From Acidimicrobiales bacterium (GTDB taxonomy: Bacteria; Actinomycetota; Acidimicrobiia; Acidimicrobiales; UBA8190): a DNA stretch of 64,000 bases. Positions 1 through 64,000 of the stretch are shown piece by piece. The first letter of the stretch is position 1; every line of letters begins with the position of its first letter. Below the pieces are notes generated by a model that made no database searches, was not told the DNA's origin, and saw nothing but the letters and a program-made list of their open reading frames with translations. Location: the NCBI GenBank assembly GCA_035531755.1, contig DATKSK010000038.1, positions 1-64,000 on the forward strand, given 5' to 3'. The position numbers and the translations under genes were made by a program.

Positions 1-409
<409 letters not shown>

Positions 410-624
410 GATCTCCGCACCCACCTCCGGGCACCCGAACCGAAGCGCGGGGGCGTCGAGGGCGGAAGCGACGATCTGGAGAGCCGGCTTGGGGCTGACT
501 TCCCCCAGTTGCCGACTGGCACAGCACGGTTGTTGTTGTCCGTGACAGTGCTTAATTTCTGTGCACAACCGTCCGGCACGCCGAAGCGCACCGGTGCGGT
601 TGCCCGCACTGGCTTTTGGCTCTC

Positions 625-643
625 ACTGTTCCGTTTTCAAGGA
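625..643 (-). promoter_or_regulatory. boxA-like antitermination element in the rRNA leader
   Basis: The minus-strand sequence CTCCTTGAAAACGGAACAG resembles the boxA region of Gram-positive rRNA leaders (cuuuGAAAACu...). It lies between the promoter and 16S, where NusB/NusE loading is expected; nusB is encoded at 45051-45473. Assigned by similarity of pattern only. Confidence 0.5.
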
Positions 644-685
644 GCGACGCGGCACGCACCGTGTGGCGTTGGTGCCGAGCACCCG

Positions 686-703
686 CGGTTGGTCTCCCAA
701 CCG
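686..703 (-). promoter_or_regulatory. 5'-terminal leader hairpin of the rRNA transcript
   Basis: The minus-strand RNA CGGTTGG-GAGA-CCAACCG forms a perfect 7-bp stem closed by a GNRA-type GAGA tetraloop, only a few nucleotides after the predicted transcription start. It may protect the transcript 5' end or help assemble an antitermination complex. The role is inferred. Confidence 0.5.
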
Positions 704-713
704 GGGGTTCATC

Positions 714-742
714 ATCGTACCGGTGCGGCCCGGAGGTGTCAA
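714..742 (-). promoter_or_regulatory. rRNA operon promoter
   Basis: On the minus strand TTGACA (742-737) is separated by exactly 17 nt from TACGAT (719-714). This is a near-consensus housekeeping sigma promoter, with transcription predicted to start near 707, about 300 nt before mature 16S. Confidence 0.8.
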
Positions 743-890
743 AGGCGCCTGCCGGGGCACCGGCGGGCCCGTGCTGCACCCGCCGGGGGCAGGATACCGC
801 CCCCGGCGGGGTACGTCTCCCCCGGCGTCGCCGACGACATGACCCACCGGGTGCGCAGCGACCGATCCGTTCCTCGACGGGACCCGACGG

Positions 891-1574
891 TCACCGCCGG
901 TGGACGGCCGGCCGCGCTCGGGCCCTCGACACGTTGGGGTCGCCCGGCACCCAGAGCCGCCACGGCAGGTCGGCGGCCTGGCGGATGCCCACCCGGCCCG
1001 AGACCCCGGGCGTCGCCGGGGGTGGCACCCCGTCGTCGACGAGCCGCAGCCCGCCCCGGCCCGTGACCAGGTCGGCGCCGTCCTCGTCGCGCCCGATGCC
1101 CATGGCCTGGCACAGCCGCGCCGGGCCGCTCGCCAGGTCACGGTCGCAGGCCGACCTGGAACCCGACCCGGACCCCGGTGCCGGACGGCCGCCCCGTCCG
1201 GCCGCCCACGCCGTGCGGGCGGCCCGCATCTCCTCGAGCCCGTCGACGGGAGCCAGGGCACGCAGGAGCACCGCCCCGGCCACGCCCTCGGGCATGCACA
1301 CGACGTTGGCACAGAAGTGCATGCCGTAGGTGAAATAGACGTAGAGCCGCCCGGGGGGGCCGAACATCGTGGCGTTGCGCGCCGTGCGGCCCCGGAAGGC
1401 GTGCGAGGCCGGATCCTCGCCGCCCCGGTACGCCTCCACCTCCACGATCCGGCCGGCGCGCCCGCCCCGCACCAGCAGCTTGTTGAGCAGCACCGGCGCC
1501 AGCACCAGGGGGTCGACCTCGTAGAACCCCCGCGGCAACGGCACGCGGCGGGCCCGGGCGGCTGCGGCGCTCAC
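891..1574 (-). CDS. mpg: DNA-3-methyladenine glycosylase (AAG/MPG family)
   Basis: A 227-residue protein of the alkyladenine DNA glycosylase fold, which excises alkylated purines in base-excision repair. Family hallmarks are visible: an N-terminal segment PLVLAPVLLNKLLVR, the catalytic-region motif IVEVEAYRG with the activating Glu, then ASHAFRGRTARNATMF and LYVYFTYGMHFC for DNA intercalation and base-pocket residues. Length is normal for bacterial MPG. The GTG start overlaps the argH stop (GTGA), so it is translated as the last gene of the arginine operon. There is no metabolic link to arginine; the placement looks like hitch-hiking. A short Gly/Ser-rich loop (PAPGSGSGSRS) interrupts the middle. 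Confidence 0.9.
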   Translation of the reverse strand: MSAAAARARRVPLPRGFYEVDPLVLAPVLLNKLLVRGGRAGRIVEVEAYRGGEDPASHAFRGRTARNATMFGPPGRLYVYFTYGMHFCANVVCMPEGVAGAVLLRALAPVDGLEEMRAARTAWAAGRGGRPAPGSGSGSRSACDRDLASGPARLCQAMGIGRDEDGADLVTGRGGLRLVDDGVPPPATPGVSGRVGIRQAADLPWRLWVPGDPNVSRARARPAVHRR

Positions 1575-3259
1575 GTCTCCTTGGACGGGCCCGGGGCCCC
1601 GCGGCGCCCGCCGCCACCCCGCGCCCGCGGCTTGCCCCCGCCCGGCCTGGCGCCGCCCGGCTTGCCGGCGCCGGGCCTGGCACCCCCGGAGCCGCCGGCG
1701 TCACCCGCACCATCGCCCGGCCCGCCGACCCCGCCGACCCCGCCGACCCCGCCGACGACCCCGCCGGCACCACCTCCGCCAACCACACCACCGACGCCCC
1801 CCGCACCACCGACGCCGGCGCCACCGGCCACGCCACCGCTCAGGCCGTGGGCACCGCCCCCCATCACGTGGGCGGCCGCGGCGGCGTGGGTCACGCGCTG
1901 GCGATCCAGGTCGAGACGCACACGGAACCGTTCCAGCTGCACGGCCACCGGCTTCGGCCCCGCACCCCCCGGAGAGGTCCGGCGCGTCACGGCCACCCCG
2001 GGCTCGAGCAGTCCGAGGGCGTCGGTGCCGAGCGCGGGGTGCGACTGCACGAGCTCGGCCAGCGGCACGCCGCGCTGCAGCGAGTCGCGCACCAACGAGC
2101 CCACCACGGCGTGCGCCTGGCGGAAGGGCGTGCCCCGCTCCACCAGCCACTCCGCCAGGTCGACGGCCGCGGCGGCGGGACCGTCAGCCGCTTCGCGCAT
2201 CCGGTCGGTGTCGAAGTGCGCCGTGCCGAGCATCCCCGTGACGGCGGGCAGTGCCCGCGTCACCTGGTCGACGGCGTCGAACAGCGGCTCCTTGTCCTCC
2301 TGCAGGTCGCGGTTGTACGCGAGGGGCAGCCCCTTGAGCGTCGCCAGGATCCCGGCCACGTGCCCGATGAGGCGGCCCGTCTTGCCCCGGGCGAGCTCGG
2401 CCACGTCGGGGTTCTTCTTCTGGGGCAGCATCGAGCTCCCCGTGGCGTAGGCGTCGTCGAGGACGAGGAAGCCGAACTCCTCGCTCGACCACAGCACGAA
2501 CTCCTCCCCCAGGCGCGACAGGTGCACGCCGAGGAGTGCGAGGTCGAAGAGGGCCTCGGCCACGAAGTCGCGGTCCGACACGGCGTCGAGGGAGTTCTCG
2601 AACCGGCTCCCGAAGCCGAGGTCGCCGGCCACCGCCTCGGGGTCGAGGGGCAGCGACGACCCGGCCAGGGCCCCGGCCCCGAGCGGGCTCACGTCCATGC
2701 GCACCACGCTGTGCAGCACCCGGTCCACGTCGCGCGCCAGCGCCCACCCGTGCGCCAGCAGGTGGTGCGACAGCAGGACCGGCTGGGCGCGCTGCATGTG
2801 GGTGTACCCGGGCAGGTAGGCGTCACCGGCCTCCACCGCCCGGCGAAGCAGGGTCTCCTGCAGTTCGATCACGGCCGCCGCCACGTGCAGCAGCTCCCGG
2901 CGGGTGTACAGGCGCAGGTCGGTGGCGACCTGGTCGTTGCGGCTCCGACCGGTGTGGATCTTCGCCCCGACGTCGCCGGCGAGCTCCGTCACCCGTCGCT
3001 CGACGGCAGTGTGGATGTCCTCGTCACCCGCCTGGAAGACGAAGATCCCCGACGCCAGCTCCTCCTCCACGCGGTCGAGCGCGGTCAGGAGGATCGCGGA
3101 CTCCCCGTCCTCGAGCACTCCCGCCCGGGCCAGGCCCCGCACGTGGGCACGCGATCCCGTGAGGTCGTCGCCCGCCAGCCGCCGGTCGAAGGGCAGGCTC
3201 ACCGTGAACGCCATGACCTCGTCGGCGGTGCCGCCGAGGCGCCCCTCCCACAGGGTCAT
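1571..3259 (-). CDS. argH: Argininosuccinate lyase with a long glycine-rich C-terminal tail
   Basis: Cleaves argininosuccinate to arginine and fumarate, the final step of arginine synthesis. The fumarase/aspartase-superfamily catalytic core spans about residues 1-463: TGRSRNDQ (103-110), THMQRAQP (153-160) with the catalytic His region, and the family signature GSSMLPQKKNPD (274-285). The usual length is about 460-475. Residues 464-562 are an added tail, first almost pure Gly/Val/Ala in short repeats and then basic (GKPGGARPGGGKPRARGGGG). Base composition of the tail remains very GC-rich and frame is kept to the stop. The ATG overlaps the argG stop (ATGA) and the stop overlaps the next gene. 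The function of the core is secure; the tail is unexplained. Confidence 0.95.
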   Translation of the reverse strand: MTLWEGRLGGTADEVMAFTVSLPFDRRLAGDDLTGSRAHVRGLARAGVLEDGESAILLTALDRVEEELASGIFVFQAGDEDIHTAVERRVTELAGDVGAKIHTGRSRNDQVATDLRLYTRRELLHVAAAVIELQETLLRRAVEAGDAYLPGYTHMQRAQPVLLSHHLLAHGWALARDVDRVLHSVVRMDVSPLGAGALAGSSLPLDPEAVAGDLGFGSRFENSLDAVSDRDFVAEALFDLALLGVHLSRLGEEFVLWSSEEFGFLVLDDAYATGSSMLPQKKNPDVAELARGKTGRLIGHVAGILATLKGLPLAYNRDLQEDKEPLFDAVDQVTRALPAVTGMLGTAHFDTDRMREAADGPAAAAVDLAEWLVERGTPFRQAHAVVGSLVRDSLQRGVPLAELVQSHPALGTDALGLLEPGVAVTRRTSPGGAGPKPVAVQLERFRVRLDLDRQRVTHAAAAAHVMGGGAHGLSGGVAGGAGVGGAGGVGGVVGGGGAGGVVGGVGGVGGVGGPGDGAGDAGGSGGARPGAGKPGGARPGGGKPRARGGGGRRGAPGPSKET

Positions 3260-4512
3260 GTCGGGCCTCCCGGCGCACCGGCGGCTCCGGTGGCACCCGC
3301 AGCACCGGCGTCGTCACCGGGCTGGCGCGGGACGCCCTGGCGCGCCGCCCACGTGGCCACGCCGAGGCCCCACAGGCGCACGAACCCCTCGGCATCGGCG
3401 TGCTCGAAGGTGTCGGCGGCGTCGTAGGTGGCGAGCCCGTGGTCGTAGAGCGACACGGGGCTGCGCCGGCCCGTCACCATGCAGCTGCCGGGCGACAGCG
3501 CCAGGCGGACCTCACCGGTGACGTGGCGCTGCGTCGTGGCGAAAAAGGCGTCGAGGGCCTCCTTGAGCGGTGAGAACCACAGGCCGTCGTAGACGAGCTC
3601 GGCCCAGCGGGGCTCGAGGCGCGCCTTCTCGTGGGCCACGTCGCGCTCGAGCGTGAGGTCCTCCAGGTCGGAGTGCGCCATCACCAGCGCCAGCGCGGCC
3701 GGGCATTCATAGGTCTCGCGGCTCTTGATCCCCACGCGGCGGTTCTCGACCATGTCGATGCGGCCCCAGCCGTACGAGCCGACGACCGCACCGACCTCGG
3801 CGATCAGGGCGGGCAGGGCGAGCTGCCGGCCGTCCACCGACACCGGGACGCCGGCCTCGAACCCGATCACCAGGTCCCGCGGCTCGACAGCCGTCGGGCG
3901 CGTGAGGGTGAAGACGTCAGGGGGCGGCGCCGCCCAGGGGTCTTCGAGCGCGCCGCACTCGATGGCCCGGCCCCACAGGTTCTCGTCGATCGAGTACAGC
4001 TTCTCCTTCGTCGCCTCCACCGGGATGGAGTGGCGCGCCGCGTACACGATGCAGTCCTCGCGCGTCATGCCCCACGTCCGGGCGGGCGCCAGGATCTCGA
4101 GGTCGGGGGCCAGCGTGCGCGTCCCCACCTCGAACCGGACCTGGTCGTTCCCCTTGCCCGTGCAGCCGTGGGCCACGGCGTCCGCCCCGTGCCGGCGCGC
4201 CTCGGCGACCAGATGGCGCACGATCACCGGCCGAGACAGCGACGACACCAACGGGTACTTGCCCTCGTACAGGCCGTTGGCGGCGATGGCCGGAGCGACG
4301 TAGTACTCCGCCATCTCGGCGCGGGCGTCGATGACGACGGACTCCACGGCGCCGGTGTCGAGGGCGCGTCGCCGCACCGACTCGAAGTCGCCGCCCTGGC
4401 CGACGTCCACGGCCACGGTCACCACCTCGACCCCGAGCTCCTCCTGCAGCCACTTCACCGCGACGGAGGTGTCGAGGCCTCCGCTGTAGGCCAGCACCAC
4501 TCGCTTCGCCAT
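3256..4512 (-). CDS. argG: Argininosuccinate synthase
   Basis: Condenses citrulline and aspartate using ATP. The protein is 418 residues, normal for the family. The N-terminal ATP pyrophosphatase P-loop SGGLDTS is at residues 10-16 of [16 protein letters not shown]. Further signatures are AHGCTGKGNDQVRFE and the substrate-binding TYECPAALAL region. The chosen ATG at 4512 shares one base with the argR stop (TGATG). A longer open frame upstream overlaps argR and is not coding. It sits between argR and argH in the classical argCJBDFRGH order. The C-terminus carries a short Ala/Gly-rich run (GDDAGAAGATGAAGAPGGPT). Confidence 0.96.
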   Translation of the reverse strand: MAKRVVLAYSGGLDTSVAVKWLQEELGVEVVTVAVDVGQGGDFESVRRRALDTGAVESVVIDARAEMAEYYVAPAIAANGLYEGKYPLVSSLSRPVIVRHLVAEARRHGADAVAHGCTGKGNDQVRFEVGTRTLAPDLEILAPARTWGMTREDCIVYAARHSIPVEATKEKLYSIDENLWGRAIECGALEDPWAAPPPDVFTLTRPTAVEPRDLVIGFEAGVPVSVDGRQLALPALIAEVGAVVGSYGWGRIDMVENRRVGIKSRETYECPAALALVMAHSDLEDLTLERDVAHEKARLEPRWAELVYDGLWFSPLKEALDAFFATTQRHVTGEVRLALSPGSCMVTGRRSPVSLYDHGLATYDAADTFEHADAEGFVRLWGLGVATWAARQGVPRQPGDDAGAAGATGAAGAPGGPT

Positions 4513-5006
4513 CACCGTGCTCCGTTCGTTCCTGCGCCGTTGGTCCCCGCCAGCCCGGCGATCCGCTGGGCGACCACGGCGCCTCCGTGGTCCTCGGCCG
4601 CCACCACGAGGACCGTATCGTCCCCCGCCACCGTGCCGATCACGCCCTCGAACCCGCTGCGGTCGAGCGCCGAGCCCACCACGTGGGCCGACCCCGGGGG
4701 CGTACGCAGCACCACCAGGTTGGCCGAATGCGTGACCTCCACCACCCACTCCCCCAGGACGCGCCGCAGGTGGTCCTCGGGCGCCACCTGCCGGGCGGGC
4801 AGCTCCGGGAGGGCGTAGACGCTCTCGCCCCCCGCCACGCGCACCTTCAACGCGCCCATCTCCTCGAGGTCGCGCGACACCGTGGTCTGCGTGGCCTCCA
4901 CACCGTCGGCCGAGAGCAGCGCCACCAGCTGGGCCTGGCTCGTGACCGCGTGGGTCTCGAGCAGCCGGGTGATGCGATGCTGGCGCTGGGGCTTGCCGAG
5001 CTTCAC
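4512..5006 (-). CDS. argR: Arginine repressor ArgR
   Basis: A 164-residue regulator that senses arginine and represses arginine genes by binding ARG boxes. The N-terminal winged helix-turn-helix contains the recognition helix [11 protein letters not shown] (41-51). The C-terminal domain has [12 protein letters not shown], the Asp-Asp pair that binds arginine at the trimer interface. The GTG start at 5006 is chosen because it yields the usual start [12 protein letters not shown], and it overlaps the argF stop region. The gene lies inside the operon it should control. The likely operator is the ARG box at 10327-10340 upstream of argC. Confidence 0.93.
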
Positions 5007-6001
5007 CGCGAGCCGTCCCCGCCCGGGCCCAGGAGCCAGGCGAGCAGCCCCCGCACGGCATGCATGCGGTTGGCGGCCTGACGCCACACCACGCTGCGGG
5101 GCCCCTCGAGCACCCCGGCGCTGATCTCCTCGCCGCGGTGCGCCGGCAGGCAGTGCAGGACCACGGCGTCGGGGGCGGCGTGGGCGAGCAGGTCGTCGTC
5201 GACGGTGAAGCCGGCGAACGCCGTGCGCCGCAGGGCGGCCTCCTCCTCCTGGCCCATCGACGTCCACACGTCGGTGTAGAGGGCGTCGGCGCCGCTGGCG
5301 GCCTCGGCGGGGTCCGACGTCACCTCGATGTCGCCACCCAGCGCGGCCACGCGGGCGAGGTCGTCACCGTCGGGGCCGTACCCGTCGGGCGACGCCGTGC
5401 GCAGGCGGATCCCCGTCATGGCCGCCGCCAGGGCGAGCGACCGCCACACGTTGTTGGCGTCGCCGACGTACGCGACCGTCCGGCCCTCGACGTCGCCGAA
5501 GACCTGGCGCAGCGTGAGCAGGTCGGCGAGGGCCTGACAGGGATGGGCGAGGTCCGACAGGAGGTTGACGACCGGCACCGCCGGGCCCGCCGTCTCTCCC
5601 GACGACCGCGTCTCTCCCGACAGATCCGACGGCGTCGCGTCCGCGCCGCCGTCGCGGGCGGCGTCGAGCGCGGCCGCCATGCGGACCAGGACGCCGTGGT
5701 CGACGACGCGGGCGCACACCACGGCGTGGTAGCAGGCCAGGGTGCGAGCCACGTCTTCGGCCGTCTCGCGTTCGTCGATACCGACCTCGGCGCCCTGGAC
5801 GTAGACGGGGTGACCGCCGAGCGCCACCACGGCGAGCTCCGTGGAGCTGCGCGTCCGGGCGGAGGGCTTCTCGAACACCAGCGCAGCACCCCTGCCCGCC
5901 AGCACTCTGGGCACCTCGGCCACCGGGAGCGCGGCGGTGGCGAGGACGTCGTCGAGCTCGTCGCACGACAGGTCGTCGATGTCGAGGAAATGGCGGGTCA
6001 T
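5003..6001 (-). CDS. argF: Ornithine carbamoyltransferase
   Basis: Makes citrulline from ornithine and carbamoyl phosphate. Motifs: carbamoyl-phosphate loop SARTR (47-51), HPCQALAD (153-160), and the ornithine-side HCLPAHRG near residue 280. Length is 332, slightly over the usual 305-320, because of a hydrophilic insertion at about 115-141 (Asp/Ser/Gly-rich, with the near-repeat [12 protein letters not shown]) just before the HPCQ motif. The ATG overlaps the argD stop (ATGA). Its carbamoyl phosphate could come from carAB at 37382-41865 in this window. Confidence 0.95.
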
Positions 6002-7215
6002 ACGGTTCGGGCCCCCTCGGCCGGGGCCGGCGCGCCGTGGACGTCCTCGAGCGCGGCGGCGAGGATCGCCAGGGCTTCGTCGATCTCGGCCTCGTTCACC
6101 AGCAGGGACGGAGCCAACCGGATGGTGTCGGGACGCGGGGCGTTGACCACGAGGCCCCGGGCCAGCGCGGCGGCGGTGACCTCTTTGGCCTCGTCGGCGC
6201 CGAGCGCGGCGCCGAGCAGGAGACCCGCCCCCCGCACGTCGTCGACCCCGTCGAGCGCTTCCAGCCCGGCGCGCAGCCGGGCACCGGCCCGGCGCGCCCG
6301 GGCCGGGACGTCCTCGGCCTCCATGACCGACAGGGTGGCGCGCGCCGCCGCGGTGGCGAGCGGCTGGCCGCCGAAGGTGCTGCCGTGGTCGCCCGGCGAG
6401 AACGCCGCCGCCACCTCGGCGCGCGCCCAGCACGCGCCCACGGGCACGCCGTTGCCGAGCGCCTTGGCCATGGTGACCACATCGGGCTCGATGCCCGCGT
6501 GCTGGAACGCGAACCACCGGCCGGTCCGCCCGAGGCCCGTCTGGATCTCGTCCACCATGAGCAGGATCCCCCGTTCGGTGCACAGCTCGCGGATCCCGCC
6601 GAGGTAGTCCGACGAGGGTGCGATGACCCCCGCCTCGCCCTGGATGGGCTCGACGAGCACCGCGGCGACGCGCGCCGGGTCGCAGACCGCGTCGAGGGCG
6701 TCGAGATCGTCGTAGGCCACGTGCTCGAAGCCCTCGGGCATGGGCGCGAACGGCGCGTGCTTCAGGGGCTGGCCGGTGGCGTGCAGCGTCGCCAGCGTGC
6801 GGCCGTGGAAGGCGTCCCACGTGCTGATCACGACGTGGCGCCCCGGGCCGGCCCACTTGCGGGCGAGCTTGAGGGCGCACTCGTTGGCCTCGGCCCCCGA
6901 ATTGGTGAAGAAGACCTGTCCCCCGGCGCGCCGCTCACCTCCCCCGACGAGCCGGTCGAGCGTGCCCGCCACCTCCGGCCCCACGGTGTTCCCGAAGAGA
7001 TTCGACACGTGCAGGAGGGTGCGCGCCTGCGCGGCCAGGGCGTCCGCCACGACCGGATGCGCGTGGCCGAGCGACGTCACCGCCAGTCCCGACAGGAAGT
7101 CGAGGTAGCGCCGGCCGTCGACGTCCCACAGCTCCGAGCCCGACCCCCGCGCGAAGGTGACGGGCGGGTCGGCGTAGGTGTGCATGAGGGCGCTGCGGTC
7201 GGGCCCGGTGCTCAC
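5998..7215 (-). CDS. argD: Acetylornithine aminotransferase
   Basis: A PLP-dependent class-III aminotransferase converting N-acetylglutamate semialdehyde to N-acetylornithine; 405 residues. Visible motifs are [15 protein letters not shown] for phosphate binding, [12 protein letters not shown] with the PLP-pyridine Asp, and [13 protein letters not shown] with the Schiff-base Lys. The GTG at 7215 ([19 protein letters not shown]) is chosen since it makes a GTGA overlap with argB. Many relatives also act in lysine synthesis as N-succinyl-DAP aminotransferase; that dual role cannot be judged here. Confidence 0.94.
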
Positions 7216-8129
7216 GCCGCCACCCCGCCCGTCTCCGCCGATACCATCGTCCCCACCCCGCGGTCGGTGAACACCTCGAGCAGCAGGGCGTGGGGCACGC
7301 GGCCGTCGAGGATGTGGGCCCGCGCCACCCCGGCGCGCACCGCCCGGGCACACGCCTCGGCCTTGGGGATCATGCCCGACGAGGCCGCGCCCGAGGTGAC
7401 CATGGCGTCGAGCTCGTCCACCGACACCGTCCGCAGCAGCGAGCCGGGGTCGGTGGGGTCCGAGCGCAGCCCCTCGACATCGGTGAGGAACACGAGCTTC
7501 TCGGCGTGCAGGGCGGCGGCGATGGCACCGGCCACGGCGTCGGCGTTGATGTTGTAGGTCTGCCCCTTGGCGTCACCCGCGATCGTCGCCACCACGGGAA
7601 TGAGCCCCTGGGCCAGCAGCCGCTCGAGGATCGACGGGTCCACCACCTCGACGTCGCCGACGAAGCCGAGCGCGGCGTCCCGGGCGGTGGCGGTGATCAT
7701 GTTGGCGTCCTCGCCCGACAGGCCCACGGCCAGCGACCCGTGGACGTTCATGGCCGACACGATCTCGCGGTTGACCTTCCCGACGAGCACCATGCTGGCG
7801 ATCTCGAGCGTCTCGGCGTCGGTCACGCGCATGCCGTCGCGGAATTCCGGGACCTTGCCCAACCTGGCCATCATGTCGCCGATCTGGGGGCCGCCACCGT
7901 GGACGACGACGGGCAGCATGCCCACGGAGCGCATGAGGACCACGTCCTCGGCGAACGAGGCCAGGGCGTCGGACTCACCCGGCAGGGCCTCCCCGGCGAC
8001 CCCGGCGGGTGCCAGGGCGTTGCCGCCGTACTTCACCACGACGATCTTCCCCCAGAAGCGCAGGATGTACGGGAGCGCCTCCACGAGGATGGCGGCGCGC
8101 TGGGAGGGAGCGAGGTCAGCCGCGCTCAC
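7212..8129 (-). CDS. argB: Acetylglutamate kinase
   Basis: Phosphorylates N-acetylglutamate, the step normally feedback-inhibited by arginine. It is a 305-residue amino-acid-kinase-family protein with KYGGNA (33-38) and VVHGGGPQIGDMM for ATP and substrate binding. It also has YNINADAVAGAIAAAL and a C-terminal SSGMIPK motif. The N-terminal helix SAADLAPSQRAAILVEALPYI before the kinase core resembles the extra N-helix of arginine-sensitive hexameric NAGKs, so feedback inhibition is plausible (inference). The GTG overlaps the argJ stop by four bases. Confidence 0.95.
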   Translation of the reverse strand: MSAADLAPSQRAAILVEALPYILRFWGKIVVVKYGGNALAPAGVAGEALPGESDALASFAEDVVLMRSVGMLPVVVHGGGPQIGDMMARLGKVPEFRDGMRVTDAETLEIASMVLVGKVNREIVSAMNVHGSLAVGLSGEDANMITATARDAALGFVGDVEVVDPSILERLLAQGLIPVVATIAGDAKGQTYNINADAVAGAIAAALHAEKLVFLTDVEGLRSDPTDPGSLLRTVSVDELDAMVTSGAASSGMIPKAEACARAVRAGVARAHILDGRVPHALLLEVFTDRGVGTMVSAETGGVAA

Positions 8130-9295
8130 GACGTCGTCCTGTTCTCGTCGATGTAGCCGTAGCCCAGGTCGGTCGTGAGCACGGCGGCGGCACCGGGGCC
8201 CAGCCCGAGGTCGCAGCGCAGCTCGAGGGCGCGTCCCGCCATGTGGGCGCGCACCGTCGCCTCGTCGTGCGCCACCGCGACGCCCTGGCGGCACACGGCC
8301 ACGCCCCCGTACGACACCTCCACCCGGTCGAGATCGAAGGTGACGCCGGCCGAGCCCAGCTCGCTCACGACCCGTCCCCAGTAGGGGTCCTCCCCGTTGA
8401 GCGAGCACTTCACGAGCTGGGACTCCGCCACCTTGCGCGCGGCGCGGTGCGCCTCGTCGTCGGACGCCGCGCCCGTCACCACCACGTGGGCGAGCTTGGT
8501 GGCGCCCTCGGCGTCGGCCGCCATCATGCCGGCGAGCTCCGCGCAGGCCTGGGCCAGCGCGTCGGCGAGCACCGACGGTGCCGGCGCCGTCCCGCTCGCC
8601 CCGCTGGCCAGCGCGAGGACGGTGTCGTTGGTCGAGGTGCAGCCGTCGACGCTCAACCGGTTGAACGATCCCCCCACGGCCTCGCGCAACGCGTCGGTGA
8701 GTGCCGCCGGCTCGCACCGGGCATCGGTGGTGAGCACCGCGAGCATGGTCGCCATGTTCGGGGCGAGCATGGCCGCGCCCTTGGCCATGCCGCCGACGGT
8801 GAAACCGGCTGCGTCCACGGCCACCTCCTTGCGCATGGTGTCGGTGGTCATGATGGCGGTGGCGGCGGCCTGCGCGGCCGACGGCCCGGCGGCGCGCGCC
8901 GCCACCAGCGCGGGGATGCCGCGCTCCACCGGCTCCATCGGGAGGGGGATGCCGATCAGCCCGGTCTGGCACACGAGCACCTCGTCGGGCGAAGCGCCGA
9001 GGCCCTCCCCCACCAGTGCGCACATCCGCCGGGCGCCGGCCACGCCCGGTGCGCCGGTGGCGGCGTTGGCGTTCCCGCTCGAGAGCACCACGGCCACGGC
9101 CCGGCCGCCCGTGGCCGAAAGATGGGCCCGGCTCACCTGCACGGGGGCGGCGGCGGCGCGGTTGTCGGTGAAGACGCCGGCGGCGGCCACGGGGCCCGCT
9201 GCCGACGCCACCAGGGCGAGGTCGGGCGCGCCGGACGCCTTGATGCCACACGCCACGCCGGCCGCCACGAAGCCCTTCGGCGCCGTCACGCTCAC
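8126..9295 (-). CDS. argJ: Bifunctional ornithine acetyltransferase / N-acetylglutamate synthase
   Basis: Transfers acetyl from N-acetylornithine to glutamate, recycling the acetyl group; many members also use acetyl-CoA. The protein is 389 residues and is made as a precursor that cuts itself before a Thr nucleophile. The site lies in APNMATMLAVLTTDA, with Thr183 in the conserved ATM motif. No separate argE deacetylase or argA is present, which fits the cyclic pathway. The GTG start (VSVTAPKGFVAAGV) overlaps the argC stop as GTGA. Confidence 0.95.
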   Translation of the reverse strand: MSVTAPKGFVAAGVACGIKASGAPDLALVASAAGPVAAAGVFTDNRAAAAPVQVSRAHLSATGGRAVAVVLSSGNANAATGAPGVAGARRMCALVGEGLGASPDEVLVCQTGLIGIPLPMEPVERGIPALVAARAAGPSAAQAAATAIMTTDTMRKEVAVDAAGFTVGGMAKGAAMLAPNMATMLAVLTTDARCEPAALTDALREAVGGSFNRLSVDGCTSTNDTVLALASGASGTAPAPSVLADALAQACAELAGMMAADAEGATKLAHVVVTGAASDDEAHRAARKVAESQLVKCSLNGEDPYWGRVVSELGSAGVTFDLDRVEVSYGGVAVCRQGVAVAHDEATVRAHMAGRALELRCDLGLGPGAAAVLTTDLGYGYIDENRTTS

Positions 9296-10305
9296 GGGTA
9301 CATCCCGATCGTGGAGAGCCCCCGGTCCTCGGGCAGCCCGAGGGCGATGTTGGCGCACTGCACCGCCTGGCCCGACGCTCCCTTGACGAGGTTGTCGAGG
9401 GCGCACAGCACGAGCACCCAGCCGGTGCGGGGGTCGACGCGCGCCGTGAGGTGGGCGCAGTTGGAGCCCTGCGTCGCCTTGGTGGAAGGCGACGCCTCGC
9501 TCACGAGGACGAAGGGCTCGTCGGCGTACGCGTCCTGCAGGATCCCGAGGACGTCCTCCGTCGTGGGCGCGTCGGCGGGGCGCGCGTAACACGTGGCCAG
9601 GATCCCCCGGTTCATGGGGGCGAGATGCGGCGTGAACAGCACGGTCGCGCCCGAGGCCTGCTCCATCTCCGGCGTGTGCCGGTGGCTCAGCAGGCCGTAC
9701 GCGGTGAAGTCCTCGTCGACGGTCGTGAAATGCGTGGCGTGGGTGGCCGCACGCCCGGCGCCCGACACGCCACTGGCGGCGTCGACCACCACGCCGGTCG
9801 GGTCGATCGCACCCGCCCGCACCAACGGCGCCAGCGCCAGCGCCGCCGCCGTCGGGTAGCAGCCCGGGGCGGCCACGAGACGGGCCCCCTGGAGCTCTGC
9901 ACGGAACAGCTCCGGCAGCCCGTAGGCGAAGTCGGCCAGCAGGCCCGGGGCGGCGTGCTCGTGGCCGTACCACTGCGGATAGGCGCCCGGGTCGCGCAAC
10001 CGGAAGTCGGCGGACAGGTCGACCAGCACCCCGACCCGGCCCACGAGGTCGGGCACGAGGGCCTGCGAGGTGCCGTGCGGCAGCGCCAGGAACACGAGGT
10101 CCAGGCCCGCCAGGTCCTCCACCCCGACCACCGAGAGCTCGAGCCCCGGATAGGCGACGGCCAGCGAGGGGTACAGGGCCCCGACGAGCCGGCCGGCCTG
10201 GCTGTCGGCCCCGGCGAGGACGACCTCGAGGTCGGGATGGCCGGCACACAGGCGCAGGAGCTCCGCCCCCGTGTACCCCGACGCCCCCGCGATCCCCACC
10301 TTCAC
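9292..10305 (-). CDS. argC: N-acetyl-gamma-glutamyl-phosphate reductase
   Basis: NADPH-dependent reduction of N-acetylglutamyl phosphate. The 337-residue protein starts VKVGIAGASGYTGAELLRL, with the Rossmann motif GASGYTG. The catalytic Cys is in VAAPGCYPTAAAL near residue 140, and HRHTPEM carries the active-site His. The first gene of the operon, its GTG at 10305 lies 7 nt after a TATTTT -10 element. The message therefore probably begins at or next to the start codon. Upstream in-frame extension runs into the promoter and ARG box, so it is rejected. Confidence 0.95.
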   Translation of the reverse strand: MKVGIAGASGYTGAELLRLCAGHPDLEVVLAGADSQAGRLVGALYPSLAVAYPGLELSVVGVEDLAGLDLVFLALPHGTSQALVPDLVGRVGVLVDLSADFRLRDPGAYPQWYGHEHAAPGLLADFAYGLPELFRAELQGARLVAAPGCYPTAAALALAPLVRAGAIDPTGVVVDAASGVSGAGRAATHATHFTTVDEDFTAYGLLSHRHTPEMEQASGATVLFTPHLAPMNRGILATCYARPADAPTTEDVLGILQDAYADEPFVLVSEASPSTKATQGSNCAHLTARVDPRTGWVLVLCALDNLVKGASGQAVQCANIALGLPEDRGLSTIGMYP

Positions 10306-10312
10306 CCGCAAG

Positions 10313-10341
10313 AAAATACAGATCTCTGCATGGATATGCAA
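10313..10341 (-). promoter_or_regulatory. argC operon promoter (predicted leaderless)
   Basis: On the minus strand TTGCAT (10341-10336), a 17-nt spacer and TATTTT (10318-10313) form a promoter whose predicted start is at about 10305-10306, the argC GTG itself. The ARG box lies across the -35/spacer region. Confidence 0.7.
10327..10340. promoter_or_regulatory. ARG box (ArgR operator)
   Basis: TGCATGGATATGCA is a perfect 5-bp inverted repeat (TGCAT/ATGCA) with a 4-bp centre. This is the same geometry as the E. coli ARG box, and close to the Streptomyces consensus containing CCATGCATGCCCATTGCATA (recalled). It overlaps the argC -35 and spacer, so bound ArgR would block RNA polymerase. A weaker flanking half-site continues toward the -10. 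ArgR itself is encoded in the operon. Confidence 0.75.
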
Positions 10342-10401
10342 GCTCCCGGCGTCTCCATGCCGAGGCGGCCCGTTCCCTCGGTGCGACCACGAAAGAGGTA
10401 T

Positions 10402-10431
10402 TTGACAGGTTTTCATGAGTTTTCGTAGACT
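10402..10431 (+). promoter_or_regulatory. Promoter of the 10438 gene (predicted leaderless)
   Basis: TTGACA (10402-10407), 18-nt spacer, TAGACT (10426-10431). The ATG begins 7 nt after the -10, so the transcript should start at or one base before the start codon. It diverges from the argC promoter about 60 bp away. Confidence 0.75.
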
Positions 10432-10437
10432 CTCCTC

Positions 10438-10818
10438 ATGGAGGTCGAGGTGGCCACGGTGCTCGAGGCGGCCCCGGGATTCGTGAGCCGGTACCTCGAG
10501 CTGGCCGAGGCGGCCGACGGTGACCCCGGCGCCCCGGCGGCGTTCACCGAGCTGGCCGACTACGTGGCCGAGCTCGCCGCCCGGATCGAACGCTTCCGAC
10601 CCGCCCTGGCCGGGTGCCTCGCCGCCGTCGAAGCCGTGACCGGCACGTCCGAGGATGCCGACGAGCTTGTGGCCTGGGCCTTCCTGGACTCGCTGTCGCC
10701 CGAGGACCGTCGGCGGCTGGCCCCGTGGTTCGGGCCGCGTACCCGCGCCCTGCTCGAGGACGTCGACGGCGGGGACGTCGGCGCTTCCCTGGGCGCCGAG
10801 GAGCCCCGCCCCGGCTGA
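10438..10818 (+). CDS. Conserved-looking small acidic protein, function unknown
   Basis: A 126-residue, Ala/Glu-rich, predicted mainly alpha-helical cytoplasmic protein with no signal peptide or membrane segment. I do not recognise the family. The segment ERFRPALAGCLAAVEAVTG, followed by ELVAWAFLDSLSPEDRRRLAPWFGPRTRALLEDV, looks like a compact helical domain. The tail GAEEPRPG is disordered. The gene is supported by a strong upstream promoter with the ATG 7 nt behind the -10, and by consistent codon use. It is divergent from the arginine operon but no arginine role can be argued. Confidence 0.75.
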   Translation: MEVEVATVLEAAPGFVSRYLELAEAADGDPGAPAAFTELADYVAELAARIERFRPALAGCLAAVEAVTGTSEDADELVAWAFLDSLSPEDRRRLAPWFGPRTRALLEDVDGGDVGASLGAEEPRPG

Positions 10819-10839
10819 CACCGATGACCCCCGGATGAG

Positions 10840-10856
10840 GGGCCCACGCCGGGCCC
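10840..10856. terminator. Possible bidirectional hairpin between convergent genes
   Basis: GGGCCC-ACGCC-GGGCCC forms a 6-bp GC stem with a 5-nt loop in the 48-bp gap between converging genes. There is no T-tract, so it is a weak terminator candidate. Confidence 0.35.
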
Positions 10857-10866
10857 GGATGTGGGG

Positions 10867-11289
10867 TCAGGGACCGGCGCCGTCGACCCACCCGAGCGCG
10901 GCCCGCAACGCAGGCGGGATCTCGACCTTGCCCGAGCCGTCGGTGCCGACCGCCACGTACACGGTGCGCCCGGCGGCGACGGCGCGGGCCTCTGACATGA
11001 CGTCGAACCGCAGCGTGAACGACGTCCGTCCGATGTGGGCCACGCCCACCTCCACCGCCGCGGGATCGCCGTATCCCAGCGGCCCGAACCAGTCGATCTC
11101 GGTGTGCACCACCTGGACGTCGACGCCGGTGTCGAGCATCTCGCCGTACGGCAGGCCGCCCTCGGCGAGGAAGGCCGTCATGGCGTCGTCGAAGTACGCC
11201 AGGTACCACATGTTGAACACGACACCCTGCGTGTCGACCTCCAGGTAGCGGACGTCGACGGGGAAGATGAACGGCTCGGGCCGCGCCAT
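10867..11289 (-). CDS. Acyl-CoA thioesterase, hotdog fold (4HBT / YbgC-FadM type)
   Basis: A 140-residue protein starting MARPEPFIFPVDVRYLEVDTQGVVFNMWYLAYFDDAM. The V-R-Y-x-E-x-D-x-x-G-V-V-x-N motif is the 4HBT active-site signature, with the catalytic Asp in EVDTQG. The C-terminal strand RAVAAGRTVYVAVGTDGSGKVEIPP matches hotdog beta strands. It likely hydrolyses short or aromatic acyl-CoAs in the cytoplasm; the substrate cannot be assigned. The start at 11289 is chosen over longer frames because it gives the family's usual N-terminus. The first 23 nt of its gene overlap no real coding sequence of the divergent GNAT gene. Confidence 0.88.
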   Translation of the reverse strand: MARPEPFIFPVDVRYLEVDTQGVVFNMWYLAYFDDAMTAFLAEGGLPYGEMLDTGVDVQVVHTEIDWFGPLGYGDPAAVEVGVAHIGRTSFTLRFDVMSEARAVAAGRTVYVAVGTDGSGKVEIPPALRAALGWVDGAGP

Positions 11290-11356
11290 GCCCGAGTCTC
11301 GCACGTCGACCCTCGACTTCGACGCCCGCTTCGCCCCGCGGCTATATCTGGTCGCC

Positions 11357-11965
11357 ATGCCGGGACCCATCCGCGTCGCCGACCGTGCCGACACCGCGCC
11401 GCTGGCAGCCAGCCTGGCGCGCGCCTTCTTCGACGACCCGGTGATGTCGTACCTCATCCCCGACGAGCCCACGCGCCGCCGCCGGGTGGCGGCATTCTTC
11501 GAGGCGGCCCTCGCGAACCAGCACCTCCCCCACGGCGCGTGCTATACGGACACCGACCGGGCGGGCGGCGCACTCTGGGACCCGCCGGGGCACTGGAAGA
11601 TGAGCCTCGGGCAGATCGTCCGGGGCGCTCCCAAGATGATCGGCGCATTCGGCCGCAACGTGCCCAGGGCGCTGCGGCTGCTCTCCACGGTCGAGCGCCG
11701 GCACCCCGACAACGACCACTGGTACCTGGCCGTCCTCGGCACGGATCCGGTGCACCAGGGCAAGGGCATCGGATCGGCCCTGCTGCGACCGATCCTCGAC
11801 CGGTGCGACCACGAAGGTCTGGGGGCCTACCTGGAGTCGTCCAAGGAGCGCAACATCGCGTTCTACCACCGGCACGGTTTCTCGGTCACCGGGGAGATCG
11901 TCTTCCCCGGTGGCCCCACCGTGTGGCCCATGTGGCGCGACCCCCGCCCGCCCCAGGAGCCCTGA
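11357..11965 (+). CDS. GNAT-family N-acetyltransferase
   Basis: A 202-residue single-domain GNAT protein. The acetyl-CoA-binding motif A is clear: VLGTDPVHQGKGIGSALLRPIL with the Q-G-K-G-I-G pyrophosphate loop. It is followed by LESSKERNIAFYHRHGFSVTGE, the usual motif B ending in Y-x-x-x-G-F. The substrate (small molecule or protein) is unknown. The ATG at 11357 (MPGPIRVADRAD) is preferred to the longer frame at 11267, because the latter overlaps the divergent thioesterase and a TATATC element lies 8 nt upstream of this ATG. Confidence 0.87.
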   Translation: MPGPIRVADRADTAPLAASLARAFFDDPVMSYLIPDEPTRRRRVAAFFEAALANQHLPHGACYTDTDRAGGALWDPPGHWKMSLGQIVRGAPKMIGAFGRNVPRALRLLSTVERRHPDNDHWYLAVLGTDPVHQGKGIGSALLRPILDRCDHEGLGAYLESSKERNIAFYHRHGFSVTGEIVFPGGPTVWPMWRDPRPPQEP

Positions 11966-11974
11966 CCGTCGGCT

Positions 11975-12044
11975 CGGAGTAGAGGGCCCGAGGCAGGGGA
12001 CCCGAGATAGAGGGCCCAAGATAGAGGGCCCGAGATAGAGGACA
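11975..12044. repeat. Five 14-bp imperfect tandem repeats
   Basis: Consecutive units CGGAGTAGAGGGCC, CGAGGCAGGGGACC, CGAGATAGAGGGCC, CAAGATAGAGGGCC and CGAGATAGAGGACA lie between the GNAT gene and the lipoprotein gene. A 14-bp period does not preserve frame, so the array is non-coding. Confidence 0.85.
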
Positions 12045-12088
12045 AGGCCCCTGTCGGGCGCTCGGACCGCAATCCATGCTGGATCTTC

Positions 12089-12799
12089 ATGAACTCCTCG
12101 GTGGATCGTCGGCGTCTGTGGAAGTCGGTCGGCGTCGCCGTCCCCGTGGTGCTCGTGGTCGCGCTGTCGGGCTGCTCGTCGACGAGCCCGACCCGCGCCG
12201 GCACCACCTCGACCACGTCGGCGTCCTCGTCCACGACGGCCGCGACCACCTCGACGACCGGGGTCACCCCCGTCACCGCGGCCGGCGGGACGGTGGCCAC
12301 GGGCAGCGTCACGTGCACCAACGTCACCGGGACGATCACCTTCACCCCGCCCCTGACCAACTCCGGCACCAGCGCCGAGGCGACCCGCATCTCTCTGGCG
12401 GCCGCCGGTTGCACCACTGCCGGATCGACCGGCATCCAGGTGGCGAGCGGCACGGCGACGGCCACCATCACGAGCCCGACCAACGGCTGCGTCAGCCTGT
12501 TGAGCTCCAAGCCCGTCGTCGTGGCCGTGGCATGGAGCCCGAGCTCGATCCACGCCAGCGTGGCGTCGTTCGGGGGCTACGCCATCGTGACCGACGCCGC
12601 CCAGCACACGGGGTTCGGCCTGCCCAACGCCAAGGGCACCGCCAGCGTGGACGGATCGTTCGCCGGCACCGACCACGGTGCCACGTCGACGGCCGCCACC
12701 TATTCCAGCCTCACGACCACGCAGCTCCTCACCGCCTGCGGGACGACGGCGGGACTGGCGGCACTCACCATCGCCTCGGGAACGGTGACGCTCTCCTGA
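12089..12799 (+). CDS. Putative surface lipoprotein with Ser/Thr-rich linker
   Basis: A 236-residue exported protein. The N-terminus is basic (DRRRLWK), followed by a hydrophobic stretch and the lipobox VALSGC with the lipidated Cys at residue 29. Residues 30-60 are an almost pure Ser/Thr/Ala linker. The rest is a Thr/Ala/Gly-rich beta-type domain with internal cysteines (VTCTN, AGCTT, NGCVS, TACGT) that could form disulphides. It resembles small actinobacterial lipoproteins of unknown function; no enzymatic motif is seen. It lies after the 14-bp repeat array. The last 15 bases including the stop are duplicated immediately downstream (12793-12807 and 12810-12824). Confidence 0.8.
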   Translation: MNSSVDRRRLWKSVGVAVPVVLVVALSGCSSTSPTRAGTTSTTSASSSTTAATTSTTGVTPVTAAGGTVATGSVTCTNVTGTITFTPPLTNSGTSAEATRISLAAAGCTTAGSTGIQVASGTATATITSPTNGCVSLLSSKPVVVAVAWSPSSIHASVASFGGYAIVTDAAQHTGFGLPNAKGTASVDGSFAGTDHGATSTAATYSSLTTTQLLTACGTTAGLAALTIASGTVTLS

Positions 12800-12873
12800 G
12801 GCAGACGCGCTCCTGAGGCAGACGGGGCCCCGCCGGCCTCTCGCCACGTCACCAACCTCCCAACGAAGTACAG

Positions 12874-13761
12874 CTAGGCCAGGGCTTCAGCCACCGCCGA
12901 CGCGAAACGAACGGGCGACTCGATCATCGGGTAGTGCCCGACCCCGTCGAGGAGGATGAGCCGGGCGTCCGGTCGGGCCGCGCCCAGCCGGGTCGCCATG
13001 TCGGCCACGGCGATCGGGTCGTCGGTGCCCCACACGATCCCCAGCGGCGAGGGGTGCTCCTCGATGGCACCGGTGTACCGGCTCTGGCTCCGGCGCCGTT
13101 CCTCGATGTAGCGGATGGTCCGGGGCAGCAGGAGATGGCCGCCGTCGTGCGCGATCAGCTCCCACGCCGCCGCCAGCTCCGCCCCGTCGACCGTCGCCCC
13201 GGGGCTGAACGTCGCTGCCAGGCTCGCCGCCAGCGAGGCACCGTCGATGCCCGCGTCCTCGGGCAGCCGGGCATCGGGGAGCGACAGCAGCAGCTCCTGG
13301 CCGGCGGTGAGGTGCGCCATCTCGATGTAGATGCTCCCGTTGGTGACGACCCGGCGCGTCACCTCCACCCGCCATCGGCCCTCGACGGCGCGCGCCAGGA
13401 GCTCCCCGCCGACGGTGTCGCCCATGTCGTGGCTGAGCAGGGCGAGCCTCGACACGCCGGCCTGGGCCACGAACGCCTGGGCCGTGTCCGCTTGGGCGTC
13501 GATCGTGTAGGCGCGGTCGGGCTTGGCCGAGAGCCCGTACCCGAGCATGTCGAACAGCAGCACGCGACGGTGTTCGGCCAGGGTGTCGAGGACGAGATGG
13601 AAGTCGAACGAGCACGTCGGGAAACCGTGCAGGACGAGCAGTGGCTCGAGGGTCTCCTCACCTCGGGGCGCCACGTCCATGGTGAAGACCCGCGTCCCGC
13701 CCAGGGTGCGGTACTCCCCCCGCTCCTCCCACGCCGCCATGGAGGCCGACCGCCCCGTCAT
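12874..13761 (-). CDS. Alpha/beta hydrolase with Asp nucleophile (MEST / haloalkane dehalogenase-epoxide hydrolase type)
   Basis: A 295-residue alpha/beta hydrolase. The oxyanion-hole motif HGFP is at 45-48. The nucleophile elbow is SHDMG (110-114), so the nucleophile position is Asp112 rather than Ser. The acid is probably in WGTDDPIA, and the base His is in GVGHYPMIESP. An Asp nucleophile is typical of haloalkane dehalogenases and epoxide hydrolases; the L-L-S-H-D-x-G-D context especially resembles MEST-like proteins. The ATG at 13761 is chosen because TACTGT lies 8 nt upstream on the same strand. It is divergent from the dioxygenase gene at 13854. Confidence 0.85.
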   Translation of the reverse strand: MTGRSASMAAWEERGEYRTLGGTRVFTMDVAPRGEETLEPLLVLHGFPTCSFDFHLVLDTLAEHRRVLLFDMLGYGLSAKPDRAYTIDAQADTAQAFVAQAGVSRLALLSHDMGDTVGGELLARAVEGRWRVEVTRRVVTNGSIYIEMAHLTAGQELLLSLPDARLPEDAGIDGASLAASLAATFSPGATVDGAELAAAWELIAHDGGHLLLPRTIRYIEERRRSQSRYTGAIEEHPSPLGIVWGTDDPIAVADMATRLGAARPDARLILLDGVGHYPMIESPVRFASAVAEALA

Positions 13762-13769
13762 CGATCGAG

Positions 13770-13775
13770 ACAGTA
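13770..13775 (-). promoter_or_regulatory. -10 element of the hydrolase gene
   Basis: TACTGT on the minus strand, 8 nt before the ATG at 13761, predicts a leaderless message. No convincing -35 element is visible. Confidence 0.45.
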
Positions 13776-13839
13776 GGCGACAGGCGCCGGGCACGAGGTG
13801 GCCGCCACGAGCCGGGTGCGCCCGTGGCCGGTGGGTTCC

Positions 13840-13845
13840 TAAGCT
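13840..13845 (+). promoter_or_regulatory. -10 element of the dioxygenase gene
   Basis: TAAGCT, 8 nt before the GTG at 13854, predicts a leaderless message and is the main reason for choosing that start over the GTG at 13824. Confidence 0.4.
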
Positions 13846-13853
13846 ACGGGCCC

Positions 13854-14687
13854 GTGCCCGGCATCGAGTTCGTCCCGCTCACCACGGTCCTGGGTGCCGA
13901 GGGGTCGGGCGTCCACCTCGCCCGTGGTCCCGACGACTCGACGGTGGAATCGATCCGCGCCGCCCTGCTCCGGCACAAGGTGGTGTTCTTCCGCGGCCAG
14001 TCGCTCGACCCCGCGGCCCTCACGGCGCTCGCCCGCCGCTTCGGGGAGCCCACCGAGGCCCATCCGGTGGAGCCGAGCGTCGAGGGCCACCCCGAGGTGC
14101 TGGCACTCGACTCGGAGGAGGGCGCCCGCGCCGACGTCTGGCACAGCGACCTCACCTTCCAACCCGAGCCGCCCATGGGGGCGATGCTGCACGCCGAGGT
14201 CGTCCCGCCCGTGGGCGGGGACACCATCTGGTCCGACATGGCCGCCACGTACGAGGCGCTGTCGCCGCCGCTGCAACGCTTCCTCGAAGGGCTCACCGCC
14301 TCGCACACCCCCGCCAACGCCGGCGCGTACTTCGCCCAGCGCGACGCGGCCGGGGACAAGGCGTCGCTCACCGCGGCGTCGGGGCCCGTCCACCACCCCG
14401 TCGTGCGCGTCCACCCCGAAACCGGTCGCAAGAGCGTGTTCGTCAATCCCCTCTTCACCGCCAAGATCGACGGGCTGCGCCGGCGCGAGAGCGACGCGCT
14501 GCTGTCGTTGGTCCTCGACCTCGCCACCCAGCCCGAGCGCCTCGTCCGGTGGCACTGGCGCCAGGGGGACCTCGCCTTCTGGGACAACCGCTGCACCATG
14601 CACTACGCGCTGCTGGACTTCTCGGGCCGCCGCGCCATGACGCGCGTGGCGCTCCGGGGCGACCGGCCCACGGGTGTGGGCCGGTAG
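13854..14687 (+). CDS. TauD/TfdA-family Fe(II)/2-oxoglutarate dioxygenase
   Basis: A 277-residue non-haem iron dioxygenase. The iron-binding motif H-x-D is WHSDLTF (His97, Asp99). The distal His is in CTMHYALLDF near residue 247, and the 2-oxoglutarate-binding Arg follows in SGRRAMTRVAL. The N-terminal KVVFFRGQSLDP and RRFGEPTEAHP are typical of taurine or alkyl-sulfonate and 2,4-D type dioxygenases. The substrate is not predictable; no sulfonate transporter lies nearby. A longer GTG start at 13824 is possible. Confidence 0.9.
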   Translation: MPGIEFVPLTTVLGAEGSGVHLARGPDDSTVESIRAALLRHKVVFFRGQSLDPAALTALARRFGEPTEAHPVEPSVEGHPEVLALDSEEGARADVWHSDLTFQPEPPMGAMLHAEVVPPVGGDTIWSDMAATYEALSPPLQRFLEGLTASHTPANAGAYFAQRDAAGDKASLTAASGPVHHPVVRVHPETGRKSVFVNPLFTAKIDGLRRRESDALLSLVLDLATQPERLVRWHWRQGDLAFWDNRCTMHYALLDFSGRRAMTRVALRGDRPTGVGR

Positions 14688-14710
14688 GGTCCGGGCTCGA
14701 CACCGGGGGC

Positions 14711-14737
14711 CCGGGCGACGTCGCCTGGTGCGCCCGG
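14711..14737. terminator. Possible hairpin between convergent genes
   Basis: CCGGGCG and CGCCCGG pair as a 7-bp stem around a 13-nt loop that itself contains the palindrome GACGTC. It lies in the gap between the dioxygenase and ctaG, and has no T-tract. Confidence 0.35.
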
Positions 14738-14751
14738 CGTGGCGTCGCTCG

Positions 14752-15729
14752 TCAGCGTGCGGTGTGATCGAGGGTCGTCACGGCCTCGACCCCGCCGGGG
14801 GCGCTCGTGGCGGCCGGTGCGGGGTCCGGCGCCGACGCCCACGGCACCGCGAAGTCCCGTTCGCCGTCGTCCGCGTCGTCGAGTAGCCGGTCGGCCCGCA
14901 CCGCACGGCGCTCCTCGGCCCTCATCCACTGGAAGACGATGATGGCCATGGCGACGACGGTCGTGAGCTCGCCCACGACCCACAGCAGGGCCCCGCCGCG
15001 GTGGGTGTCGGCCACGGAATGGAATTGGGCGGCGATCGACGTGCGGGCACCGGTGAGGGCGATGCCGAGCACGGCGTTGACGGGGATGCCGACGGCGAGG
15101 ATGGCGAGCTTGACGGGGTGCGTCAGGCGCCACCGGGACGGGTCGAGGCCGACGACCAGCCACCAGAACAGGCACCCCGACACGAGGAAGTGGAGATGGC
15201 TCAGATCGTGCAGCCAGGGGTGCCGGAGCGAGAGCGCGTAGAAGGGGGTGAGGAAGTAGCCGACCATGGTGCCGTAGGCCACGAGCACCACGAACACGGG
15301 GCTCGTGACGAACTCGACGAGCCCGACGTGCAGGACCCGGAGCAGTCCGCGTTGGGTGCGACGACTCGATGCCTGCAGCGCCAGCGTGACCGGCGCTCCC
15401 AGCGCCAGGAGGATCGGTGCGAAGTTCATGAGCAGCAGGTGCTGGACGACGTGCACCGCGAACACCTGGTCGTCGTAGGAGGCCAGGCCGGACTGCGCGG
15501 CGACGATCACGAGCACCGAGCCGGCGAGGAACGACACCGTGCGACGCCGCGACCACCGCCGCCCGCGTCGGGCCAGTCGCCGCACCGACACCAGGTACCA
15601 CGTCACCAGGGCCACCTCGATGGCGAGGGCCACCAGGCTGAGGGGGTCCGTCTGCCACCCCGTCAGCAGCGTGTGCAGCCGCACGGCGGGCGACACGGCA
15701 TCGGCGACGACCACGGCGGCCGCCGTCAC
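14752..15729 (-). CDS. ctaG: Cytochrome c oxidase assembly factor, CtaG (caa3) type membrane protein
   Basis: A 325-residue polytopic membrane protein with about six to seven hydrophobic segments. HVVQHLLLMNFAPILLALGAP is the signature region of the caa3_CtaG family, and several conserved His (YDDQVFAVHVVQH, WLHDLSHLHFL) could bind copper. It is likely needed for copper insertion into cytochrome oxidase. The GTG at 15729 overlaps the upstream SCO1-like gene stop (GTGA), so the two are co-translated. The cytoplasmic C-terminus is charged and then low-complexity (PAPAATSAPGG). The frame extends upstream but only as a shadow of the SCO gene. Confidence 0.88.
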   Translation of the reverse strand: MTAAAVVVADAVSPAVRLHTLLTGWQTDPLSLVALAIEVALVTWYLVSVRRLARRGRRWSRRRTVSFLAGSVLVIVAAQSGLASYDDQVFAVHVVQHLLLMNFAPILLALGAPVTLALQASSRRTQRGLLRVLHVGLVEFVTSPVFVVLVAYGTMVGYFLTPFYALSLRHPWLHDLSHLHFLVSGCLFWWLVVGLDPSRWRLTHPVKLAILAVGIPVNAVLGIALTGARTSIAAQFHSVADTHRGGALLWVVGELTTVVAMAIIVFQWMRAEERRAVRADRLLDDADDGERDFAVPWASAPDPAPAATSAPGGVEAVTTLDHTAR

Positions 15730-16565
15730 CCGATCGCCGGGACGGCCCGGCCCGCCACCCAGCCGACGGCCTGGAGCCCGTCGGCGACCGTCCACGCGTT
15801 CGCCGCAGGCGCGCCCAGGTCGTGCACTCCCTGGGTCGACAGCATGGACCGGAGTCGGCGCTCCAGGGCCCTGCCGCGCAGGTTCGGCGCCGCCGCGGTG
15901 ACGAAGCGCTCGTGCTGGTGCGCGTCGAGGACGATGAAGCCGTCGGAGTGGTCGACGTCGTAGGTGTACGGCGCGCCGGTCTGCCAGTCGAGACCGGGCG
16001 GCGAATCCTCGGGTACCTTCTGGGAGTACACCCCGAAGTGGTGCCACAGAGAGCCGAGGGTGCCGGCCGTGCCCGTCAGCAGCGGCCAGTCCGCCCCCGT
16101 CACGTGGGCATAGGCGGCGAGCCGCGTCGGCGTGTCGCGCCCGGGATCGACGCTCACCTCGGCGAAGACGACCGTTCCGGCCAGGCCGGCGGCCCGCACG
16201 GCCTGCTGCATCTGGAGGAGGGCGCCCGTGGTGATGGGGCAGGTCTCCTGGCACGACGTCAGGAAGGGCGTGAGGACCACGATCTTGTCCCGGAAGGCCG
16301 ACAGCGACGTGGTCCGCCCGTGCTCGTCCACGAGGGGCAGGTTCAGCACGGACGCCGGCACGACCACGTCCTCGGCGATGCCCACCGACGGCGACGGCGG
16401 CCCCGGCCGGGTAGTGGCGCCGAAGGAGACGGCGAGGCCGAACACACCCCCGGCGAGGACGACGGCGGCGGCCACCACCGCCGCCACCGTGCGTCGGGTG
16501 CGGGTGGGAACGAGGCCGGGCACGTCACCCGCGCCGCCGGCCCTGGCCGTCTGGAGGCTCACCAT
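15726..16565 (-). CDS. SCO1/SenC-family copper chaperone, membrane-anchored
   Basis: A 279-residue protein with an N-terminal transmembrane anchor (about residues 26-50) and an extracytoplasmic thioredoxin-fold domain. The copper/thiol motif is CQETCP (Cys105, Cys109, C-x-x-x-C), and the partner His is in TYDVDHSDGFIVLD. The family delivers copper to the CuA site of cytochrome c oxidase or maintains its thiols. It is paired with ctaG downstream by a 4-nt overlap. No cox structural genes are in this window. The ATG at 16565 is preferred; a longer frame from 16604 adds only basic residues. Confidence 0.9.
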   Translation of the reverse strand: MVSLQTARAGGAGDVPGLVPTRTRRTVAAVVAAAVVLAGGVFGLAVSFGATTRPGPPSPSVGIAEDVVVPASVLNLPLVDEHGRTTSLSAFRDKIVVLTPFLTSCQETCPITTGALLQMQQAVRAAGLAGTVVFAEVSVDPGRDTPTRLAAYAHVTGADWPLLTGTAGTLGSLWHHFGVYSQKVPEDSPPGLDWQTGAPYTYDVDHSDGFIVLDAHQHERFVTAAAPNLRGRALERRLRSMLSTQGVHDLGAPAANAWTVADGLQAVGWVAGRAVPAIG

Positions 16566-16700
16566 CCCCGATCGACGGTAGCCCCGCGCCCTGATCGGGT
16601 GCACATCGCCCCCGACGCCGACGGCACCGCGCCCGTCGCCCGCCGCAGCGCGATCCCCGGTCCCCCGACGTGCCCGGACGGTGCGCCGGACACCGCGACC

Positions 16701-19214
16701 TCAGCCCCGGAGCCGAGCGCCGTGGGCGCGCTCGACGGCGGCGATGCACCGGGCCCGCAGCTCGGCCACCTCCTCGTCGGTGAGGGTGTGGTCGAGTGCG
16801 CACAAGCGCATGCGGAACGCCAGGCTCCGTGTGCCCTGCTCGGTCCCCACCCCTCGGTAGACGTCGAACAACGCCAGCGACTCGAGCAGCTCGCCGCCCG
16901 CGGCGTGCAACGTGGCCTCGACCGCCGCCGCCGGGACGTCCTCGTCCACCGTGAAGGCGAGGTCCACGTCGCTCGAGGGGAACCTGCTCACGGGTCGCAG
17001 CAGGGGGCTGCGGCGCGGAGCCTCTGACAACAAGGCGCCGAGGTCGACCTCGAGCCACCCGACGCGGCGGCGCCCGGCGTCGAGCCCGAAGGCCTCGAGC
17101 ACGCCGGGGTCCACCTCACCCACGACGCCGATCGCCCGGCCCCCGCCCGCGGCGTCGGCCGCCAGCACGAGGCGCGTCACCCGGGTGGGGTGCATGCCGG
17201 GGGGGACGGCATCCCCGCCGGCGCCCCCGCCGGAACCGTCGCCGGGACCGGGGGCCTGCATCTCCACACCGTCGATCCCGAGGGCGTCGGCCAGCGCGTG
17301 CCACGTGGCCGCCGCCCGCCGGGCGTCGTCGCCCTCGGCGGCGAGCGCAACCGCCAGGACCTCGCGCTCGTCGATCACCGTCTGGCCGGCGCGCGCCAGG
17401 GCCGCGGCCACGCGGTCGGGGCCCGGCGGGGGGAAGACATGGCCCACTTCGAACAGGCGGACGTCGTCCTGGCGGCGATCGGCGTTGAAGGCCAGGGCCC
17501 GCAACATCCCGGGCAGCAGGCTCTGGCGCAGCACGACCTCGTCGGGGGTGAGCGGGTTCGCCACCCGGACACCGCCCTCGATCCCCACCCGGGGGTGGTC
17601 GTCGGGGCCGAGCAGCGACGGCGTCCAGGCCTCGTGCACGCCGAGCCCCACCACCACGTCGCGCACCAGGCGGCGCTCGCGCTGGTACGGGGTGAGCCGC
17701 CCGACCTGCGGTGCGAACGGCCGGCGTCGGGGGATGCGGGAGTAGCCGTGGTGCCGGGCGACCTCTTCGACGACGTCGATCTCCCGCGCCGTGTCGGGGC
17801 GGAACGTCGGGACGGTCACGTCGAGCACGCCCGCCGAGGCCGCCTCGCAGGTGAAGCCGAGGGGGCGCAGGTACGTGGTGATGCGGTCCTGGTCGAGGTC
17901 GCTGCCGAGCACGGCGTTGAGCCGTGCTGTGCGCAGGCGCACGCGCGCCGGCCCCGGAACCGGTCCGCGCACGTCGACGACACCGTCGGCGAGGCGGGCG
18001 CGCTCCCCCGCGGTGGCAGCGAGGAGCTCGCACAGGCGCAGCGCGGCACGGTCGATCCCCTCGGGGTCACAGCCGCGCTCGAACCGGGCCGAGGCCTCGG
18101 ATCGCAGGTTGAGCCGCTTGGACGTCCGGGCGATGGCCATGGGGGCGAAGTACGCCGCCTCGAGCAGGACCCGGCTCGTCGCCGCGGAGATCTCGGAGCT
18201 CGCCCCGCCCATCACCCCACCGATGCCCAGCGGAACGTCCTCGGCGTCGCAGATCAGGCAGTCGCGTCGGTCGTCGCCGGGCCCCACGGCGCGCTCCCCC
18301 ATCCGCCGCTCCACGCCGTCGAGCGTGGTCACGCGCTCGCCGGGCCGCGCGGCGCGCACCCGCAACCCGTTGCCCGCCACCCGGTCGAGGTCGTAGGGGT
18401 GCGTCGGCTGCCCGAGGTCGAGCATCACGTAGTTCGACGCGTCCACGACGTTGTTGATGGGCCGCATGCCCGCCAGTGTGAGGCGGCGCGCCACCCAGTC
18501 CGGGGAGGGCCCCACCTGCACGTCCAGCAGCACCCGGGCGGTGAAGCGGGGGCACAGGTCGTCGTCGAGCACATCGACGCCGGCGAGCGACGATGCGGGC
18601 ACGGCCGTGTCGATCGCCGGAGCGGCCGGCTCGGGGATGGCGAACGGCAGGCGCAGGGCGGCGGCCAGGTCGCGGGCCACGCCGGCGACGCACCACGCGT
18701 CCGGCCGGTTGGCCTCGACGGCGATGTCGAAGACCACGTCGGGCCCGACCCCCAGGGCGTCCACCAGCGCCGTGCCGGGGACGAGGCCGTCGCCGGCGGC
18801 GGCGCCGAGCACGAGGATCCCCTCGTGGTCCTCGGACAGGCCCAGCTCGCGCCCCGAGCACAGCATCCCGTTGGAGACGACGCCTTTCATCGTGCGCCGG
18901 GTGATGGCGAAGTCACCGGGGAGCACCGAGCCCACCGGCGCGAACGGGACGGTGTCGCCCTCCACGAAGTTCCACGCCCCGCACACCACCTCGACGGGGT
19001 CGCCACCGGCGTCGACCACGACCCGCCGGATCTTGTCGGCTCCCGGGATCGCGGCGATCTCCAGGACGCGCGCCAGCACGACGTCACCGAGCCCGTCGCC
19101 CACGGGGACGATCTCCTCGACGACCAGGCCGAGGTCGTCGAGGGCCGCCGCCAGGTCGGCGGGGTCACCCTCGAAGGGGGCGAAATCACACATCCACGAC
19201 AGCGGCACGCGCAC
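16701..19214 (-). CDS. pheT: Phenylalanyl-tRNA synthetase beta subunit
   Basis: 837 residues, the normal size. Domain order: N-terminal start MRVPLSWMCDFAPFEG, then a tRNA-binding OB-fold (about 40-150, with GDTVPFAPVGSVLPG), B3/B4 editing module, B5 DNA-binding-like domain, catalytic-like core, and the C-terminal ferredoxin-fold anticodon-binding domain (SRFPSSDVDLAFTVDEDV). Together with PheS it forms the (alpha-beta)2 enzyme charging tRNA-Phe. The GTG start lies 7 nt after the pheS stop. Confidence 0.96.
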   Translation of the reverse strand: MRVPLSWMCDFAPFEGDPADLAAALDDLGLVVEEIVPVGDGLGDVVLARVLEIAAIPGADKIRRVVVDAGGDPVEVVCGAWNFVEGDTVPFAPVGSVLPGDFAITRRTMKGVVSNGMLCSGRELGLSEDHEGILVLGAAAGDGLVPGTALVDALGVGPDVVFDIAVEANRPDAWCVAGVARDLAAALRLPFAIPEPAAPAIDTAVPASSLAGVDVLDDDLCPRFTARVLLDVQVGPSPDWVARRLTLAGMRPINNVVDASNYVMLDLGQPTHPYDLDRVAGNGLRVRAARPGERVTTLDGVERRMGERAVGPGDDRRDCLICDAEDVPLGIGGVMGGASSEISAATSRVLLEAAYFAPMAIARTSKRLNLRSEASARFERGCDPEGIDRAALRLCELLAATAGERARLADGVVDVRGPVPGPARVRLRTARLNAVLGSDLDQDRITTYLRPLGFTCEAASAGVLDVTVPTFRPDTAREIDVVEEVARHHGYSRIPRRRPFAPQVGRLTPYQRERRLVRDVVVGLGVHEAWTPSLLGPDDHPRVGIEGGVRVANPLTPDEVVLRQSLLPGMLRALAFNADRRQDDVRLFEVGHVFPPPGPDRVAAALARAGQTVIDEREVLAVALAAEGDDARRAAATWHALADALGIDGVEMQAPGPGDGSGGGAGGDAVPPGMHPTRVTRLVLAADAAGGGRAIGVVGEVDPGVLEAFGLDAGRRRVGWLEVDLGALLSEAPRRSPLLRPVSRFPSSDVDLAFTVDEDVPAAAVEATLHAAGGELLESLALFDVYRGVGTEQGTRSLAFRMRLCALDHTLTDEEVAELRARCIAAVERAHGARLRG

Positions 19215-19221
19215 GGTGGCC

Positions 19222-20307
19222 TCAGACCTGCCGGAGGACGCGCACGTCGTTCTCGAGCAGGATGCGCATGTCGGGGATCTCGTGGCGCATCTGTGCGCAC
19301 CGGTCGATGCCGAAGCCGAAGGCGAAGCCCGTCCACTCCTCGGGGTCGAGGCCCACGGCGCCGAACACGGCGGGGTCGACCATGCCGCACCCGCCGAGCT
19401 CGATCCACCCTGTCTGCGAGCACGTCCGGCACCCGGCGCCCTTGCAGATCGTGCACGTGATCTCGTACTCGGCCGAGGGCTCGGTGAACGGGAAGTAGGC
19501 GGGTCGCAGCCGGGCGTGGATGTCGGGCCCGAAGTAGGCCCCGGTGAAGGTCTCGATGGTGCCCGCCAGGTCGGCGAAGCTGATGCCGCGGTCCACGACC
19601 AGTCCCTCGATCTGGTGGAAGGTCGGGATGTGGCGGGCGTCGGGCGTGTCGCGCCGGTAGCACGTACCGGGCATGACGGCGAAGATCGGCGGGGGCTGTG
19701 ACTGCATGAGTCGGATCTGCACGGGGGAGGTGTGCGTCCGCAGGAGCACCGTCTCGGTGGCGCCCAGCTCGAGGTAGAGGGTGTCCCACATCCCCCGCGC
19801 CGGGTGCGCGGGCGGCATGTTGAGCGCCTCGAAGTTGTACCAGTCCGTCTCCGCCTCGGGGCCTTCGGCGATGACGAACCCCATGCCCACGAACACGTCC
19901 TCGAGCTCGTCGCGGGTGCGCTGCACCAGGTGGGGCCGGCCGCGCCGGGGCGGGGCGACGACCTCGGTCAGGTCCAGCCGGTCCGCCTGGAGCCGCGCCG
20001 TCCGCTGCGCGCCCTGCAGCTGGCGCCGCCGGTCGGCCACGAGCGCCTCGATGCGCCCGCGGGCCTCGTTGAGCAGCTGCCCGGCCTCCGGACGGGCCGA
20101 GGGCTCGAGCGTGGCGATGGCCTGGCGGGCCGACACCAGCGCCGAGCGCTTGCCCAGCAGCGCGGTCTGGGCCTCGTCGAGCTCGGCCAGGGTGGCGCTC
20201 GCCGCCACGCTCGAGGCCGCCGCCGACACGAGCGCCTCGGGGTCGAGGCGCGGCGGGCCGGCGCCCCCGTCCCCGCTCTCGCTCTCGCCCGCGCCCGGCG
20301 TCGTCAT
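19222..20307 (-). CDS. pheS: Phenylalanyl-tRNA synthetase alpha subunit
   Basis: 361 residues. The N-terminal coiled coil (about 20-105) binds tRNA. The class-II catalytic domain contains ETDWYNFEALNMPPAHPAR, TSPVQIRLM (motif 2 region), FTEPSAEYEI and the motif 3 region FAFGFGIDRCAQMRHEIPDMR. A cysteine cluster CTICKGAGCRTC is present in the insertion typical of bacterial PheS. The ATG overlaps the stop of the upstream rRNA methyltransferase (ATGA). Confidence 0.96.
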   Translation of the reverse strand: MTTPGAGESESGDGGAGPPRLDPEALVSAAASSVAASATLAELDEAQTALLGKRSALVSARQAIATLEPSARPEAGQLLNEARGRIEALVADRRRQLQGAQRTARLQADRLDLTEVVAPPRRGRPHLVQRTRDELEDVFVGMGFVIAEGPEAETDWYNFEALNMPPAHPARGMWDTLYLELGATETVLLRTHTSPVQIRLMQSQPPPIFAVMPGTCYRRDTPDARHIPTFHQIEGLVVDRGISFADLAGTIETFTGAYFGPDIHARLRPAYFPFTEPSAEYEITCTICKGAGCRTCSQTGWIELGGCGMVDPAVFGAVGLDPEEWTGFAFGFGIDRCAQMRHEIPDMRILLENDVRVLRQV

Positions 20308-21125
20308 CGGGCCTCGCCCATGGCGTGCAGGTTAGAGCGCGTGCGCGCCACCTCGAAGCAGAGCACGGCGGCCGCCGTGGACACGTTGAGCGACTCCGCC
20401 CCGCCCGCCATCGGGACCGTGACCCGGGCGTCGAGGAGCCCCTCGAGCTCGGGAGCGATGCCGTTGGCCTCGTTGCCGAGCACGAGCGCCACCCGTCGGG
20501 TCAGGTCGACTTCCGTGTAGGGCGACCCGCCGCGCGACACCGCCGCCACGCGCGCCAGCCCGAACCCGCCGAGGGCGCGCAGCGCCTCTTCGGCCCTGCC
20601 CGTGGCGACGACCGGCAGGTGCAGCACCGAGCCCGCCGAGGCGCGGACCGTCTTGGGGTTGAACGGGTCGACCGTCCCGTCGCAGCACACCACGGCGTCG
20701 GCGCCCGCGGCGTCGGCCACGCGGATCACGGCCCCGGCGTTGCCCGGGTCGCGGACGTCCGCGCACACGACCACGAAGGTGGCCTCCGACAGCTCGCCGA
20801 GCGTCGCCGGCGGTGTGCCGACGATCGCCAGCACCGGCTGCGGCGTGACGGTGTCGGCCACCCGGTCGAGGACCCCGGGCGCCAGGTCGAAGACACGTGC
20901 CCCGTGGGCGAGCGCGGTGTCGAGCACCTCGGCGACGTCAGGCCCGGGCCGGGCGGCGCCGTCGACGAAGACCGCCTCCACCGTGGCGCCGGCGGTGAAC
21001 GCGGCGCGCAGCAGCTTGACCCCCTCGACGACGAAGACACCCTCCGAGCGGCGCACACTGCGCCGGCGCAGCAGCCGGCGCAGGCGCTGGACCCGCTGGT
21101 GCGAGAAGGCCAGCGCTGTCGTCAG
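20304..21125 (-). CDS. SpoU/TrmH-family RNA 2'-O-methyltransferase, CTG start
   Basis: A 273-residue SPOUT methyltransferase. The N-terminal substrate-binding domain aligns with the family start ([23 protein letters not shown]...[14 protein letters not shown]). The C-terminal knot shows motif 1 [21 protein letters not shown], motif 2 [10 protein letters not shown] and motif 3 [17 protein letters not shown]. It probably methylates 23S rRNA or a tRNA using SAM. No ATG, GTG or TTG exists at the right place. The frame's natural start is a CTG at 21125 that overlaps the rplT stop as CTGA. The next GTG (21056) would remove 23 residues of the domain. The position between rplT and pheS is common in actinobacteria. 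Confidence 0.88.
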
Positions 21126-21523
21126 GACGCGTCCCCGGCCTCCGCCCCCACCGGCGTGGGGGCCCCGTCGGCCAGCGCCGAGGTGGCCACCCCGACGAGC
21201 TGCGAGAAGGCGCCCGGGTCGGTCACCGCCAGGTCGGCGAGGACCTTGCGGTCGACGACGACCTCCGCCTGCCGGAGGCCGGCGATCAGCCGGCTGTAGC
21301 TGGTGCCGTTCTCGCGGGCGGCGGCGTTGATCCGCTGGATCCACAACCGGCGGAAGTCACCCTTGCGCGCCCGGCGGTCGCGGTACGCGTACTGCAGGGA
21401 GTGCATGACCGCTTCGTTGGCCGAGCGGAAGCTGCGGCTGCGATTGCCGTAGTAGCCCTCTGCCTGCTCGAGGACGGCGCGACGGTGCTTCTTGCCGTTG
21501 ACGGCGCGCTTCACCCTGGCCAT
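21122..21523 (-). CDS. rplT: 50S ribosomal protein L20
   Basis: 133 residues, starting [30 protein letters not shown], the diagnostic basic N-terminal extension that penetrates 23S rRNA. It is followed by [26 protein letters not shown], the conserved globular part. A C-terminal Ala/Gly-rich extension of about 12 residues exceeds the usual 117-125. It is preceded by a GGAG-type ribosome binding site and separated from rpmI by about 96 bp with no other gene. L20 commonly autoregulates this operon in other phyla; no L20 site is evident to me here. Confidence 0.97.
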
Positions 21524-21619
21524 GAGGAGCTCCTTTCGTGGACGAGATCGATTCCCCGGGCACGGCGCCGGGCGCCGCGACCCGGGAGGCGGGCCGGGGC
21601 CCGCCCTGGGGTTGCGCCG

Positions 21620-21814
21620 TTACCGACCGAGCAGGCGCCGCACCTCGCGGCGGTCCGCCGGGGACACCTCGACTTCCCGCCCCAGGCGGCGCGTGCGGAC
21701 GCTCGATTTCTTCTCGAGGATGTGTGACCGGTTGGCCTGCCGGCGCCGCAGCCGGCCCGTCCCCGTGATCTTGAAGCGCTTGGCGGCGCCCCGGTCGGTC
21801 TTCATCTTCGGCAT
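21620..21814 (-). CDS. rpmI: 50S ribosomal protein L35
   Basis: 64 residues, starting [20 protein letters not shown] and containing [16 protein letters not shown], diagnostic for L35. The true ATG is at 21814, one base after the infC stop (21816-21818). A longer in-frame extension overlaps infC and is rejected. Confidence 0.97.
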
Positions 21815-21815
21815 C

Positions 21816-22526
21816 TCAGTTCCCTTCCTCGCCGCCGGGTGCCGTACCACCCGGAGGCGCACCCGCCGTGTCGGCAGGCGCTCCACCGTCGGTGCCTGCC
21901 GGGCCCGCTCCCCCGGTCGCCACCGCCGTCGGCGGCGGCGCGCCGGCCTCGACCGGGCCGTCGTCCTCGTGCTGTGCGGCCCGGGCGGCGGCCGCCTGCT
22001 TGGCCCGCTTGTCCGGTGCCAGCACCATCACCATGTTCCGACCGTCGAGCCTCGCCTCGGACTCCACCCTCGCCGCCCCGTCGACATGCTCGGCCACCCT
22101 GTCGAGGATCTTCTTGCCGAGCTCGGGATGGAACACCTCGCGACCCCTGAACATGATCGTGACCTTGACCTTGTGCCCCTCGTTCAGGAACTTGAGGACC
22201 TGTCGGGTCTTGGTGTCGAAGTCCCCGGGCCCGATCTTGGGCCGGTACTTCATCTCCTTGATCCCGACACTGGTGGTCTTGCGCCTGGACTCCTTGGCCT
22301 TCTGCGCCTCGTCGAACTTGTACTTGCCGTAGTCCATGACGCGGCAGACGGGCGGGTTGGCCAGGGGCGCTACTTCGACCAGGTCGAGGTCGAGCTGGCG
22401 GGCGATTGCGAGCGCCTCGGGCAGCGGCCGTATCCCGAGCTGCTGGCCCTCGGGGTCCACCAGGCGCACGTCGCGTGCGCGGATACGGTCGTTGATCCTG
22501 GGCTCGGTCGTCGTCGGTGTGGCGAT
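21816..22526 (-). CDS. infC: Translation initiation factor IF-3, ATC start codon
   Basis: IF-3 checks initiator tRNA and start-codon identity on the 30S subunit. The N-domain reads [23 protein letters not shown], then [25 protein letters not shown]. The C-domain reads [21 protein letters not shown] and [14 protein letters not shown]. The frame is closed by TGA two codons (TGT CGC) before an ATC at 22526. No ATG or GTG precedes the conserved RINDR sequence, so ATC is the start, giving 236 residues. A GGGAGT Shine-Dalgarno (22535-22540) sits about 9 nt upstream. Non-AUG starts on infC are a known autoregulatory device. The first downstream GTG (22469 region) would delete conserved N-domain residues. 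The last ~45 residues are an Ala/Gly/Pro-rich tail. Confidence 0.93.
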
Positions 22527-22534
22527 GCGACATC

Positions 22535-22540
22535 ACTCCC
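22535..22540 (-). promoter_or_regulatory. Ribosome binding site deciding the infC ATC start
   Basis: Minus-strand GGGAGT, with GGAG 9 nt before the ATC at 22526-22524, is the only good Shine-Dalgarno in the leader. It supports ATC initiation. Confidence 0.7.
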
Positions 22541-22706
22541 ATCGTTGCTGGGCCCCGGGTCTCCCCGGAGCCGTTGGCGGAAGCGCGGTCGCAACCCTCG
22601 GTGCCCGCCGTGACGGGCCACCGCGAGAACCCGACGCACCGTCACTCGGTGGCGGGTGGGGGTGCCCCGGTGGCGCGACCCCGCTTTCCCTGTTGACTCG
22701 AGGTTC

Positions 22707-22712
22707 TACGCT
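22707..22712 (+). promoter_or_regulatory. -10 element of the DUF1844 gene
   Basis: TACGCT ends 7 nt before the GTG at 22720, predicting a leaderless message. A TTGACT at 22693-22698 is too close to be its -35. Confidence 0.4.
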
Positions 22713-22719
22713 ACCAGGC

Positions 22720-23235
22720 GTGAGCAGCCTCTGGACACCTGACGGCGAGCACCGCGTCCGTCCCACCGACTCCCCGGCGGCGCCCCCGACCGGTCCGCCC
22801 GGGGGCGCCCCCCCGGGCGACGCGGGTGCCGGGAGCGGCTCGGCGCCGGGGGCGGGTGGTGGCGCGCCGGGCGCGGGGGCCCGCCGTGACGATCCCGACC
22901 TCGACGATGTCGACCTCGACGACCTCGGCCCCGAGGAGCAGGCCGCGCTGGCGAGCCGCCTCGACGAGCTTCGCCGCCAGCTGCTCGGGACACCGGCCGA
23001 GGTCGTCGTGGCCAACCACGCCTACGGCCTCTTCGAGCTGGCCGCCATCCACCTGTCGCAGCAACCGCCGGGCCTCGACCAGGCACGACTCGCCGTCGAC
23101 GCCATGGGATCGCTGGTGGAGGGCATGGCGGGTCGCCTGGGCGACGCCGAGACCTCGCTGCGCGACGCCCTGGCGCAGATCCGGCTGGCCTTCGTCGAGA
23201 TCGGCGGGCCACCCGACGCCGACGGGCAGCCCTGA
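22720..23235 (+). CDS. DUF1844-domain protein
   Basis: A 171-residue protein with a disordered Pro/Gly/Ala-rich N-terminal half (about 1-65) including the acidic repeat DPDLDDVDLDDLGPEE. A helical C-terminal domain follows: VVVANHAYGLFELAAIHLSQ and QARLAVDAMGSLVEGMAGRLGDAETSLRDALAQIRLAFVEI. That domain matches DUF1844, a short family of unknown function commonly located beside infC in actinobacteria, as here (divergent). The GTG at 22720 gives the usual N-terminus MSSLWTPDGEH. No enzymatic residues stand out; perhaps translation- or ribosome-related by context only. Confidence 0.85.
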   Translation: MSSLWTPDGEHRVRPTDSPAAPPTGPPGGAPPGDAGAGSGSAPGAGGGAPGAGARRDDPDLDDVDLDDLGPEEQAALASRLDELRRQLLGTPAEVVVANHAYGLFELAAIHLSQQPPGLDQARLAVDAMGSLVEGMAGRLGDAETSLRDALAQIRLAFVEIGGPPDADGQP

Positions 23236-23237
23236 CG

Positions 23238-23265
23238 CCGCACCCCGGCAGCCGGCGCGGTGCGG
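23238..23265. terminator. Hairpin between convergent genes
   Basis: CCGCACC pairs with GGTGCGG (7 bp), with CCGG/CCGG pairing inside the loop. It lies immediately after the DUF1844 stop and could work in both directions; there is no T-tract. Confidence 0.45.
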
Positions 23266-23290
23266 GCCGCGCCCACCTCGGCGCCGTTCG

Positions 23291-23530
23291 TCAGTCCGCG
23301 GGGAGCGGCGTCACGGCGCGCGCCTCGTAGCGCCCCCCGTGCCCGGCCGTCACGATGAACACCACCCGGGTGCCCACCGCCACCACCCGGGACCCGTCGG
23401 CCACGGCCGTGCAATGGAACGGGTAGCTCGTGCCGTCGTCGCCGCGCAGGGAGCCGAGCCCTCTGGGCTCGTCGAATTCGGTGACCACGCCGGTCACCGG
23501 CGCCCGCGGGCCCCCTCGTGTGCGCACCAC
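23291..23530 (-). CDS. Cold-shock-domain-like small protein
   Basis: About 79 residues. The sequence TGVVTEFDEPRGLGSLRGDDGTSYPFHCTAVADG, followed by VAVGTRVVFIVTAGHGGRYEARAVTPL, has the strand pattern of a CSD OB-fold. It is GxVxxFDxxxGxGxI-like, with DG and FHCT where classical CSPs have FFHxS. The nucleic-acid-binding RNP1 motif (KGFGFI) is degenerate (RGLGSL), so binding may be altered. Consecutive GTG codons at 23530 and 23527 are the likely starts; GTG 23497 is a shorter option. It is the last gene of the hisG run, 17 nt after hisG. Confidence 0.75.
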   Translation of the reverse strand: MVRTRGGPRAPVTGVVTEFDEPRGLGSLRGDDGTSYPFHCTAVADGSRVVAVGTRVVFIVTAGHGGRYEARAVTPLPAD

Positions 23531-23546
23531 GGCCTCTCCGGCCCCC

Positions 23547-24419
23547 TCAGTGCACGATCTTCGACAGCGCCAGCTCGATGATGTCGGTGGCGCCACGGTC
23601 CTTCAGGGCCGGGATCAGGATGTTCACCTCGGACTTGGGCACGACCGTCTCGACCGCGAAGCCGCCGCCGGACAGCTCCGACACGGTCGGTGACTTGAGC
23701 GCCGGCAGGACCGAGACCACCGCCCGGAGCTCGTCGGCGGACACGTTGAGCTTGAGCAGTACCTTGCCCCGGGCCTCGAGGGCACCCTGGAGCAGCGTCA
23801 TCAGGTGGTCCATGGCGAGGCGCTTGCGCGCGTCGGAGGCGGCGGCGGGATTGGCGATGAGCTCGGTGCGCGACACGAGGAGCGTGTCCACGATGCGCAG
23901 GCCGGCGGCGGCCAGGGCCCGCCCCGTCTCGGTGATCTCGACGACGGCGTCGGCGATGTCGGGGATCTTCGCCTCGGTGGCGCCGTAGGAGATGCGCACG
24001 TCGGCGTGGACACCGTGCTTCTCGAGCACCCGCCGGGTGAGCTCGGGGTACTCGGTGGACACCCGCGCCCCGTCGGGGAGGTCGGCGGCGGACGTGACCG
24101 GCGAGTCCCTGGCCACGGCCAGCACCACCCGGATCGGGTTGGCGGTGGCCTTGGAGTACGCCAGCTCTCCGAGCGAGAGCACCTCGGCGCCCGTCTCCTC
24201 GATCCAGTCGCGCCCGGTGATGCCGAGGTCGAACTTGCCCTCGGCCACGTACCCCGGGATCTCCTGCGGCCGCAGGATGCGCACCTCGTCGACACGCGGG
24301 TCGTCGATCCGGGCCCGGTAGTCGACGTCGGACCCCCGCACGACGGCGAGGTCGGCCGCCGCGAACAGCTCGAGGGTGGCCTTTTCGAGCGAGCCCTTGG
24401 GCAGGACGAGCCGCAGCAC
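23547..24419 (-). CDS. hisG: ATP phosphoribosyltransferase, long form
   Basis: First committed step of histidine synthesis (PRPP + ATP). The 290-residue size and the C-terminal domain (residues about 215-290, VSADELRAVVSVLPALKSPTVSEL) mark the long, histidine-inhibited HisG with an ACT-like regulatory domain. No HisZ is therefore needed. The catalytic part shows LVLPKGSLEKATLELF, FDLGITGRDWIEE and KIPDIADAVVEITETG, the PRPP loop. GTG at 24419. hisE, which often precedes hisG in actinobacteria, is absent; ribH precedes it instead. Confidence 0.93.
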   Translation of the reverse strand: MLRLVLPKGSLEKATLELFAAADLAVVRGSDVDYRARIDDPRVDEVRILRPQEIPGYVAEGKFDLGITGRDWIEETGAEVLSLGELAYSKATANPIRVVLAVARDSPVTSAADLPDGARVSTEYPELTRRVLEKHGVHADVRISYGATEAKIPDIADAVVEITETGRALAAAGLRIVDTLLVSRTELIANPAAASDARKRLAMDHLMTLLQGALEARGKVLLKLNVSADELRAVVSVLPALKSPTVSELSGGGFAVETVVPKSEVNILIPALKDRGATDIIELALSKIVH

Positions 24420-24436
24420 GGTGGCGCTCCCCGGGC

Positions 24437-24979
24437 TCAGCCGGCCGACGCCGGCAGGGCGCGCAGCAGGTCCGCCATCTCGAGCGCCGTCACCGCCGCC
24501 TCGTACCCCTTGTTCTGCTCGCCGTCGAGCGACCGGGACAGGGCCTGGTCGACGGTCTCGGTCGTGAGCACGCCGAAGACGACGGGCACGCCGGTGTCGA
24601 GGGCGACGCGCTGGAGCCCGGAGGCGCACTCGCCCGCCACGAAGTCGAAGTGGGCGGTGTCGCCGCGGATGACCGCCCCCAACGCCACCACGGCGTCGAC
24701 GGCCCCGGACGCCGCCAGGCGCCGTGCCGCCAGCGGCAGCTCGAAGGCGCCGGGCACCCACGCCACGCTCACGGTGACGGCCTTCACGCCGTTCGCCTCC
24801 AGGCCGGCGAGCACGCCGGCGAGCAACCGCTCGGTGATCCCGCCGTTGAACTTGGCGCACACGACCGCCACCCGGGCGTCACCGTGGCCGGCGTCCCCCA
24901 CGTACGACGCGCCGACGCGCGCCGCGGCCGCCTCGACGGCTTCGGGCGAGAGCGCGGTGGCGTCAGAGGACGTCATCAA
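24437..24979 (-). CDS. ribH: 6,7-dimethyl-8-ribityllumazine synthase
   Basis: 180 residues. Condenses 5-amino-6-ribitylaminouracil with 3,4-dihydroxybutanone phosphate, forming the icosahedral or pentameric enzyme. Motifs: AVVCAKFNGGITERLL, WVPGAFELPLAA, ALGAVIRGDTAHFDFVAGE with the catalytic His, and SLDGEQNKGYEAAVTALEMADLL. The N-terminus is about 25 residues longer than usual. It overlaps the ribBA stop by 17 bp. The substrates come from ribBA and ribD upstream. Confidence 0.95.
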   Translation of the reverse strand: MMTSSDATALSPEAVEAAAARVGASYVGDAGHGDARVAVVCAKFNGGITERLLAGVLAGLEANGVKAVTVSVAWVPGAFELPLAARRLAASGAVDAVVALGAVIRGDTAHFDFVAGECASGLQRVALDTGVPVVFGVLTTETVDQALSRSLDGEQNKGYEAAVTALEMADLLRALPASAG

Positions 24980-26186
24980 GGCCGTCGAGGATGTGGCCGA
25001 GCCGCTCGCGCTTGGTGCGCAGGTACTCGATGTTCTCGGGGTTCGAGTGCAGCTCGAGCGTGACCCGGTCCACGATGTCGAGCCCGAAGCCCTCGAGCCC
25101 CCCGTACTTCATGGGGTTGTTGGTCATGAGGCGCATGGTGGTGACCCCGAGGTCCACGAGGATCTGGGCGCCGATGCCGTACTCGCGGTTGTCAACGGGC
25201 AGGCCCAGCTCGAGGTTGGCATCGACGGTGTCGCGGCCCTGCTCCTGGAGGTTGTAGGCGCGCAGCTTGTGCGCCAGCCCGATGCCGCGGCCCTCGTGGC
25301 CGCGCAGGTAGATGATGACGCCGGACCCCTCCTCGGCGATGAGCCGGACGGCCTCGGCCAGCTGGGGCCCGCAGTCGCAGCGCAATGAGCCGAAGACGTC
25401 ACCGGTCAGGCACTCCGAGTGGACGCGCACGAGGACGTCGCTCTGGCCCCGCACGTCGCCGCGCACCACCGCCAGGTGGTGCTCGCCGTCGATGTGGGAC
25501 TCGTAGACGTACCCGGCGAAGTCGCCGTGGTCGGTGGGGATCCGCGCCGGGCCGGCGATGCACGTCACCAGCTTGTCCTTGTGGCGCCGGTAGCGGATCA
25601 GCTCCGCGATGGTCACCAGCAGCAACCCGTGCTTCTCGGCGAAGCGCTCCAGCTCGGGCAGCCGGGCCATGCGGGTCTTGTCCTCCGAGACGAGCTCGCA
25701 CAGGACCCCGGCGGGGTACAGGCCCGCGGCGGTCACGAGGTCGACGGTGGCCTCGGTGTGCCCGGCGCGTTTCAGCACCCCGCCCGCCCGGTACCGCAGC
25801 GGGAAGATGTGCCCCGGCCGGTTGAGCTCGGCCGGGCGCGTGTGCGGGTCGATCAGGGCGTGGATGGTCGAGGCGCGGTCCTCGGCGGAGATGCCCGTGG
25901 TCGTGCCGTGGCGGTAGTCCACGCTCACGGTGAAGGCGGTGCGCTGCGACTCGGTGTTGTCCGTCACCATCAGCGGGAGCTCGAGCTCGTCGGCGCGCTC
26001 GGGCAGCAGCGGGACGCAGATGACCCCCGAGGTGTGGGCCACGAAGAAGGCGATCTTCTCGGGCGTCGCGGCCTCCGCCGCCATGACCAGGTCGCCCTCG
26101 TTCTCGCGGTCCTCGTCGTCGACCACCACCACGATGTCGCCGCGGCCGATGGCCTCGATGGCGTCCTCGATCCGGGCGAACGGCAT
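24963..26186 (-). CDS. ribBA: Bifunctional 3,4-dihydroxy-2-butanone-4-phosphate synthase / GTP cyclohydrolase II
   Basis: A 407-residue fusion making both riboflavin precursors. The N-terminal DHBP synthase (about 1-203) has VDDEDRENEGDLVMAAE with the acidic metal ligands, and HTEATVDLVTAAGL. The C-terminal GTP cyclohydrolase II (about 208-400) has RVHSECLTGDVFGSLRCDCG, with the three zinc cysteines, and LRGHEGRGIGL. The ATG at 26186 shares a base with the ribD stop (TGATG). The larger frame upstream is a shadow of ribD. Confidence 0.96.
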   Translation of the reverse strand: MPFARIEDAIEAIGRGDIVVVVDDEDRENEGDLVMAAEAATPEKIAFFVAHTSGVICVPLLPERADELELPLMVTDNTESQRTAFTVSVDYRHGTTTGISAEDRASTIHALIDPHTRPAELNRPGHIFPLRYRAGGVLKRAGHTEATVDLVTAAGLYPAGVLCELVSEDKTRMARLPELERFAEKHGLLLVTIAELIRYRRHKDKLVTCIAGPARIPTDHGDFAGYVYESHIDGEHHLAVVRGDVRGQSDVLVRVHSECLTGDVFGSLRCDCGPQLAEAVRLIAEEGSGVIIYLRGHEGRGIGLAHKLRAYNLQEQGRDTVDANLELGLPVDNREYGIGAQILVDLGVTTMRLMTNNPMKYGGLEGFGLDIVDRVTLELHSNPENIEYLRTKRERLGHILDGLDDVL

Positions 26187-27247
26187 CAGGCCACCTCTCC
26201 CTCGCCCACGGGCGCGGCCGGGCCCGGAGGGGCCAGCTCGACCCGCACGTCCGACCCGAGGGGGGACAGCGACACCAGTCGTCCCCGCCACAGGTCGGCG
26301 ACCGTGCGGGCCCCGGGGCCGGCGAACATGGGCACGGCGTCGTCCCCGCCGAACAGGGCCGGCGTCAGGTACAGCACGTAGCGGTCGACGAGGCCCGCCG
26401 CGTGGAACGCGTGGGCCACGCGGGCCCCGCCTTCCACCAGCAGTTGGAGCACGCCCTTGGCCCCGAGCTCGTCGAGCACGGAGCCGGGGTCCCCCGCCAG
26501 CTCGAGCGCGGGGTGGACGCGGGCGTCGGGCGGCGCCTGCCCGAGCACCACGCGCAGCGGCTGGTGGTCGGGAGCGGGCTCGAGCCGGGCGGTGAGCTCG
26601 GGGTCGTCGGCACGCACCGTCCCCGCGCCCACCAGGACGGCATCCGACGCGGCACGCAGCCGGTGGGCGTCGGCGCGGGCCTCGGCGCCGGTGAGCCAGC
26701 GCGACGTGCCGTCGGGGGCGGCGATGCGCCCGTCGAGGGTGGCGGCCAGCTTGAGCACGACCCAGGGGCGCCCCGTGCGACGGTGCTTCAGGTACGGCGC
26801 CAGCAGCTCGCCGGCCTCGTCGGCGGCGGTCCCGACGACGACGGTGATCCCCGCGGCCCGCAGCTCGTCGACGCCGCGCCCCGACACCTGGGGATCGGGG
26901 TCGACGAACGGCACCACCACCCGGGACACCCCGGCGGCCACGATGGCCCGCGTGCACGGGGGCGTACGACCGTGGTGGGCGCAGGGCTCGAGCGTGGCGT
27001 AGAGCGTGGCGCCCCGGGCGAGGGCCCCGGCCGCCTCCAGCGCGACGACCTCGGCGTGAGGGCCGCCCGGCGGGGCGGTGGCCCCGTCGAAGCTCGAGCC
27101 GTCGGTGCCCACCACCACGGCGCCCACCCACGGGTTCGGGGACGTACGGGCCCGCACCTCGCCGGCCAGGGCGAGCGCCCGGCGCATGGCGGCGAGGTCG
27201 TCGTCCCGTTCGCCCGACCGGGGCTGCTCGGTGGAGGCCGGCGTCAT
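26186..27247 (-). CDS. ribD: Bifunctional riboflavin deaminase-reductase
   Basis: 353 residues. The N-terminal cytidine-deaminase-like domain contains the zinc site PHAEVVALEAAG and LEPCAHHGRTPPCT. The C-terminal reductase domain (about 150-340, RPWVVLKLAATLDGRIAAPDGTSRWLTG) resembles dihydrofolate reductase and uses NADPH. It starts the rib group immediately downstream of rpe. There is no room for an FMN riboswitch (13 nt), so any flavin control would have to act further upstream. No riboflavin synthase alpha gene (ribE/ribC) follows, unlike many actinobacterial rib clusters. Confidence 0.95.
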   Translation of the reverse strand: MTPASTEQPRSGERDDDLAAMRRALALAGEVRARTSPNPWVGAVVVGTDGSSFDGATAPPGGPHAEVVALEAAGALARGATLYATLEPCAHHGRTPPCTRAIVAAGVSRVVVPFVDPDPQVSGRGVDELRAAGITVVVGTAADEAGELLAPYLKHRRTGRPWVVLKLAATLDGRIAAPDGTSRWLTGAEARADAHRLRAASDAVLVGAGTVRADDPELTARLEPAPDHQPLRVVLGQAPPDARVHPALELAGDPGSVLDELGAKGVLQLLVEGGARVAHAFHAAGLVDRYVLYLTPALFGGDDAVPMFAGPGARTVADLWRGRLVSLSPLGSDVRVELAPPGPAAPVGEGEVA

Positions 27248-27259
27248 GAGATCACAAGT

Positions 27260-27928
27260 CTACGTGGCCTCCGCCAGGGCCTTCTCGCCGGCGAGGCGGA
27301 TCCGGCGGGCCGCCTCCCAGGGGTGCTCGTCGCCGAAGATGGCCGACCCCGCCACGAGCACGCGGGCGCCGGCCCGGACCACGGCGCCGGCGGTGCCCTC
27401 GTCGATGCCCCCGTCCACCTCGAGATCGGCCCCGAGGCCGCGCCGGTCCAGCGCGGCCCGGGTGCGGGCGATCTTGGGGAGCACCTCGGCCATGAACGCC
27501 TGGCCGCCGAAGCCGGGGTGCACGGTCATGCACAGGATCAGGTCGGCCTCGGCGAGGAAGGGGTCGATGGCCTCGTAGGGCGTCTCGGGGTTGATCGCCA
27601 GCCCGGCGCGCAGCCCGAGGGCCTTCGCCTCGGCCAGGAGCGCCGAAGTCTCCCCCACCTCGACGTGGACGGTGCACCCGTCCGCCCCGGCCTGGCGGAA
27701 CGCCTCGAGGAAGGCCCCCGGGTCGGTCATCATGAGATGGCAGTCGAGGAACAGCCCGGTGTGGCGCCGCAGCGAGCGCACCACCGGGGGGCCGATCGTC
27801 AGGTTCGGGACGAAGTGGCCGTCCATGACGTCGACGTGCAGCCAGTCCGCCTCGGGGGCCACCTCGCCCACCGCCTCGGCCAGGTTGCCGAAGTCAGCCG
27901 ACAACACCGACGGGGCGATCCGCAGCAT
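27260..27928 (-). CDS. rpe: Ribulose-phosphate 3-epimerase
   Basis: 222 residues, TIM barrel. Interconverts ribulose-5-P and xylulose-5-P; ribulose-5-P is also the substrate of the RibB half of ribBA just downstream, so the linkage makes metabolic sense. Motifs: APSVLSADFGNL, WLHVDVMDGHFVPNLTIGP with the catalytic Asp and metal His, CMTVHPGFGGQAF and EVDGGI with the second catalytic Asp. ATG at 27928, 12 nt after fmt. Confidence 0.95.
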   Translation of the reverse strand: MLRIAPSVLSADFGNLAEAVGEVAPEADWLHVDVMDGHFVPNLTIGPPVVRSLRRHTGLFLDCHLMMTDPGAFLEAFRQAGADGCTVHVEVGETSALLAEAKALGLRAGLAINPETPYEAIDPFLAEADLILCMTVHPGFGGQAFMAEVLPKIARTRAALDRRGLGADLEVDGGIDEGTAGAVVRAGARVLVAGSAIFGDEHPWEAARRIRLAGEKALAEAT

Positions 27929-27939
27929 CGCGGCCGAGC

Positions 27940-28866
27940 CTACCGGCCCGGCTCCTCGCCCCCGAGCCGCTCGCCGGGGCGCGGGCGCGCCCCCTGCAGC
28001 CATGCCGTCGCCGGCATCGGCCGTTTGCCGGCGGGCTGCACGTCGAGGAGCTCGAGCACACCCGCGCCGGTCACGACCGCCGTGCCGACCATCGTCCCCG
28101 GCACCGCCGGGGCGCTCCCGGCGGCGGCCTCGCCGGGGCCCTCCCCGGCCAGGCGAGGGCGGGCCCGGGCGTCGAGCACCCGCAGGCGCCCGCCCCGGAA
28201 CGTCGTCCAGGCCCGGTCCAACCGCGTCAGGCGCTCGAGCTCGGCGGCGGGCCGGGACCAGTCGAGGCGCAGCTCGTCGGGGTCGATCTTGGCGGCATAG
28301 GTCGGCTCCCCCTGCTGGGGGTCGCCCGGCGCCAGGGCATCGACGCCGTCCACCAGCGCGTCGACGAGGAGGCGGGCGCCGACGACGGCGAGCCGGTTCG
28401 TGAGCGCCGCGGCGTGCTCGTGCGGCTCGATCGGCACACGCTGCGAGGCCAGCACCGGACCGGTGTCGAGGCCTTGCTCGAGTCGCATCAGGCACACCCC
28501 GGTGTCCTCGTCGCCGGCGAGCAGGGCCCGCTCCACCGGCGCCGCGCCGCGCCAGCGGGGCAGCAGGGAGAAGTGGACGTTCACCATGGGCAGCACGGCC
28601 AACACGGGCGCCGGCACGATGCGGCCGTAGGCCACCACCACACCCAGCTCGGCACCGGACTCGGTCACGTCGGCCAGGTGGTCGGTCACGGCCACACCGA
28701 GGTGGAGGGCGAGGCGCTTGACCGGGCTCGGCGAGCGGTCCGCGCCCCGCCCGCGTCGCGTGTCGGCGCGGCTCACCACCAACACCACGTCGTGCCCGGC
28801 CCGGACCAGCGCGTCGAGGCAGACGGCTGCGGCCGTCGGTGACCCGAGGAATGCCAGCCGCGCCAC
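27940..28866 (-). CDS. fmt: Methionyl-tRNA formyltransferase
   Basis: 308 residues. Formylates initiator Met-tRNA using 10-formyl-THF. The N-terminal formyltransferase domain reads MARLAFLGSPTAAAVCLDAL and VVVAYGRIVPAPVLAVLP, then NVHFSLLPRWRGAAPVERALLAGDEDTG with catalytic Asn, His and Asp. The C-terminal OB-like tRNA-binding domain is about 205-300. It is adjacent to def, the usual deformylase partner. Confidence 0.95.
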   Translation of the reverse strand: MARLAFLGSPTAAAVCLDALVRAGHDVVLVVSRADTRRGRGADRSPSPVKRLALHLGVAVTDHLADVTESGAELGVVVAYGRIVPAPVLAVLPMVNVHFSLLPRWRGAAPVERALLAGDEDTGVCLMRLEQGLDTGPVLASQRVPIEPHEHAAALTNRLAVVGARLLVDALVDGVDALAPGDPQQGEPTYAAKIDPDELRLDWSRPAAELERLTRLDRAWTTFRGGRLRVLDARARPRLAGEGPGEAAAGSAPAVPGTMVGTAVVTGAGVLELLDVQPAGKRPMPATAWLQGARPRPGERLGGEEPGR

Positions 28867-28882
28867 CGGGGCCAGCGCGTCG

Positions 28883-29449
28883 CTACAGGCCGGGGTGCCC
28901 CGCCGGCTGCTCCCCCGCCGTCAGCGTGCGGAGCCCGTCGGGGTCGGCGTCGGGCAGGCCCAGCGCCCGCGCCCGCAGGATCCGCTTGGCCTCCTTGCGC
29001 TGGTCCTCGTCGAGCCGCTCCACCAGCAGCACGCCGTCGAGGTGGTCGACCTCGTGCTGGAACACGCGGGCCACGAACTCGTCGGCCTCGATGGAGACCA
29101 CGTTTCCCTCGAGGTCGACGCCGGTGAGGTGGACCTCCTTCGGGCGCACGATGGGCCACGACAGGCCCGGCACCGACAGGCAGCCCTCCTCGTAGGTCCA
29201 CTCGCCGCGTACCTCGCTGAGCACGGGGTTCACGACGGTGCGGGGGCCCAGGCCGTCGCCGGCGTCGTACACGAACATGCGCTTCTGCACGCCGACCTGC
29301 GGCGCCGCCAGGCCCACCCCGGGCGCCTCGTACATGGTCTGCACCATGTCGTCGGCCAGCTGCTTGAGCCGGCCGTCGATGGTGTCGACCTCCGGGGCGC
29401 GCAGGCGCAGCACGGGGTCGCCGTAGAGGCGGATGGAGTACTGCGACAC
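28883..29449 (-). CDS. def: Peptide deformylase
   Basis: 188 residues. Removes the N-formyl group from nascent proteins. All three motifs are present: GVGLAAPQVGV (motif 1), EGCLSVPG with the metal Cys (motif 2), and QHEVDHLDGVL with the metal His residues (motif 3). GTG at 29449 (MSQYSIRLYGDPVLR). The C-terminal extension (about 165-188) is a normal variation. It lies between priA and fmt. Confidence 0.95.
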   Translation of the reverse strand: MSQYSIRLYGDPVLRLRAPEVDTIDGRLKQLADDMVQTMYEAPGVGLAAPQVGVQKRMFVYDAGDGLGPRTVVNPVLSEVRGEWTYEEGCLSVPGLSWPIVRPKEVHLTGVDLEGNVVSIEADEFVARVFQHEVDHLDGVLLVERLDEDQRKEAKRILRARALGLPDADPDGLRTLTAGEQPAGHPGL

Positions 29450-29529
29450 ACGGCCATCGTACCGGCGGCGCCGGCCGGCCCGGCACGACGGGCACCGGGG
29501 TCGGGTCGGCCGCGGTGCTCCGGCGGCCC

Positions 29530-31461
29530 TCAGGCGCGCACCGGGTCGACCTCCACCCGGAGGCGGCCGGCGGGGCGCGGCACCGACGCCAACAGGTCGC
29601 ACAGCGAGGCGTGGTCCGGCGCCCGCACCGACCAGGCGGCGTCGACGGGGCCGGTCACCTGCACGCCGGGGGGCGCCGCCGACCGCAGGGCGGCGCCGTA
29701 GACGTCGGCGGCGGCGCCCGAGACGACCGCCAGGGCGCTGAACGGCGGCAGGCCCAGCGCCTCGCGCATGGCGGACTCGGCCGCGGCCAGCACGCCGGGG
29801 TCGGCCGACACCGCGGCCTCGAGGACCGGGTGCCGGGGTTGGCGCGTCTGCACCAGCACGCGTCCCGGCGCGCGGTCGCCGCGCAGGGCGCCGTCGGGGC
29901 CCGCCACCAGCCGGGCGGCGCGGGCGATCAGCGCCAGGGCCTGCTCACCGGCGCGGAAGCGGGGGGCGAGGAGCTCGGAGTCGAACTCCAGGAACGCCAC
30001 CACGTCCGCGCTCGCCACCCGGTGCAGCGCAGCCTCTGTGCCCACCACCACCGACGCGTCGCGTCCCGCGGTGTCGGGCTCTCCCGCCGGTGCGGGACCC
30101 CAGACCTCGGCCACCGGGACGCCGGCGAGGGCCTCGAGCTCCTCGCGCAGCCGCGTCACACCACGCCGGAGCGCCTTGGTGCGCGTGGCGCCGCAGCGGG
30201 CGCACACCACGGGGCGTTCCAGGCCACAGCGCCGGCATCGCAGGTGCGGCGGCGCCCCGCCCTCCGGCACGGTCGGGGACGGCACGGTCGGGGACGGCAC
30301 GGTCGGGGACGGCGCCTCGGGCCGGCGCCCACGAGGGGCGGCTGTCCCGACGAGCTCGAGGGCGGCACCGCAGGTCTCGCAGCGCGCCAGCTCGCCGCAC
30401 GCCGCGCACGACACCAGGCGCACGCCGCCGGTGCGGTTGACGACGCACACGACCCGCCGCCCCGGCGCGCCGGACGCCCACCGCAGCAGCTGCACCAGGC
30501 GCTCCGAGAAGACCCCGGTCCGGGGATCGTCGCCCCCGCGGTCCACGACCTCGACCGCCGGCCAACCTCGGCGCTCGGCGGCGCGGGAGGCGACGACGAG
30601 CCGTCCGGCCGCCAGGACCTCGAGTGTCGGGCAGGACGACACCAGCGCGCAGGGCGCCCCGTCGCGGCGGGCCCGCTCCGCCACCACGGCCCACGCCGCC
30701 CAGGTCGGGGCGCGCTCCTCGTGGTACGCCTCGTCATGGGCGTCGAGGACCACGGCGGCGGCGAGGCGCGGCAGCGGCGCGAAGGCCGCCGCCCGCGTCC
30801 CGACGACGACACACCCCCCGGCGCGTGCGGCCGCCCAGTCGCCGGGGAGCAGCGCCACCGGGGCGCCCGCGGCCCCCAGGCGCCGGGCCACGTCGGCGGC
30901 CCCCTGGTGCCCGGGCGCGAGCACGAGGACACCACCCTCGGCGCCGGCGCGCCCCAGCATGGCGGCGGCCGCCTCGCAGACGGGCGCGGGGTCGGTGGCG
31001 GGCCCGAGCCTGACCACCGTCGTCCCGCCGGCCAGCGCGGCGCCGGCCACCTCGTCGACGACGCCGCCCGACGGCGGCGACCCGGGGCCCCCGCCCCGTC
31101 GCGACGGGCCGGGCCCCCCGAGGGCGCGCACCATCACCGGCGACGAGGCGGTGCGCAGCAACGCCGGGACGGGGCCGGCCCATCGCCACGCCGCCCACTG
31201 CGCCAGGTCGAGCACGGCGGAGGGCGGCCCCCAGCCGCGCACCGACGCCAACGGGCGCAATGCCACCCCGGGAAGGGGCTCGACGTCGTCGGCCACGACC
31301 CACCCCGCCACCCGGCGCCCGTGCAGGACGACGCGCACCTGGGTGCCCACCTGCACGCGCTCGGCGACGTCAGCGGGGACGACGTAGTCGAACGTCTTGC
31401 GCAGCGCGCTCACGTCCGGGAGGACCCGCACGACGCGCTCGCGCCTCACCCCCGCCGCCAT
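29530..31461 (-). CDS. priA: PriA-like replication-restart protein, helicase motifs degenerate
   Basis: 643 residues. The N-terminal 3'-DNA-binding/winged domain is VVRVLPDVSALRKTFDYVVPADV. Where helicase motif I (GxxGxGKT) should be, it reads GGTTVVRLGPATDPAP, so no Walker A is present. The motif II position is DAHDEAYHEE rather than DEEH. Four C-x-x-C pairs form the two zinc sites (CAACGELARCETC, CRRCGLERPVVCARC). Between the zinc pairs lies an unusual insert with PSPTV tandem repeats (30274-30318). Actinobacterial PriA proteins are generally annotated as probable helicase-dead, and this fits. It likely loads the restart primosome without unwinding. Confidence 0.9.
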   Translation of the reverse strand: MAAGVRRERVVRVLPDVSALRKTFDYVVPADVAERVQVGTQVRVVLHGRRVAGWVVADDVEPLPGVALRPLASVRGWGPPSAVLDLAQWAAWRWAGPVPALLRTASSPVMVRALGGPGPSRRGGGPGSPPSGGVVDEVAGAALAGGTTVVRLGPATDPAPVCEAAAAMLGRAGAEGGVLVLAPGHQGAADVARRLGAAGAPVALLPGDWAAARAGGCVVVGTRAAAFAPLPRLAAAVVLDAHDEAYHEERAPTWAAWAVVAERARRDGAPCALVSSCPTLEVLAAGRLVVASRAAERRGWPAVEVVDRGGDDPRTGVFSERLVQLLRWASGAPGRRVVCVVNRTGGVRLVSCAACGELARCETCGAALELVGTAAPRGRRPEAPSPTVPSPTVPSPTVPEGGAPPHLRCRRCGLERPVVCARCGATRTKALRRGVTRLREELEALAGVPVAEVWGPAPAGEPDTAGRDASVVVGTEAALHRVASADVVAFLEFDSELLAPRFRAGEQALALIARAARLVAGPDGALRGDRAPGRVLVQTRQPRHPVLEAAVSADPGVLAAAESAMREALGLPPFSALAVVSGAAADVYGAALRSAAPPGVQVTGPVDAAWSVRAPDHASLCDLLASVPRPAGRLRVEVDPVRA

Positions 31462-31510
31462 GGGGGCATTCTGACGTGGCGTCGTGTCGGTTGCCCCCGG
31501 CGCCGGACGC

Positions 31511-32707
31511 CTAGAGGCTCAGCGCCCGCTTGAGGTCGTCCACCCGGGGGGTGGCCTCCCAGGTGAATTCCTTGTCCGAGCGCCCGAAGTGGCCGTAGGC
31601 GGCCGTGCGGCGGTAGATGGGCCGCTTGAGGTCGAGGTCGCGCACGATGGCCGCCGGGCGCAGGTCGAAGAGCTCGCGCACCGCGTGCTCGATCTTGTCG
31701 GGGTCGACCGCCTCCGTGCCGAACGTGTCCACCATGAGCGAGACGGGCCGCGCCACGCCGATGGCGTACGCCACCTGCACCTCGCAGCGGCGCGCCGCGC
31801 CGGACGCCACCACGTGCTTGGCCACCCAGCGCGCCGCGTAGGCGGCCGAGCGGTCCACCTTGGACGGGTCCTTGCCCGAGAACGCCCCGCCGCCGTGGCG
31901 GGCCATGCCCCCGTAGGTGTCGACGATGATCTTGCGCCCGGTCAGCCCGGTGTCGGCGTGGGGGCCGCCCAGCTCGAACCGGCCGGTCGGGTTGGCGAGC
32001 ACCCGGAGGCCCGAGGCGTCGAGGTCCGGCGGCAGGAGGGGGTGGATCACGTGCTCGCGCAGGTCGGGCAGCAGCAGCGTCTCGATGTCGACGCCCGGGG
32101 CGTGCTGCGTCGAGATGAGGATGGTGTCGATGGCCACGGGCCGGCCGTTGTCGTAGATCACCGAGACCTGGGTCTTGCCGTCGGGCCGCAGGTAGGGCAG
32201 GACACCGACGCGCCGCACCTGGGCGAGGCGCTGCGCCAGCCGGTGCGCCATCCAGATCGGCAGGGGCATGAGGTCGGGCGTCTCGTCGCAGGCATACCCG
32301 AACATCATCCCCTGGTCACCCGCGCCCTGGGCGTTGAGCTGGTCCTCGCCTCCGGAGCCGGTGCGCACCTCCTGGGCGGCGGTGACCCCCTGGGCGATGT
32401 CGGGGGACTGCTCGTCGAGCGCCACCATGACTCCGCAGGTGCGGCCGTTGAAGCCGTGGGAGTCGCTGTCGTACCCGATGTCGCACACCACGGAACGGAC
32501 CAGGCTGGCGATGTCGATGTAGCACTTGGTCGAGATCTCCCCGGCCACCACGACCAGCCCGGTGGTGAGCATCGTCTCGCACGCGACCCGGGCGTTCGGG
32601 TCCGACTCGAGCACGGCGTCGAGCACCGAGTCGGAGATCTGGTCCGCCATCTTGTCGGGATGTCCCTCGGTCACCGACTCCGATGTGAAGGTGTGGCGCG
32701 TGGTCAC
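31511..32707 (-). CDS. metK: S-adenosylmethionine synthetase
   Basis: 398 residues. Makes SAM from methionine and ATP; tetrameric, needs Mg and K. Motifs: [17 protein letters not shown] at the N-terminus, [12 protein letters not shown] (hexapeptide region), and [23 protein letters not shown], the second signature. The ATG overlaps the coaBC stop (ATGA). No SAM riboswitch precedes it. Confidence 0.97.
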
Positions 32708-33990
32708 GTCTCGCTCCTCGCATTGTGGTCCCCCCCGGGGACGTCGGCGTGCCGCGCGCCCCCACCCGGGCGTGGGAGGCCCAGGCGGTCGACAACACTA
32801 TCCAATATGGCGTGGGCGACCTCGATCTTGGAGGCCAGCGGCACGTCCCGGCTGGTGCCGTCGGCGCCCATGATGGTCACGGCGTTGGTGTCGTGGTCGA
32901 AGCCCACGTGCTCGGCCGAGACGTCGTTGGCCACCATCAGATCGACGCCCTTGGCCTCGAGCTTGGCCGCCGCCCGCCCGGGCACGTCGTGGGTCTCGGC
33001 CGCGAAGCCCACCAGCACCTGGCCCGGCGGTCGTCGGCGGCCCAGCTCGGAGAGGATGTCGGGCGTGGGCTCGAGCACGAGCTCGGGCAGGCCGTCGGCC
33101 TTCGACAGCTTCGTGTCGGCCGCCGCCTTGGGCCGGAAGTCGGCCACCGCCGCCGCCATGACCACCACGTCCGCCGTCGCGGCGTGCTCGAGCATGGCCC
33201 GCTCCATGTCCGCCGCCGTCTCCACCGGGACGACCGACACCCCCCCGGCGGCCGTCCGGGGCGACGTGGTCACGAGGACCACCGTGGCGCCGCGTTCGGC
33301 CGCGGCCCGGGCCACGGCGTGCCCCTGCTTCCCCGACGAGCGGTTCGAGATGAAGCGCACCGGGTCGATGGGCTCGCGCGTCCCGCCGGCGCTCACGACC
33401 ACGCGGCGCCCCGCGAGGTCGGCGCTGTGGGACAGCGCTCCCCCGTGCACCAGCACGGCCAACGCGGCGTGCACGATGTCGGCAGGCTCGGCGAGTCGCC
33501 CGGCGCCGACGTCACCGCCCGCCAGCCGCCCCTCGCCGGGCTCGACCACGTGCACGCCGCGCCGGCGCAGTACCGCCATGTTGTCCTGCACGGCGGGGTG
33601 CTCCCACATCTCGGTGTGCATCGCCGGGCACACCATCACCGGCGCGCGCGTGGCGAGCACCGTCGCCGTCAGCAGCCCGTCGCTGATGCCGGCCGCGTAA
33701 CAGCCCAGGAACCGCGCCGTCGCCGGGGCCACGAGCACGAGGTCGGCGCGCCGGCCCAGGGTGGTGTGCGGGATCGGGTCGGCCTCCGACCACAACGACT
33801 GCTGCACCGGCTCGGACGCCAGCGCCGAGAAGGTGACCGCGCCGACGAAGCGGGTGGCGTCCTCGGTGAGGACGGGGACGACGTGGGCACCCGCGTCGAC
33901 GAGCCGCCGGCACACCTCGACCGCCTTGTAGGCGGCGATCCCCCCGGTCACACCGAGGACGATCGTCTTCCCCGCTGCGGGTCCTGTCAT
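32704..33990 (-). CDS. coaBC: Bifunctional phosphopantothenoylcysteine decarboxylase / phosphopantothenate-cysteine ligase
   Basis: 428 residues, two steps of coenzyme A synthesis. The N-terminal flavoprotein CoaC (about 1-190) reads [18 protein letters not shown] and has the [16 protein letters not shown] motif with catalytic His and Asn. The C-terminal CoaB ligase (about 195-428) has [31 protein letters not shown] and the KKADG-like [20 protein letters not shown]. Its position between rpoZ and metK is the conserved actinobacterial order gmk-rpoZ-coaBC-metK-priA. Confidence 0.96.
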
Positions 33991-34036
33991 CGAACTCCGA
34001 ATGCTCGGGCGGGCGCGGGCGGGACCGGCCCGCCTG

Positions 34037-34432
34037 CTACTCGCCGGCCTCAGGCTCCTCGGCGGCGAGCTCGCCGGTGACGGCTATGACCTCGGGCCCG
34101 GCGACGGGCTCGGCGACGGCCTCGACCGCGTCCGGCCCCGGCTCGCCCTCGACCCCGTCGGCTCCCTCGGCGCCCTCCTCGCCCGGCTCGGGGCGGTGGA
34201 AGGTGGCCTTGCCGGCGGCGATCTCCTCGAAGGCGATGGTGAGCGGCTTGCCCGAGACGGACGTCACCTGGGGCGGGACCACGACCCCGAGGCCCTCGCC
34301 CAGCTGGTTGTAGTACGAGTTGATCTGGCGGGCGCGCTTGGCCGACAGGGCGACCAGGGTGAACTTCGAGTCGACCTTGTCGAGAAGGTCCTCGACGGGC
34401 GGGTCCATGAGCGTCGTGCGGCGCTGGGCCAT
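34037..34432 (-). CDS. rpoZ: RNA polymerase omega subunit with acidic tail
   Basis: 131 residues. The core (about 8-80) reads PPVEDLLDKVDSKFTLVALSAKRARQINSYYNQLGEG, the classic omega motif, then KPLTIAFEEIAAGK. Omega stabilises the beta-prime subunit. Residues about 85-131 are an added Glu/Gly/Ala/Pro-rich acidic tail (EEGAEGADGVEGEPGPDAVEAVAEPV), well beyond the usual 90-110 residues. The ATG immediately follows the gmk stop with no gap. Confidence 0.93.
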   Translation of the reverse strand: MAQRRTTLMDPPVEDLLDKVDSKFTLVALSAKRARQINSYYNQLGEGLGVVVPPQVTSVSGKPLTIAFEEIAAGKATFHRPEPGEEGAEGADGVEGEPGPDAVEAVAEPVAGPEVIAVTGELAAEEPEAGE

Positions 34433-35005
34433 TCAGGCTCCTCCGGAGGGGCCGGCCGCTGGCGCCGGCGGGGAATTGCGGTGAACGTCCAGTATACCGG
34501 CCACCTCGGCCACGGCCCGATCCACCTCGTCGTTCACGACCACGAGGGACGTCAGCTGCCTGCCGATGCGCTCCTCCTCGGCGCCCTTGTCCAGGCGCCG
34601 GCGGACTTCGGCCTCGTCGTCCCCCCGCCGGCGCAGGCGTTCGGCCTGGACCTCGGGCGACGGCGGCAGGAGCAAGACGACGAGGGCATCGGGTCGACGC
34701 TCCTTCACCTGGCGGGCACCCTGCAGGTCGATCTCGAGGACGAGGTCCCTGCCGGCCGGCACGTCGGGGAGGGGCGTGCCGTAGAGGTGCCCGAGGAATT
34801 CCGCCCATTCGAGGAATCCCCCGGCGGCGACCTTCTCCTCGAAGCGGGCGCGGTCCACGAATGTATAGGCGTCGTCGGACTCACCGACCCGGCGTGGGCG
34901 CGTCGTCCACGAGCGGCTGAGCCAGAGTCCGGGATCGCCTTCGACCAGCCGGGCGGCGACGGTCCCCTTGCCGGCCCCGCCGGGCCCGGAGATGACGAGG
35001 ATCAG
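34433..35005 (-). CDS. gmk: Guanylate kinase, CTG start overlapping mihF
   Basis: 190 residues; phosphorylates GMP to GDP. The P-loop is GPGGAGKGT, with Gly in place of the common Ser (GPSGAGKGT). It is followed by LSRSWTTRPRRVGESDDAYTFVD, and WAEFLGHLYGTP for GMP binding. The first in-frame ATG or GTG is internal (34858) and would delete the whole P-loop, so it cannot be the start. The conserved N-terminus begins at CTG 35005, which overlaps the mihF stop as CTGA and is the best initiator. Upstream in the same frame there is no ATG, GTG or TTG within the mihF overlap examined. Confidence 0.92.
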   Translation of the reverse strand: MILVISGPGGAGKGTVAARLVEGDPGLWLSRSWTTRPRRVGESDDAYTFVDRARFEEKVAAGGFLEWAEFLGHLYGTPLPDVPAGRDLVLEIDLQGARQVKERRPDALVVLLLPPSPEVQAERLRRRGDDEAEVRRRLDKGAEEERIGRQLTSLVVVNDEVDRAVAEVAGILDVHRNSPPAPAAGPSGGA

Positions 35006-35334
35006 GACTTCGCGGTGTGCGAGAGCAGGGCGTCGCGCTGGTTGGCACCGAGACCTTGCAGGCGACGACTCTCGCTGATCCCCACCGTCTCCATGAGACG
35101 GCGGGCCTTGACCTTGCCCAGGCCGGGAAGCGACTCCAGGACCGACAGCACCTTCATCTTGCCGACGGTCTCGTCCTTCTCCGACCGCTGGAGGAGCTCG
35201 GACAGGGTGATCGAGCCCATCTTGAGCTTCTCCTTCACCTCGGCCCGCTCGCGGCGGACCCTGGCGGCCTTGTCCAGCGCCGCCTGGCGCTGCTCCGGAG
35301 TGAGTGCGGGAGGTTGCGGCATGTGGGCCACCAT
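35002..35334 (-). CDS. mihF: Integration host factor, actinobacterial type
   Basis: 110 residues. A small, basic, helix-rich DNA-binding protein unique to actinobacteria, containing KMKVLSVLESLPGLGKVKARRLME, followed by GISESRRLQGLGANQRDALL, an H2TH-like DNA-contact module. It is a nucleoid-associated protein. The ATG at 35334 is chosen because AGGAGG lies 5 nt upstream. An ATG at 35358 would instead overlap the pyrF stop (ATGA), and an ATG at 35322 is also possible. It lies directly before gmk, as in mycobacteria and streptomycetes. Confidence 0.93.
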   Translation of the reverse strand: MVAHMPQPPALTPEQRQAALDKAARVRRERAEVKEKLKMGSITLSELLQRSEKDETVGKMKVLSVLESLPGLGKVKARRLMETVGISESRRLQGLGANQRDALLSHTAKS

Positions 35335-35354
35335 AGCGCCCTCCTGGGCGGTGG

Positions 35355-36062
35355 TCATCCGCGCGCCGGGGCCACCGACGACGTCACTTCGTCGAGCACG
35401 GCGGCGGCCGTTCGCTCGGGGTCGTCCGAGCCCGAGACGGCGCGACCGATCACGAGGATGTCGGCGCCGGCGGCGATGGCGGCCCCCGGGGTGGCCGGGC
35501 GCGCCTGGTCGTCGCTCGGGGTCCCCGAGGGGCGGATGCCCGGCACCACCGTCACGAGCCCCGGGGCGGCGCGGCGCGTCACGGCCAGGTCGGCGGCGGC
35601 ACACACGAGCCCGCCACAGCCCGCCGACGCCGCCAGGGCGGCCCGGGCGGCGAGGGTGCGGGGCGGGGCGTCGGTGTCGCTCGTCAGCACGGTGACCCCG
35701 AGCACGCAGGGTGTCGGTGTTCCCGCCGCCGCGGCGCCTTCGGCCATGCCCGAGACGGCGGCGCGCACCATGGCGTCGCCACCCTGCGTGTGCACCGTCG
35801 TATAGGTGGCGCCCAGCTCGCCGATGACCAGGGCGGCCCGGTGGACGGTTGTGGGGATGTCGTGAAGCTTGAGGTCGAGGAACACCCGGTAGCCCTCGTC
35901 GGCCAGCGCCGACACGCTGTCGGGTCCGGCCGCCCCGAACAGCTCCAGGCCGACCTTGGCCACCCCGAACCAGGGCCGGAGCCGCCGGGCCATGCGCAGC
36001 GCCACGACGAGGTCGTCGAAATCGAGCGCCAGTGCCAGCCGGTCGCGGGGGTCCTCAGCCAC
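35355..36062 (-). CDS. pyrF: Orotidine-5'-phosphate decarboxylase
   Basis: 235 residues; makes UMP from OMP. The catalytic tetrad motif is visible as VFLDLKLHDIPTTVHRAA (D-x-K-x-x-D-I-P). VVPGIRPSG and ADILVIGRAVSGSDDP bind the phosphate. This is the short class (ALALDFDDLVVALRMA start), unlike the longer mycobacterial type. GTG at 36062 overlaps the pyrD 3' end by 8 bp in another frame. Confidence 0.94.
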   Translation of the reverse strand: MAEDPRDRLALALDFDDLVVALRMARRLRPWFGVAKVGLELFGAAGPDSVSALADEGYRVFLDLKLHDIPTTVHRAALVIGELGATYTTVHTQGGDAMVRAAVSGMAEGAAAAGTPTPCVLGVTVLTSDTDAPPRTLAARAALAASAGCGGLVCAAADLAVTRRAAPGLVTVVPGIRPSGTPSDDQARPATPGAAIAAGADILVIGRAVSGSDDPERTAAAVLDEVTSSVAPARG

Positions 36063-37353
36063 CGTCGCCCCGGGTCGGGTCGTGGGGGGGCCGCGGCGGG
36101 GGCGTCCGGGGGATGCGGTCGGGGGCCCGGGGCCGCTCCGGGGGGTGCGGCGCCGGCGCCCGTCGCGGGGAGGGTGCCGTCGGGGTCGGGTACGCCGGCG
36201 GCGTGCTGGGGCGGGACGGGGCCGGTGACGGCGGGTACGGGTCGGCCGGTGACGGCCCACGCCCGGGTCCCGGCGCCGGCGCCGGCGCCGCCTGGCGGAC
36301 GTGGCGTTCGACCTCGTCGGTGAGCCGCTTCACCTGCCACTGCGCCTCGGCCATCACGACGCGCGTGCGCGCCTCGATGTCGGCGACCCGCGACGCCGTC
36401 GGATCCTCGGTGGGCCGCGCCCGGGCAGCGGCATGCACGGCACCGACGATGGCGCGGACGTCACCCACGTCGTGCAACCGGCACCACCGCGCCAGGCCGG
36501 CGATCACCCGCGCCGGCGCCCGCGGGTCGCGGAACGTCGCCGTCCCCACCTCCACCGCGTCCGCGCCGGCCAGCATCAGCTCGGCGGCGTCGACGCCCCG
36601 GCTCACACCACCGACCCCGACGATGCCGGCGTAGGGGAACGCGGCGCGGCAATCGTGCACGGCGCGCACCGCCACCGGCCGGATGGCGGGCCCCGACAGG
36701 CCACCGCCCCCCGGGCCCGATCCCAGCCGGTACGTGCGCCGGCGCGTGTCGATGGCCATGCCGAGCACCGTGTTCACGAGGACCAACGTCTCGGCCCCTG
36801 CGTCGAGGGCGGCGCCGGCGATGTCGACGAGGTCGGCGACGTTCGGGCTGAGCTTGGCCCACAGCGGCAGCCCGCACACGGTGGAGGCGGCCACCGCCTG
36901 CGCCGTGGCATACGCCGAGTGGGCGAACATCCGGCTGCGGTCCTCCAGGTTCGGGCAGCTCACGTTCACCTCGACCGCCACGACGCCGGGCGCGCCGGCC
37001 AGCATCTCGGCGGCGGCGGCGTAGTCCTCGACGCGCCGGCCCCAGATGCTCGCCACCACCCGCGCCCCGCGGTCGTTGAGCGCGGGCAGCTCATCCTCGA
37101 TCCAGGCGCGCACGCCGGGGCCCTGCAGCCCGACCGAGTTGAGCATGCCCGCCGGCGTCTCGTGGACGCGCGGCGCCGGATTGCCGGGCCAGGGGCCCGC
37201 CGCCAGCGACTTCACCACCACGGCGCCCAGTGTGGCGAGGTCGACGTACGCCCCCAGCTCGGCGCCGTGCCCGGCCGTCCCCGACGCGGTGAGCACGGGG
37301 TTCGGCAACGACACCGACCCCACCTGTGTCCGCAGGTGGACGAAGCGCCTCAC
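36055..37353 (-). CDS. pyrD: Dihydroorotate dehydrogenase (catalytic subunit type) with Pro-rich tail
   Basis: 432 residues. The FMN-binding TIM barrel (about 8-345) reads SLPNPVLTASGTAGHG, GAVVVKSLAAGPWPGNPAPR, NSVGLQGPGV and EVNVSCPN with the catalytic Cys; VGVGGVSRGVDAAELMLAGADAV binds the FMN phosphate. Catalytic Cys rather than Ser and the absence of a membrane helix point to class 1. No pyrK partner is seen, so the electron acceptor is unclear. Residues 355-432 are an almost pure Pro/Ala/Arg tail with no counterpart in the family. GTG at 37353 is preceded by GAGGTG five nt upstream and overlaps the stop of the mini-ORF 37350-37385. Confidence 0.92.
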   Translation of the reverse strand: MRRFVHLRTQVGSVSLPNPVLTASGTAGHGAELGAYVDLATLGAVVVKSLAAGPWPGNPAPRVHETPAGMLNSVGLQGPGVRAWIEDELPALNDRGARVVASIWGRRVEDYAAAAEMLAGAPGVVAVEVNVSCPNLEDRSRMFAHSAYATAQAVAASTVCGLPLWAKLSPNVADLVDIAGAALDAGAETLVLVNTVLGMAIDTRRRTYRLGSGPGGGGLSGPAIRPVAVRAVHDCRAAFPYAGIVGVGGVSRGVDAAELMLAGADAVEVGTATFRDPRAPARVIAGLARWCRLHDVGDVRAIVGAVHAAARARPTEDPTASRVADIEARTRVVMAEAQWQVKRLTDEVERHVRQAAPAPAPGPGRGPSPADPYPPSPAPSRPSTPPAYPTPTAPSPRRAPAPHPPERPRAPDRIPRTPPPRPPHDPTRGDGG

Positions 37354-37381
37354 CCGTGCACCTCGCACAACGGATGCACGC

Positions 37382-37396
<15 letters not shown>
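37349..37396. repeat. 16-bp direct repeat at the carB-pyrD junction
   Basis: CTCACCCGTGCACCTC occurs at 37349-37364 and 37381-37396 (period 32). On the coding strand each copy supplies a GAGGTG ribosome-binding sequence followed by GGGTGAG containing a GTGA stop/start. Confidence 0.85.
37350..37385 (-). CDS. Putative 11-residue coupling mini-ORF between carB and pyrD
   Basis: GTG at 37385 overlaps the carB stop (GTGA). Eleven codons ([11 protein letters not shown]) follow, and the TGA overlaps the pyrD GTG (GTGA). The block GAGGTGCACGGGTGAG occurs twice (37381-37396 and 37349-37364), once at each junction, so the mini-ORF was probably created by a 32-bp tandem duplication. It would let ribosomes pass from carB to pyrD by two successive termination-reinitiation steps. 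Translation is inferred only. Confidence 0.4.
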
Positions 37397-40725
<3,329 letters not shown>

Positions 40726-40726
<1 letters not shown>

Positions 40727-41865
40727 CAGACGCGCGCCTCGTCGATCATCGACCGGAACCGGTCGAACAGGTAGCGCGCATCGTGCGGCCCCGGCCCGGC
40801 CTCGGGGTGGTACTGCACGCTGAACGCCGGCACCGAGAGACACCGGAACCCCTCGACCACGCCGTCGTTGAGGTTCACGTGCGTGACCTCGGCGGCGAAG
40901 GGGCCCGACGTCGGCAGCGAGGCGGCGTCGACGGCGTAGTTGTGGTTCTGGCTGGTGATCTCGACCTGGCCCGTGTCGAGTCGTCGGACGGGGTGGTTGC
41001 CGCCGTGGTGACCGAAGGGCAGCTTGTAGGTGCGTGCCCCGATCGCCTCGGCCAGGAGCTGGTGGCCGAGGCAGATGCCGAACACGGGCACCCGGCCGAG
41101 CAGCTCCGCCACGATGGCCGCCTGCGCCGGGAGCGCGGCGGGGTCCCCGGGGCCGTTGGAGAGCAACACCCCGTCGGGGTGGCGCGCCAGCGTGTCCGCC
41201 GCCGGGGTGCCGGCGGGGACCACGGTCACCGTCGCCAGCTCGCCGAGGGTGCGGAGCATGGTCTCCTTCACGCCGAAGTCGTAGGCCACGATGCGCAGCG
41301 GGCCCGATCCGCGCTCGTAGGGCGTCGCCGTCGTGACGTCGGCCACCAGGTCGCGTCCCGTCGTGCCCGGCTCCGCCGCGGCCGCGGCCCGCAGGACGGG
41401 CTCGGGCGCGGTGCCGAAGGCGCAGCCCATGGCGCCGTCGTCGCGCAGGTGCCGCGTGAGGCGGCGGGTGTCGACCCCGCTGACCCCGGGCACACCGGTG
41501 CGCACCAGGAAGTCGTCGAACGACCCCGTGGCCCGCCACGACGAGGGCCGGGGTGGCAGGGCCCGCACGACGACGCCCCGGCACCACGGACGTGCCGCCT
41601 CGTCGTCGGCCGACGTGACGCCGTAGTTGCCGATGTGCGGGTAGGTGAAGGTGACCACCTGGCCGGCGTAGCTCGGGTCGGTGACGACCTCCTGGTAGCC
41701 CGACAGCACGGTGTTGAACACCAGCTCGCCCGTGGCCACGCCGCCCGGCGGGGCGGCTCCGATCGCCTCGCCCTCGAACACTTCGCCGTCGGCCAGCACG
41801 AGCAGGGCGGGCGCCCGACCGTCCGACCACTCGTCGCCGGCGCTGCCCGGGGGACGGCCGGTCAT
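40726..41865 (-). CDS. carA: Carbamoyl-phosphate synthase small (glutaminase) subunit
   Basis: 379 residues. The N-terminal CarA-specific domain ([40 protein letters not shown]) is followed by a class-I glutamine amidotransferase domain. The nucleophile Cys is in [14 protein letters not shown], the catalytic His and Glu in [13 protein letters not shown]. Note the [11 protein letters not shown] motif. It hydrolyses glutamine and channels ammonia to CarB. The ATG overlaps the pyrC stop (ATGA). Confidence 0.96.
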
Positions 41866-43226
41866 CGCTGCGCCTCGCCGTCGACGACGACCGGCTCCCC
41901 GCGCAAGACCGTGTGGCGCGCCCGTCCCGTGAGCACCCGGCCGGCCCACGGCGTGTTGCGGCTGCGGCTGGCGAGGCGGGCCGGGTCGACCTCCCACGTC
42001 GCCGCCGGGTCGATCACGCAGAGATTGGCCGGCGCGCCGGGCTCGACGGGACCGCCCTGGTCGCCGCCCCCGGCGCGGTCCAGCCCGGCGATGTGCGCCG
42101 GCTGCCACGACATGAGCGCCAACACGGCCTGCGGCGACAGCGGCGCCCGCCCGTCGCCGGCGGTGCCCAGCGCGGCCAGCACCACCGCGAGCGCGGTCTG
42201 CAGCCCGAGCATGCCGGGAGGCGCGGCCTCGAGCGTGGCGTCCTTGCGCTCGGGCGGGTGCGGGGCATGGTCGGTGGCCACGGCGTCGATGGTGCCGCAG
42301 GCGCACGCGGCCCGCAGTGCCTCGACGTCGGCGCCCGTCCGCAGGGGCGGGTTGACCTTGAACACCGGGTCGTACCCGGCCAGCTCGGCGTCGGTGAGCG
42401 CCAGGTGGTGCGGCGTGACCTCGGCCGTCACGGGCAGGCCCTCGGCCTTGGCCGCCGCCACCAGGGCCGCGGACCGGGCCGTCGACAGGTGGAGGAAGTG
42501 GACACGCGCCCCGGTCAACCGGGCCAGGGCGATGTCGCGGGCCACCATGAGCTCCTCGGCCTCGGCGGGGACGCCGGGCACTCCGAGGCGGCTCGACCAC
42601 TCCCCTTCGTGCATGTGCCCGCCGCAGGCCAGGGCGGCGTCCTCGCAGTGCTGCGCCAAGGTGACGCCGAGCCCCCGGGCGTACTCGAGCGCCCGGCGCA
42701 TGACGGCGACATCCTGCACGCCCGTGCCGTCGTCGGTGAACAGGCGCACCCCGAGCGCGGCCAGCTCGCCCATGGGGGCGAGGTGCTCGCCGGACCGCCC
42801 CATCGTGATCGCCCCCGCCACCGCCACCTGGCACGTCGCCCCCGCGCCCAGGGAGAGCACCTCGAGGGCGACGGCTGCACTGTCGACCGGCGGGTCGGTG
42901 TTCGGCATGGCGACGACGGCCGTGAAGCCGCCGAGGGCGGCGGCGCGGGCCCCCGTCTCGACGGTCTCGGCGTCCTCACCCCCGGGCTGGCGCAGGTGGG
43001 TGTGCAGGTCGACCAGGCCCGGGGCGACGACGCAGCCGCCGGCGTCGAGCACGGTGGCACCGACCGGGACGTCGGCCCCCGGCGCCACCTCCGCCACCAC
43101 GCCGGCGCGCACGACGACGTCGGCCACGCGTTCGCCGCCCGCGTCCACGACGGTGCCGCCGCGGATCACGACCGTTGGGGGTCCCGGCGCGTCAGGGGCC
43201 CGGCCGCGCCCGGACGCCTCAGCCAC
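41862..43226 (-). CDS. pyrC: Dihydroorotase
   Basis: 454 residues, amidohydrolase family type I. The metal motif is [14 protein letters not shown] (H-x-H), with further ligands in [17 protein letters not shown] and [11 protein letters not shown]. It converts carbamoyl-aspartate to dihydroorotate. The GTG at 43226 overlaps the pyrB 3' end by 8 bp. It follows pyrB, and type-I dihydroorotases are often complexed with aspartate carbamoyltransferase. Confidence 0.95.
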
Positions 43227-44295
43227 CGTCGCTCCCGAGCGATCGCGCCAGGCCGGGCGCGTCGCCCGTCCCCGTCGACCCGAGCAGCATGAACAGGACC
43301 GCCATGCGGACGGCCACGCCGTTGGACACCTGGCGCAGGACCAGCGACTGCGGGAGGGCGGCGACGTCGTCGGCGATCTCGACGCCACGGTTCATGGGCC
43401 CGGGGTGCATCACCAGCGCGCCCTCGGCGAGCCGGGCGGCGCGCGGCGCGGTGAGCCCGTACGACGCGCTGTACTCGCGCACCGAGGGCAAGAAGGCACC
43501 CGCGCCGCGCTCGATCTGGAGCCGCAACAGGTAGCAGACGTCGATGAGGGGGAGCACGGCGTCGAGGTCGGTGGAGACGCCCGCCACCGGCCAACCCTCC
43601 AACGACGGCGGAAGCAGGCTGCCCGGGGCCACCAGGGTCACCTCCGCCCCGAGGGCACCGAGGGCGAGGACCTGCGAGCGCGCCACCCGGCTGTGGCGGA
43701 CGTCGCCGACGATGGCCACGCGCAGCCCGTCGAAGCACTCCACGCCGGCATCCTCGAGCTTCCGGCCGGCGCGCTCGGCGAGGACCTCGCGGATGGTGTA
43801 GCAGTCGAGGAGGGCCTGGGTCGGGTGCTCGTGCCAGCCGTCGCCGGCGTTGACCACGGCGGCGTCGACCCACCGCGCCACCGCGGCCGGCGCGCCGGCC
43901 GACGGGTGGCGCACGACGAAGGCGTCCACGCCCATGGCGGCTACCGTCTCCACCGTGTCGCGCAGCGACTCCCCTTTCTTCGCCGACGACGTGTCGACGG
44001 AGAAGGAGAGCACGTCGGCGGACAGGCGCTTGGCCGCCGTCTCGAAGGAGAGGCGGGTGCGGGTGGACTGCTCGGCGAAGAGGGTGACGACGGTGCGCCC
44101 CCGCAGCGCGGGCACCTTCGGGATGGCGCGCTGGCCCACCTCGACGAAGGCGTCCGACACCCGGAGGATCTCCTCGATGCCGTCGGCGCCGAGCTCGGCC
44201 ACCGACAGCAGGTGGCGGCGGCATCCCTTGCCCGCCTCGGCCCCCGCCGCCACGGGCCCCGCGACGGGCACGCGCTGCCTCGGTGCCGCCGTCAC
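43219..44295 (-). CDS. pyrB: Aspartate carbamoyltransferase catalytic subunit
   Basis: 358 residues, longer than the usual ~310 because of an N-terminal extension (about 25 residues) and small loops. Carbamoyl-phosphate motif [36 protein letters not shown] for substrate. The C-terminal aspartate domain has LRLQIER. No pyrI regulatory subunit is present, so control is probably by PyrR. The GTG overlaps the pyrR stop (GTGA). Confidence 0.95.
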
Positions 44296-44861
44296 CGGGG
44301 CACCACGTCCCCGAGCACGACGCCGTCGAGGCTGACGTCGACCTGCTCGTCGATACGCGTGGGCATGTTCTTGCCCACGTAGTCGGGGCGGATGGGCAGC
44401 TCACGGTGCCCCCGGTCGACCATCACCGCCAGCTGCACGGCCCGGGCGCGGCCGTAGTCGGCGAGCGCGTTGAGCGCGGCGCGGACGGTGCGCCCGGTGA
44501 ACAGGACGTCGTCGACCAGGACGACGAGCCGGCCGGCCAGGTCACCGGGGATGTCGGTGGCGGCTTCGGGGAGCACCGGGCGTATCCCGATGTCGTCGCG
44601 GTAGAAGGCCACGTCGAGGAGCCCCACCGGGACCGCCGTGCCCTCCACCTCCTCGAGCACGCTGGCGATCCGGAAGGCCAGGGGGACGCCCCCGGTCTGC
44701 AGCCCGACGACCACGACGTCCTCGAGGCCCCGGTTGCGCTCGACGATCTCGTGGGCGATCCGGATGAGGGCCCGGTGGACGTCCTGGGCCGAGAGGACCT
44801 GGACCCGAGGAACGAAGACCCCACCTCGCGGTGGGGTCAGTCTGCGCTCTCGTTCGGCCAC
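44292..44861 (-). CDS. pyrR: Pyrimidine operon regulator PyrR / uracil phosphoribosyltransferase homologue
   Basis: 189 residues. The PRPP-binding loop [18 protein letters not shown] identifies the type-I phosphoribosyltransferase fold; [15 protein letters not shown] and [10 protein letters not shown] are PyrR hallmarks. In other Gram-positives PyrR binds pyr mRNA when UMP is high and causes attenuation or translational repression. The GTG at 44861 is supported by GGAGGA six nt upstream. Codons 8-15 of its own gene form a perfect 9-bp hairpin (44817-44838). It is the first gene of pyrRBC-carAB-pyrDF. Confidence 0.94.
44817..44838 (-). promoter_or_regulatory. Perfect GNRA-capped hairpin in the pyrR coding start
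   Basis: The mRNA reads GACCCCACC-GCGA-GGTGGGGTC: nine base pairs, seven of them G-C, closed by a GCGA (GNRA) tetraloop. It lies 24-45 nt into the pyrR coding sequence. It could be a PyrR site, a ribosome stall/attenuation element, or chance. Confidence 0.5.
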
Positions 44862-44981
44862 GAAGGCTCCTCCACGGTCCGTCCGGGCCTCACGGGACCC
44901 GCTTCACGGTCGTCGGAGGATGGTAGCAGCGAACCGGCCGGCGCCGGGCGCCGGGCCGAGCGGAGTACGTCGGCGTGCCAC

Positions 44982-45038
44982 GCCTCGGTCGTGGCGCGCC
45001 TCGGCGTGGCGTGCCTCGGTCGTGGCGCGCCTCGGCGT
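44982..45038. repeat. 26-bp perfect direct repeat upstream of pyrR
   Basis: The 26-nt block beginning GCCTCGGTCGTGG occurs at 44982-45007 and 45013-45038 (period 31), in the 189-bp nusB-pyrR gap. It contains the inner motif CCTCGG four times. The rest of this gap shows only the pyrR ribosome binding site. Confidence 0.85.
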
Positions 45039-45050
45039 CGCCGGGAGTGC

Positions 45051-45473
45051 TCAGCCCCGGACCCGGCGGGCGATGGTGGACAGCACGCCGTTCACGAATC
45101 CACCCGAGAATTCCGTGGAGTACTGCTTGGCCAGCTCGACGGCCTCGTCGATCACCACGGCCACGGGCGTGCCGGCCTCGGCGATGAGCTCGTACGTGGC
45201 CAGGCGCAGGACCGCCCGGTCGAGGACCGGCATGCGCTCGATCTCCCACCCCTCGGCCGCTGCCGACACCAGGGCGTCGATCTCCTGCGAGCGGTCCACC
45301 ACCCCTTCGACGAGCGTCGTGGCGAAGGGGTCGGGGGCCACGGCGAGGGCCCGGAGCACGTCGAGCGGGTCGGCGCGCTTCATCTCCGCCTCGTACAACA
45401 GGGCCAGGGCCCGCTCGCGCGCCTCGTGTCGGGGCCCTTCCCCGGGCGCCCCCGGGGCGCGGTGCTCGGGCAC
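45051..45473 (-). CDS. nusB: Transcription antitermination factor NusB
   Basis: 140 residues, all-helical RNA-binding protein that with NusE binds boxA of rRNA leaders (compare 625-643). Motifs: HEARERALALLYEAEMK, PDPFATTLVEGVVD, MPVLDRAVLRLATYELI and VVIDEAVELAKQYSTEFSGGFVNGVLSTIAR, all typical. The GTG start is 12 nt after efp. It is adjacent to efp as in most actinobacteria. Confidence 0.95.
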   Translation of the reverse strand: MPEHRAPGAPGEGPRHEARERALALLYEAEMKRADPLDVLRALAVAPDPFATTLVEGVVDRSQEIDALVSAAAEGWEIERMPVLDRAVLRLATYELIAEAGTPVAVVIDEAVELAKQYSTEFSGGFVNGVLSTIARRVRG

Positions 45474-45485
45474 GGCCGCTGCCGG

Positions 45486-46046
45486 CTATGCCCGGGTGAT
45501 GTACTCGCCGGACCGGGTGTCGACCTTCAAGCGGTCACCGGGGTTCACGAACAGGGGGACCTGCACCACGAGACCCGTCTCGAGCGTGGCCGGCTTGCGG
45601 GCCCCCGACACCCGGTCGCCCTGCACGCCGGGCTCGGTCTCGGTGACCGCCAGCTCGACCGCGGCGGGCAGGTCGACGCCAACGATCTCGGCCGCGTACA
45701 TCTGCAGGACGGCGTTGTCACCCTCCTTCAGGTAGTTGGCGGCGTCCCCGAGCGACGCCGGCGACACCTGCAGCTGGTCGTAGGAGATGACGTCCATGAA
45801 GACGTAGTCGGTGCCGTCGCGGTAGAGGTACTGCATCTCCCGCTTGTCGACGATGGCCTGCTCCACCCGCTCGTCGGCGCGGAACGTGCGCTCGAGCACG
45901 GCGCCGGTCCGGACGTTCTTGAGCTTGGTGCGCACGAAGGCGCCGCCCTTGCCCGGCTTCACGTGCTGGAACTCCACGACGGCGAACAGCCCGTCGGGCA
46001 GGTCGAGCGTCATGCCGTTGCGCAGGTCGTTGGTGGTGACAGCCAT
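45486..46046 (-). CDS. efp: Elongation factor P
   Basis: 186 residues, three beta-barrel domains. Relieves ribosome stalling at polyproline. The domain I tip loop is VKPGKGGAFVRTK, with Lys in the modifiable position (PGKGGA type). No EpmA or EarP gene is near; the loop is similar to the Bacillus and actinobacterial type. C-terminal signature GDRLKVDTRSGEYITRA. The ATG shares a base with the upstream peptidase stop (TGATG). The pyrD Pro-rich tail in this window would be a natural EF-P client. Confidence 0.96.
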   Translation of the reverse strand: MAVTTNDLRNGMTLDLPDGLFAVVEFQHVKPGKGGAFVRTKLKNVRTGAVLERTFRADERVEQAIVDKREMQYLYRDGTDYVFMDVISYDQLQVSPASLGDAANYLKEGDNAVLQMYAAEIVGVDLPAAVELAVTETEPGVQGDRVSGARKPATLETGLVVQVPLFVNPGDRLKVDTRSGEYITRA

Positions 46047-47173
46047 CAGGCGGCGACGTCCTTGGGGAAAGCGGTCAGGGTGCGGCAGCCGTTCTCGGTG
46101 ACCACGACGGTGTCCTCCACACGGACACCGCCGATGCCGGGCAGGTACACCCCGGGCTCGACGGTCACGACGACTCCGGGGGCGAGGATAGCAGTCGACC
46201 CGGCTCCGACCGCCGGGCCCTCGTGGATGTCGAGGCCGACGCCGTGCCCGGTGCCGTGATCGAACGCGTCCCCCCATCCCGCCGCCGCGATCAGGTCGCG
46301 GCACGCCTTGTCGACGTCCCCGGCGGCGGCCCCGGCGCGCACGGCCGCCACCCCGGCCGCCTGGGCCTCGGCCACCACGGCGAACACCCGGGCCAGCGTG
46401 CCGGTCGGCTCGCCGCCCACGCAGAAGGTGCGCGTCATGTCCGAGCGGTACCCCTCGTACACGGCCCCGAAGTCGATCACCACGGGGTCGCCGGCCTCGA
46501 TCGGCCGGGCCGAGGGCCGGGCGTGGGGCTTGGCGGCGTTGGGGCCCGACGCCACGATCGTCTCGAAGGCGCGGTCCTCGGCCCCCAGCCGGCGCATGGC
46601 GGTGTCGAGGGCCAGCGCCACGTCCTCTTCGCGCCCGCCCTGCCCGAGCATGGGGAGCACCTCGCCGAGCGCGGCGTCGGCGATGGCGGCTGCCCGCGCC
46701 ATGCGCGCCAGCTCGCCGTCGTCCTTCACCTGCCGCAGTGCCTCGACCACGCCGCTCGTGGCCACGGGCTCGGCGACGGCCAGCGCGTCGGCCCAGCGAC
46801 CCTTGGCGGCCCACGTGACGTGGTCGGCCTCGAGGCCGAGGCGCCCGACGGCAGCCGACTGCACCGCGGCGGCAAGTGCCTCGCGCTGGGCCTGCACGCC
46901 GCCGATGCACAGCGCCACGGCACCGTCGGTGCCCGAGGCACGCAGCTGTTCCCCCGCCTGCGTCCGGTACCGGCCGTCGGTCGTGAGCAACGCGCCCGCG
47001 GTCGTGACCAGCAGCACGCCCGCCGAGCCGGTGAACCCGGTCAGGTACCGCACGTTCGCAAGCGCGGTGACGAGGAGCGCGTCGACCGCGGCGGCGTCGA
47101 GCCCGGCGCGCAGTCGCTCCAGGCGGCGGGGCACGAGCATAGGGGGCAGCTCGCCGGCGGCGGGGCTGCTCAC
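46046..47173 (-). CDS. Xaa-Pro aminopeptidase (M24B)
   Basis: 375 residues. The N-terminal creatinase-like domain (about 15-135) includes LVTALANVRYLTGFTGSAG. The C-terminal pita-bread domain has the dinuclear metal ligands: IDFGAVYEGYRSDMTRTF (two Asp), DHGTGHGVGLDIHEGP (His), VTVEPGVYLPG (Glu) and GVRVEDTVVV (Glu). It removes N-terminal residues before proline. The GTG at 47173 overlaps the aroQ stop (GTGA). The aroQ-pepP/Q-efp-nusB order is conserved. Confidence 0.93.
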   Translation of the reverse strand: MSSPAAGELPPMLVPRRLERLRAGLDAAAVDALLVTALANVRYLTGFTGSAGVLLVTTAGALLTTDGRYRTQAGEQLRASGTDGAVALCIGGVQAQREALAAAVQSAAVGRLGLEADHVTWAAKGRWADALAVAEPVATSGVVEALRQVKDDGELARMARAAAIADAALGEVLPMLGQGGREEDVALALDTAMRRLGAEDRAFETIVASGPNAAKPHARPSARPIEAGDPVVIDFGAVYEGYRSDMTRTFCVGGEPTGTLARVFAVVAEAQAAGVAAVRAGAAAGDVDKACRDLIAAAGWGDAFDHGTGHGVGLDIHEGPAVGAGSTAILAPGVVVTVEPGVYLPGIGGVRVEDTVVVTENGCRTLTAFPKDVAA

Positions 47174-47640
47174 GGGGAGCCGGGCGGGCGCTCGGCGAGC
47201 AACGCGGCCACGGCCCGCACCGCCAGGAGGTAGCCCAGTCCGCCGAAGCCGGCGATCGCCCCGTCGGCCACGCCCGCCACCACCGACGTGTGGCGCCACG
47301 GCTCGCGGGCCGCGGGGTTGGAGAGGTGAAGCTCCACCACGACCCCCTCGAAGGCGGCGAGGGCGTCGTGCAACGACCAGGAGTAGTGCGTGAGGGCACC
47401 GGCGTTCACCACCACGGCGGCGGCCCGGCCCCGTGCGCCGTGGACGAGCTCCACGAGCTCGCCCTCGTGGTTGCTCTGGTGGTGCTCGAGCTCCAGCCCG
47501 CACGCGGCGGCCTCCGCCGTCGCCGCCGTCACGTGGTCGGCAAGCCGAGCCCGGCCGTAGATCTCGGGCTCGCGCTCACCCAGGAGGTCGAGGTTCGGCC
47601 CCGACAGCATCAGCACGAGCGCTCCCCCGCCCCCGCTCAC
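47170..47640 (-). CDS. aroQ: 3-dehydroquinate dehydratase, type II
   Basis: 156 residues, dodecameric type II enzyme. Motifs: VLMLSGPNLDLLGEREPEIYGR with the catalytic Tyr and Arg region, HHQSNHEGELVELVH, VVNAGALTHYSWSLHDAL, and VELHLSNPAAREPWRHTSVV with the catalytic His. Third step of the shikimate route, matching aroB/aroK/aroC beside it. GTG 47640 overlaps the aroB stop. Confidence 0.94.
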   Translation of the reverse strand: MSGGGGALVLMLSGPNLDLLGEREPEIYGRARLADHVTAATAEAAACGLELEHHQSNHEGELVELVHGARGRAAAVVVNAGALTHYSWSLHDALAAFEGVVVELHLSNPAAREPWRHTSVVAGVADGAIAGFGGLGYLLAVRAVAALLAERPPGSP

Positions 47641-48689
47641 GGCGCGCATCCCATGTCGGCCAGGGTAGCGAGGACGGCGGCCTCGTCCACCTCGTGCACG
47701 GGCTCGACCCCGCGGGGGCCGTCGAGGACGAACGTCAGGTCGTGGCGCGCCTTTTTGTCCCTCGCCATGAAGTCGACGAGCTCGCGCGCCGACGCGCCGG
47801 TGGGAAGGTCGGCGGGAAGGTCGAAGGCCCCGACGACCCGCCGGTGCAGGGCCACCCGCTCGTCGTCGACACGCCCGAGGCGCCGGGCCAGCATCGCCGC
47901 GAACACGAGCCCGATGGCCACCGCCTCGCCGTGGCGGAGGTCCCACTTGGCATCGGGCCCGAAGGCGGCCGCCTCCAGGGCGTGGGCGAGGGTGTGGCCG
48001 TAATTGAGCACCATGCGGCGGCCCGACTCGCGCTCGTCCTCGGACACGACGGCGGCCTTGATCGCCACGCACGTGGCGATCTGCTCGTCGAGCGAGAGAC
48101 CGAGCAACGACGCGCCCGGGCGGCCGTCGTCGAGCAGCCCGTCGCCCAGGAAGGCGTACTTGGCCATCTCCCCGCGACCCGAGGACCACTCGCGCGCCGG
48201 CAGGGACCGCAGGGCCTCGGTGTCGCAGATGACAGCGGTGGGCTGCCAGAAGGCGCCCACGAGGTTCTTGCCCTCGGGGAGGTTGACGCCCGTCTTGCCC
48301 CCGATGGCGGCGTCGACCTGGGCGAGCAGCGTGGTGGCCACGTTCACGTAGGCGATGCCCCGGTGGAACACGGCCGCCGCGAACCCCGCCACGTCGCTGA
48401 CGACGCCCCCGCCGACGGCCACCACGGCGTCCGAGCGCGCCAGGCCGAAGCCGGCGAAGTCCCGGCACAACCGCTCCACGGTGCCGAGGGTCTTGGCGGC
48501 CTCGCCGCCGGGGACGACGAAGGTCCGGGCCTCGACACCCGGGTCGACGTCCACCTCGACGCCGTCCTGGGTGACCACGGCCACCTGGCGGACGCCGGGC
48601 GGCAGCATGTCCGGGAGCAGCCGGCGCGCGCCCGCCCCGACGACGACGTCGTAGGCCCTGTCCCCCAGGCCGACCGGGACCGTGATCAT
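47637..48689 (-). CDS. aroB: 3-dehydroquinate synthase
   Basis: 350 residues, NAD- and zinc-dependent. VAVGGGVVSDVAGFAAAVFHRGI and TTLLAQVDAAIGGKTGVNLPEGKN are the NAD and phosphate motifs; metal ligands are in RGEMAKYAFLGDG and LNYGHTLAHALE and the RHGEAVAIGL region. The ATG overlaps the aroK stop (ATGA). Confidence 0.96.
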   Translation of the reverse strand: MITVPVGLGDRAYDVVVGAGARRLLPDMLPPGVRQVAVVTQDGVEVDVDPGVEARTFVVPGGEAAKTLGTVERLCRDFAGFGLARSDAVVAVGGGVVSDVAGFAAAVFHRGIAYVNVATTLLAQVDAAIGGKTGVNLPEGKNLVGAFWQPTAVICDTEALRSLPAREWSSGRGEMAKYAFLGDGLLDDGRPGASLLGLSLDEQIATCVAIKAAVVSEDERESGRRMVLNYGHTLAHALEAAAFGPDAKWDLRHGEAVAIGLVFAAMLARRLGRVDDERVALHRRVVGAFDLPADLPTGASARELVDFMARDKKARHDLTFVLDGPRGVEPVHEVDEAAVLATLADMGCAP

Positions 48690-49231
48690 CGCCCGTCCCG
48701 CTGCGCCCGCACCGCCCGGCCCGTGACGGCCAGCACGCGGTCGGCGACCTCGTCCGGGTCGAGGCCGTCCACGTCGACCACCTCGTCGGCGAGCTCGTCG
48801 TAGAGCGGCCGGCGCTCGGCGTCGATGCGGACGAGCGCTCCGGCGACCCCCTCGCCGACGCCGGACAGCAACGGCCGGCCGTCGTCGTCGCCGACCCGCG
48901 CCTCGAGCGTGTCGGGGCGGGCGCGCAGCCACACCACCGTCCCGGCGCGCCGCATGGCGGCCCGGTTGGTGGGATCGAGGACGGCCCCACCCCCGACCGA
49001 CACGACGCACGCGTCGTCGCGGGCGAGGACGTCCTGCAGCGCCTCGGCCTCGCGGCGACGGAAGGCGGCCTCGCCACTCGTGGCGAAGATGGCCGCCACC
49101 GACGTCCCCGCGGCCTGCTCGACGACGTCGTCGGTGTCGACGACGGGACGCCCGAGCCGCGCCGCGACCAACCGGCCCACCGTCGACTTCCCCGTGCCCA
49201 TCATGCCGACGAGCAGGAGGTGCTCAGCCAC
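48686..49231 (-). CDS. aroK: Shikimate kinase
   Basis: 181 residues, P-loop kinase. Walker [14 protein letters not shown], shikimate-binding [11 protein letters not shown] (Asp) and [12 protein letters not shown] with Arg, [16 protein letters not shown] as Walker-B-like GGG, lid [12 protein letters not shown]. Overlaps the aroC 3' end by 8 bp. Confidence 0.95.
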
Positions 49232-50414
49232 TGCCGGCCGCGACGGCCGACGACGGCGTGTCGTGCAGCGACGACAGGTAGCCGTCCCGGTTGCGCAACA
49301 CCTCGGCCAGCGAGTCGCCCCCGAATTTCCGCAACGCCTCGGCGGCGAGCACGAGCGCCGTCATGGTCTCTGCCACGACGCCCATGGCCGGCACGGCAGT
49401 GACGTCGGTCCGCTCCTTGAACGACACGGTCGCCTCCTTGGTGACCACGTCGACGGTGCCGAGCACGGGCCGGTTCAACGTGGCGAGGGGCTTCATGCCG
49501 ACACGCGCCACGACGAGGCCGCCGGTCGACATGCCCCCTTCGATGCCACCGGCGCGCGCCGTCTCGCGGCGGTAGGCGCCGTCGGCCTCGTCCCACGTGA
49601 TGGCGTCGTGTGCCTCGGAGCCGCGCCGGGTGGCCACGTCGGCGCCCTCACCGAACTCCACGTACTTGACGGCCTGGATGCTCACGAGCGCCTGGGCGAG
49701 CAACCCGTCGAGGCGCCGGTCCCAGTGGACGTGGCTGCCGAGCCCCACCGGCACGCCGTAGGCGAGGACCTCGACCACCCCGCCCAGGGAGTCGCCGTCC
49801 TTGGCGGCCGCCTTCACGGCGGCCACCATCCGCGCCTCCACGTCGGGGTCGAAGCAGCGGACGGGTGAGTCGTCGACGCGCCCGAGGTCGTCGGGCCCCG
49901 GGCGCTGGCCGTCTCCGGCGCGCACCGGCCCCAGCCCGATGACGTGGCTGACCACGGCGATGCCCAGCCGGGCGAGCAGCGCCTTGGCCAGGCAGCCGGC
50001 GGCCACCCGGGCGGCGGTCTCCCGGGCGGACGCCCGCTCGAGGACGTCGCGGGCGTCGTCGAACCCGTACTTCTGCATCCCGGCGAGGTCCGCGTGCCCG
50101 GGGCGGGGCTTCGTGAGGACGGTGCTGGGCGCGCCCGGGTCGGGAGACATCTCCTCCTGCCACTTGGGCCATTCGGTGTTGGCGATCTCGACGGCCACCG
50201 GCGCCCCGAGCGTGCGGCCGTGGCGCACGCCTCCGACGAGCGAGACCTCGTCGGCCTCGAAGCGCATCCGGGGGCCCCGCCCGTAGCCGAGGCGTCGTCG
50301 GGCGAGCTCGCCGGCGACCGCCGCGGTCGTCACCGGGAGCCCGGCGGGCAGGCCCTCCACGATCACGACGAGCGCCCTGCCGTGGGACTCTCCCGCGGTG
50401 AGGAACCTGAGCAC
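49224..50414 (-). CDS. aroC: Chorismate synthase
   Basis: 396 residues; forms chorismate using reduced FMN. Signatures: [26 protein letters not shown] at the N-terminus, [37 protein letters not shown] centrally, and [25 protein letters not shown] at 50414, predicted leaderless from TAGATT 6 nt upstream. First gene of the aro-pepP-efp-nusB group. A 26-bp tandem array lies directly upstream. Confidence 0.96.
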
Positions 50415-50420
50415 GCGGCC

Positions 50421-50426
50421 AATCTA
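50421..50426 (-). promoter_or_regulatory. -10 element of the aroC operon
   Basis: TAGATT on the minus strand, six nt before the aroC GTG at 50414. No -35 consensus; the region where it should be is the first copy of the 26-bp repeat. Confidence 0.45.
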
Positions 50427-50440
50427 CTTCGGCGTCCCCA

Positions 50441-50568
50441 CAGGCCCCGCGGTGCGCAGGGCGGGTCAGGCCCCGCAGGCCCCGCGGTGCGCAGGGCGGG
50501 TCAGGCCCCGCGGTGCGCAGGGCGGGTCAGGCCCCGCGCTGCGCAGGGCGGGTCAGGCCCCGCGCTGG
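50441..50568. repeat. 26-bp tandem repeat array between prepilin peptidase and aroC
   Basis: Copies of a 26-bp unit (CAGGCCCCGCGGTGCGCAGG plus GCGGGT) lie at 50441-50466, 50476-50501, 50502-50527 and 50528-50553, with a partial fifth at 50554-50568. A 9-bp partial (CAGGCCCCG) is inserted at 50467-50475. Copies 1-3 read GGTGCGC and copies 4-5 GCTG. The array covers the stop codon of the prepilin peptidase and ends 15 bp before the aroC -10. Confidence 0.9.
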
Positions 50569-51347
50569 AAGAGCGCGTGGGCCACGGGCCCTCCCCACAG
50601 CACCGTCAGCCACGCGCCGGCAGCGAGAAAGGGGCCGAAGGGGATCTTGGTCTTGCGACCGGCCCCGGTCACCGCCATGGCCACGACGCCCAGGACGGAC
50701 CCCAGGACGAAGGCGGCGAGGAACCCGACGAAGGCGCGGCCGAGGCCCAGCCACCCCGTGGCGGCACCGATCACACCCGCCAGCCGCACGTCGCCGAACC
50801 CCATGCCGCGCGGGACGGCGATGTGGACGGCGTAGAAGGCGGCGAACGCGCCGCCGCCGGCGATGGCGGCCCGGGTGAGCGCCCCCCACCGGTGGTCGAC
50901 GGCCGACGCCACCACCAGCAGCGGGATCAGGAGGGCCAGGGTGGGGTAGATCAGGCGGTTGGGGATGATCTGCCGCTCGAGGTCCACGGCGCTGATCGCC
51001 ACCAGCGACAGGCCCAGCACGGCGAACGGGGCCAGGGCCGCGTCGGCCCCGATGCGGGCCGCCATGGAGCCGAGCACCGCGGCGCTGACGACGGCGAGGA
51101 CCGCGGGCCGCCACGGGTGCGCCACCGCCTGCCCACACGACGGGCAGCCCGACCGCAGTGTCAGGGACCGCGCCACGGGGACGAGGGCGAGCCCACGCGC
51201 CGGCGTAGCGCACGACTGGCATCGCCACCAGGGACGGGTCATCGGGAGGCGCGCGCCCATCCGCTCCACGAGCACCTCGAGCCCGTCGCCGAGGACCAGT
51301 CCGCCCGCCGCGCTGACCCCCGTGACGAGGGCGTGCATGGCGGGCAC
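50553..51347 (-). CDS. Prepilin leader peptidase (A24 family)
   Basis: 264 residues, polytopic membrane protein. A cytoplasmic zinc-type domain near the N-terminus has CQSC and CPSCG (two C-x-x-C). The catalytic aspartates are in AISAVDLERQIIPNRL and in GMGFGDVRLAG (G-x-G-D). It would cut type-IV-pilin-like or competence pseudopilin leaders and perhaps N-methylate them. No pilin or secretion ATPase genes are present in the window. Its last codons lie inside the tandem repeat array, so the C-terminus (FQRGA) probably ends at the first repeat-encoded stop. Confidence 0.9.
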   Translation of the reverse strand: MPAMHALVTGVSAAGGLVLGDGLEVLVERMGARLPMTRPWWRCQSCATPARGLALVPVARSLTLRSGCPSCGQAVAHPWRPAVLAVVSAAVLGSMAARIGADAALAPFAVLGLSLVAISAVDLERQIIPNRLIYPTLALLIPLLVVASAVDHRWGALTRAAIAGGGAFAAFYAVHIAVPRGMGFGDVRLAGVIGAATGWLGLGRAFVGFLAAFVLGSVLGVVAMAVTGAGRKTKIPFGPFLAAGAWLTVLWGGPVAHALFQRGA

Positions 51348-51437
51348 GCTAACCGAAGGGCATGACGGCGCCGCGGATGCGCGCCGCCTGAACGGAGCCG
51401 CCCGGGCAGGTGCGCCCCGGGAGACGCCCCTCCGGCC

Positions 51438-52094
51438 TTACTTCTTGGCCGGCTCGTAGAAGGGGTTGGCGCCGCTGGCGTGGTCGGTGACGTCGACGAC
51501 GGACGCGATCTCGGGGACGGCCTCGCGCAGTGCGACCTCGATCCCCTGCGACAGCGTGACCTTGGCGAGGCCGCAGCCCTGACACCCGCCGCTGAGACGG
51601 ACGTAGACCACGCTCTCCTCCACCGCCACCAGGTCGGCACGGCCCCCGTGCATGGCGATCGACGGGTTCACCTGGTCGTCGAGCACCGCCAGGATGCGCT
51701 GGGCGAGCTCGCCCGTGAGATCCCCCTGGCGGCGCTCGGTGAAGGCCTCGGGCCGCGGTGGGGTGTTCGGGTTCAGGATGACCAGCCCGCCCTCGCCCTC
51801 CTCGGACCAGTCGAGCCGGGCCCCCACCAGGCGGGCGGCGCTCGACTCGGGCACCACCACGGTCAGGCCGGCATCCTCGGCGACGGCGTCGCCGGCCCCG
51901 GCGTCAGACGCCGCCTGGAAGTAGATGTCATAGGTGTAGGCGCCGTCGCGGGCGCCGGTGACCTCGACCCACAGGGCCAGGTGCTCGGCGTCGGCCTCCT
52001 GGGCGCGGGCGTCCAGCACGACACCGCGTGCCGCGGGTGTCACGGTGAGTACAGCGGTGGTCGCGGTGTCCTCGACCGAGGCGTCCTGAGCCAT
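51438..52094 (-). CDS. NifU/NfuA-like iron-sulfur cluster carrier
   Basis: 218 residues with two domains. The N-terminal part (about 10-110) resembles the A-type/HesB-like degenerate domain of NfuA (LTVTPAARGVVLDARAQEADAEHLALWVEVTG) and lacks the usual cysteines. The C-terminal NifU domain (about 135-205) carries C-x-x-C in LSGGCQGCGLAKVTL. Two such subunits would hold one 4Fe-4S cluster. GGGGAGG lies upstream of the ATG as a ribosome binding site. It is divergent from the ATP-grasp gene with only 31 bp between starts. Cluster supply to the radical SAM protein at 53474 is plausible but inferred. Confidence 0.9.
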   Translation of the reverse strand: MAQDASVEDTATTAVLTVTPAARGVVLDARAQEADAEHLALWVEVTGARDGAYTYDIYFQAASDAGAGDAVAEDAGLTVVVPESSAARLVGARLDWSEEGEGGLVILNPNTPPRPEAFTERRQGDLTGELAQRILAVLDDQVNPSIAMHGGRADLVAVEESVVYVRLSGGCQGCGLAKVTLSQGIEVALREAVPEIASVVDVTDHASGANPFYEPAKK

Positions 52095-52114
52095 GGTGGC
52101 AACCTCCCCGCACC

Positions 52115-52120
52115 ATCATA
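52115..52120 (-). promoter_or_regulatory. -10 element of the NfuA-like gene, overlapping the divergent gene's promoter
   Basis: TATGAT on the minus strand precedes a ~13-nt leader containing the GGGGAGG site. On the plus strand CATCAT (52114-52119) precedes the ATP-grasp GTG by 6 nt. The two promoters would overlap and exclude each other. Confidence 0.4.
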
Positions 52121-52125
52121 GGTGT

Positions 52126-53379
52126 GTGGCCCGAGTACTCCTTCTCCTTCCTTCGGCCACGTACCGCGCCGCGGACTTCCTCGACGCCGCCCGGGCGCTC
52201 GGGGTCGAGGTCGTCGTCGGCACCGACGAGCCCCACGCCCTGAAGGCCGCCATGGGTACTCGCTCCCTCGAGGTCCCCCTGGGCGATCCCGCCGAGGCGG
52301 CCCGCCTGATCGCCGCCCACGACGCCGTGGCCCCCCTCGACGCCGTGGTGGCGGTCGACGACGCCGGCACCGTGGTGGCGGCGGCCGCCGGGGAGCTGCT
52401 CGGCTTGCGGCACAACCCCCCCGAGGCCGTCGCCGCGGCGCGCGACAAGCTCGCCATGCGCACCCGCCTGGCCGCTGCCGAGGTGCCCCAGCCGGCGTTC
52501 GCACCCCTCCCCGCGGATGCGGGGCCCGAGGAGGTCGCGGCCGTGGCCCGGCGGGTGGGCCTGCCGTGCGTGATCAAGCCGACGACCCTGTCCGGCAGCC
52601 AGGGGGTCCTGCGCGCCGACACGACCGACGAGGCCGTCGCCGTCGCCGCGCGCGTGCGGCGCATCGCCACCGCCGCCGGGGTGGCGACCGCCACCCCGCT
52701 GCTCGTGGAGCGGTTCGTCCCGGGAGCAGAGGTCGCGGTCGAAGGCCTGCTCGTGGCGGGTGAGCTTCGGCCCCTGGCCGTCTTCGACAAACCCGACCCC
52801 CTCGACGGGCCGGCGTTCGAGGAGACCATCTACGTGACCCCGTCACGCCTGGCCCCGCTCGATGCCGCCGCGGTGCTGGCGGCGGCGGCCGGGGCGACGG
52901 CCGCGCTCGGGTTGCGCGACGGCCCCGTACATGCCGAGGTGCGCGTCAGCGGCGGGCGGGCCTCGGTCATCGAGGTGGCGGCGCGGACCATCGGTGGCCT
53001 GTGCTCGCGCGCGCTGTCGTTCTCCACGGGTCGCTCGCTCGAGGCGCTCGTGATCGCCCATGCGCTGGACATGCCGCTCGGCGCCACCGCTGCCGTGGGG
53101 GCGTCGGGCGTCCTCATGGTCCCGATCCCGCGTGCCGGGGTCTTCGTCGGCGTCGACGGCGGCGTCGAGGCGTTGGCCGTCCCGGGCGTCACCGACGTCC
53201 AATTCACCGTGGCGCCCGGCCGCCGGGTGGCTCCTGTCCCCGAGGGGAACCGCTACCTCGGCTTCGTCTTCGCCCGCGATCGGACGCCCGAACGGGTGGA
53301 GCGCGCGCTGCGGCGGGCGCGGGCGGTGCTGGACGTCGACATCGACCCCGACGCGGGCGCGGGGCCACCCGCCTGCTGA
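52126..53379 (+). CDS. ATP-grasp family ligase, substrate unknown
   Basis: 417 residues. The N-terminal Rossmann-like part (MARVLLLLPSATYRAADFLDAARALGVEVVVGTD) is a pre-ATP-grasp domain. The ATP-grasp core spans about 100-300: RDKLAMRTRLAAAEVPQPAFAPL, LPCVIKPTTLSGSQGV with the ATP Lys and glycine loop, LLVERFVPGAEVAVEGLLVAGEL, and VHAEVRVSGGRASVIEVAARTIGG with metal-binding Glu. A C-terminal carboxylase-like domain follows. Such enzymes join a carboxylate to an amine or amino acid. It is not carbamoyl-phosphate or biotin carboxylase. It is followed 94 bp later by the CCAEP radical SAM gene; co-function is inferred from adjacency. Confidence 0.88.
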   Translation: MARVLLLLPSATYRAADFLDAARALGVEVVVGTDEPHALKAAMGTRSLEVPLGDPAEAARLIAAHDAVAPLDAVVAVDDAGTVVAAAAGELLGLRHNPPEAVAAARDKLAMRTRLAAAEVPQPAFAPLPADAGPEEVAAVARRVGLPCVIKPTTLSGSQGVLRADTTDEAVAVAARVRRIATAAGVATATPLLVERFVPGAEVAVEGLLVAGELRPLAVFDKPDPLDGPAFEETIYVTPSRLAPLDAAAVLAAAAGATAALGLRDGPVHAEVRVSGGRASVIEVAARTIGGLCSRALSFSTGRSLEALVIAHALDMPLGATAAVGASGVLMVPIPRAGVFVGVDGGVEALAVPGVTDVQFTVAPGRRVAPVPEGNRYLGFVFARDRTPERVERALRRARAVLDVDIDPDAGAGPPAC

Positions 53380-53461
53380 CGCCGCGTGGGCGAGGTGGAC
53401 GACGGCCGACGGGTCGAGACCCACCTGGCGGCCCCGGTCCGACCATCGCTGCCGATGCCAC

Positions 53462-53467
53462 TACCGT
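53462..53467 (+). promoter_or_regulatory. -10 element of the radical SAM gene
   Basis: TACCGT, six nt before the GTG at 53474, predicts a leaderless message and favours that start over the GTG at 53468. Confidence 0.4.
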
Positions 53468-53473
53468 GTGGCG

Positions 53474-55009
53474 GTGCGCGTCCTGCTGGTGTCGACGTAC
53501 GAGCTCGGCCATCAGCCGCTGCACGTGGCCTCGCCCGCCGGTGCACTGGCGCGCGCCGGCCACGACGTGCGGTGCGCCGACCTCGCCGTCGAGGCGCTCG
53601 ACCCCGACACGCTGTCATGGGCGGAGGCGGTGGCGTGCTCGGTTCCCATGCACACGGCCATGCGCCTGGCGCGCACCGTGTGCACGGAGGTCCGCTCCCG
53701 GCGCCCGGACATTGCGCTGTGCCTCTACGGGCTCTACGCCGGGCTCGACGGCGTGCACGGCGCGGCGCCCGTGGCCGACGTCACCATCGCCGGGGAATAC
53801 GAGCCGGCGCTGGTCGCATGGGCCGACGACCTGGCGGGTCGAACGGGACGCACCGCCATGACGACCGGGGTCGGGGGCAGTGTCGGGACAGGCGGCTCGC
53901 GTACCGTCGTCGAGCTCGGTCGGGGCCACTTCGGGTTGCCCGCCCGCCACCTCCTGCCGAAACTGGAGCACTACGCCCGCCTGGCCGTGGGGGCCGAGCA
54001 CCGACTCGCCGGCTACGTGGAGGCGAGCCACGGGTGTGCGCACCGCTGCCGCCACTGCCCCGTCCCCGTCGTGTACGACGGGCGCACCCGCCTGGTCTCG
54101 GTCGACGCCGTCGTGGCTGACGTCGCCCAGCTGGTGGCCATGGGCGCCCGCCACATCACCTTCGGCGACCCCGACTTCCTGAACGGCCCCCACCACGCGC
54201 TGCGGGTCGTCGACGCCGTCCACGGCGCCTTCCCAGACGTGACCTTCGACGTCACCGCCAAGGTCGAGCACATCCTGCGCGACCGCACCGTGTGGACGCG
54301 TCTCGCCGCCGCGGGCTGCCTGTTCGCGGTGTCGGCGTTCGAGTCGGCCAGCGACGACATCCTCGTGCACCTGGACAAGGGGCACACCGCCGCCGAGGAG
54401 GTCGAGGCGGTGGCCGTCCTGCGCGCCGCGGGCATCGAGCCGCGTCCGTCGCTGCTCCCCTTCACGCCGTGGACCACGGCGGGCGACGTCGTCGACATCC
54501 TCGACCTCGTGGCGCGCTGCGACCTGGTGGGGAACGTCGACCCCGTGCAACTCGCCATCCGCCTCCTCGTGCCCCCCGGCTCGCTCCTCGTCACCTCCGG
54601 GACCCTGGCGGGCCGCGTGGGCGACTACGACGCCGAGCACCTGGGGTGGAGCTGGACGTCGCCCGATCCTCGTCTCGACGTGCTCCAGGAGCGGCTGGCC
54701 GTCTTGGCGGAGCGCGCCGGGACCGACGGGTGGCCCGCCCGGGAGGCCTACGACGCCGTGCGCGCCACCGCGGCCGCGGTACTCGGCGACGCCGGGCCCG
54801 GGCCGGCGCCCGCGCCCGAGGACCGTCTGCGCTCGTCCGTCGCGCCCGACGAGCGCCCGCGCCTCACCGAGTCGTGGTTCTGCTGTGCCGAGCCCAGCGG
54901 CGCGCAATTCGAATCGGTCCGGATGGTGGAACCGGTCCGGATGGTGGAACCGGTCCGGATGGTCGAGGCGGCACCGGTGGGCGAGCCCACCGCCGCAGGC
55001 GGGAGGTAG
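53474..55009 (+). CDS. Radical SAM protein with C-terminal CCAEP motif (CUAEP/CCAEP-tail type)
   Basis: 511 residues. Residues 1-~115 form a B12-binding-like Rossmann domain (MRVLLVSTYELGHQPLHVAS) without an obvious cobalamin DxHxxG. Residues ~180-400 are the radical SAM barrel with the cluster motif C-x-x-x-C-x-x-C (Cys188, 192, 195: HGCAHRCRHCPVPVV), and later FGDPDFLNG and AVSAFESASDDIL. Near the C-terminus SWFCCAEPS has Cys470-Cys471-Ala-Glu-Pro. I recall a radical SAM (seleno)protein family named for a CUAEP/CCAEP tail, with selenocysteine or cysteine at the second position; here the codons are TGC TGT, so Cys-Cys. After CCAEP comes an atypical 37-residue extension with VRMVEP repeated three times. 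Reaction unknown. A ribosome-binding GGGAGG at its 3' end serves the next gene. Confidence 0.9.
   Translation: MRVLLVSTYELGHQPLHVASPAGALARAGHDVRCADLAVEALDPDTLSWAEAVACSVPMHTAMRLARTVCTEVRSRRPDIALCLYGLYAGLDGVHGAAPVADVTIAGEYEPALVAWADDLAGRTGRTAMTTGVGGSVGTGGSRTVVELGRGHFGLPARHLLPKLEHYARLAVGAEHRLAGYVEASHGCAHRCRHCPVPVVYDGRTRLVSVDAVVADVAQLVAMGARHITFGDPDFLNGPHHALRVVDAVHGAFPDVTFDVTAKVEHILRDRTVWTRLAAAGCLFAVSAFESASDDILVHLDKGHTAAEEVEAVAVLRAAGIEPRPSLLPFTPWTTAGDVVDILDLVARCDLVGNVDPVQLAIRLLVPPGSLLVTSGTLAGRVGDYDAEHLGWSWTSPDPRLDVLQERLAVLAERAGTDGWPAREAYDAVRATAAAVLGDAGPGPAPAPEDRLRSSVAPDERPRLTESWFCCAEPSGAQFESVRMVEPVRMVEPVRMVEAAPVGEPTAAGGR
54917..54970 (+). repeat. Three 18-bp tandem repeats inside the radical SAM gene
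   Basis: Units at 54917-54934, 54935-54952 and 54953-54970 (GTCCGGATGGTGGAACCG; last copy changed in its 3' third) encode VRMVEP, VRMVEP, VRMVEA. The 18-bp period keeps the frame. Confidence 0.9.
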
Positions 55010-55014
55010 AGGAC

Positions 55015-55953
55015 ATGGGCGGTCGACAGTCGGCGACCCAGGGAACGACGGCGGCGGCCAAGGGCCGCCACGAGCCCTGGCACGGTGCCCCGGAAGGCTC
55101 GCACGAGTGGGTGAGCTTCCCGGATCCCGAGGAGGAGCGCACCTGGCTGTTCGACGTCACCTTCCTCGAGAGCCGGTGGACGTGCATCTTCGGCCAGGGC
55201 TGCCAGGGCGTCCTCACAGGCCCCGCTCCCGAGCTGGTGCAGGGTTGCTGCTCGTACGGGGCGCACTTCACCGGTGCCAAGGACGCCCGCCGCGTCCAGG
55301 CGGCGGCGGCCAAGCTCACGCCCGAGCAGTGGCAGTTCCACGGCAAGGCCCGCACCGCGGGGAAGGCCCGGCCCGACGTCGTCGTGCGTTCCAAGTCCGG
55401 CGACCTCACCACCCGCCTGGTGAAGGACGCGTGCATCTTCCTCAACCGTGTCGACTTCCCCGGCGGCCCCGGATGCGCGCTGCACCGCGCCGCGGCCGAG
55501 CAGGGCATCCCGCACCTCGAGCTCAAGCCGGACGTCTGCTGGCAGCTGCCGCTGCGCCGTGACGACGAGATCGCCGACGACGGCCACGTCACGTCGGTCA
55601 TCAGGCAGTGGGACCGCCGCGACTGGGGTGACGGCGGCTTCGAGTTCCACTGGTGGTGCACCGAGTCGCCCGAAGCCTTCGTGGGGACGCGCCCGGTCTA
55701 CGAGGAGCTCGAGGACGAGCTCGTCGCCATGGTCGGCAAGAAGATCTTCAAGCGACTCGTCCGCTACCTCCGGGCCCGCGACACGGCCCTCGGCCTGGCG
55801 GCCGCCAACGGGGCCGGCAACGGGGCCGGCAACGGGGCCGCCCGGACGGGGGCCCCGCTCGCCCCGGTGATGGTCCCGGCGGCGACGTCCGTCGCCGTCC
55901 CCGCGCCCGTGCGCCTGCCGCATCCGGCCGTCCGCAAGGCGCGGCCCTCCTGA
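55015..55953 (+). CDS. Cysteine-rich protein downstream of the radical SAM gene, function unknown
   Basis: 312 residues, no signal peptide. Eight cysteines lie in a compact 1-220 domain: WTCIFGQGC (57, 63), QGCCSYG (78, 79), KDACIFLNR (140), GPGCALHRAA (154), KPDVCWQLPL (175) and WWCTESP (215). The pattern, with CIFLNR..GGPGCALH..DVCWQLPLRR, recalls cysteine-cluster proteins of the YkgJ/DUF3109 kind that probably bind zinc or an Fe-S cluster. The name is offered tentatively. The C-terminal ~60 residues are low-complexity (GNGAGNGAGNG, Pro/Ala/Val). The ATG is 5 nt after the radical SAM stop with a GGGAGG site, so the two genes are surely co-transcribed. Confidence 0.82.
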   Translation: MGGRQSATQGTTAAAKGRHEPWHGAPEGSHEWVSFPDPEEERTWLFDVTFLESRWTCIFGQGCQGVLTGPAPELVQGCCSYGAHFTGAKDARRVQAAAAKLTPEQWQFHGKARTAGKARPDVVVRSKSGDLTTRLVKDACIFLNRVDFPGGPGCALHRAAAEQGIPHLELKPDVCWQLPLRRDDEIADDGHVTSVIRQWDRRDWGDGGFEFHWWCTESPEAFVGTRPVYEELEDELVAMVGKKIFKRLVRYLRARDTALGLAAANGAGNGAGNGAARTGAPLAPVMVPAATSVAVPAPVRLPHPAVRKARPS

Positions 55954-56137
55954 AGTCCCGGCCCCGGCAGGCAGCCTGCGCCGGGGGGTGACGACGGGCC
56001 GCGACCGCGGCGCTGACAACCGGGTGGCCACGGACCTCGACATCGCCACCGCGACGGATCTGACAACACGTCCGCAACGGGCCCTGCCGGGGCCCACGTC
56101 ACTCAAGGTGGTCGCCCGGCCTGCCGACTGAGGGACT

Positions 56138-57265
56138 GTGATTCGCACGCGTCTCGCCGGCGCACTCGCCGCGGCCGCTCTGGCGGTCGCCGTCGTCGCC
56201 GGCACCGACGTCGCCGTGGCCACAGGAGCCGCGGCCGCACCGACGCCGCACACGGTGGGCAGCCCCGCCCCCGACGCGCCCACGCCCAGCGATTTCTGGC
56301 TGGCTACGGCGCACGGGGACGTGTGGAACTTCGGAGCCACTGCGTCGTATGGCTCGGCGAGCTCGCTACCCCTGGCCCACCCCGTCGTGGGCATCGTCCC
56401 GACGCAGACGGGTCTCGGCTACTGGCTGGTGGCCTCGGACGGCGGCGTCTTCGCCTACGGCGACGCCGGGTTCCACGGCTCCACCGGGGCGATCGCACTC
56501 AACGAGCCGATCGTGGGCATGGCGCCCACCCCCGACGGGGCGGGCTACTGGCTGGTGGCCTCCGACGGCGGCATCTTCTCCTTCGGGGACGCCGCCTTCT
56601 CTGGATCCACCGGCGCCATCCATCTCAGCCAACCCATCGTGGGCATGGCGCCCACCCCCGACGGGGCGGGCTACTGGCTGGTGGCCTCGGACGGCGGCAT
56701 CTTCGCCTTCGGGGACGCCGCCTTCCACGGCTCCATGGGCGCGAGCCCCACGCCCGACCCCGCCGAGAAGGTCGTGTCGAGCGAGACCGGCGCGGGGTAC
56801 TGGGTCGTCGACCAGAACGGCACCGTCCACGCCTTCGGGGACGCGCTCGGCTCGGCGCCGCCGCCCCAGGGGCTCATGTTCCGGTCGGTCACGCCGGGCG
56901 ACGCCGTGGCGCTGTTCGCCTTCGCGCAGCTGGGCAAGCCCTACATCTGGGGCGGCAACGGCCCGACCGGGTACGACTGCTCGGGCCTGACCCTGGCCTC
57001 GTGGACGCACGCCGCGGGCATCACCTTCGCACGCGTGGCCGACGACCAGTACCACACGGCCGGGCAACCGGTGGCGCTCGACGCGCTGCAGACGGGCGAC
57101 CTCGTGTTCTGGGGATCCAACCAGTCCGACTGGACGAGCGTGTACCACGCCGCCATCTACGTGGGCGGGGGTCGGATCGTCGAGGCGACCGGCGACCACG
57201 TGCAGCTGAACTCGCTCGGCCAGTGGGGCAGCGGCGACCTCATGCCCAACGGCCGGCACCCGTAG
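56138..57265 (+). CDS. Secreted NlpC/P60 peptidoglycan hydrolase with GYWLVASDGG repeats
   Basis: 375 residues. Signal peptide about 1-34 (MIRTRLAGALAAAALAVAVVAG, then AxA-type site). Residues ~50-245 carry about five imperfect ~40-residue repeats built on GYWLVASDGGIFSFGDAAFSGS and PIVGMAPTPDGA, a beta-propeller-like or wall-binding module common in acidimicrobial secreted proteins. The C-terminal NlpC/P60 domain (~258-375) has catalytic Cys281 in YDCSGLT and the His in YHAAIYVGGGRIVEA. It should cut D-Glu-DAP type stem peptides in the cell wall. GTG start. The 184-bp upstream gap holds nothing I can name; a c-di-AMP riboswitch was looked for and not seen. Confidence 0.92.
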   Translation: MIRTRLAGALAAAALAVAVVAGTDVAVATGAAAAPTPHTVGSPAPDAPTPSDFWLATAHGDVWNFGATASYGSASSLPLAHPVVGIVPTQTGLGYWLVASDGGVFAYGDAGFHGSTGAIALNEPIVGMAPTPDGAGYWLVASDGGIFSFGDAAFSGSTGAIHLSQPIVGMAPTPDGAGYWLVASDGGIFAFGDAAFHGSMGASPTPDPAEKVVSSETGAGYWVVDQNGTVHAFGDALGSAPPPQGLMFRSVTPGDAVALFAFAQLGKPYIWGGNGPTGYDCSGLTLASWTHAAGITFARVADDQYHTAGQPVALDALQTGDLVFWGSNQSDWTSVYHAAIYVGGGRIVEATGDHVQLNSLGQWGSGDLMPNGRHP

Positions 57266-57278
57266 CCGTCTGCTCCCC

Positions 57279-57293
57279 GGCGCGCAGGGCGCC
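57279..57293. terminator. Short hairpin between convergent genes
   Basis: GGCGC-GCAGG-GCGCC, a 5-bp stem in the 34-bp gap between converging genes. Weak evidence. Confidence 0.3.
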
Positions 57294-57299
57294 CGCCCG

Positions 57300-57503
57300 T
57301 CACTCCGCCAGCGGGTCGTCCTCGAGCGACACACCCGAGCCGGGACCCAGGATGTCTTCCAGCTCGTCGGACTCGGCCATGCACCACGACGCGTGCTCGT
57401 CGTCGGGCTCGGCGCCGCACTCCGGACAGCGCTTGTTGGCGGTCGCGATCGAGCGCTTCAGGCTGCGGGCCTCCTCGAAGCGGCGATGCCGTCCCTTCTT
57501 CAC
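57300..57503 (-). CDS. Small protein with CPEC zinc-ribbon-like motif
   Basis: 67 residues: basic N-terminus (MKKGRHRRFEEARSLKRS), then CPECG and WC 15 residues later, and an acidic C-terminus (DELEDILGPGSG, LEDDPLAE). The C-x-x-C plus single Cys could bind zinc with a further ligand (His in DDEHASWC). Family not recognised. GTG start with a GGGGAGT sequence upstream. Typical of short actinobacterial conserved hypotheticals. Confidence 0.65.
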   Translation of the reverse strand: MKKGRHRRFEEARSLKRSIATANKRCPECGAEPDDEHASWCMAESDELEDILGPGSGVSLEDDPLAE

Positions 57504-57669
57504 GAGCGACTCCCCTGTCGGCCGGGCGCGTGGATCACGGCGAGGACTCGCAGAGAGTCTATCTGCCGGTCAGGGGGCGCCCGACCCGCCCCCGGACCGG
57601 CCCGGGACCGGCCCGGGACCACGGCCACCCGCTCGTCTGCCTGCTCAGGGGGCGCGACGCCGTCGCCAC

Positions 57670-57675
57670 TACAGT
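57670..57675 (+). promoter_or_regulatory. -10 element of the 57682 gene
   Basis: TACAGT, six nt before the ATG at 57682, predicts a leaderless message. Confidence 0.45.
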
Positions 57676-57681
57676 CAGGGC

Positions 57682-57957
57682 ATGCCCGAGGAATTCGACC
57701 CGGCGGCCATGGTGGGGCGCTTCCGCGCCCGCGCCGCCGCCGTCCGGTCCCGGGGCATCCCCCCCGTCGAGGGCCCGGAACGCCAGCGCTTCGTCGAGCA
57801 GGCCCAGCTCGACTTCATGGACTACGCCATGATCGGCGACGCCGAGACCTCCCTCGACGACGGCATCCTGACGTTGCGCGTCGATCTGCGGCCCGAGGCC
57901 GCCGCACCGGGCACCGGGACGGTGACGGACGGGGGGTCAGGGGCCGCGGCCACCTGA
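57682..57957 (+). CDS. Small conserved-looking protein, function unknown
   Basis: 91 residues: MPEEFDPAAMVGRFRARAAAVRSRGIPPVEGPERQRFVEQAQLDF, predicted helical. It is followed by MDYAMIGDAETSLDDGILTLRVDLRP, a short beta part, and a Gly/Thr/Ala tail. Family not recognised. The ATG is 6 nt after TACAGT. A longer upstream frame is only a shadow of the NlpC gene. Confidence 0.65.
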   Translation: MPEEFDPAAMVGRFRARAAAVRSRGIPPVEGPERQRFVEQAQLDFMDYAMIGDAETSLDDGILTLRVDLRPEAAAPGTGTVTDGGSGAAAT

Positions 57958-57988
57958 GGCACGGCCGCCCGCCTCGGGACGCACCCCC

Positions 57989-58588
57989 TCACCCCCCGTA
58001 GTTCATCCGGGTGTCCTGCATGCGCAGCACACCGCCCTCGCCGTCCCCGTCGCCCGCGGGCGACGCGCCGCCCCCGGGCCGCGCCGGTTCCTGCGCCTGG
58101 CCGCAGTCGACGACCTCGCCCACGAACCACGTGTGGCTCCCGAGCATCAGGGCATGGCGCAGCTCGCAGTCGAGCCAGGCCGCCGCCACGTCGAGGACAG
58201 GCGCGCCCGTCGAGGCCGCGTGGACCGGCTCGCCGTCCATCGTCCCCGCACCCGAGGCGTCGACCGACGACGACACCACCGGCTTGGCGAAGCGGCGGAC
58301 GAGCGCCCGCTGGGCGCGCGGCAGCAGGCTGAGCGCGAAGACGCCACCCTCGTGGAGCAGCGCGTGGGTCACCGACCCCGCCTCCACGCCGATGCCGACC
58401 AGCTTCGGCTCGGTGGCGACCTGGGTCGCCCAGCTGATCGTCATGAGGTTGCGCCGATCCCCCGCCCTCGTGCCCACCACGTACAAGCCGCTCGGCATGG
58501 ACCACAGCACCCGCCGTCGCAGGCGGTCGTAGCCGTCGGGCTCCCGGCCCGGGGGGACGGGGCCGACCACGCCGTGCCCCCCCGTCAC
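57989..58588 (-). CDS. Flavin reductase-like (FMN-binding split-barrel) protein
   Basis: 199 residues. The Flavin_Reduct fold appears from about residue 25: YDRLRRRVLWSMPSGLYVVGTRAGDRRNLMTISWATQVATEPKLVGIGVEAGSVTH. Then FALSLLPRAQRALVRRF, and later CELRHALMLGSHTWFVGEVVDC. It likely binds FMN and uses NAD(P)H to supply reduced flavin, or acts on another substrate. The GTG overlaps the lipoprotein stop (GTGA), so it is coupled. A Gly/Glu-rich loop occurs near the C-terminus. Confidence 0.86.
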   Translation of the reverse strand: MTGGHGVVGPVPPGREPDGYDRLRRRVLWSMPSGLYVVGTRAGDRRNLMTISWATQVATEPKLVGIGVEAGSVTHALLHEGGVFALSLLPRAQRALVRRFAKPVVSSSVDASGAGTMDGEPVHAASTGAPVLDVAAAWLDCELRHALMLGSHTWFVGEVVDCGQAQEPARPGGGASPAGDGDGEGGVLRMQDTRMNYGG

Positions 58589-59046
58589 GACGAGCCCCCG
58601 GGCCCGGTGGCGCCCAGGGCGTCGAGGCGCGCCTCGGCCTTCACGTAGCCGGCGGCCGCCTGGGTGAGCTCGGACGTGGCCCGGCCCAGCACGGCGCCGT
58701 CACCGGCGGCCGCCTTGCTGCAGTCGCGCCCCGCCGCGGCGGCCGCCGCGTAGGCGGCGGTGAGCACGGCCGACAGCTGGTCGTCGGGCGCCGGGAGGTT
58801 CTGGTTGGCGGCCAGGGCGTCGTTGACGAGCACGTCGCAGTCGGTGCGCAGGGCGGCGGGGTCGTGACGCGCCTGCACCATCACGATCCGTCGGGCGTCG
58901 CCGCGCAGCGCGCCGAGGCTGGCCGACAGCCCTGTCGTCGTGGCCCACGACCGGACCTGCTCGCCGATGGTCTTCCCGGGGTAGGGGCTGCCGCAGGCCG
59001 CGAGCGCCACGCCGGCGACGAGCAGCACGGCGGCGGCGCGCCTCAC
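58585..59046 (-). CDS. Putative lipoprotein
   Basis: 153 residues with a signal peptide and lipobox VALAACG (lipidated Cys18). The mature part is helical (VRSWATTTGLSASLGALRGDARRIVMVQA) with two further Cys (TDCDVL, GRDCSKA) that may form a disulphide. No known family is recognised. GTG start overlaps the DUF3151 stop (GTGA). Large alternative frames upstream are shadows. Confidence 0.78.
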   Translation of the reverse strand: MRRAAAVLLVAGVALAACGSPYPGKTIGEQVRSWATTTGLSASLGALRGDARRIVMVQARHDPAALRTDCDVLVNDALAANQNLPAPDDQLSAVLTAAYAAAAAAGRDCSKAAAGDGAVLGRATSELTQAAAGYVKAEARLDALGATGPGGSS

Positions 59047-59495
59047 CGCCCGCCGGCGCCCGGCAGCCCCGCCGGCGGCCACGCCGGGTCGAGCTGGCGC
59101 AGGAAGAGCGCGCAGCGCTCCTCCTCGGCGGCCTCGCCGATGGCGGCGGCCGCGGCCCGCAGCCCCTCCACGCAGCGCAGGAACCCGCGGTTGCCGGCGT
59201 TCGCCCACCGGACATACCCACTCCCCCGCCATCCCGCCCGGCGCAGCGCGTCGAGGCCCCGGTGGTAGCCGACGCGGTAGCAGGCGTACGCCTCGACATC
59301 GTCGCGCGACACGTCGCCGAGCGCCGCCCACGCCTCGGACCACTCGGGGAAGGCGCGCACCACGTCGGCCACGGCGTCGTGACGGGCGGCGGCGGGCACC
59401 GCCGACGCCGCCGCCAGGCGTTCGACGCCGGCCGCAGGCGCCGGGGGCAGCACCGTGTCGGGCGGAGCCGAGCCGAGGTCGATCGGGCCGGTCAC
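59043..59495 (-). CDS. DUF3151-family protein
   Basis: 150 residues. The block VVRAFPEWSEAWAALGDVSRDDVEAYACYRVGYHRGLDALRRAGWRGSGYVRWANAGNRGFLRCVEGL is characteristic of DUF3151, an actinobacterial family. It is helical, TPR-like in flavour, cytoplasmic, function unknown. It overlaps the small membrane protein stop upstream and the lipoprotein start downstream, so it is part of a coupled set of four genes. Confidence 0.9.
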   Translation of the reverse strand: MTGPIDLGSAPPDTVLPPAPAAGVERLAAASAVPAAARHDAVADVVRAFPEWSEAWAALGDVSRDDVEAYACYRVGYHRGLDALRRAGWRGSGYVRWANAGNRGFLRCVEGLRAAAAAIGEAAEEERCALFLRQLDPAWPPAGLPGAGGR

Positions 59496-59725
59496 CGCGA
59501 CCGCCCCCGGGTGCCGCCGGCCTCGGGGAGGTAGTGGCGTCCGCCGCCGGTGTCCGCCCAGACGCGCATGGTGCGGTCGGTGATGGGGTCCTTGAAGACC
59601 TCGTCGGTCGGGACCCAGCCGGGCTCGGGGCCGTCGGACTCCCCATGGCGGCGCACGAAGAGGCTCATGGCCGCGGCCACCAGGACCGCGGCGACGACGA
59701 GCACGCCGAGGAGCGCGTACAGCAC
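59492..59725 (-). CDS. Small single-pass membrane protein
   Basis: 77 residues. GTG at 59725 gives VLYALLGVLVVAAVLVAAAMSLFV, one transmembrane segment (2-22). A hydrophilic cytoplasmic or external part follows: EPGWVPTDEVFKDPITDRTMRVWADTGGGRHYLPE, a motif seen in small actinobacterial proteins of unknown function. Stop overlaps the DUF3151 start (GTGA-type). Confidence 0.75.
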   Translation of the reverse strand: MLYALLGVLVVAAVLVAAAMSLFVRRHGESDGPEPGWVPTDEVFKDPITDRTMRVWADTGGGRHYLPEAGGTRGRSR

Positions 59726-59732
59726 CGCGTCC

Positions 59733-60101
59733 CTACCGCCGGGGGCCGATGACGACGGCCGTCCCGTACGCGGCGATCTCGGTGAGGGCCTGGCCGATCT
59801 CCGAGGAGTCGAACCGCATCCCGACGATGGCATTGGCCCCCATGAGCCGGGCGTTCTCGATCAACCGGTCCATGGCGTGGCGCCTGCTGTCCTCGAGCAG
59901 CTTGGTGTAGGCCCCGACCTCACCGCCGACGAGCGACTTGAACGACGCCCCGATCCCCCGGACCGCGCCCATCGAGCGGACCACGAGCCCGAAGCACGAC
60001 CCGAGCGTCCGCTGCACCTCGTACTCCGGGAAGTCGAAGGCGGTGGTGATCGGGAAGCTGGCGTAGCCGGCACCGGCGGTGCCCGGGCCCTCTGTCGTCA
60101 C
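59733..60101 (-). CDS. YbjQ-like (UPF0145) heavy-metal-binding-domain protein
   Basis: 122 residues: ITTAFDFPEYEVQRTLGSCFGLVVRSMGAVRGIGASFKSLVGGEVGAYTKLLEDSRRHAMDRLIENARLMGANAIVGMRFDSSEIG. This matches the YbjQ/DUF74 fold, a pentamer-forming domain of uncertain function sometimes called heavy-metal binding. GTG at 60101. A leftmost TAG stop lies 7 nt before the small membrane gene start, so the set is probably one transcript. Confidence is in the family, not in metal binding. Confidence 0.88.
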   Translation of the reverse strand: MTTEGPGTAGAGYASFPITTAFDFPEYEVQRTLGSCFGLVVRSMGAVRGIGASFKSLVGGEVGAYTKLLEDSRRHAMDRLIENARLMGANAIVGMRFDSSEIGQALTEIAAYGTAVVIGPRR

Positions 60102-60193
60102 GGTCGTCTCCCTCGGGTCGGGCTCCGCCGGGCTGCCCAGCCGGTCCGCCTGCGACGGCGGGCCCGGGCCGGCCGGGGCGCGACGCCAGGGCG

Positions 60194-61477
60194 TCACTCG
60201 AAGCAGACGAGATGGTAGTCCCGGCCCTTGCGCAGCACGACGAGCCGGTCGAACAGCAGGTCGTGTCGTCCCACACGGGCGTCGACGTCCTGCACGCGGC
60301 GGTCGTTCACGTACACACCACCCTGGGAGACGAGCGTGCGGGCCTGGCCCTTCGACCGGGCCAGGCCGGCCTCGACGACGGCGTCGACGAGTGCCACGCC
60401 GTCGCCGTCGAGGGCCCCACGCGGGCGGGTCGACGTCGGCGTCTCGGCGCACACGGCCAGGAGCATGCGCTCGTCGAGCGACGCCAGCTCCCCCGAGTAG
60501 AGGGCCTGGGCGGCGGCCTCGGCCTGGGCGGCCTCGGCCTCGCCGTGGACGAGCGCGCACACCGCGCCCGCCAGGGCGCGCTGGGCCTGGCGACGCTCGG
60601 GGTGCGCCTCGGTCGCCGCGTCGAGCGAACGGATGGCGTCGTGGTCGAGGAAGGTGAAGTACCGCAGGTACGCGCCGACGACGCTGTCCTCGGAGCGCAG
60701 GAGGAACTGGTAGAGCTGGTACGGGCTCGTCCGGCGGGGGTCGAGCCACACGGTGCCGGTCTCGGTCTTGCCGAACTTGGTGCCGTCGCTCTTGAGCACG
60801 AGCGGGGTCGTCAGCCCGAAGACCTCGGCACGCCGGACCTTGCGCACCAGCTCGATGCCCATCGTGATGTTGCCCCACTGGTCGCTCGCGCCGAGCTGCA
60901 GCCGGCAGCCCTCGGTGTCGAACAGGTGCAGGAAGTCGTAGGCCTGCAGCAGCATGTAGCTGAACTCGGTGAAGGAGATTCCCTGGTCCGGGCGCTCCAG
61001 CCGGGCACGCACGGACTCCTTCGCCACCATGTGGTTGACGGTGAAGTGCTTGCCGACGTCCCGCAACAGCTCGATGACGCCGAGCCGGTTCAACCACTCG
61101 CCGTTGTCGAGCAGCAGCGCCCGCGCCGGCCCCGCCGTGGCGTCGAAGTCGAGGAACCGCTCGAGCTGGGCACGCATCCCGGCCAGGTTGGCCTTCAGAT
61201 CGTCCTCGGAGAGCAGCGGGCGCTCCTCGCTCTTGCCCCCGGGGTCGCCGATCAGGCCGGTGCCGCCGCCGGCCAGCGCGATGGGCCGGTGCCCGGCCTC
61301 CTGCAGGCGGCGGAGCATGAGCACCTGGAGCAGGCTGCCGACGTGCAGGCTGTCGGCGGTGGGGTCGAACCCGATGTACGCCGTCACCTGGCCGCGGTCG
61401 AGCCGCTCGAGCACCGACGGGTCGGTGACCTGGTGGATCAGGCCCCGGAACTCGAGGTCAGCCGACAGCGGAGGCAT
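60194..61477 (-). CDS. tyrS: Tyrosyl-tRNA synthetase
   Basis: 427 residues, class I. HIGH-like motif PTADSLHVGSLLQ. Tyrosine and tRNA motifs: QAYDFLHLF and QLGASDQWGNITMG. KMSKS-like LVLKSDGTKFGKTETG, with KFGKT in place of KMSKS, as is typical of bacterial TyrRS. The C-terminal S4 domain (~360-427) ends RLVVLRKGRDYHLVCFE. ATG at 61477; the larger frame upstream overlaps the SDR gene and is a shadow. No T-box leader is seen. Confidence 0.96.
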   Translation of the reverse strand: MPPLSADLEFRGLIHQVTDPSVLERLDRGQVTAYIGFDPTADSLHVGSLLQVLMLRRLQEAGHRPIALAGGGTGLIGDPGGKSEERPLLSEDDLKANLAGMRAQLERFLDFDATAGPARALLLDNGEWLNRLGVIELLRDVGKHFTVNHMVAKESVRARLERPDQGISFTEFSYMLLQAYDFLHLFDTEGCRLQLGASDQWGNITMGIELVRKVRRAEVFGLTTPLVLKSDGTKFGKTETGTVWLDPRRTSPYQLYQFLLRSEDSVVGAYLRYFTFLDHDAIRSLDAATEAHPERRQAQRALAGAVCALVHGEAEAAQAEAAAQALYSGELASLDERMLLAVCAETPTSTRPRGALDGDGVALVDAVVEAGLARSKGQARTLVSQGGVYVNDRRVQDVDARVGRHDLLFDRLVVLRKGRDYHLVCFE

Positions 61478-61533
61478 GGCCCCAGCCTGCCACGCAGCCA
61501 CCTGCCCCCCGGGTGACTCGGCACGTCGGGGTG

Positions 61534-62298
61534 TCACACCCCGCCCGAGGGCATGGCGAGCGCGCCGCCGTCGACCACGAGCACGTGCCCGGTGATCCAC
61601 GACGCCGCGTCGGACGCCAGGAACAGCGCGGCGGCGGCGATGTCGTCGGGCTCGCCCAGGCGTTTGAGCGGCAGGCGCCCGGCCACGGCGTCGCCCGCCG
61701 ACTCCCACAGGGCGCGGGCGAAGTCGGTGCGCACCAGCCCGGGCGCCAGCGCGTTGACACGCACGCCGGGGCCGAGCTCGTAGGCGAGCTGGCGCGTCAG
61801 GTGGGCGAGCGCCGCCTTGGTGACGTTGTACCAACCGATCCCCCGCTCCACGGACAAGCCGCCCACCGACGACAGGTTGAGCACCGAGCCGCCGCGCTCG
61901 GCCATGGACGACCGCCATGCACACTGCGTCCACATCAGGGCGGCTTCCTGGTTGACCTGCACCGTCTTCTCGGCGCGGGCGGCGTCGATGTCCATGAGCG
62001 GGCCGAAGTACGGATTGGTGGCGGCGTTGTTGACGAGGATGTCGACCGAGCCGAAGCGCTCGACGGTGGCGGCCACACAGCGGGGGGCGGCGTCGGGGTC
62101 GCCCACGTTGGCCGCGTGCCACGCCACCGGGCCGCCGAGGCCCTCCATCGACGCGGCCGCCTCGGCCAGGGAGTCGGCCTTGCGCGACGACAGCATCACG
62201 CTGGCGCCGGCCTCGGCGAAACGGGCGGCGATGGCCCTGCCGATCCCGCGCGATCCCCCCGTCACCAGCGCCACCTTGCCGTCGAGCCGCAGGTCCAT
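61534..62298 (-). CDS. Short-chain dehydrogenase/reductase
   Basis: 254 residues, classical SDR. NAD(P)-binding GGSRGIG (14-20), NNAATN, catalytic Ser in LNLSSVGG, YNVTK (Tyr-x-x-x-Lys), then RVNALAPGLVRTDFA and the GHVLVVDGG C-terminus. The substrate is unpredictable; similar proteins act on acyl-ACPs or other carbonyls. The ATG at 62298 is 8 nt after TAGGGT, predicting a leaderless message. It is divergent from the DUF255 gene. Confidence 0.93.
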   Translation of the reverse strand: MDLRLDGKVALVTGGSRGIGRAIAARFAEAGASVMLSSRKADSLAEAAASMEGLGGPVAWHAANVGDPDAAPRCVAATVERFGSVDILVNNAATNPYFGPLMDIDAARAEKTVQVNQEAALMWTQCAWRSSMAERGGSVLNLSSVGGLSVERGIGWYNVTKAALAHLTRQLAYELGPGVRVNALAPGLVRTDFARALWESAGDAVAGRLPLKRLGEPDDIAAAALFLASDAASWITGHVLVVDGGALAMPSGGV

Positions 62299-62306
62299 GG
62301 CGCCCC

Positions 62307-62312
62307 ACCCTA
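62307..62312 (-). promoter_or_regulatory. -10 element of the SDR gene
   Basis: TAGGGT on the minus strand, 8 nt before the SDR ATG at 62298. Confidence 0.4.
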
Positions 62313-62375
62313 GGACGGCGCGGCGGGCTCCCCCGCAGCGCAGGGTGTGTGCGCCGCCGGCGCACGCCGGCCCCG

Positions 62376-62381
62376 TAGGCT
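62376..62381 (+). promoter_or_regulatory. -10 element of the DUF255 gene
   Basis: TAGGCT, 7 nt before the GTG at 62389, predicts a leaderless message. Confidence 0.45.
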
Positions 62382-62388
62382 CGACGCC

Positions 62389-64000
62389 GTGAACCGTCTG
62401 GCCGCGGAGACGAGCCCGTACCTCCGCCAGCACGCGCACAACCCGGTCGACTGGTACCCCTGGGGTGACGAGGCCTTCGACCGCGCCCGCGCCGAGGACC
62501 GGCCGGTCTTCTTGTCGGTCGGGTACTCCGCGTGCCACTGGTGCCACGTCATGGCGCACGAGTCGTTCGAGGACGGCCCGACCGCGCAGGAGCTCAACGC
62601 CGGGTTCGTCTCGGTCAAGGTCGACCGCGAGGAGCGGCCCGACGTCGACGCCGTCTACATGGAGGCCGTGCAGGCCACGACGGGGCGCGGCGGATGGCCG
62701 ATGACCGTCTTCCTCATGCCCGACGGCCGGCCGTTCTTCGCGGGGACGTACTTCCCGGTGCGCGACGGTCACGGCATGCCGGGCTTCCGGCGCGTGCTCG
62801 GCGCCGTCGACGACGCCTGGCGCAACCGCCGCCGGGACGTCGAGCGCCAGGCCGACGCGTTGGCCGAGGCCATCGCCCGGCGCGTGCAGCTGCCCGCCGA
62901 CCTGGCGCCCGCCGTGGGCGGCGTGCCCGCCGACCTGGGCGCGTCGTCGAGCCGGCTGCTCGACGCGGCCGTGGCCGAGCTGCGGGCGCGCTTCGACCCG
63001 GCCTGGGGCGGCTTCGGCCCGGCGCCGAAGTTCCCGCAGCCCCAGCTGGTGGAGCTCTGCCTGCGCCACCACCACGCCACCGGGGACGAGTCGTCGCTCG
63101 CCATGGCCACCACCACCCTGGGCGCCATGGCCGCCGGCGGCATCTACGACCACCTCGGCGGGGGCTTCGCCCGCTACGCCACCGACACCTCCTGGACGGT
63201 GCCGCACTTCGAGAAGATGCTCTACGACCAGGCCGGCCTGGTGCGCGCCTACCTGCACGCCTGGCAGGTCACGAAGGGGGCCCGGTGGCTCCAGGTCGTG
63301 GAGGAGACCGTCGGCTACGTCCTCGGCACCCTGGCGGCGCCGGGCGGCGGCCTGTACTGCGCCGAGGACGCCGACTCCGAGGGCGAGGAGGGCCGCTTCT
63401 ACGTGTGGACCCCGGCCGAGGTCGTCGGCGTCCTGGGGCCCGAGCTCGCGGAGGTCGCCACCGAGTGGTACGGGATCTCCGACGCCGGCAACTTCGAGGG
63501 CCGCACGATCCTGCGCCGGCCGACCTCGGGGGACCTCCGCCGGCCGCCCCAGGTCGAGGAGGCCCGTCGCCGCCTGGCCGAGGCCCGGGCACTGCGGGTG
63601 CGGCCCGGCCTCGACGACAAGGTCCTCACGGAGTGGAACGCCATGTTCGCCGCCGCGCTGGCGGAGGCCGCCGCCGCCGCGGCGCGGCCCGACTGGGCGG
63701 CCGCGGCCGTCGGGGTGGGCGAATTCCTGCTCGCCGAGCTGCGCCGGCCGGGCGACGGGCGGTGGCTGCGGTCGTGGCAGGGTGGCCGGGCGCGCCACCT
63801 CGCCTACGCCGCCGACTACGCCTGGGTGGTCGACCTCTTCACCCGGCTGGCCGAGCTCACCGGCCAGCCCCGGTGGCTCGACCACGGGCGCGAGGCGGCC
63901 ACCGCCATGCTGTCGCTCTTCGCCGGCGACGACGGGCTGCTGTTCACCACGGGCCACGACGCTGAGGCGCTCGTGGTACGCCCCCTCGACCTGCTCGACG
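62389..64000 (+). CDS. Thioredoxin-domain DUF255 (YyaL/spermatogenesis-associated 20-like) protein, 3' end missing
   Basis: At least 537 residues, cut by the window end; the family is about 650-700. The N-terminal thioredoxin-like domain (1-~160) has [29 protein letters not shown], redox motif SACHWCHVM (Cys49, Cys52), [20 protein letters not shown] and [17 protein letters not shown]. The rest is an (alpha/alpha)6 glycoside-hydrolase-like barrel: [70 protein letters not shown] and [12 protein letters not shown]. Exact enzymatic role unknown. Translated by hand from GTG 62389; it stays open to the last base. Confidence 0.93.

What the first reader, a model, noticed from the sequence alone, without database searches (positions are those of the whole stretch)
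54881..54886. Cys-Cys pair encoded TGC TGT where relatives reportedly encode Cys-Sec
In the remembered CUAEP form the second residue is selenocysteine (TGA). Here it is TGT, one base away from TGA. The position is thus probably a redox-active Cys acting as the sulfur version of a selenoprotein site.
Basis: partly seen in the sequence, partly recalled or inferred. Interest (0 to 1): 0.5.

Follow-up and report, generated by a model that had tools for sequence, protein, structure and literature searches.

The report
Cysteine version of a selenoprotein tail
A bacterial enzyme ends in a fixed cysteine pair whose second member is selenocysteine in many relatives; the exchange is real and has happened more than once, and the enzyme's nearest characterised kin makes an arsenic-containing antibiotic, which suggests what the pair may be for.

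Summary
TGC TGT at 54881-54886 encodes the Cys-Cys of FCCAEP near the C-terminus of a 509-aa radical SAM protein (53480-55009) of NCBIfam NF040546, "CUAEP/CCAEP-tail radical SAM (seleno)protein" (558.7 bits, cut-off 500), so the Cys/Sec alternation is already on record. I tested it on 98 distinct members: 41 have TGA at exactly this codon, 57 have TGC or TGT. TGA forms carry a SECIS-like hairpin 15 nt downstream (at least 6 of 7 pairs in 37 of 41; 0 of 57 Cys forms). SelA was found for 37 of 41 TGA and 23 of 57 Cys forms: TGA goes with the machinery, but the machinery does not imply TGA. The best tree needs 15 changes, 3 forced by well-supported branches. No SelA or SelB was found in this genome, and its clade is Cys in 22 of 23 rows, so TGT being one base from TGA says nothing. 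"Redox-active" is not shown. The closest characterised family by far is ArsL (arsinothricin synthesis), which also ends in a Cys pair and in 4 of 6 loci seen also sits near an ATP-grasp gene. I favour a substrate-holding tail in an ArsL-like enzyme; that is inference.

The parts
54881..54886 (+). TGC TGT, Cys468-Cys469 of the FCCAEP tail; the second codon is the Cys/Sec switch site
54854..54895 (+). conserved C-terminal tail RPRLTESWFCCAEP (residues 459-472)
   Evidence: E464 W466 C468 C469 E471 P472 invariant, P460 R461 L462 F467 A470 at 90% or more in 59 members; block means of pLDDT 92-93 for residues 461-480
53480..55009 (+). radical SAM protein, 509 aa, GTG start; NF040546 rSAM_CUAEP; CX3CX2C at C186/C190/C193; B12-binding-like N-terminal domain (under cut-off)
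54911..54963 (+). 18-bp tandem repeat (2.9 copies) coding VRMVEP units in the variable extension after the tail
   Evidence: residues after the pair number 11-53 in Cys forms, 11-31 in Sec forms
52093..53379 (+). ATP-grasp ligase of L-amino-acid-ligase architecture (ATPgrasp_N, ATP-grasp_4, LAL_C2, all over cut-off), 428 aa, directly upstream
   Evidence: related gene within 2 kb of the rSAM gene in 49 of 81 loci
51438..52094 (-). NfuA-like Fe-S protein, 218 aa, divergent
   Evidence: under the NfuA equivalog cut-off; related gene within 2 kb in 39 of 81 loci
55015..55953 (+). protein of unknown family, 312 aa (DUF3109 match under cut-off), directly downstream; relatives within 3 kb of the rSAM gene in 5 of the 80 named loci, all Cys forms

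Best explanation
C468-C469 is the sulfur form of a Cys-Sec pair on the C-terminal tail of a radical SAM enzyme. The Cys/Sec exchange is shown by sequence. [quoted passage not shown] The new amino acid would then be joined to another by the neighbouring L-amino-acid-ligase-type ATP-grasp enzyme. Sec would be a stronger ligand or nucleophile but dispensable, so the two have been exchanged more than once (direction not decided). Shown: family, TGA/Cys alternation, hairpin, machinery, gene pairing. Inferred: chemistry, acceptor, role of the pair.
For: NF040546 558.7 bits; second family ArsL 260.6 bits, third 39.6. TGA in 41 of 98 members at this codon. Hairpin (6 or 7 of 7 pairs) in 37 of 41 Sec vs 0 of 57 Cys forms, paired cells 92% vs 41%, with changes on both sides; mean z -1.39 vs 0.04. 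SelA 37 of 41 vs 23 of 57. Four ArsL proteins from plasmids end RCCLKC and their Cys pair falls in the columns of the CUAEP pair. An annotated ATP-grasp gene lies near ArsL in 4 of 6 ArsL loci looked at; of three scanned, all have ATP-grasp_4 over cut-off and two a LAL_C2 match under cut-off; phmmer relates each of the three to an ORF in 46-52 of 81 CUAEP loci. Tail at pLDDT 92-93. ArsL alone in E. coli makes hydroxyarsinothricin from As(III), ACP transfer being that paper's prediction (PMC8552651 passages); a review calls the ACP transfer shown (PMC12159101 passages; its primary paper was not seen).
Against: Kin of ArsM, ArsQ, ArsN1, ArsH, ArsC, aquaporin, the CobW-type GTPase and the MFS exporters of ArsL clusters occur in 0 of 81 CUAEP neighbourhoods at E 1e-6; arsenic-transporter kin in 1, ArsR kin in 2, so arsenic is not indicated as acceptor. 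ATP-grasp ligases are a large superfamily and the two sets are 22-24% identical. No ligase within 2 kb in 32 of 81 loci, some cut by contig ends, and none annotated within 8 kb in Thermomicrobium roseum. No ATP-grasp annotated within 7 kb of ArsL in Pseudomonas amygdali. The tail-to-cluster distance was not measured (no coordinates). The ArsL and CUAEP pairs are brought together by an aligner across a gap of about 50 residues.
Confidence: 0.45

Rival explanations
1. Redox tail: Cys-Cys/Cys-Sec forms a disulfide/selenylsulfide that shuttles electrons or protects the active site, like the C-terminal Gly-Cys-Sec-Gly of mammalian thioredoxin reductase (recalled).
For: Vicinal Cys-Sec near a C-terminus with invariant flanks; most prokaryotic selenoproteins are thought to act in redox reactions (start of the abstract of PMC9312934 in a search listing).
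Against: The three partners that recur most are a ligase, an NfuA-like protein and DUF169, none a known reductant; but most other recurring neighbour clusters were not annotated, so a redox partner is not excluded. The nearest characterised homologue works on a thiophilic atom.
Confidence: 0.25
2. The pair is a ligand set for an auxiliary metal site or cluster (or faces a cobalamin) rather than for the substrate.
For: NfuA-like gene within 2 kb in 39 of 81 loci; fold neighbours include the cobalamin radical SAM enzymes OxsB and TsrM.
Against: Only two thiol/selenol ligands in the tail; Pfam B12-binding under cut-off (25.8 vs 32.1 bits); top fold match AprD4 does not use cobalamin (recalled).
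Confidence: 0.2
3. TGA in the relatives is a real stop, or a sequencing error, and not Sec; the window simply has a longer tail.
For: No SelA was found for 4 of 41 TGA members, and none on the T. roseum plasmid (chromosome not searched).
Against: Of the four misses one assembly is 78% complete and two are small, 1.8 and 2.2 Mb.
Confidence: 0.03

Closest known systems
NCBIfam NF040546 rSAM_CUAEP, CUAEP/CCAEP-tail radical SAM (seleno)protein
   Same: Match of residues 1-477 to profile 1-466 of 468, 558.7 bits over cut-off 500; C-[C/U]-A-E-P tail
   Different: Nothing defining found; this copy has a repeat-bearing extension after the tail
ArsL, arsinothricin biosynthesis radical SAM protein (NF040542, RCCLKC tail)
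   Same: Profile match over residues 1-403 (260.6 bits), CX3CX2C, C-terminal Cys pair, ATP-grasp gene near ArsL in 4 of 6 loci looked at
   Different: Under the ArsL cut-off of 450; no arsM/arsQ/arsN kin around in 81 loci; two tail Cys instead of three; about 50 more residues before the tail; Sec forms exist
AprD4 (6fd2), radical SAM diol dehydratase
   Same: Best fold match, Z 26.2, rmsd 3.9 over 404 residues
   Different: 19% identity; alignment ends at residue 438, before the tail
Sao selenoprotein set (SaoC 'Cys-Cys-COOH selenoprotein', SaoD/DsrE)
   Same: A review names SaoC so and says Sec in SaoB/SaoC may bind metals (passage of PMC13188914); a gene of the cluster whose one scanned member is SaoD/DsrE family (NF040913) lies within 3 kb of the rSAM in 5 of 81 loci
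   Different: SaoC was not compared with this protein; no relation was tested

Membership tests
NF040546 CUAEP/CCAEP-tail radical SAM (seleno)protein | Score over the curated cut-off, nearly full length | tested here: met
   558.7 bits vs 500
NF040546 CUAEP/CCAEP-tail radical SAM (seleno)protein | C-terminal C-[C/U]-A-E-P | tested here: met
   FCCAEP
NF040546 CUAEP/CCAEP-tail radical SAM (seleno)protein | Radical SAM CX3CX2C | tested here: met
   C186, C190, C193 invariant in 59 members; Pfam Radical_SAM 49.6 bits
Selenoprotein (as such) | In-frame TGA with SECIS, and Sec machinery in the genome | tested here: not met
   TGT here; no SelA, no SelB over cut-off, best tRNA-Sec match 46.0 bits, gathering score 47; genome 96% complete
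ArsL (NF040542) | Score over the curated cut-off and RCCLKC tail | tested here: not met
   260.6 vs 450 bits; tail FCCAEP
ArsL (NF040542) | Location with arsM/arsQ/arsN genes | tested here: not met
   0 of 81 CUAEP loci including the window
ArsL (NF040542) | ACP transfer from SAM to As(III) | not testable with these tools
   needs enzymology
Cobalamin-dependent radical SAM enzymes | Cobalamin-binding domain | tested here: inconclusive
   Pfam B12-binding 25.8 bits, cut-off 32.1; fold matches include cobalamin enzymes and others

The most novel reading that the evidence does not exclude
The CUAEP/CCAEP enzymes, found in records titled as at least five phyla, make an unknown amino acid by moving the 3-amino-3-carboxypropyl group of SAM onto an element held by a Cys-Sec or Cys-Cys tail, and an ATP-grasp ligase turns it into a peptide: a hidden class of organo-element natural products parallel to arsinothricin, in which Sec and Cys have been exchanged several times as the substrate-holding residue.
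Probability: 0.3. Interest if true: 0.8.

Novelty: new member of a known kind. Interest (0 to 1): 0.45.

Why it matters
The Cys/Sec alternation itself is already in NCBIfam's family name. What this adds is a test of it (hairpin, machinery, at least three changes on well-supported branches and 15 on the best tree) and a lead to function: kinship with ArsL and a similar kind of ligase partner. With many Sec and Cys homologues at one fixed position, the family is a natural experiment for asking what selenium buys there. If the ArsL analogy holds, it also points to an uncharacterised group of element-containing peptides, mostly in uncultured bacteria but also in cultured Thermomicrobium and Thermogemmatispora.

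Tried and rejected
Rejected: 'TGT is a trace of recent loss of TGA'. TGC is just as close, TGT is 11 of 59 Cys codons, and the window's clade of 23 rows (support 85, not starred) is Cys except L110. Rejected: 'SelA presence predicts TGA'. 23 of 57 Cys members are in SelA genomes, and 3 of 3 further Cys genomes. Baseline: 234 of 396 genomes of the phylum sample match SelA; in that sample 13 of 14 TGA genomes have SelA (not G393) and 1 of 7 Cys genomes (G118); the divergent FCCAAP genome G080 has none, and the tails of G046 and G070 could not be read. Restricted to well-supported branches only 3 independent pairs remain, without significance; the Fisher p of 3e-7 treats relatives as independent.

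tRNA-Sec: over the gathering score in 12 of 14 TGA genomes (not G017, G393; G140 and G170 only just) and in 2 of 7 Cys genomes (G118, G036). G036 has a strong tRNA-Sec but no SelA found; unexplained. SelB over cut-off: 12 of 14 TGA genomes (not G170, G393), 1 of 7 Cys genomes (G118).

Led nowhere: no paper in the library holds CUAEP, CCAEP, NF040546, or arsinothricin together with ATP-grasp. The two Haft selenoprotein papers are not held, so whether they describe this family is unknown. PMC13188914 does not hold CUAEP or NF0405 in its main text. No PDB chain matched a Priestia ArsL by sequence. The structure tool gave no coordinates. The second structure job was not used.

Full report
What is there. 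At 54878-54895 (+) the window reads TTC TGC TGT GCC GAG CCC, in frame in a 509-aa protein that starts at GTG 53480 and ends at 55009. The Cys pair is C468-C469. The protein matches NCBIfam NF040546, CUAEP/CCAEP-tail radical SAM (seleno)protein, with 558.7 bits against a cut-off of 500; the second family is ArsL (NF040542) with 260.6 bits and the third scores 39.6. Pfam sees Radical_SAM over cut-off and a B12-binding domain under cut-off.

Is the second Cys a Sec position? In a sample of 396 genomes of the same phylum, 20 have a match over the NF040546 cut-off. I aligned 21 members (the window and 20 loci; L022 is slightly under the cut-off; the second copy of G032 and the truncated or divergent L023-L025 were left out): 14 have TGA and 7 a Cys codon at column 469. 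The divergent L025 reads FCCAAP. Together these are 101 proteins with second codon TGC 48, TGA 42, TGT 11. Three pairs identical over residues 21-200 were reduced to one each, which leaves 98: 41 Sec and 57 Cys.

SECIS-like hairpin. In the TGA members a stem of 7 pairs starts 15 nt after the T of TGA, with loop AGUUN in 35 of 41. Six or seven of the 7 pairs form in 37 of 41 TGA members and in 0 of 57 Cys members; paired cells are 92% against 41%. Sliding the 3' arm by 1-3 lowers the TGA value to 32-60%, and shuffling 3' arms among TGA members gives 77% on average (maximum 82%). Pair types change on both sides (G-C, A-T, C-G) at several positions. The mean folding z-score of the 48-nt stretch is -1.39 for TGA and 0.04 for Cys members. 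The position was chosen after looking at the folds, so the contrast with the Cys homologues, which code a similar peptide, is the fairer control.

Machinery. SelA was sought in the genomes of these members. Counting fragments in G170 and G471 as present and weak matches in G444 (24 bits) and G448 (60.5 bits) as absent, SelA is found for 37 of 41 TGA members and 23 of 57 Cys members. The four TGA members without it are L019 (genome 78% complete), L082, L108 (a near twin, L116, has SelA) and L122. In the window's genome (96% complete) no SelA, no SelB over cut-off and no tRNA-Sec over the gathering score (46.0 against 47, amid many matches of that size) was found. The best tree (quick method, SH-aLRT support only), built without the tail and rooted on four ArsL proteins, needs 15 changes between Sec and Cys, of which well-supported branches force 3; the direction is not decided. 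The window sits in a clade of 22 Cys and 1 Sec rows.

A cultured example. The Thermomicrobium roseum DSM 5159 plasmid NC_011961.1 has a CDS annotated as a CUAEP/CCAEP-tail radical SAM protein that stops at TGA right after TESWFC. AEP follows in frame, with a hairpin whose stem starts at nt 17 (z only -1.27). Of five further loci that are not L129 again (L147-L150, L152), two have TGA and three Cys; all five genomes have SelA. SelA was not on the T. roseum plasmid; its chromosome was not searched. The annotated protein is probably truncated.

Neighbourhood. Across 80 named loci plus the window (flanks up to 6 kb, some cut by contig ends), a gene of the ATP-grasp cluster lies within 2 kb of the rSAM gene in 49 of 81, of the NfuA-like cluster in 39, of the DUF169 cluster in 11. 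The families were read from representatives: L103 and the window for the ligase, L072 and the window for the NfuA-like protein, L087 for DUF169, L065 for SaoD/DsrE. The SaoD/DsrE cluster lies within 3 kb in 5 of 81. Going by record titles, the ligase link is seen in Actinobacteria, Chloroflexi (and Thermogemmatispora), Nitrospirae and KSB1, and the NfuA link also in Poribacteria. The T. roseum plasmid has no annotated ligase within 8 kb. Most other recurring neighbour clusters were not annotated. The window has NfuA-like, ligase and rSAM genes in a row.

Link to ArsL. Four ArsL-family proteins from plasmids end in RCCLKC. Aligned with CUAEP proteins, their Cys pair falls in the same columns, across a gap of about 50 residues. 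ArsL loci of Priestia megaterium, Alicyclobacillus, Pantoea and Klebsiella hold an annotated ATP-grasp gene; that of Pseudomonas amygdali has none annotated within 7 kb, and for Priestia filamentosa only 2 kb was seen. The Priestia, Pantoea and Alicyclobacillus ligases all match ATP-grasp_4 over cut-off; LAL_C2 is matched under cut-off in Priestia and Alicyclobacillus and not in Pantoea. They are 22-24% identical to the window's ligase, and the Alicyclobacillus one picks up an ORF in 52 of 81 CUAEP loci. At E 1e-6 no kin of ArsM, ArsQ, ArsN1, ArsH or ArsC occur in the 81 loci; an arsenic-transporter relative occurs in 1 and ArsR relatives in 2. ArsL alone in E. coli makes hydroxyarsinothricin from As(III), and transfer of the 3-amino-3-carboxypropyl group of SAM is predicted there (passages of PMC8552651); a review states the transfer as catalysed by the radical SAM enzyme (passages of PMC12159101).

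Structure. The AlphaFold2 model from 59 sequences has mean pLDDT 93.0 and pTM 0.90; residues 461-480, with the pair, have block means of 92-93, while the extension after them falls to 76-59. The tail is therefore predicted as ordered, but its place relative to C186/C190/C193 is unknown. The best fold matches include AprD4, MgmA, OxsB, TsrM and MiaB.

Verdict. The codon argument is uninformative, the two-way machinery rule fails one way, and the redox role is unproven. The most informative new lead is the ArsL kinship: the pair may hold a thiophilic substrate atom. That is inference, at confidence 0.45.

Noticed in passing
L136:7935-9371 (NC_011961.1, Thermomicrobium roseum plasmid): Annotated CUAEP protein ends at an in-frame TGA after WFC; AEP and a hairpin follow; likely truncated annotation of a selenoprotein.
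   Followed up: partly
L128, L129, L147, L149, L151, L152: Cys forms, two of them Thermogemmatispora by title, with extra Cys pairs in a long extension after CCAEP (ends such as ..SSGCCSVGH).
   Followed up: no
window 54911-54963: 18-bp tandem repeat coding VRMVEP units soon after the tail, in the stretch where Sec forms carry their hairpin and beyond.
   Followed up: partly
window 55015-55953: Downstream gene of unknown family with a GCCSYGAH motif and several Cys; relatives near the rSAM gene in 5 of 80 named loci.
   Followed up: partly
L065, L066, L073, L079, L101: Gene cluster whose scanned member (L065) is SaoD/DsrE family (NF040913) beside the rSAM gene, hinting at a link with Sao selenoprotein systems.
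   Followed up: partly
L074-L076, L087, L091, L093, L122, L131 and others: DUF169-type gene (Pfam match read from L087) within 3 kb of the rSAM gene in 19 of 81 loci, across phyla.
   Followed up: partly
G036 (Cys form, L018): Strong tRNA-Sec match (77.9 bits) but no SelA found and a Cys tail: decaying Sec system or assembly gap.
   Followed up: no
L099: Contig titled Bifidobacterium breve sits beside L017 in the tree (end branches 0.006 and 0.019), a genome of the window's own class: probably a mislabelled or contaminated MAG.
   Followed up: no
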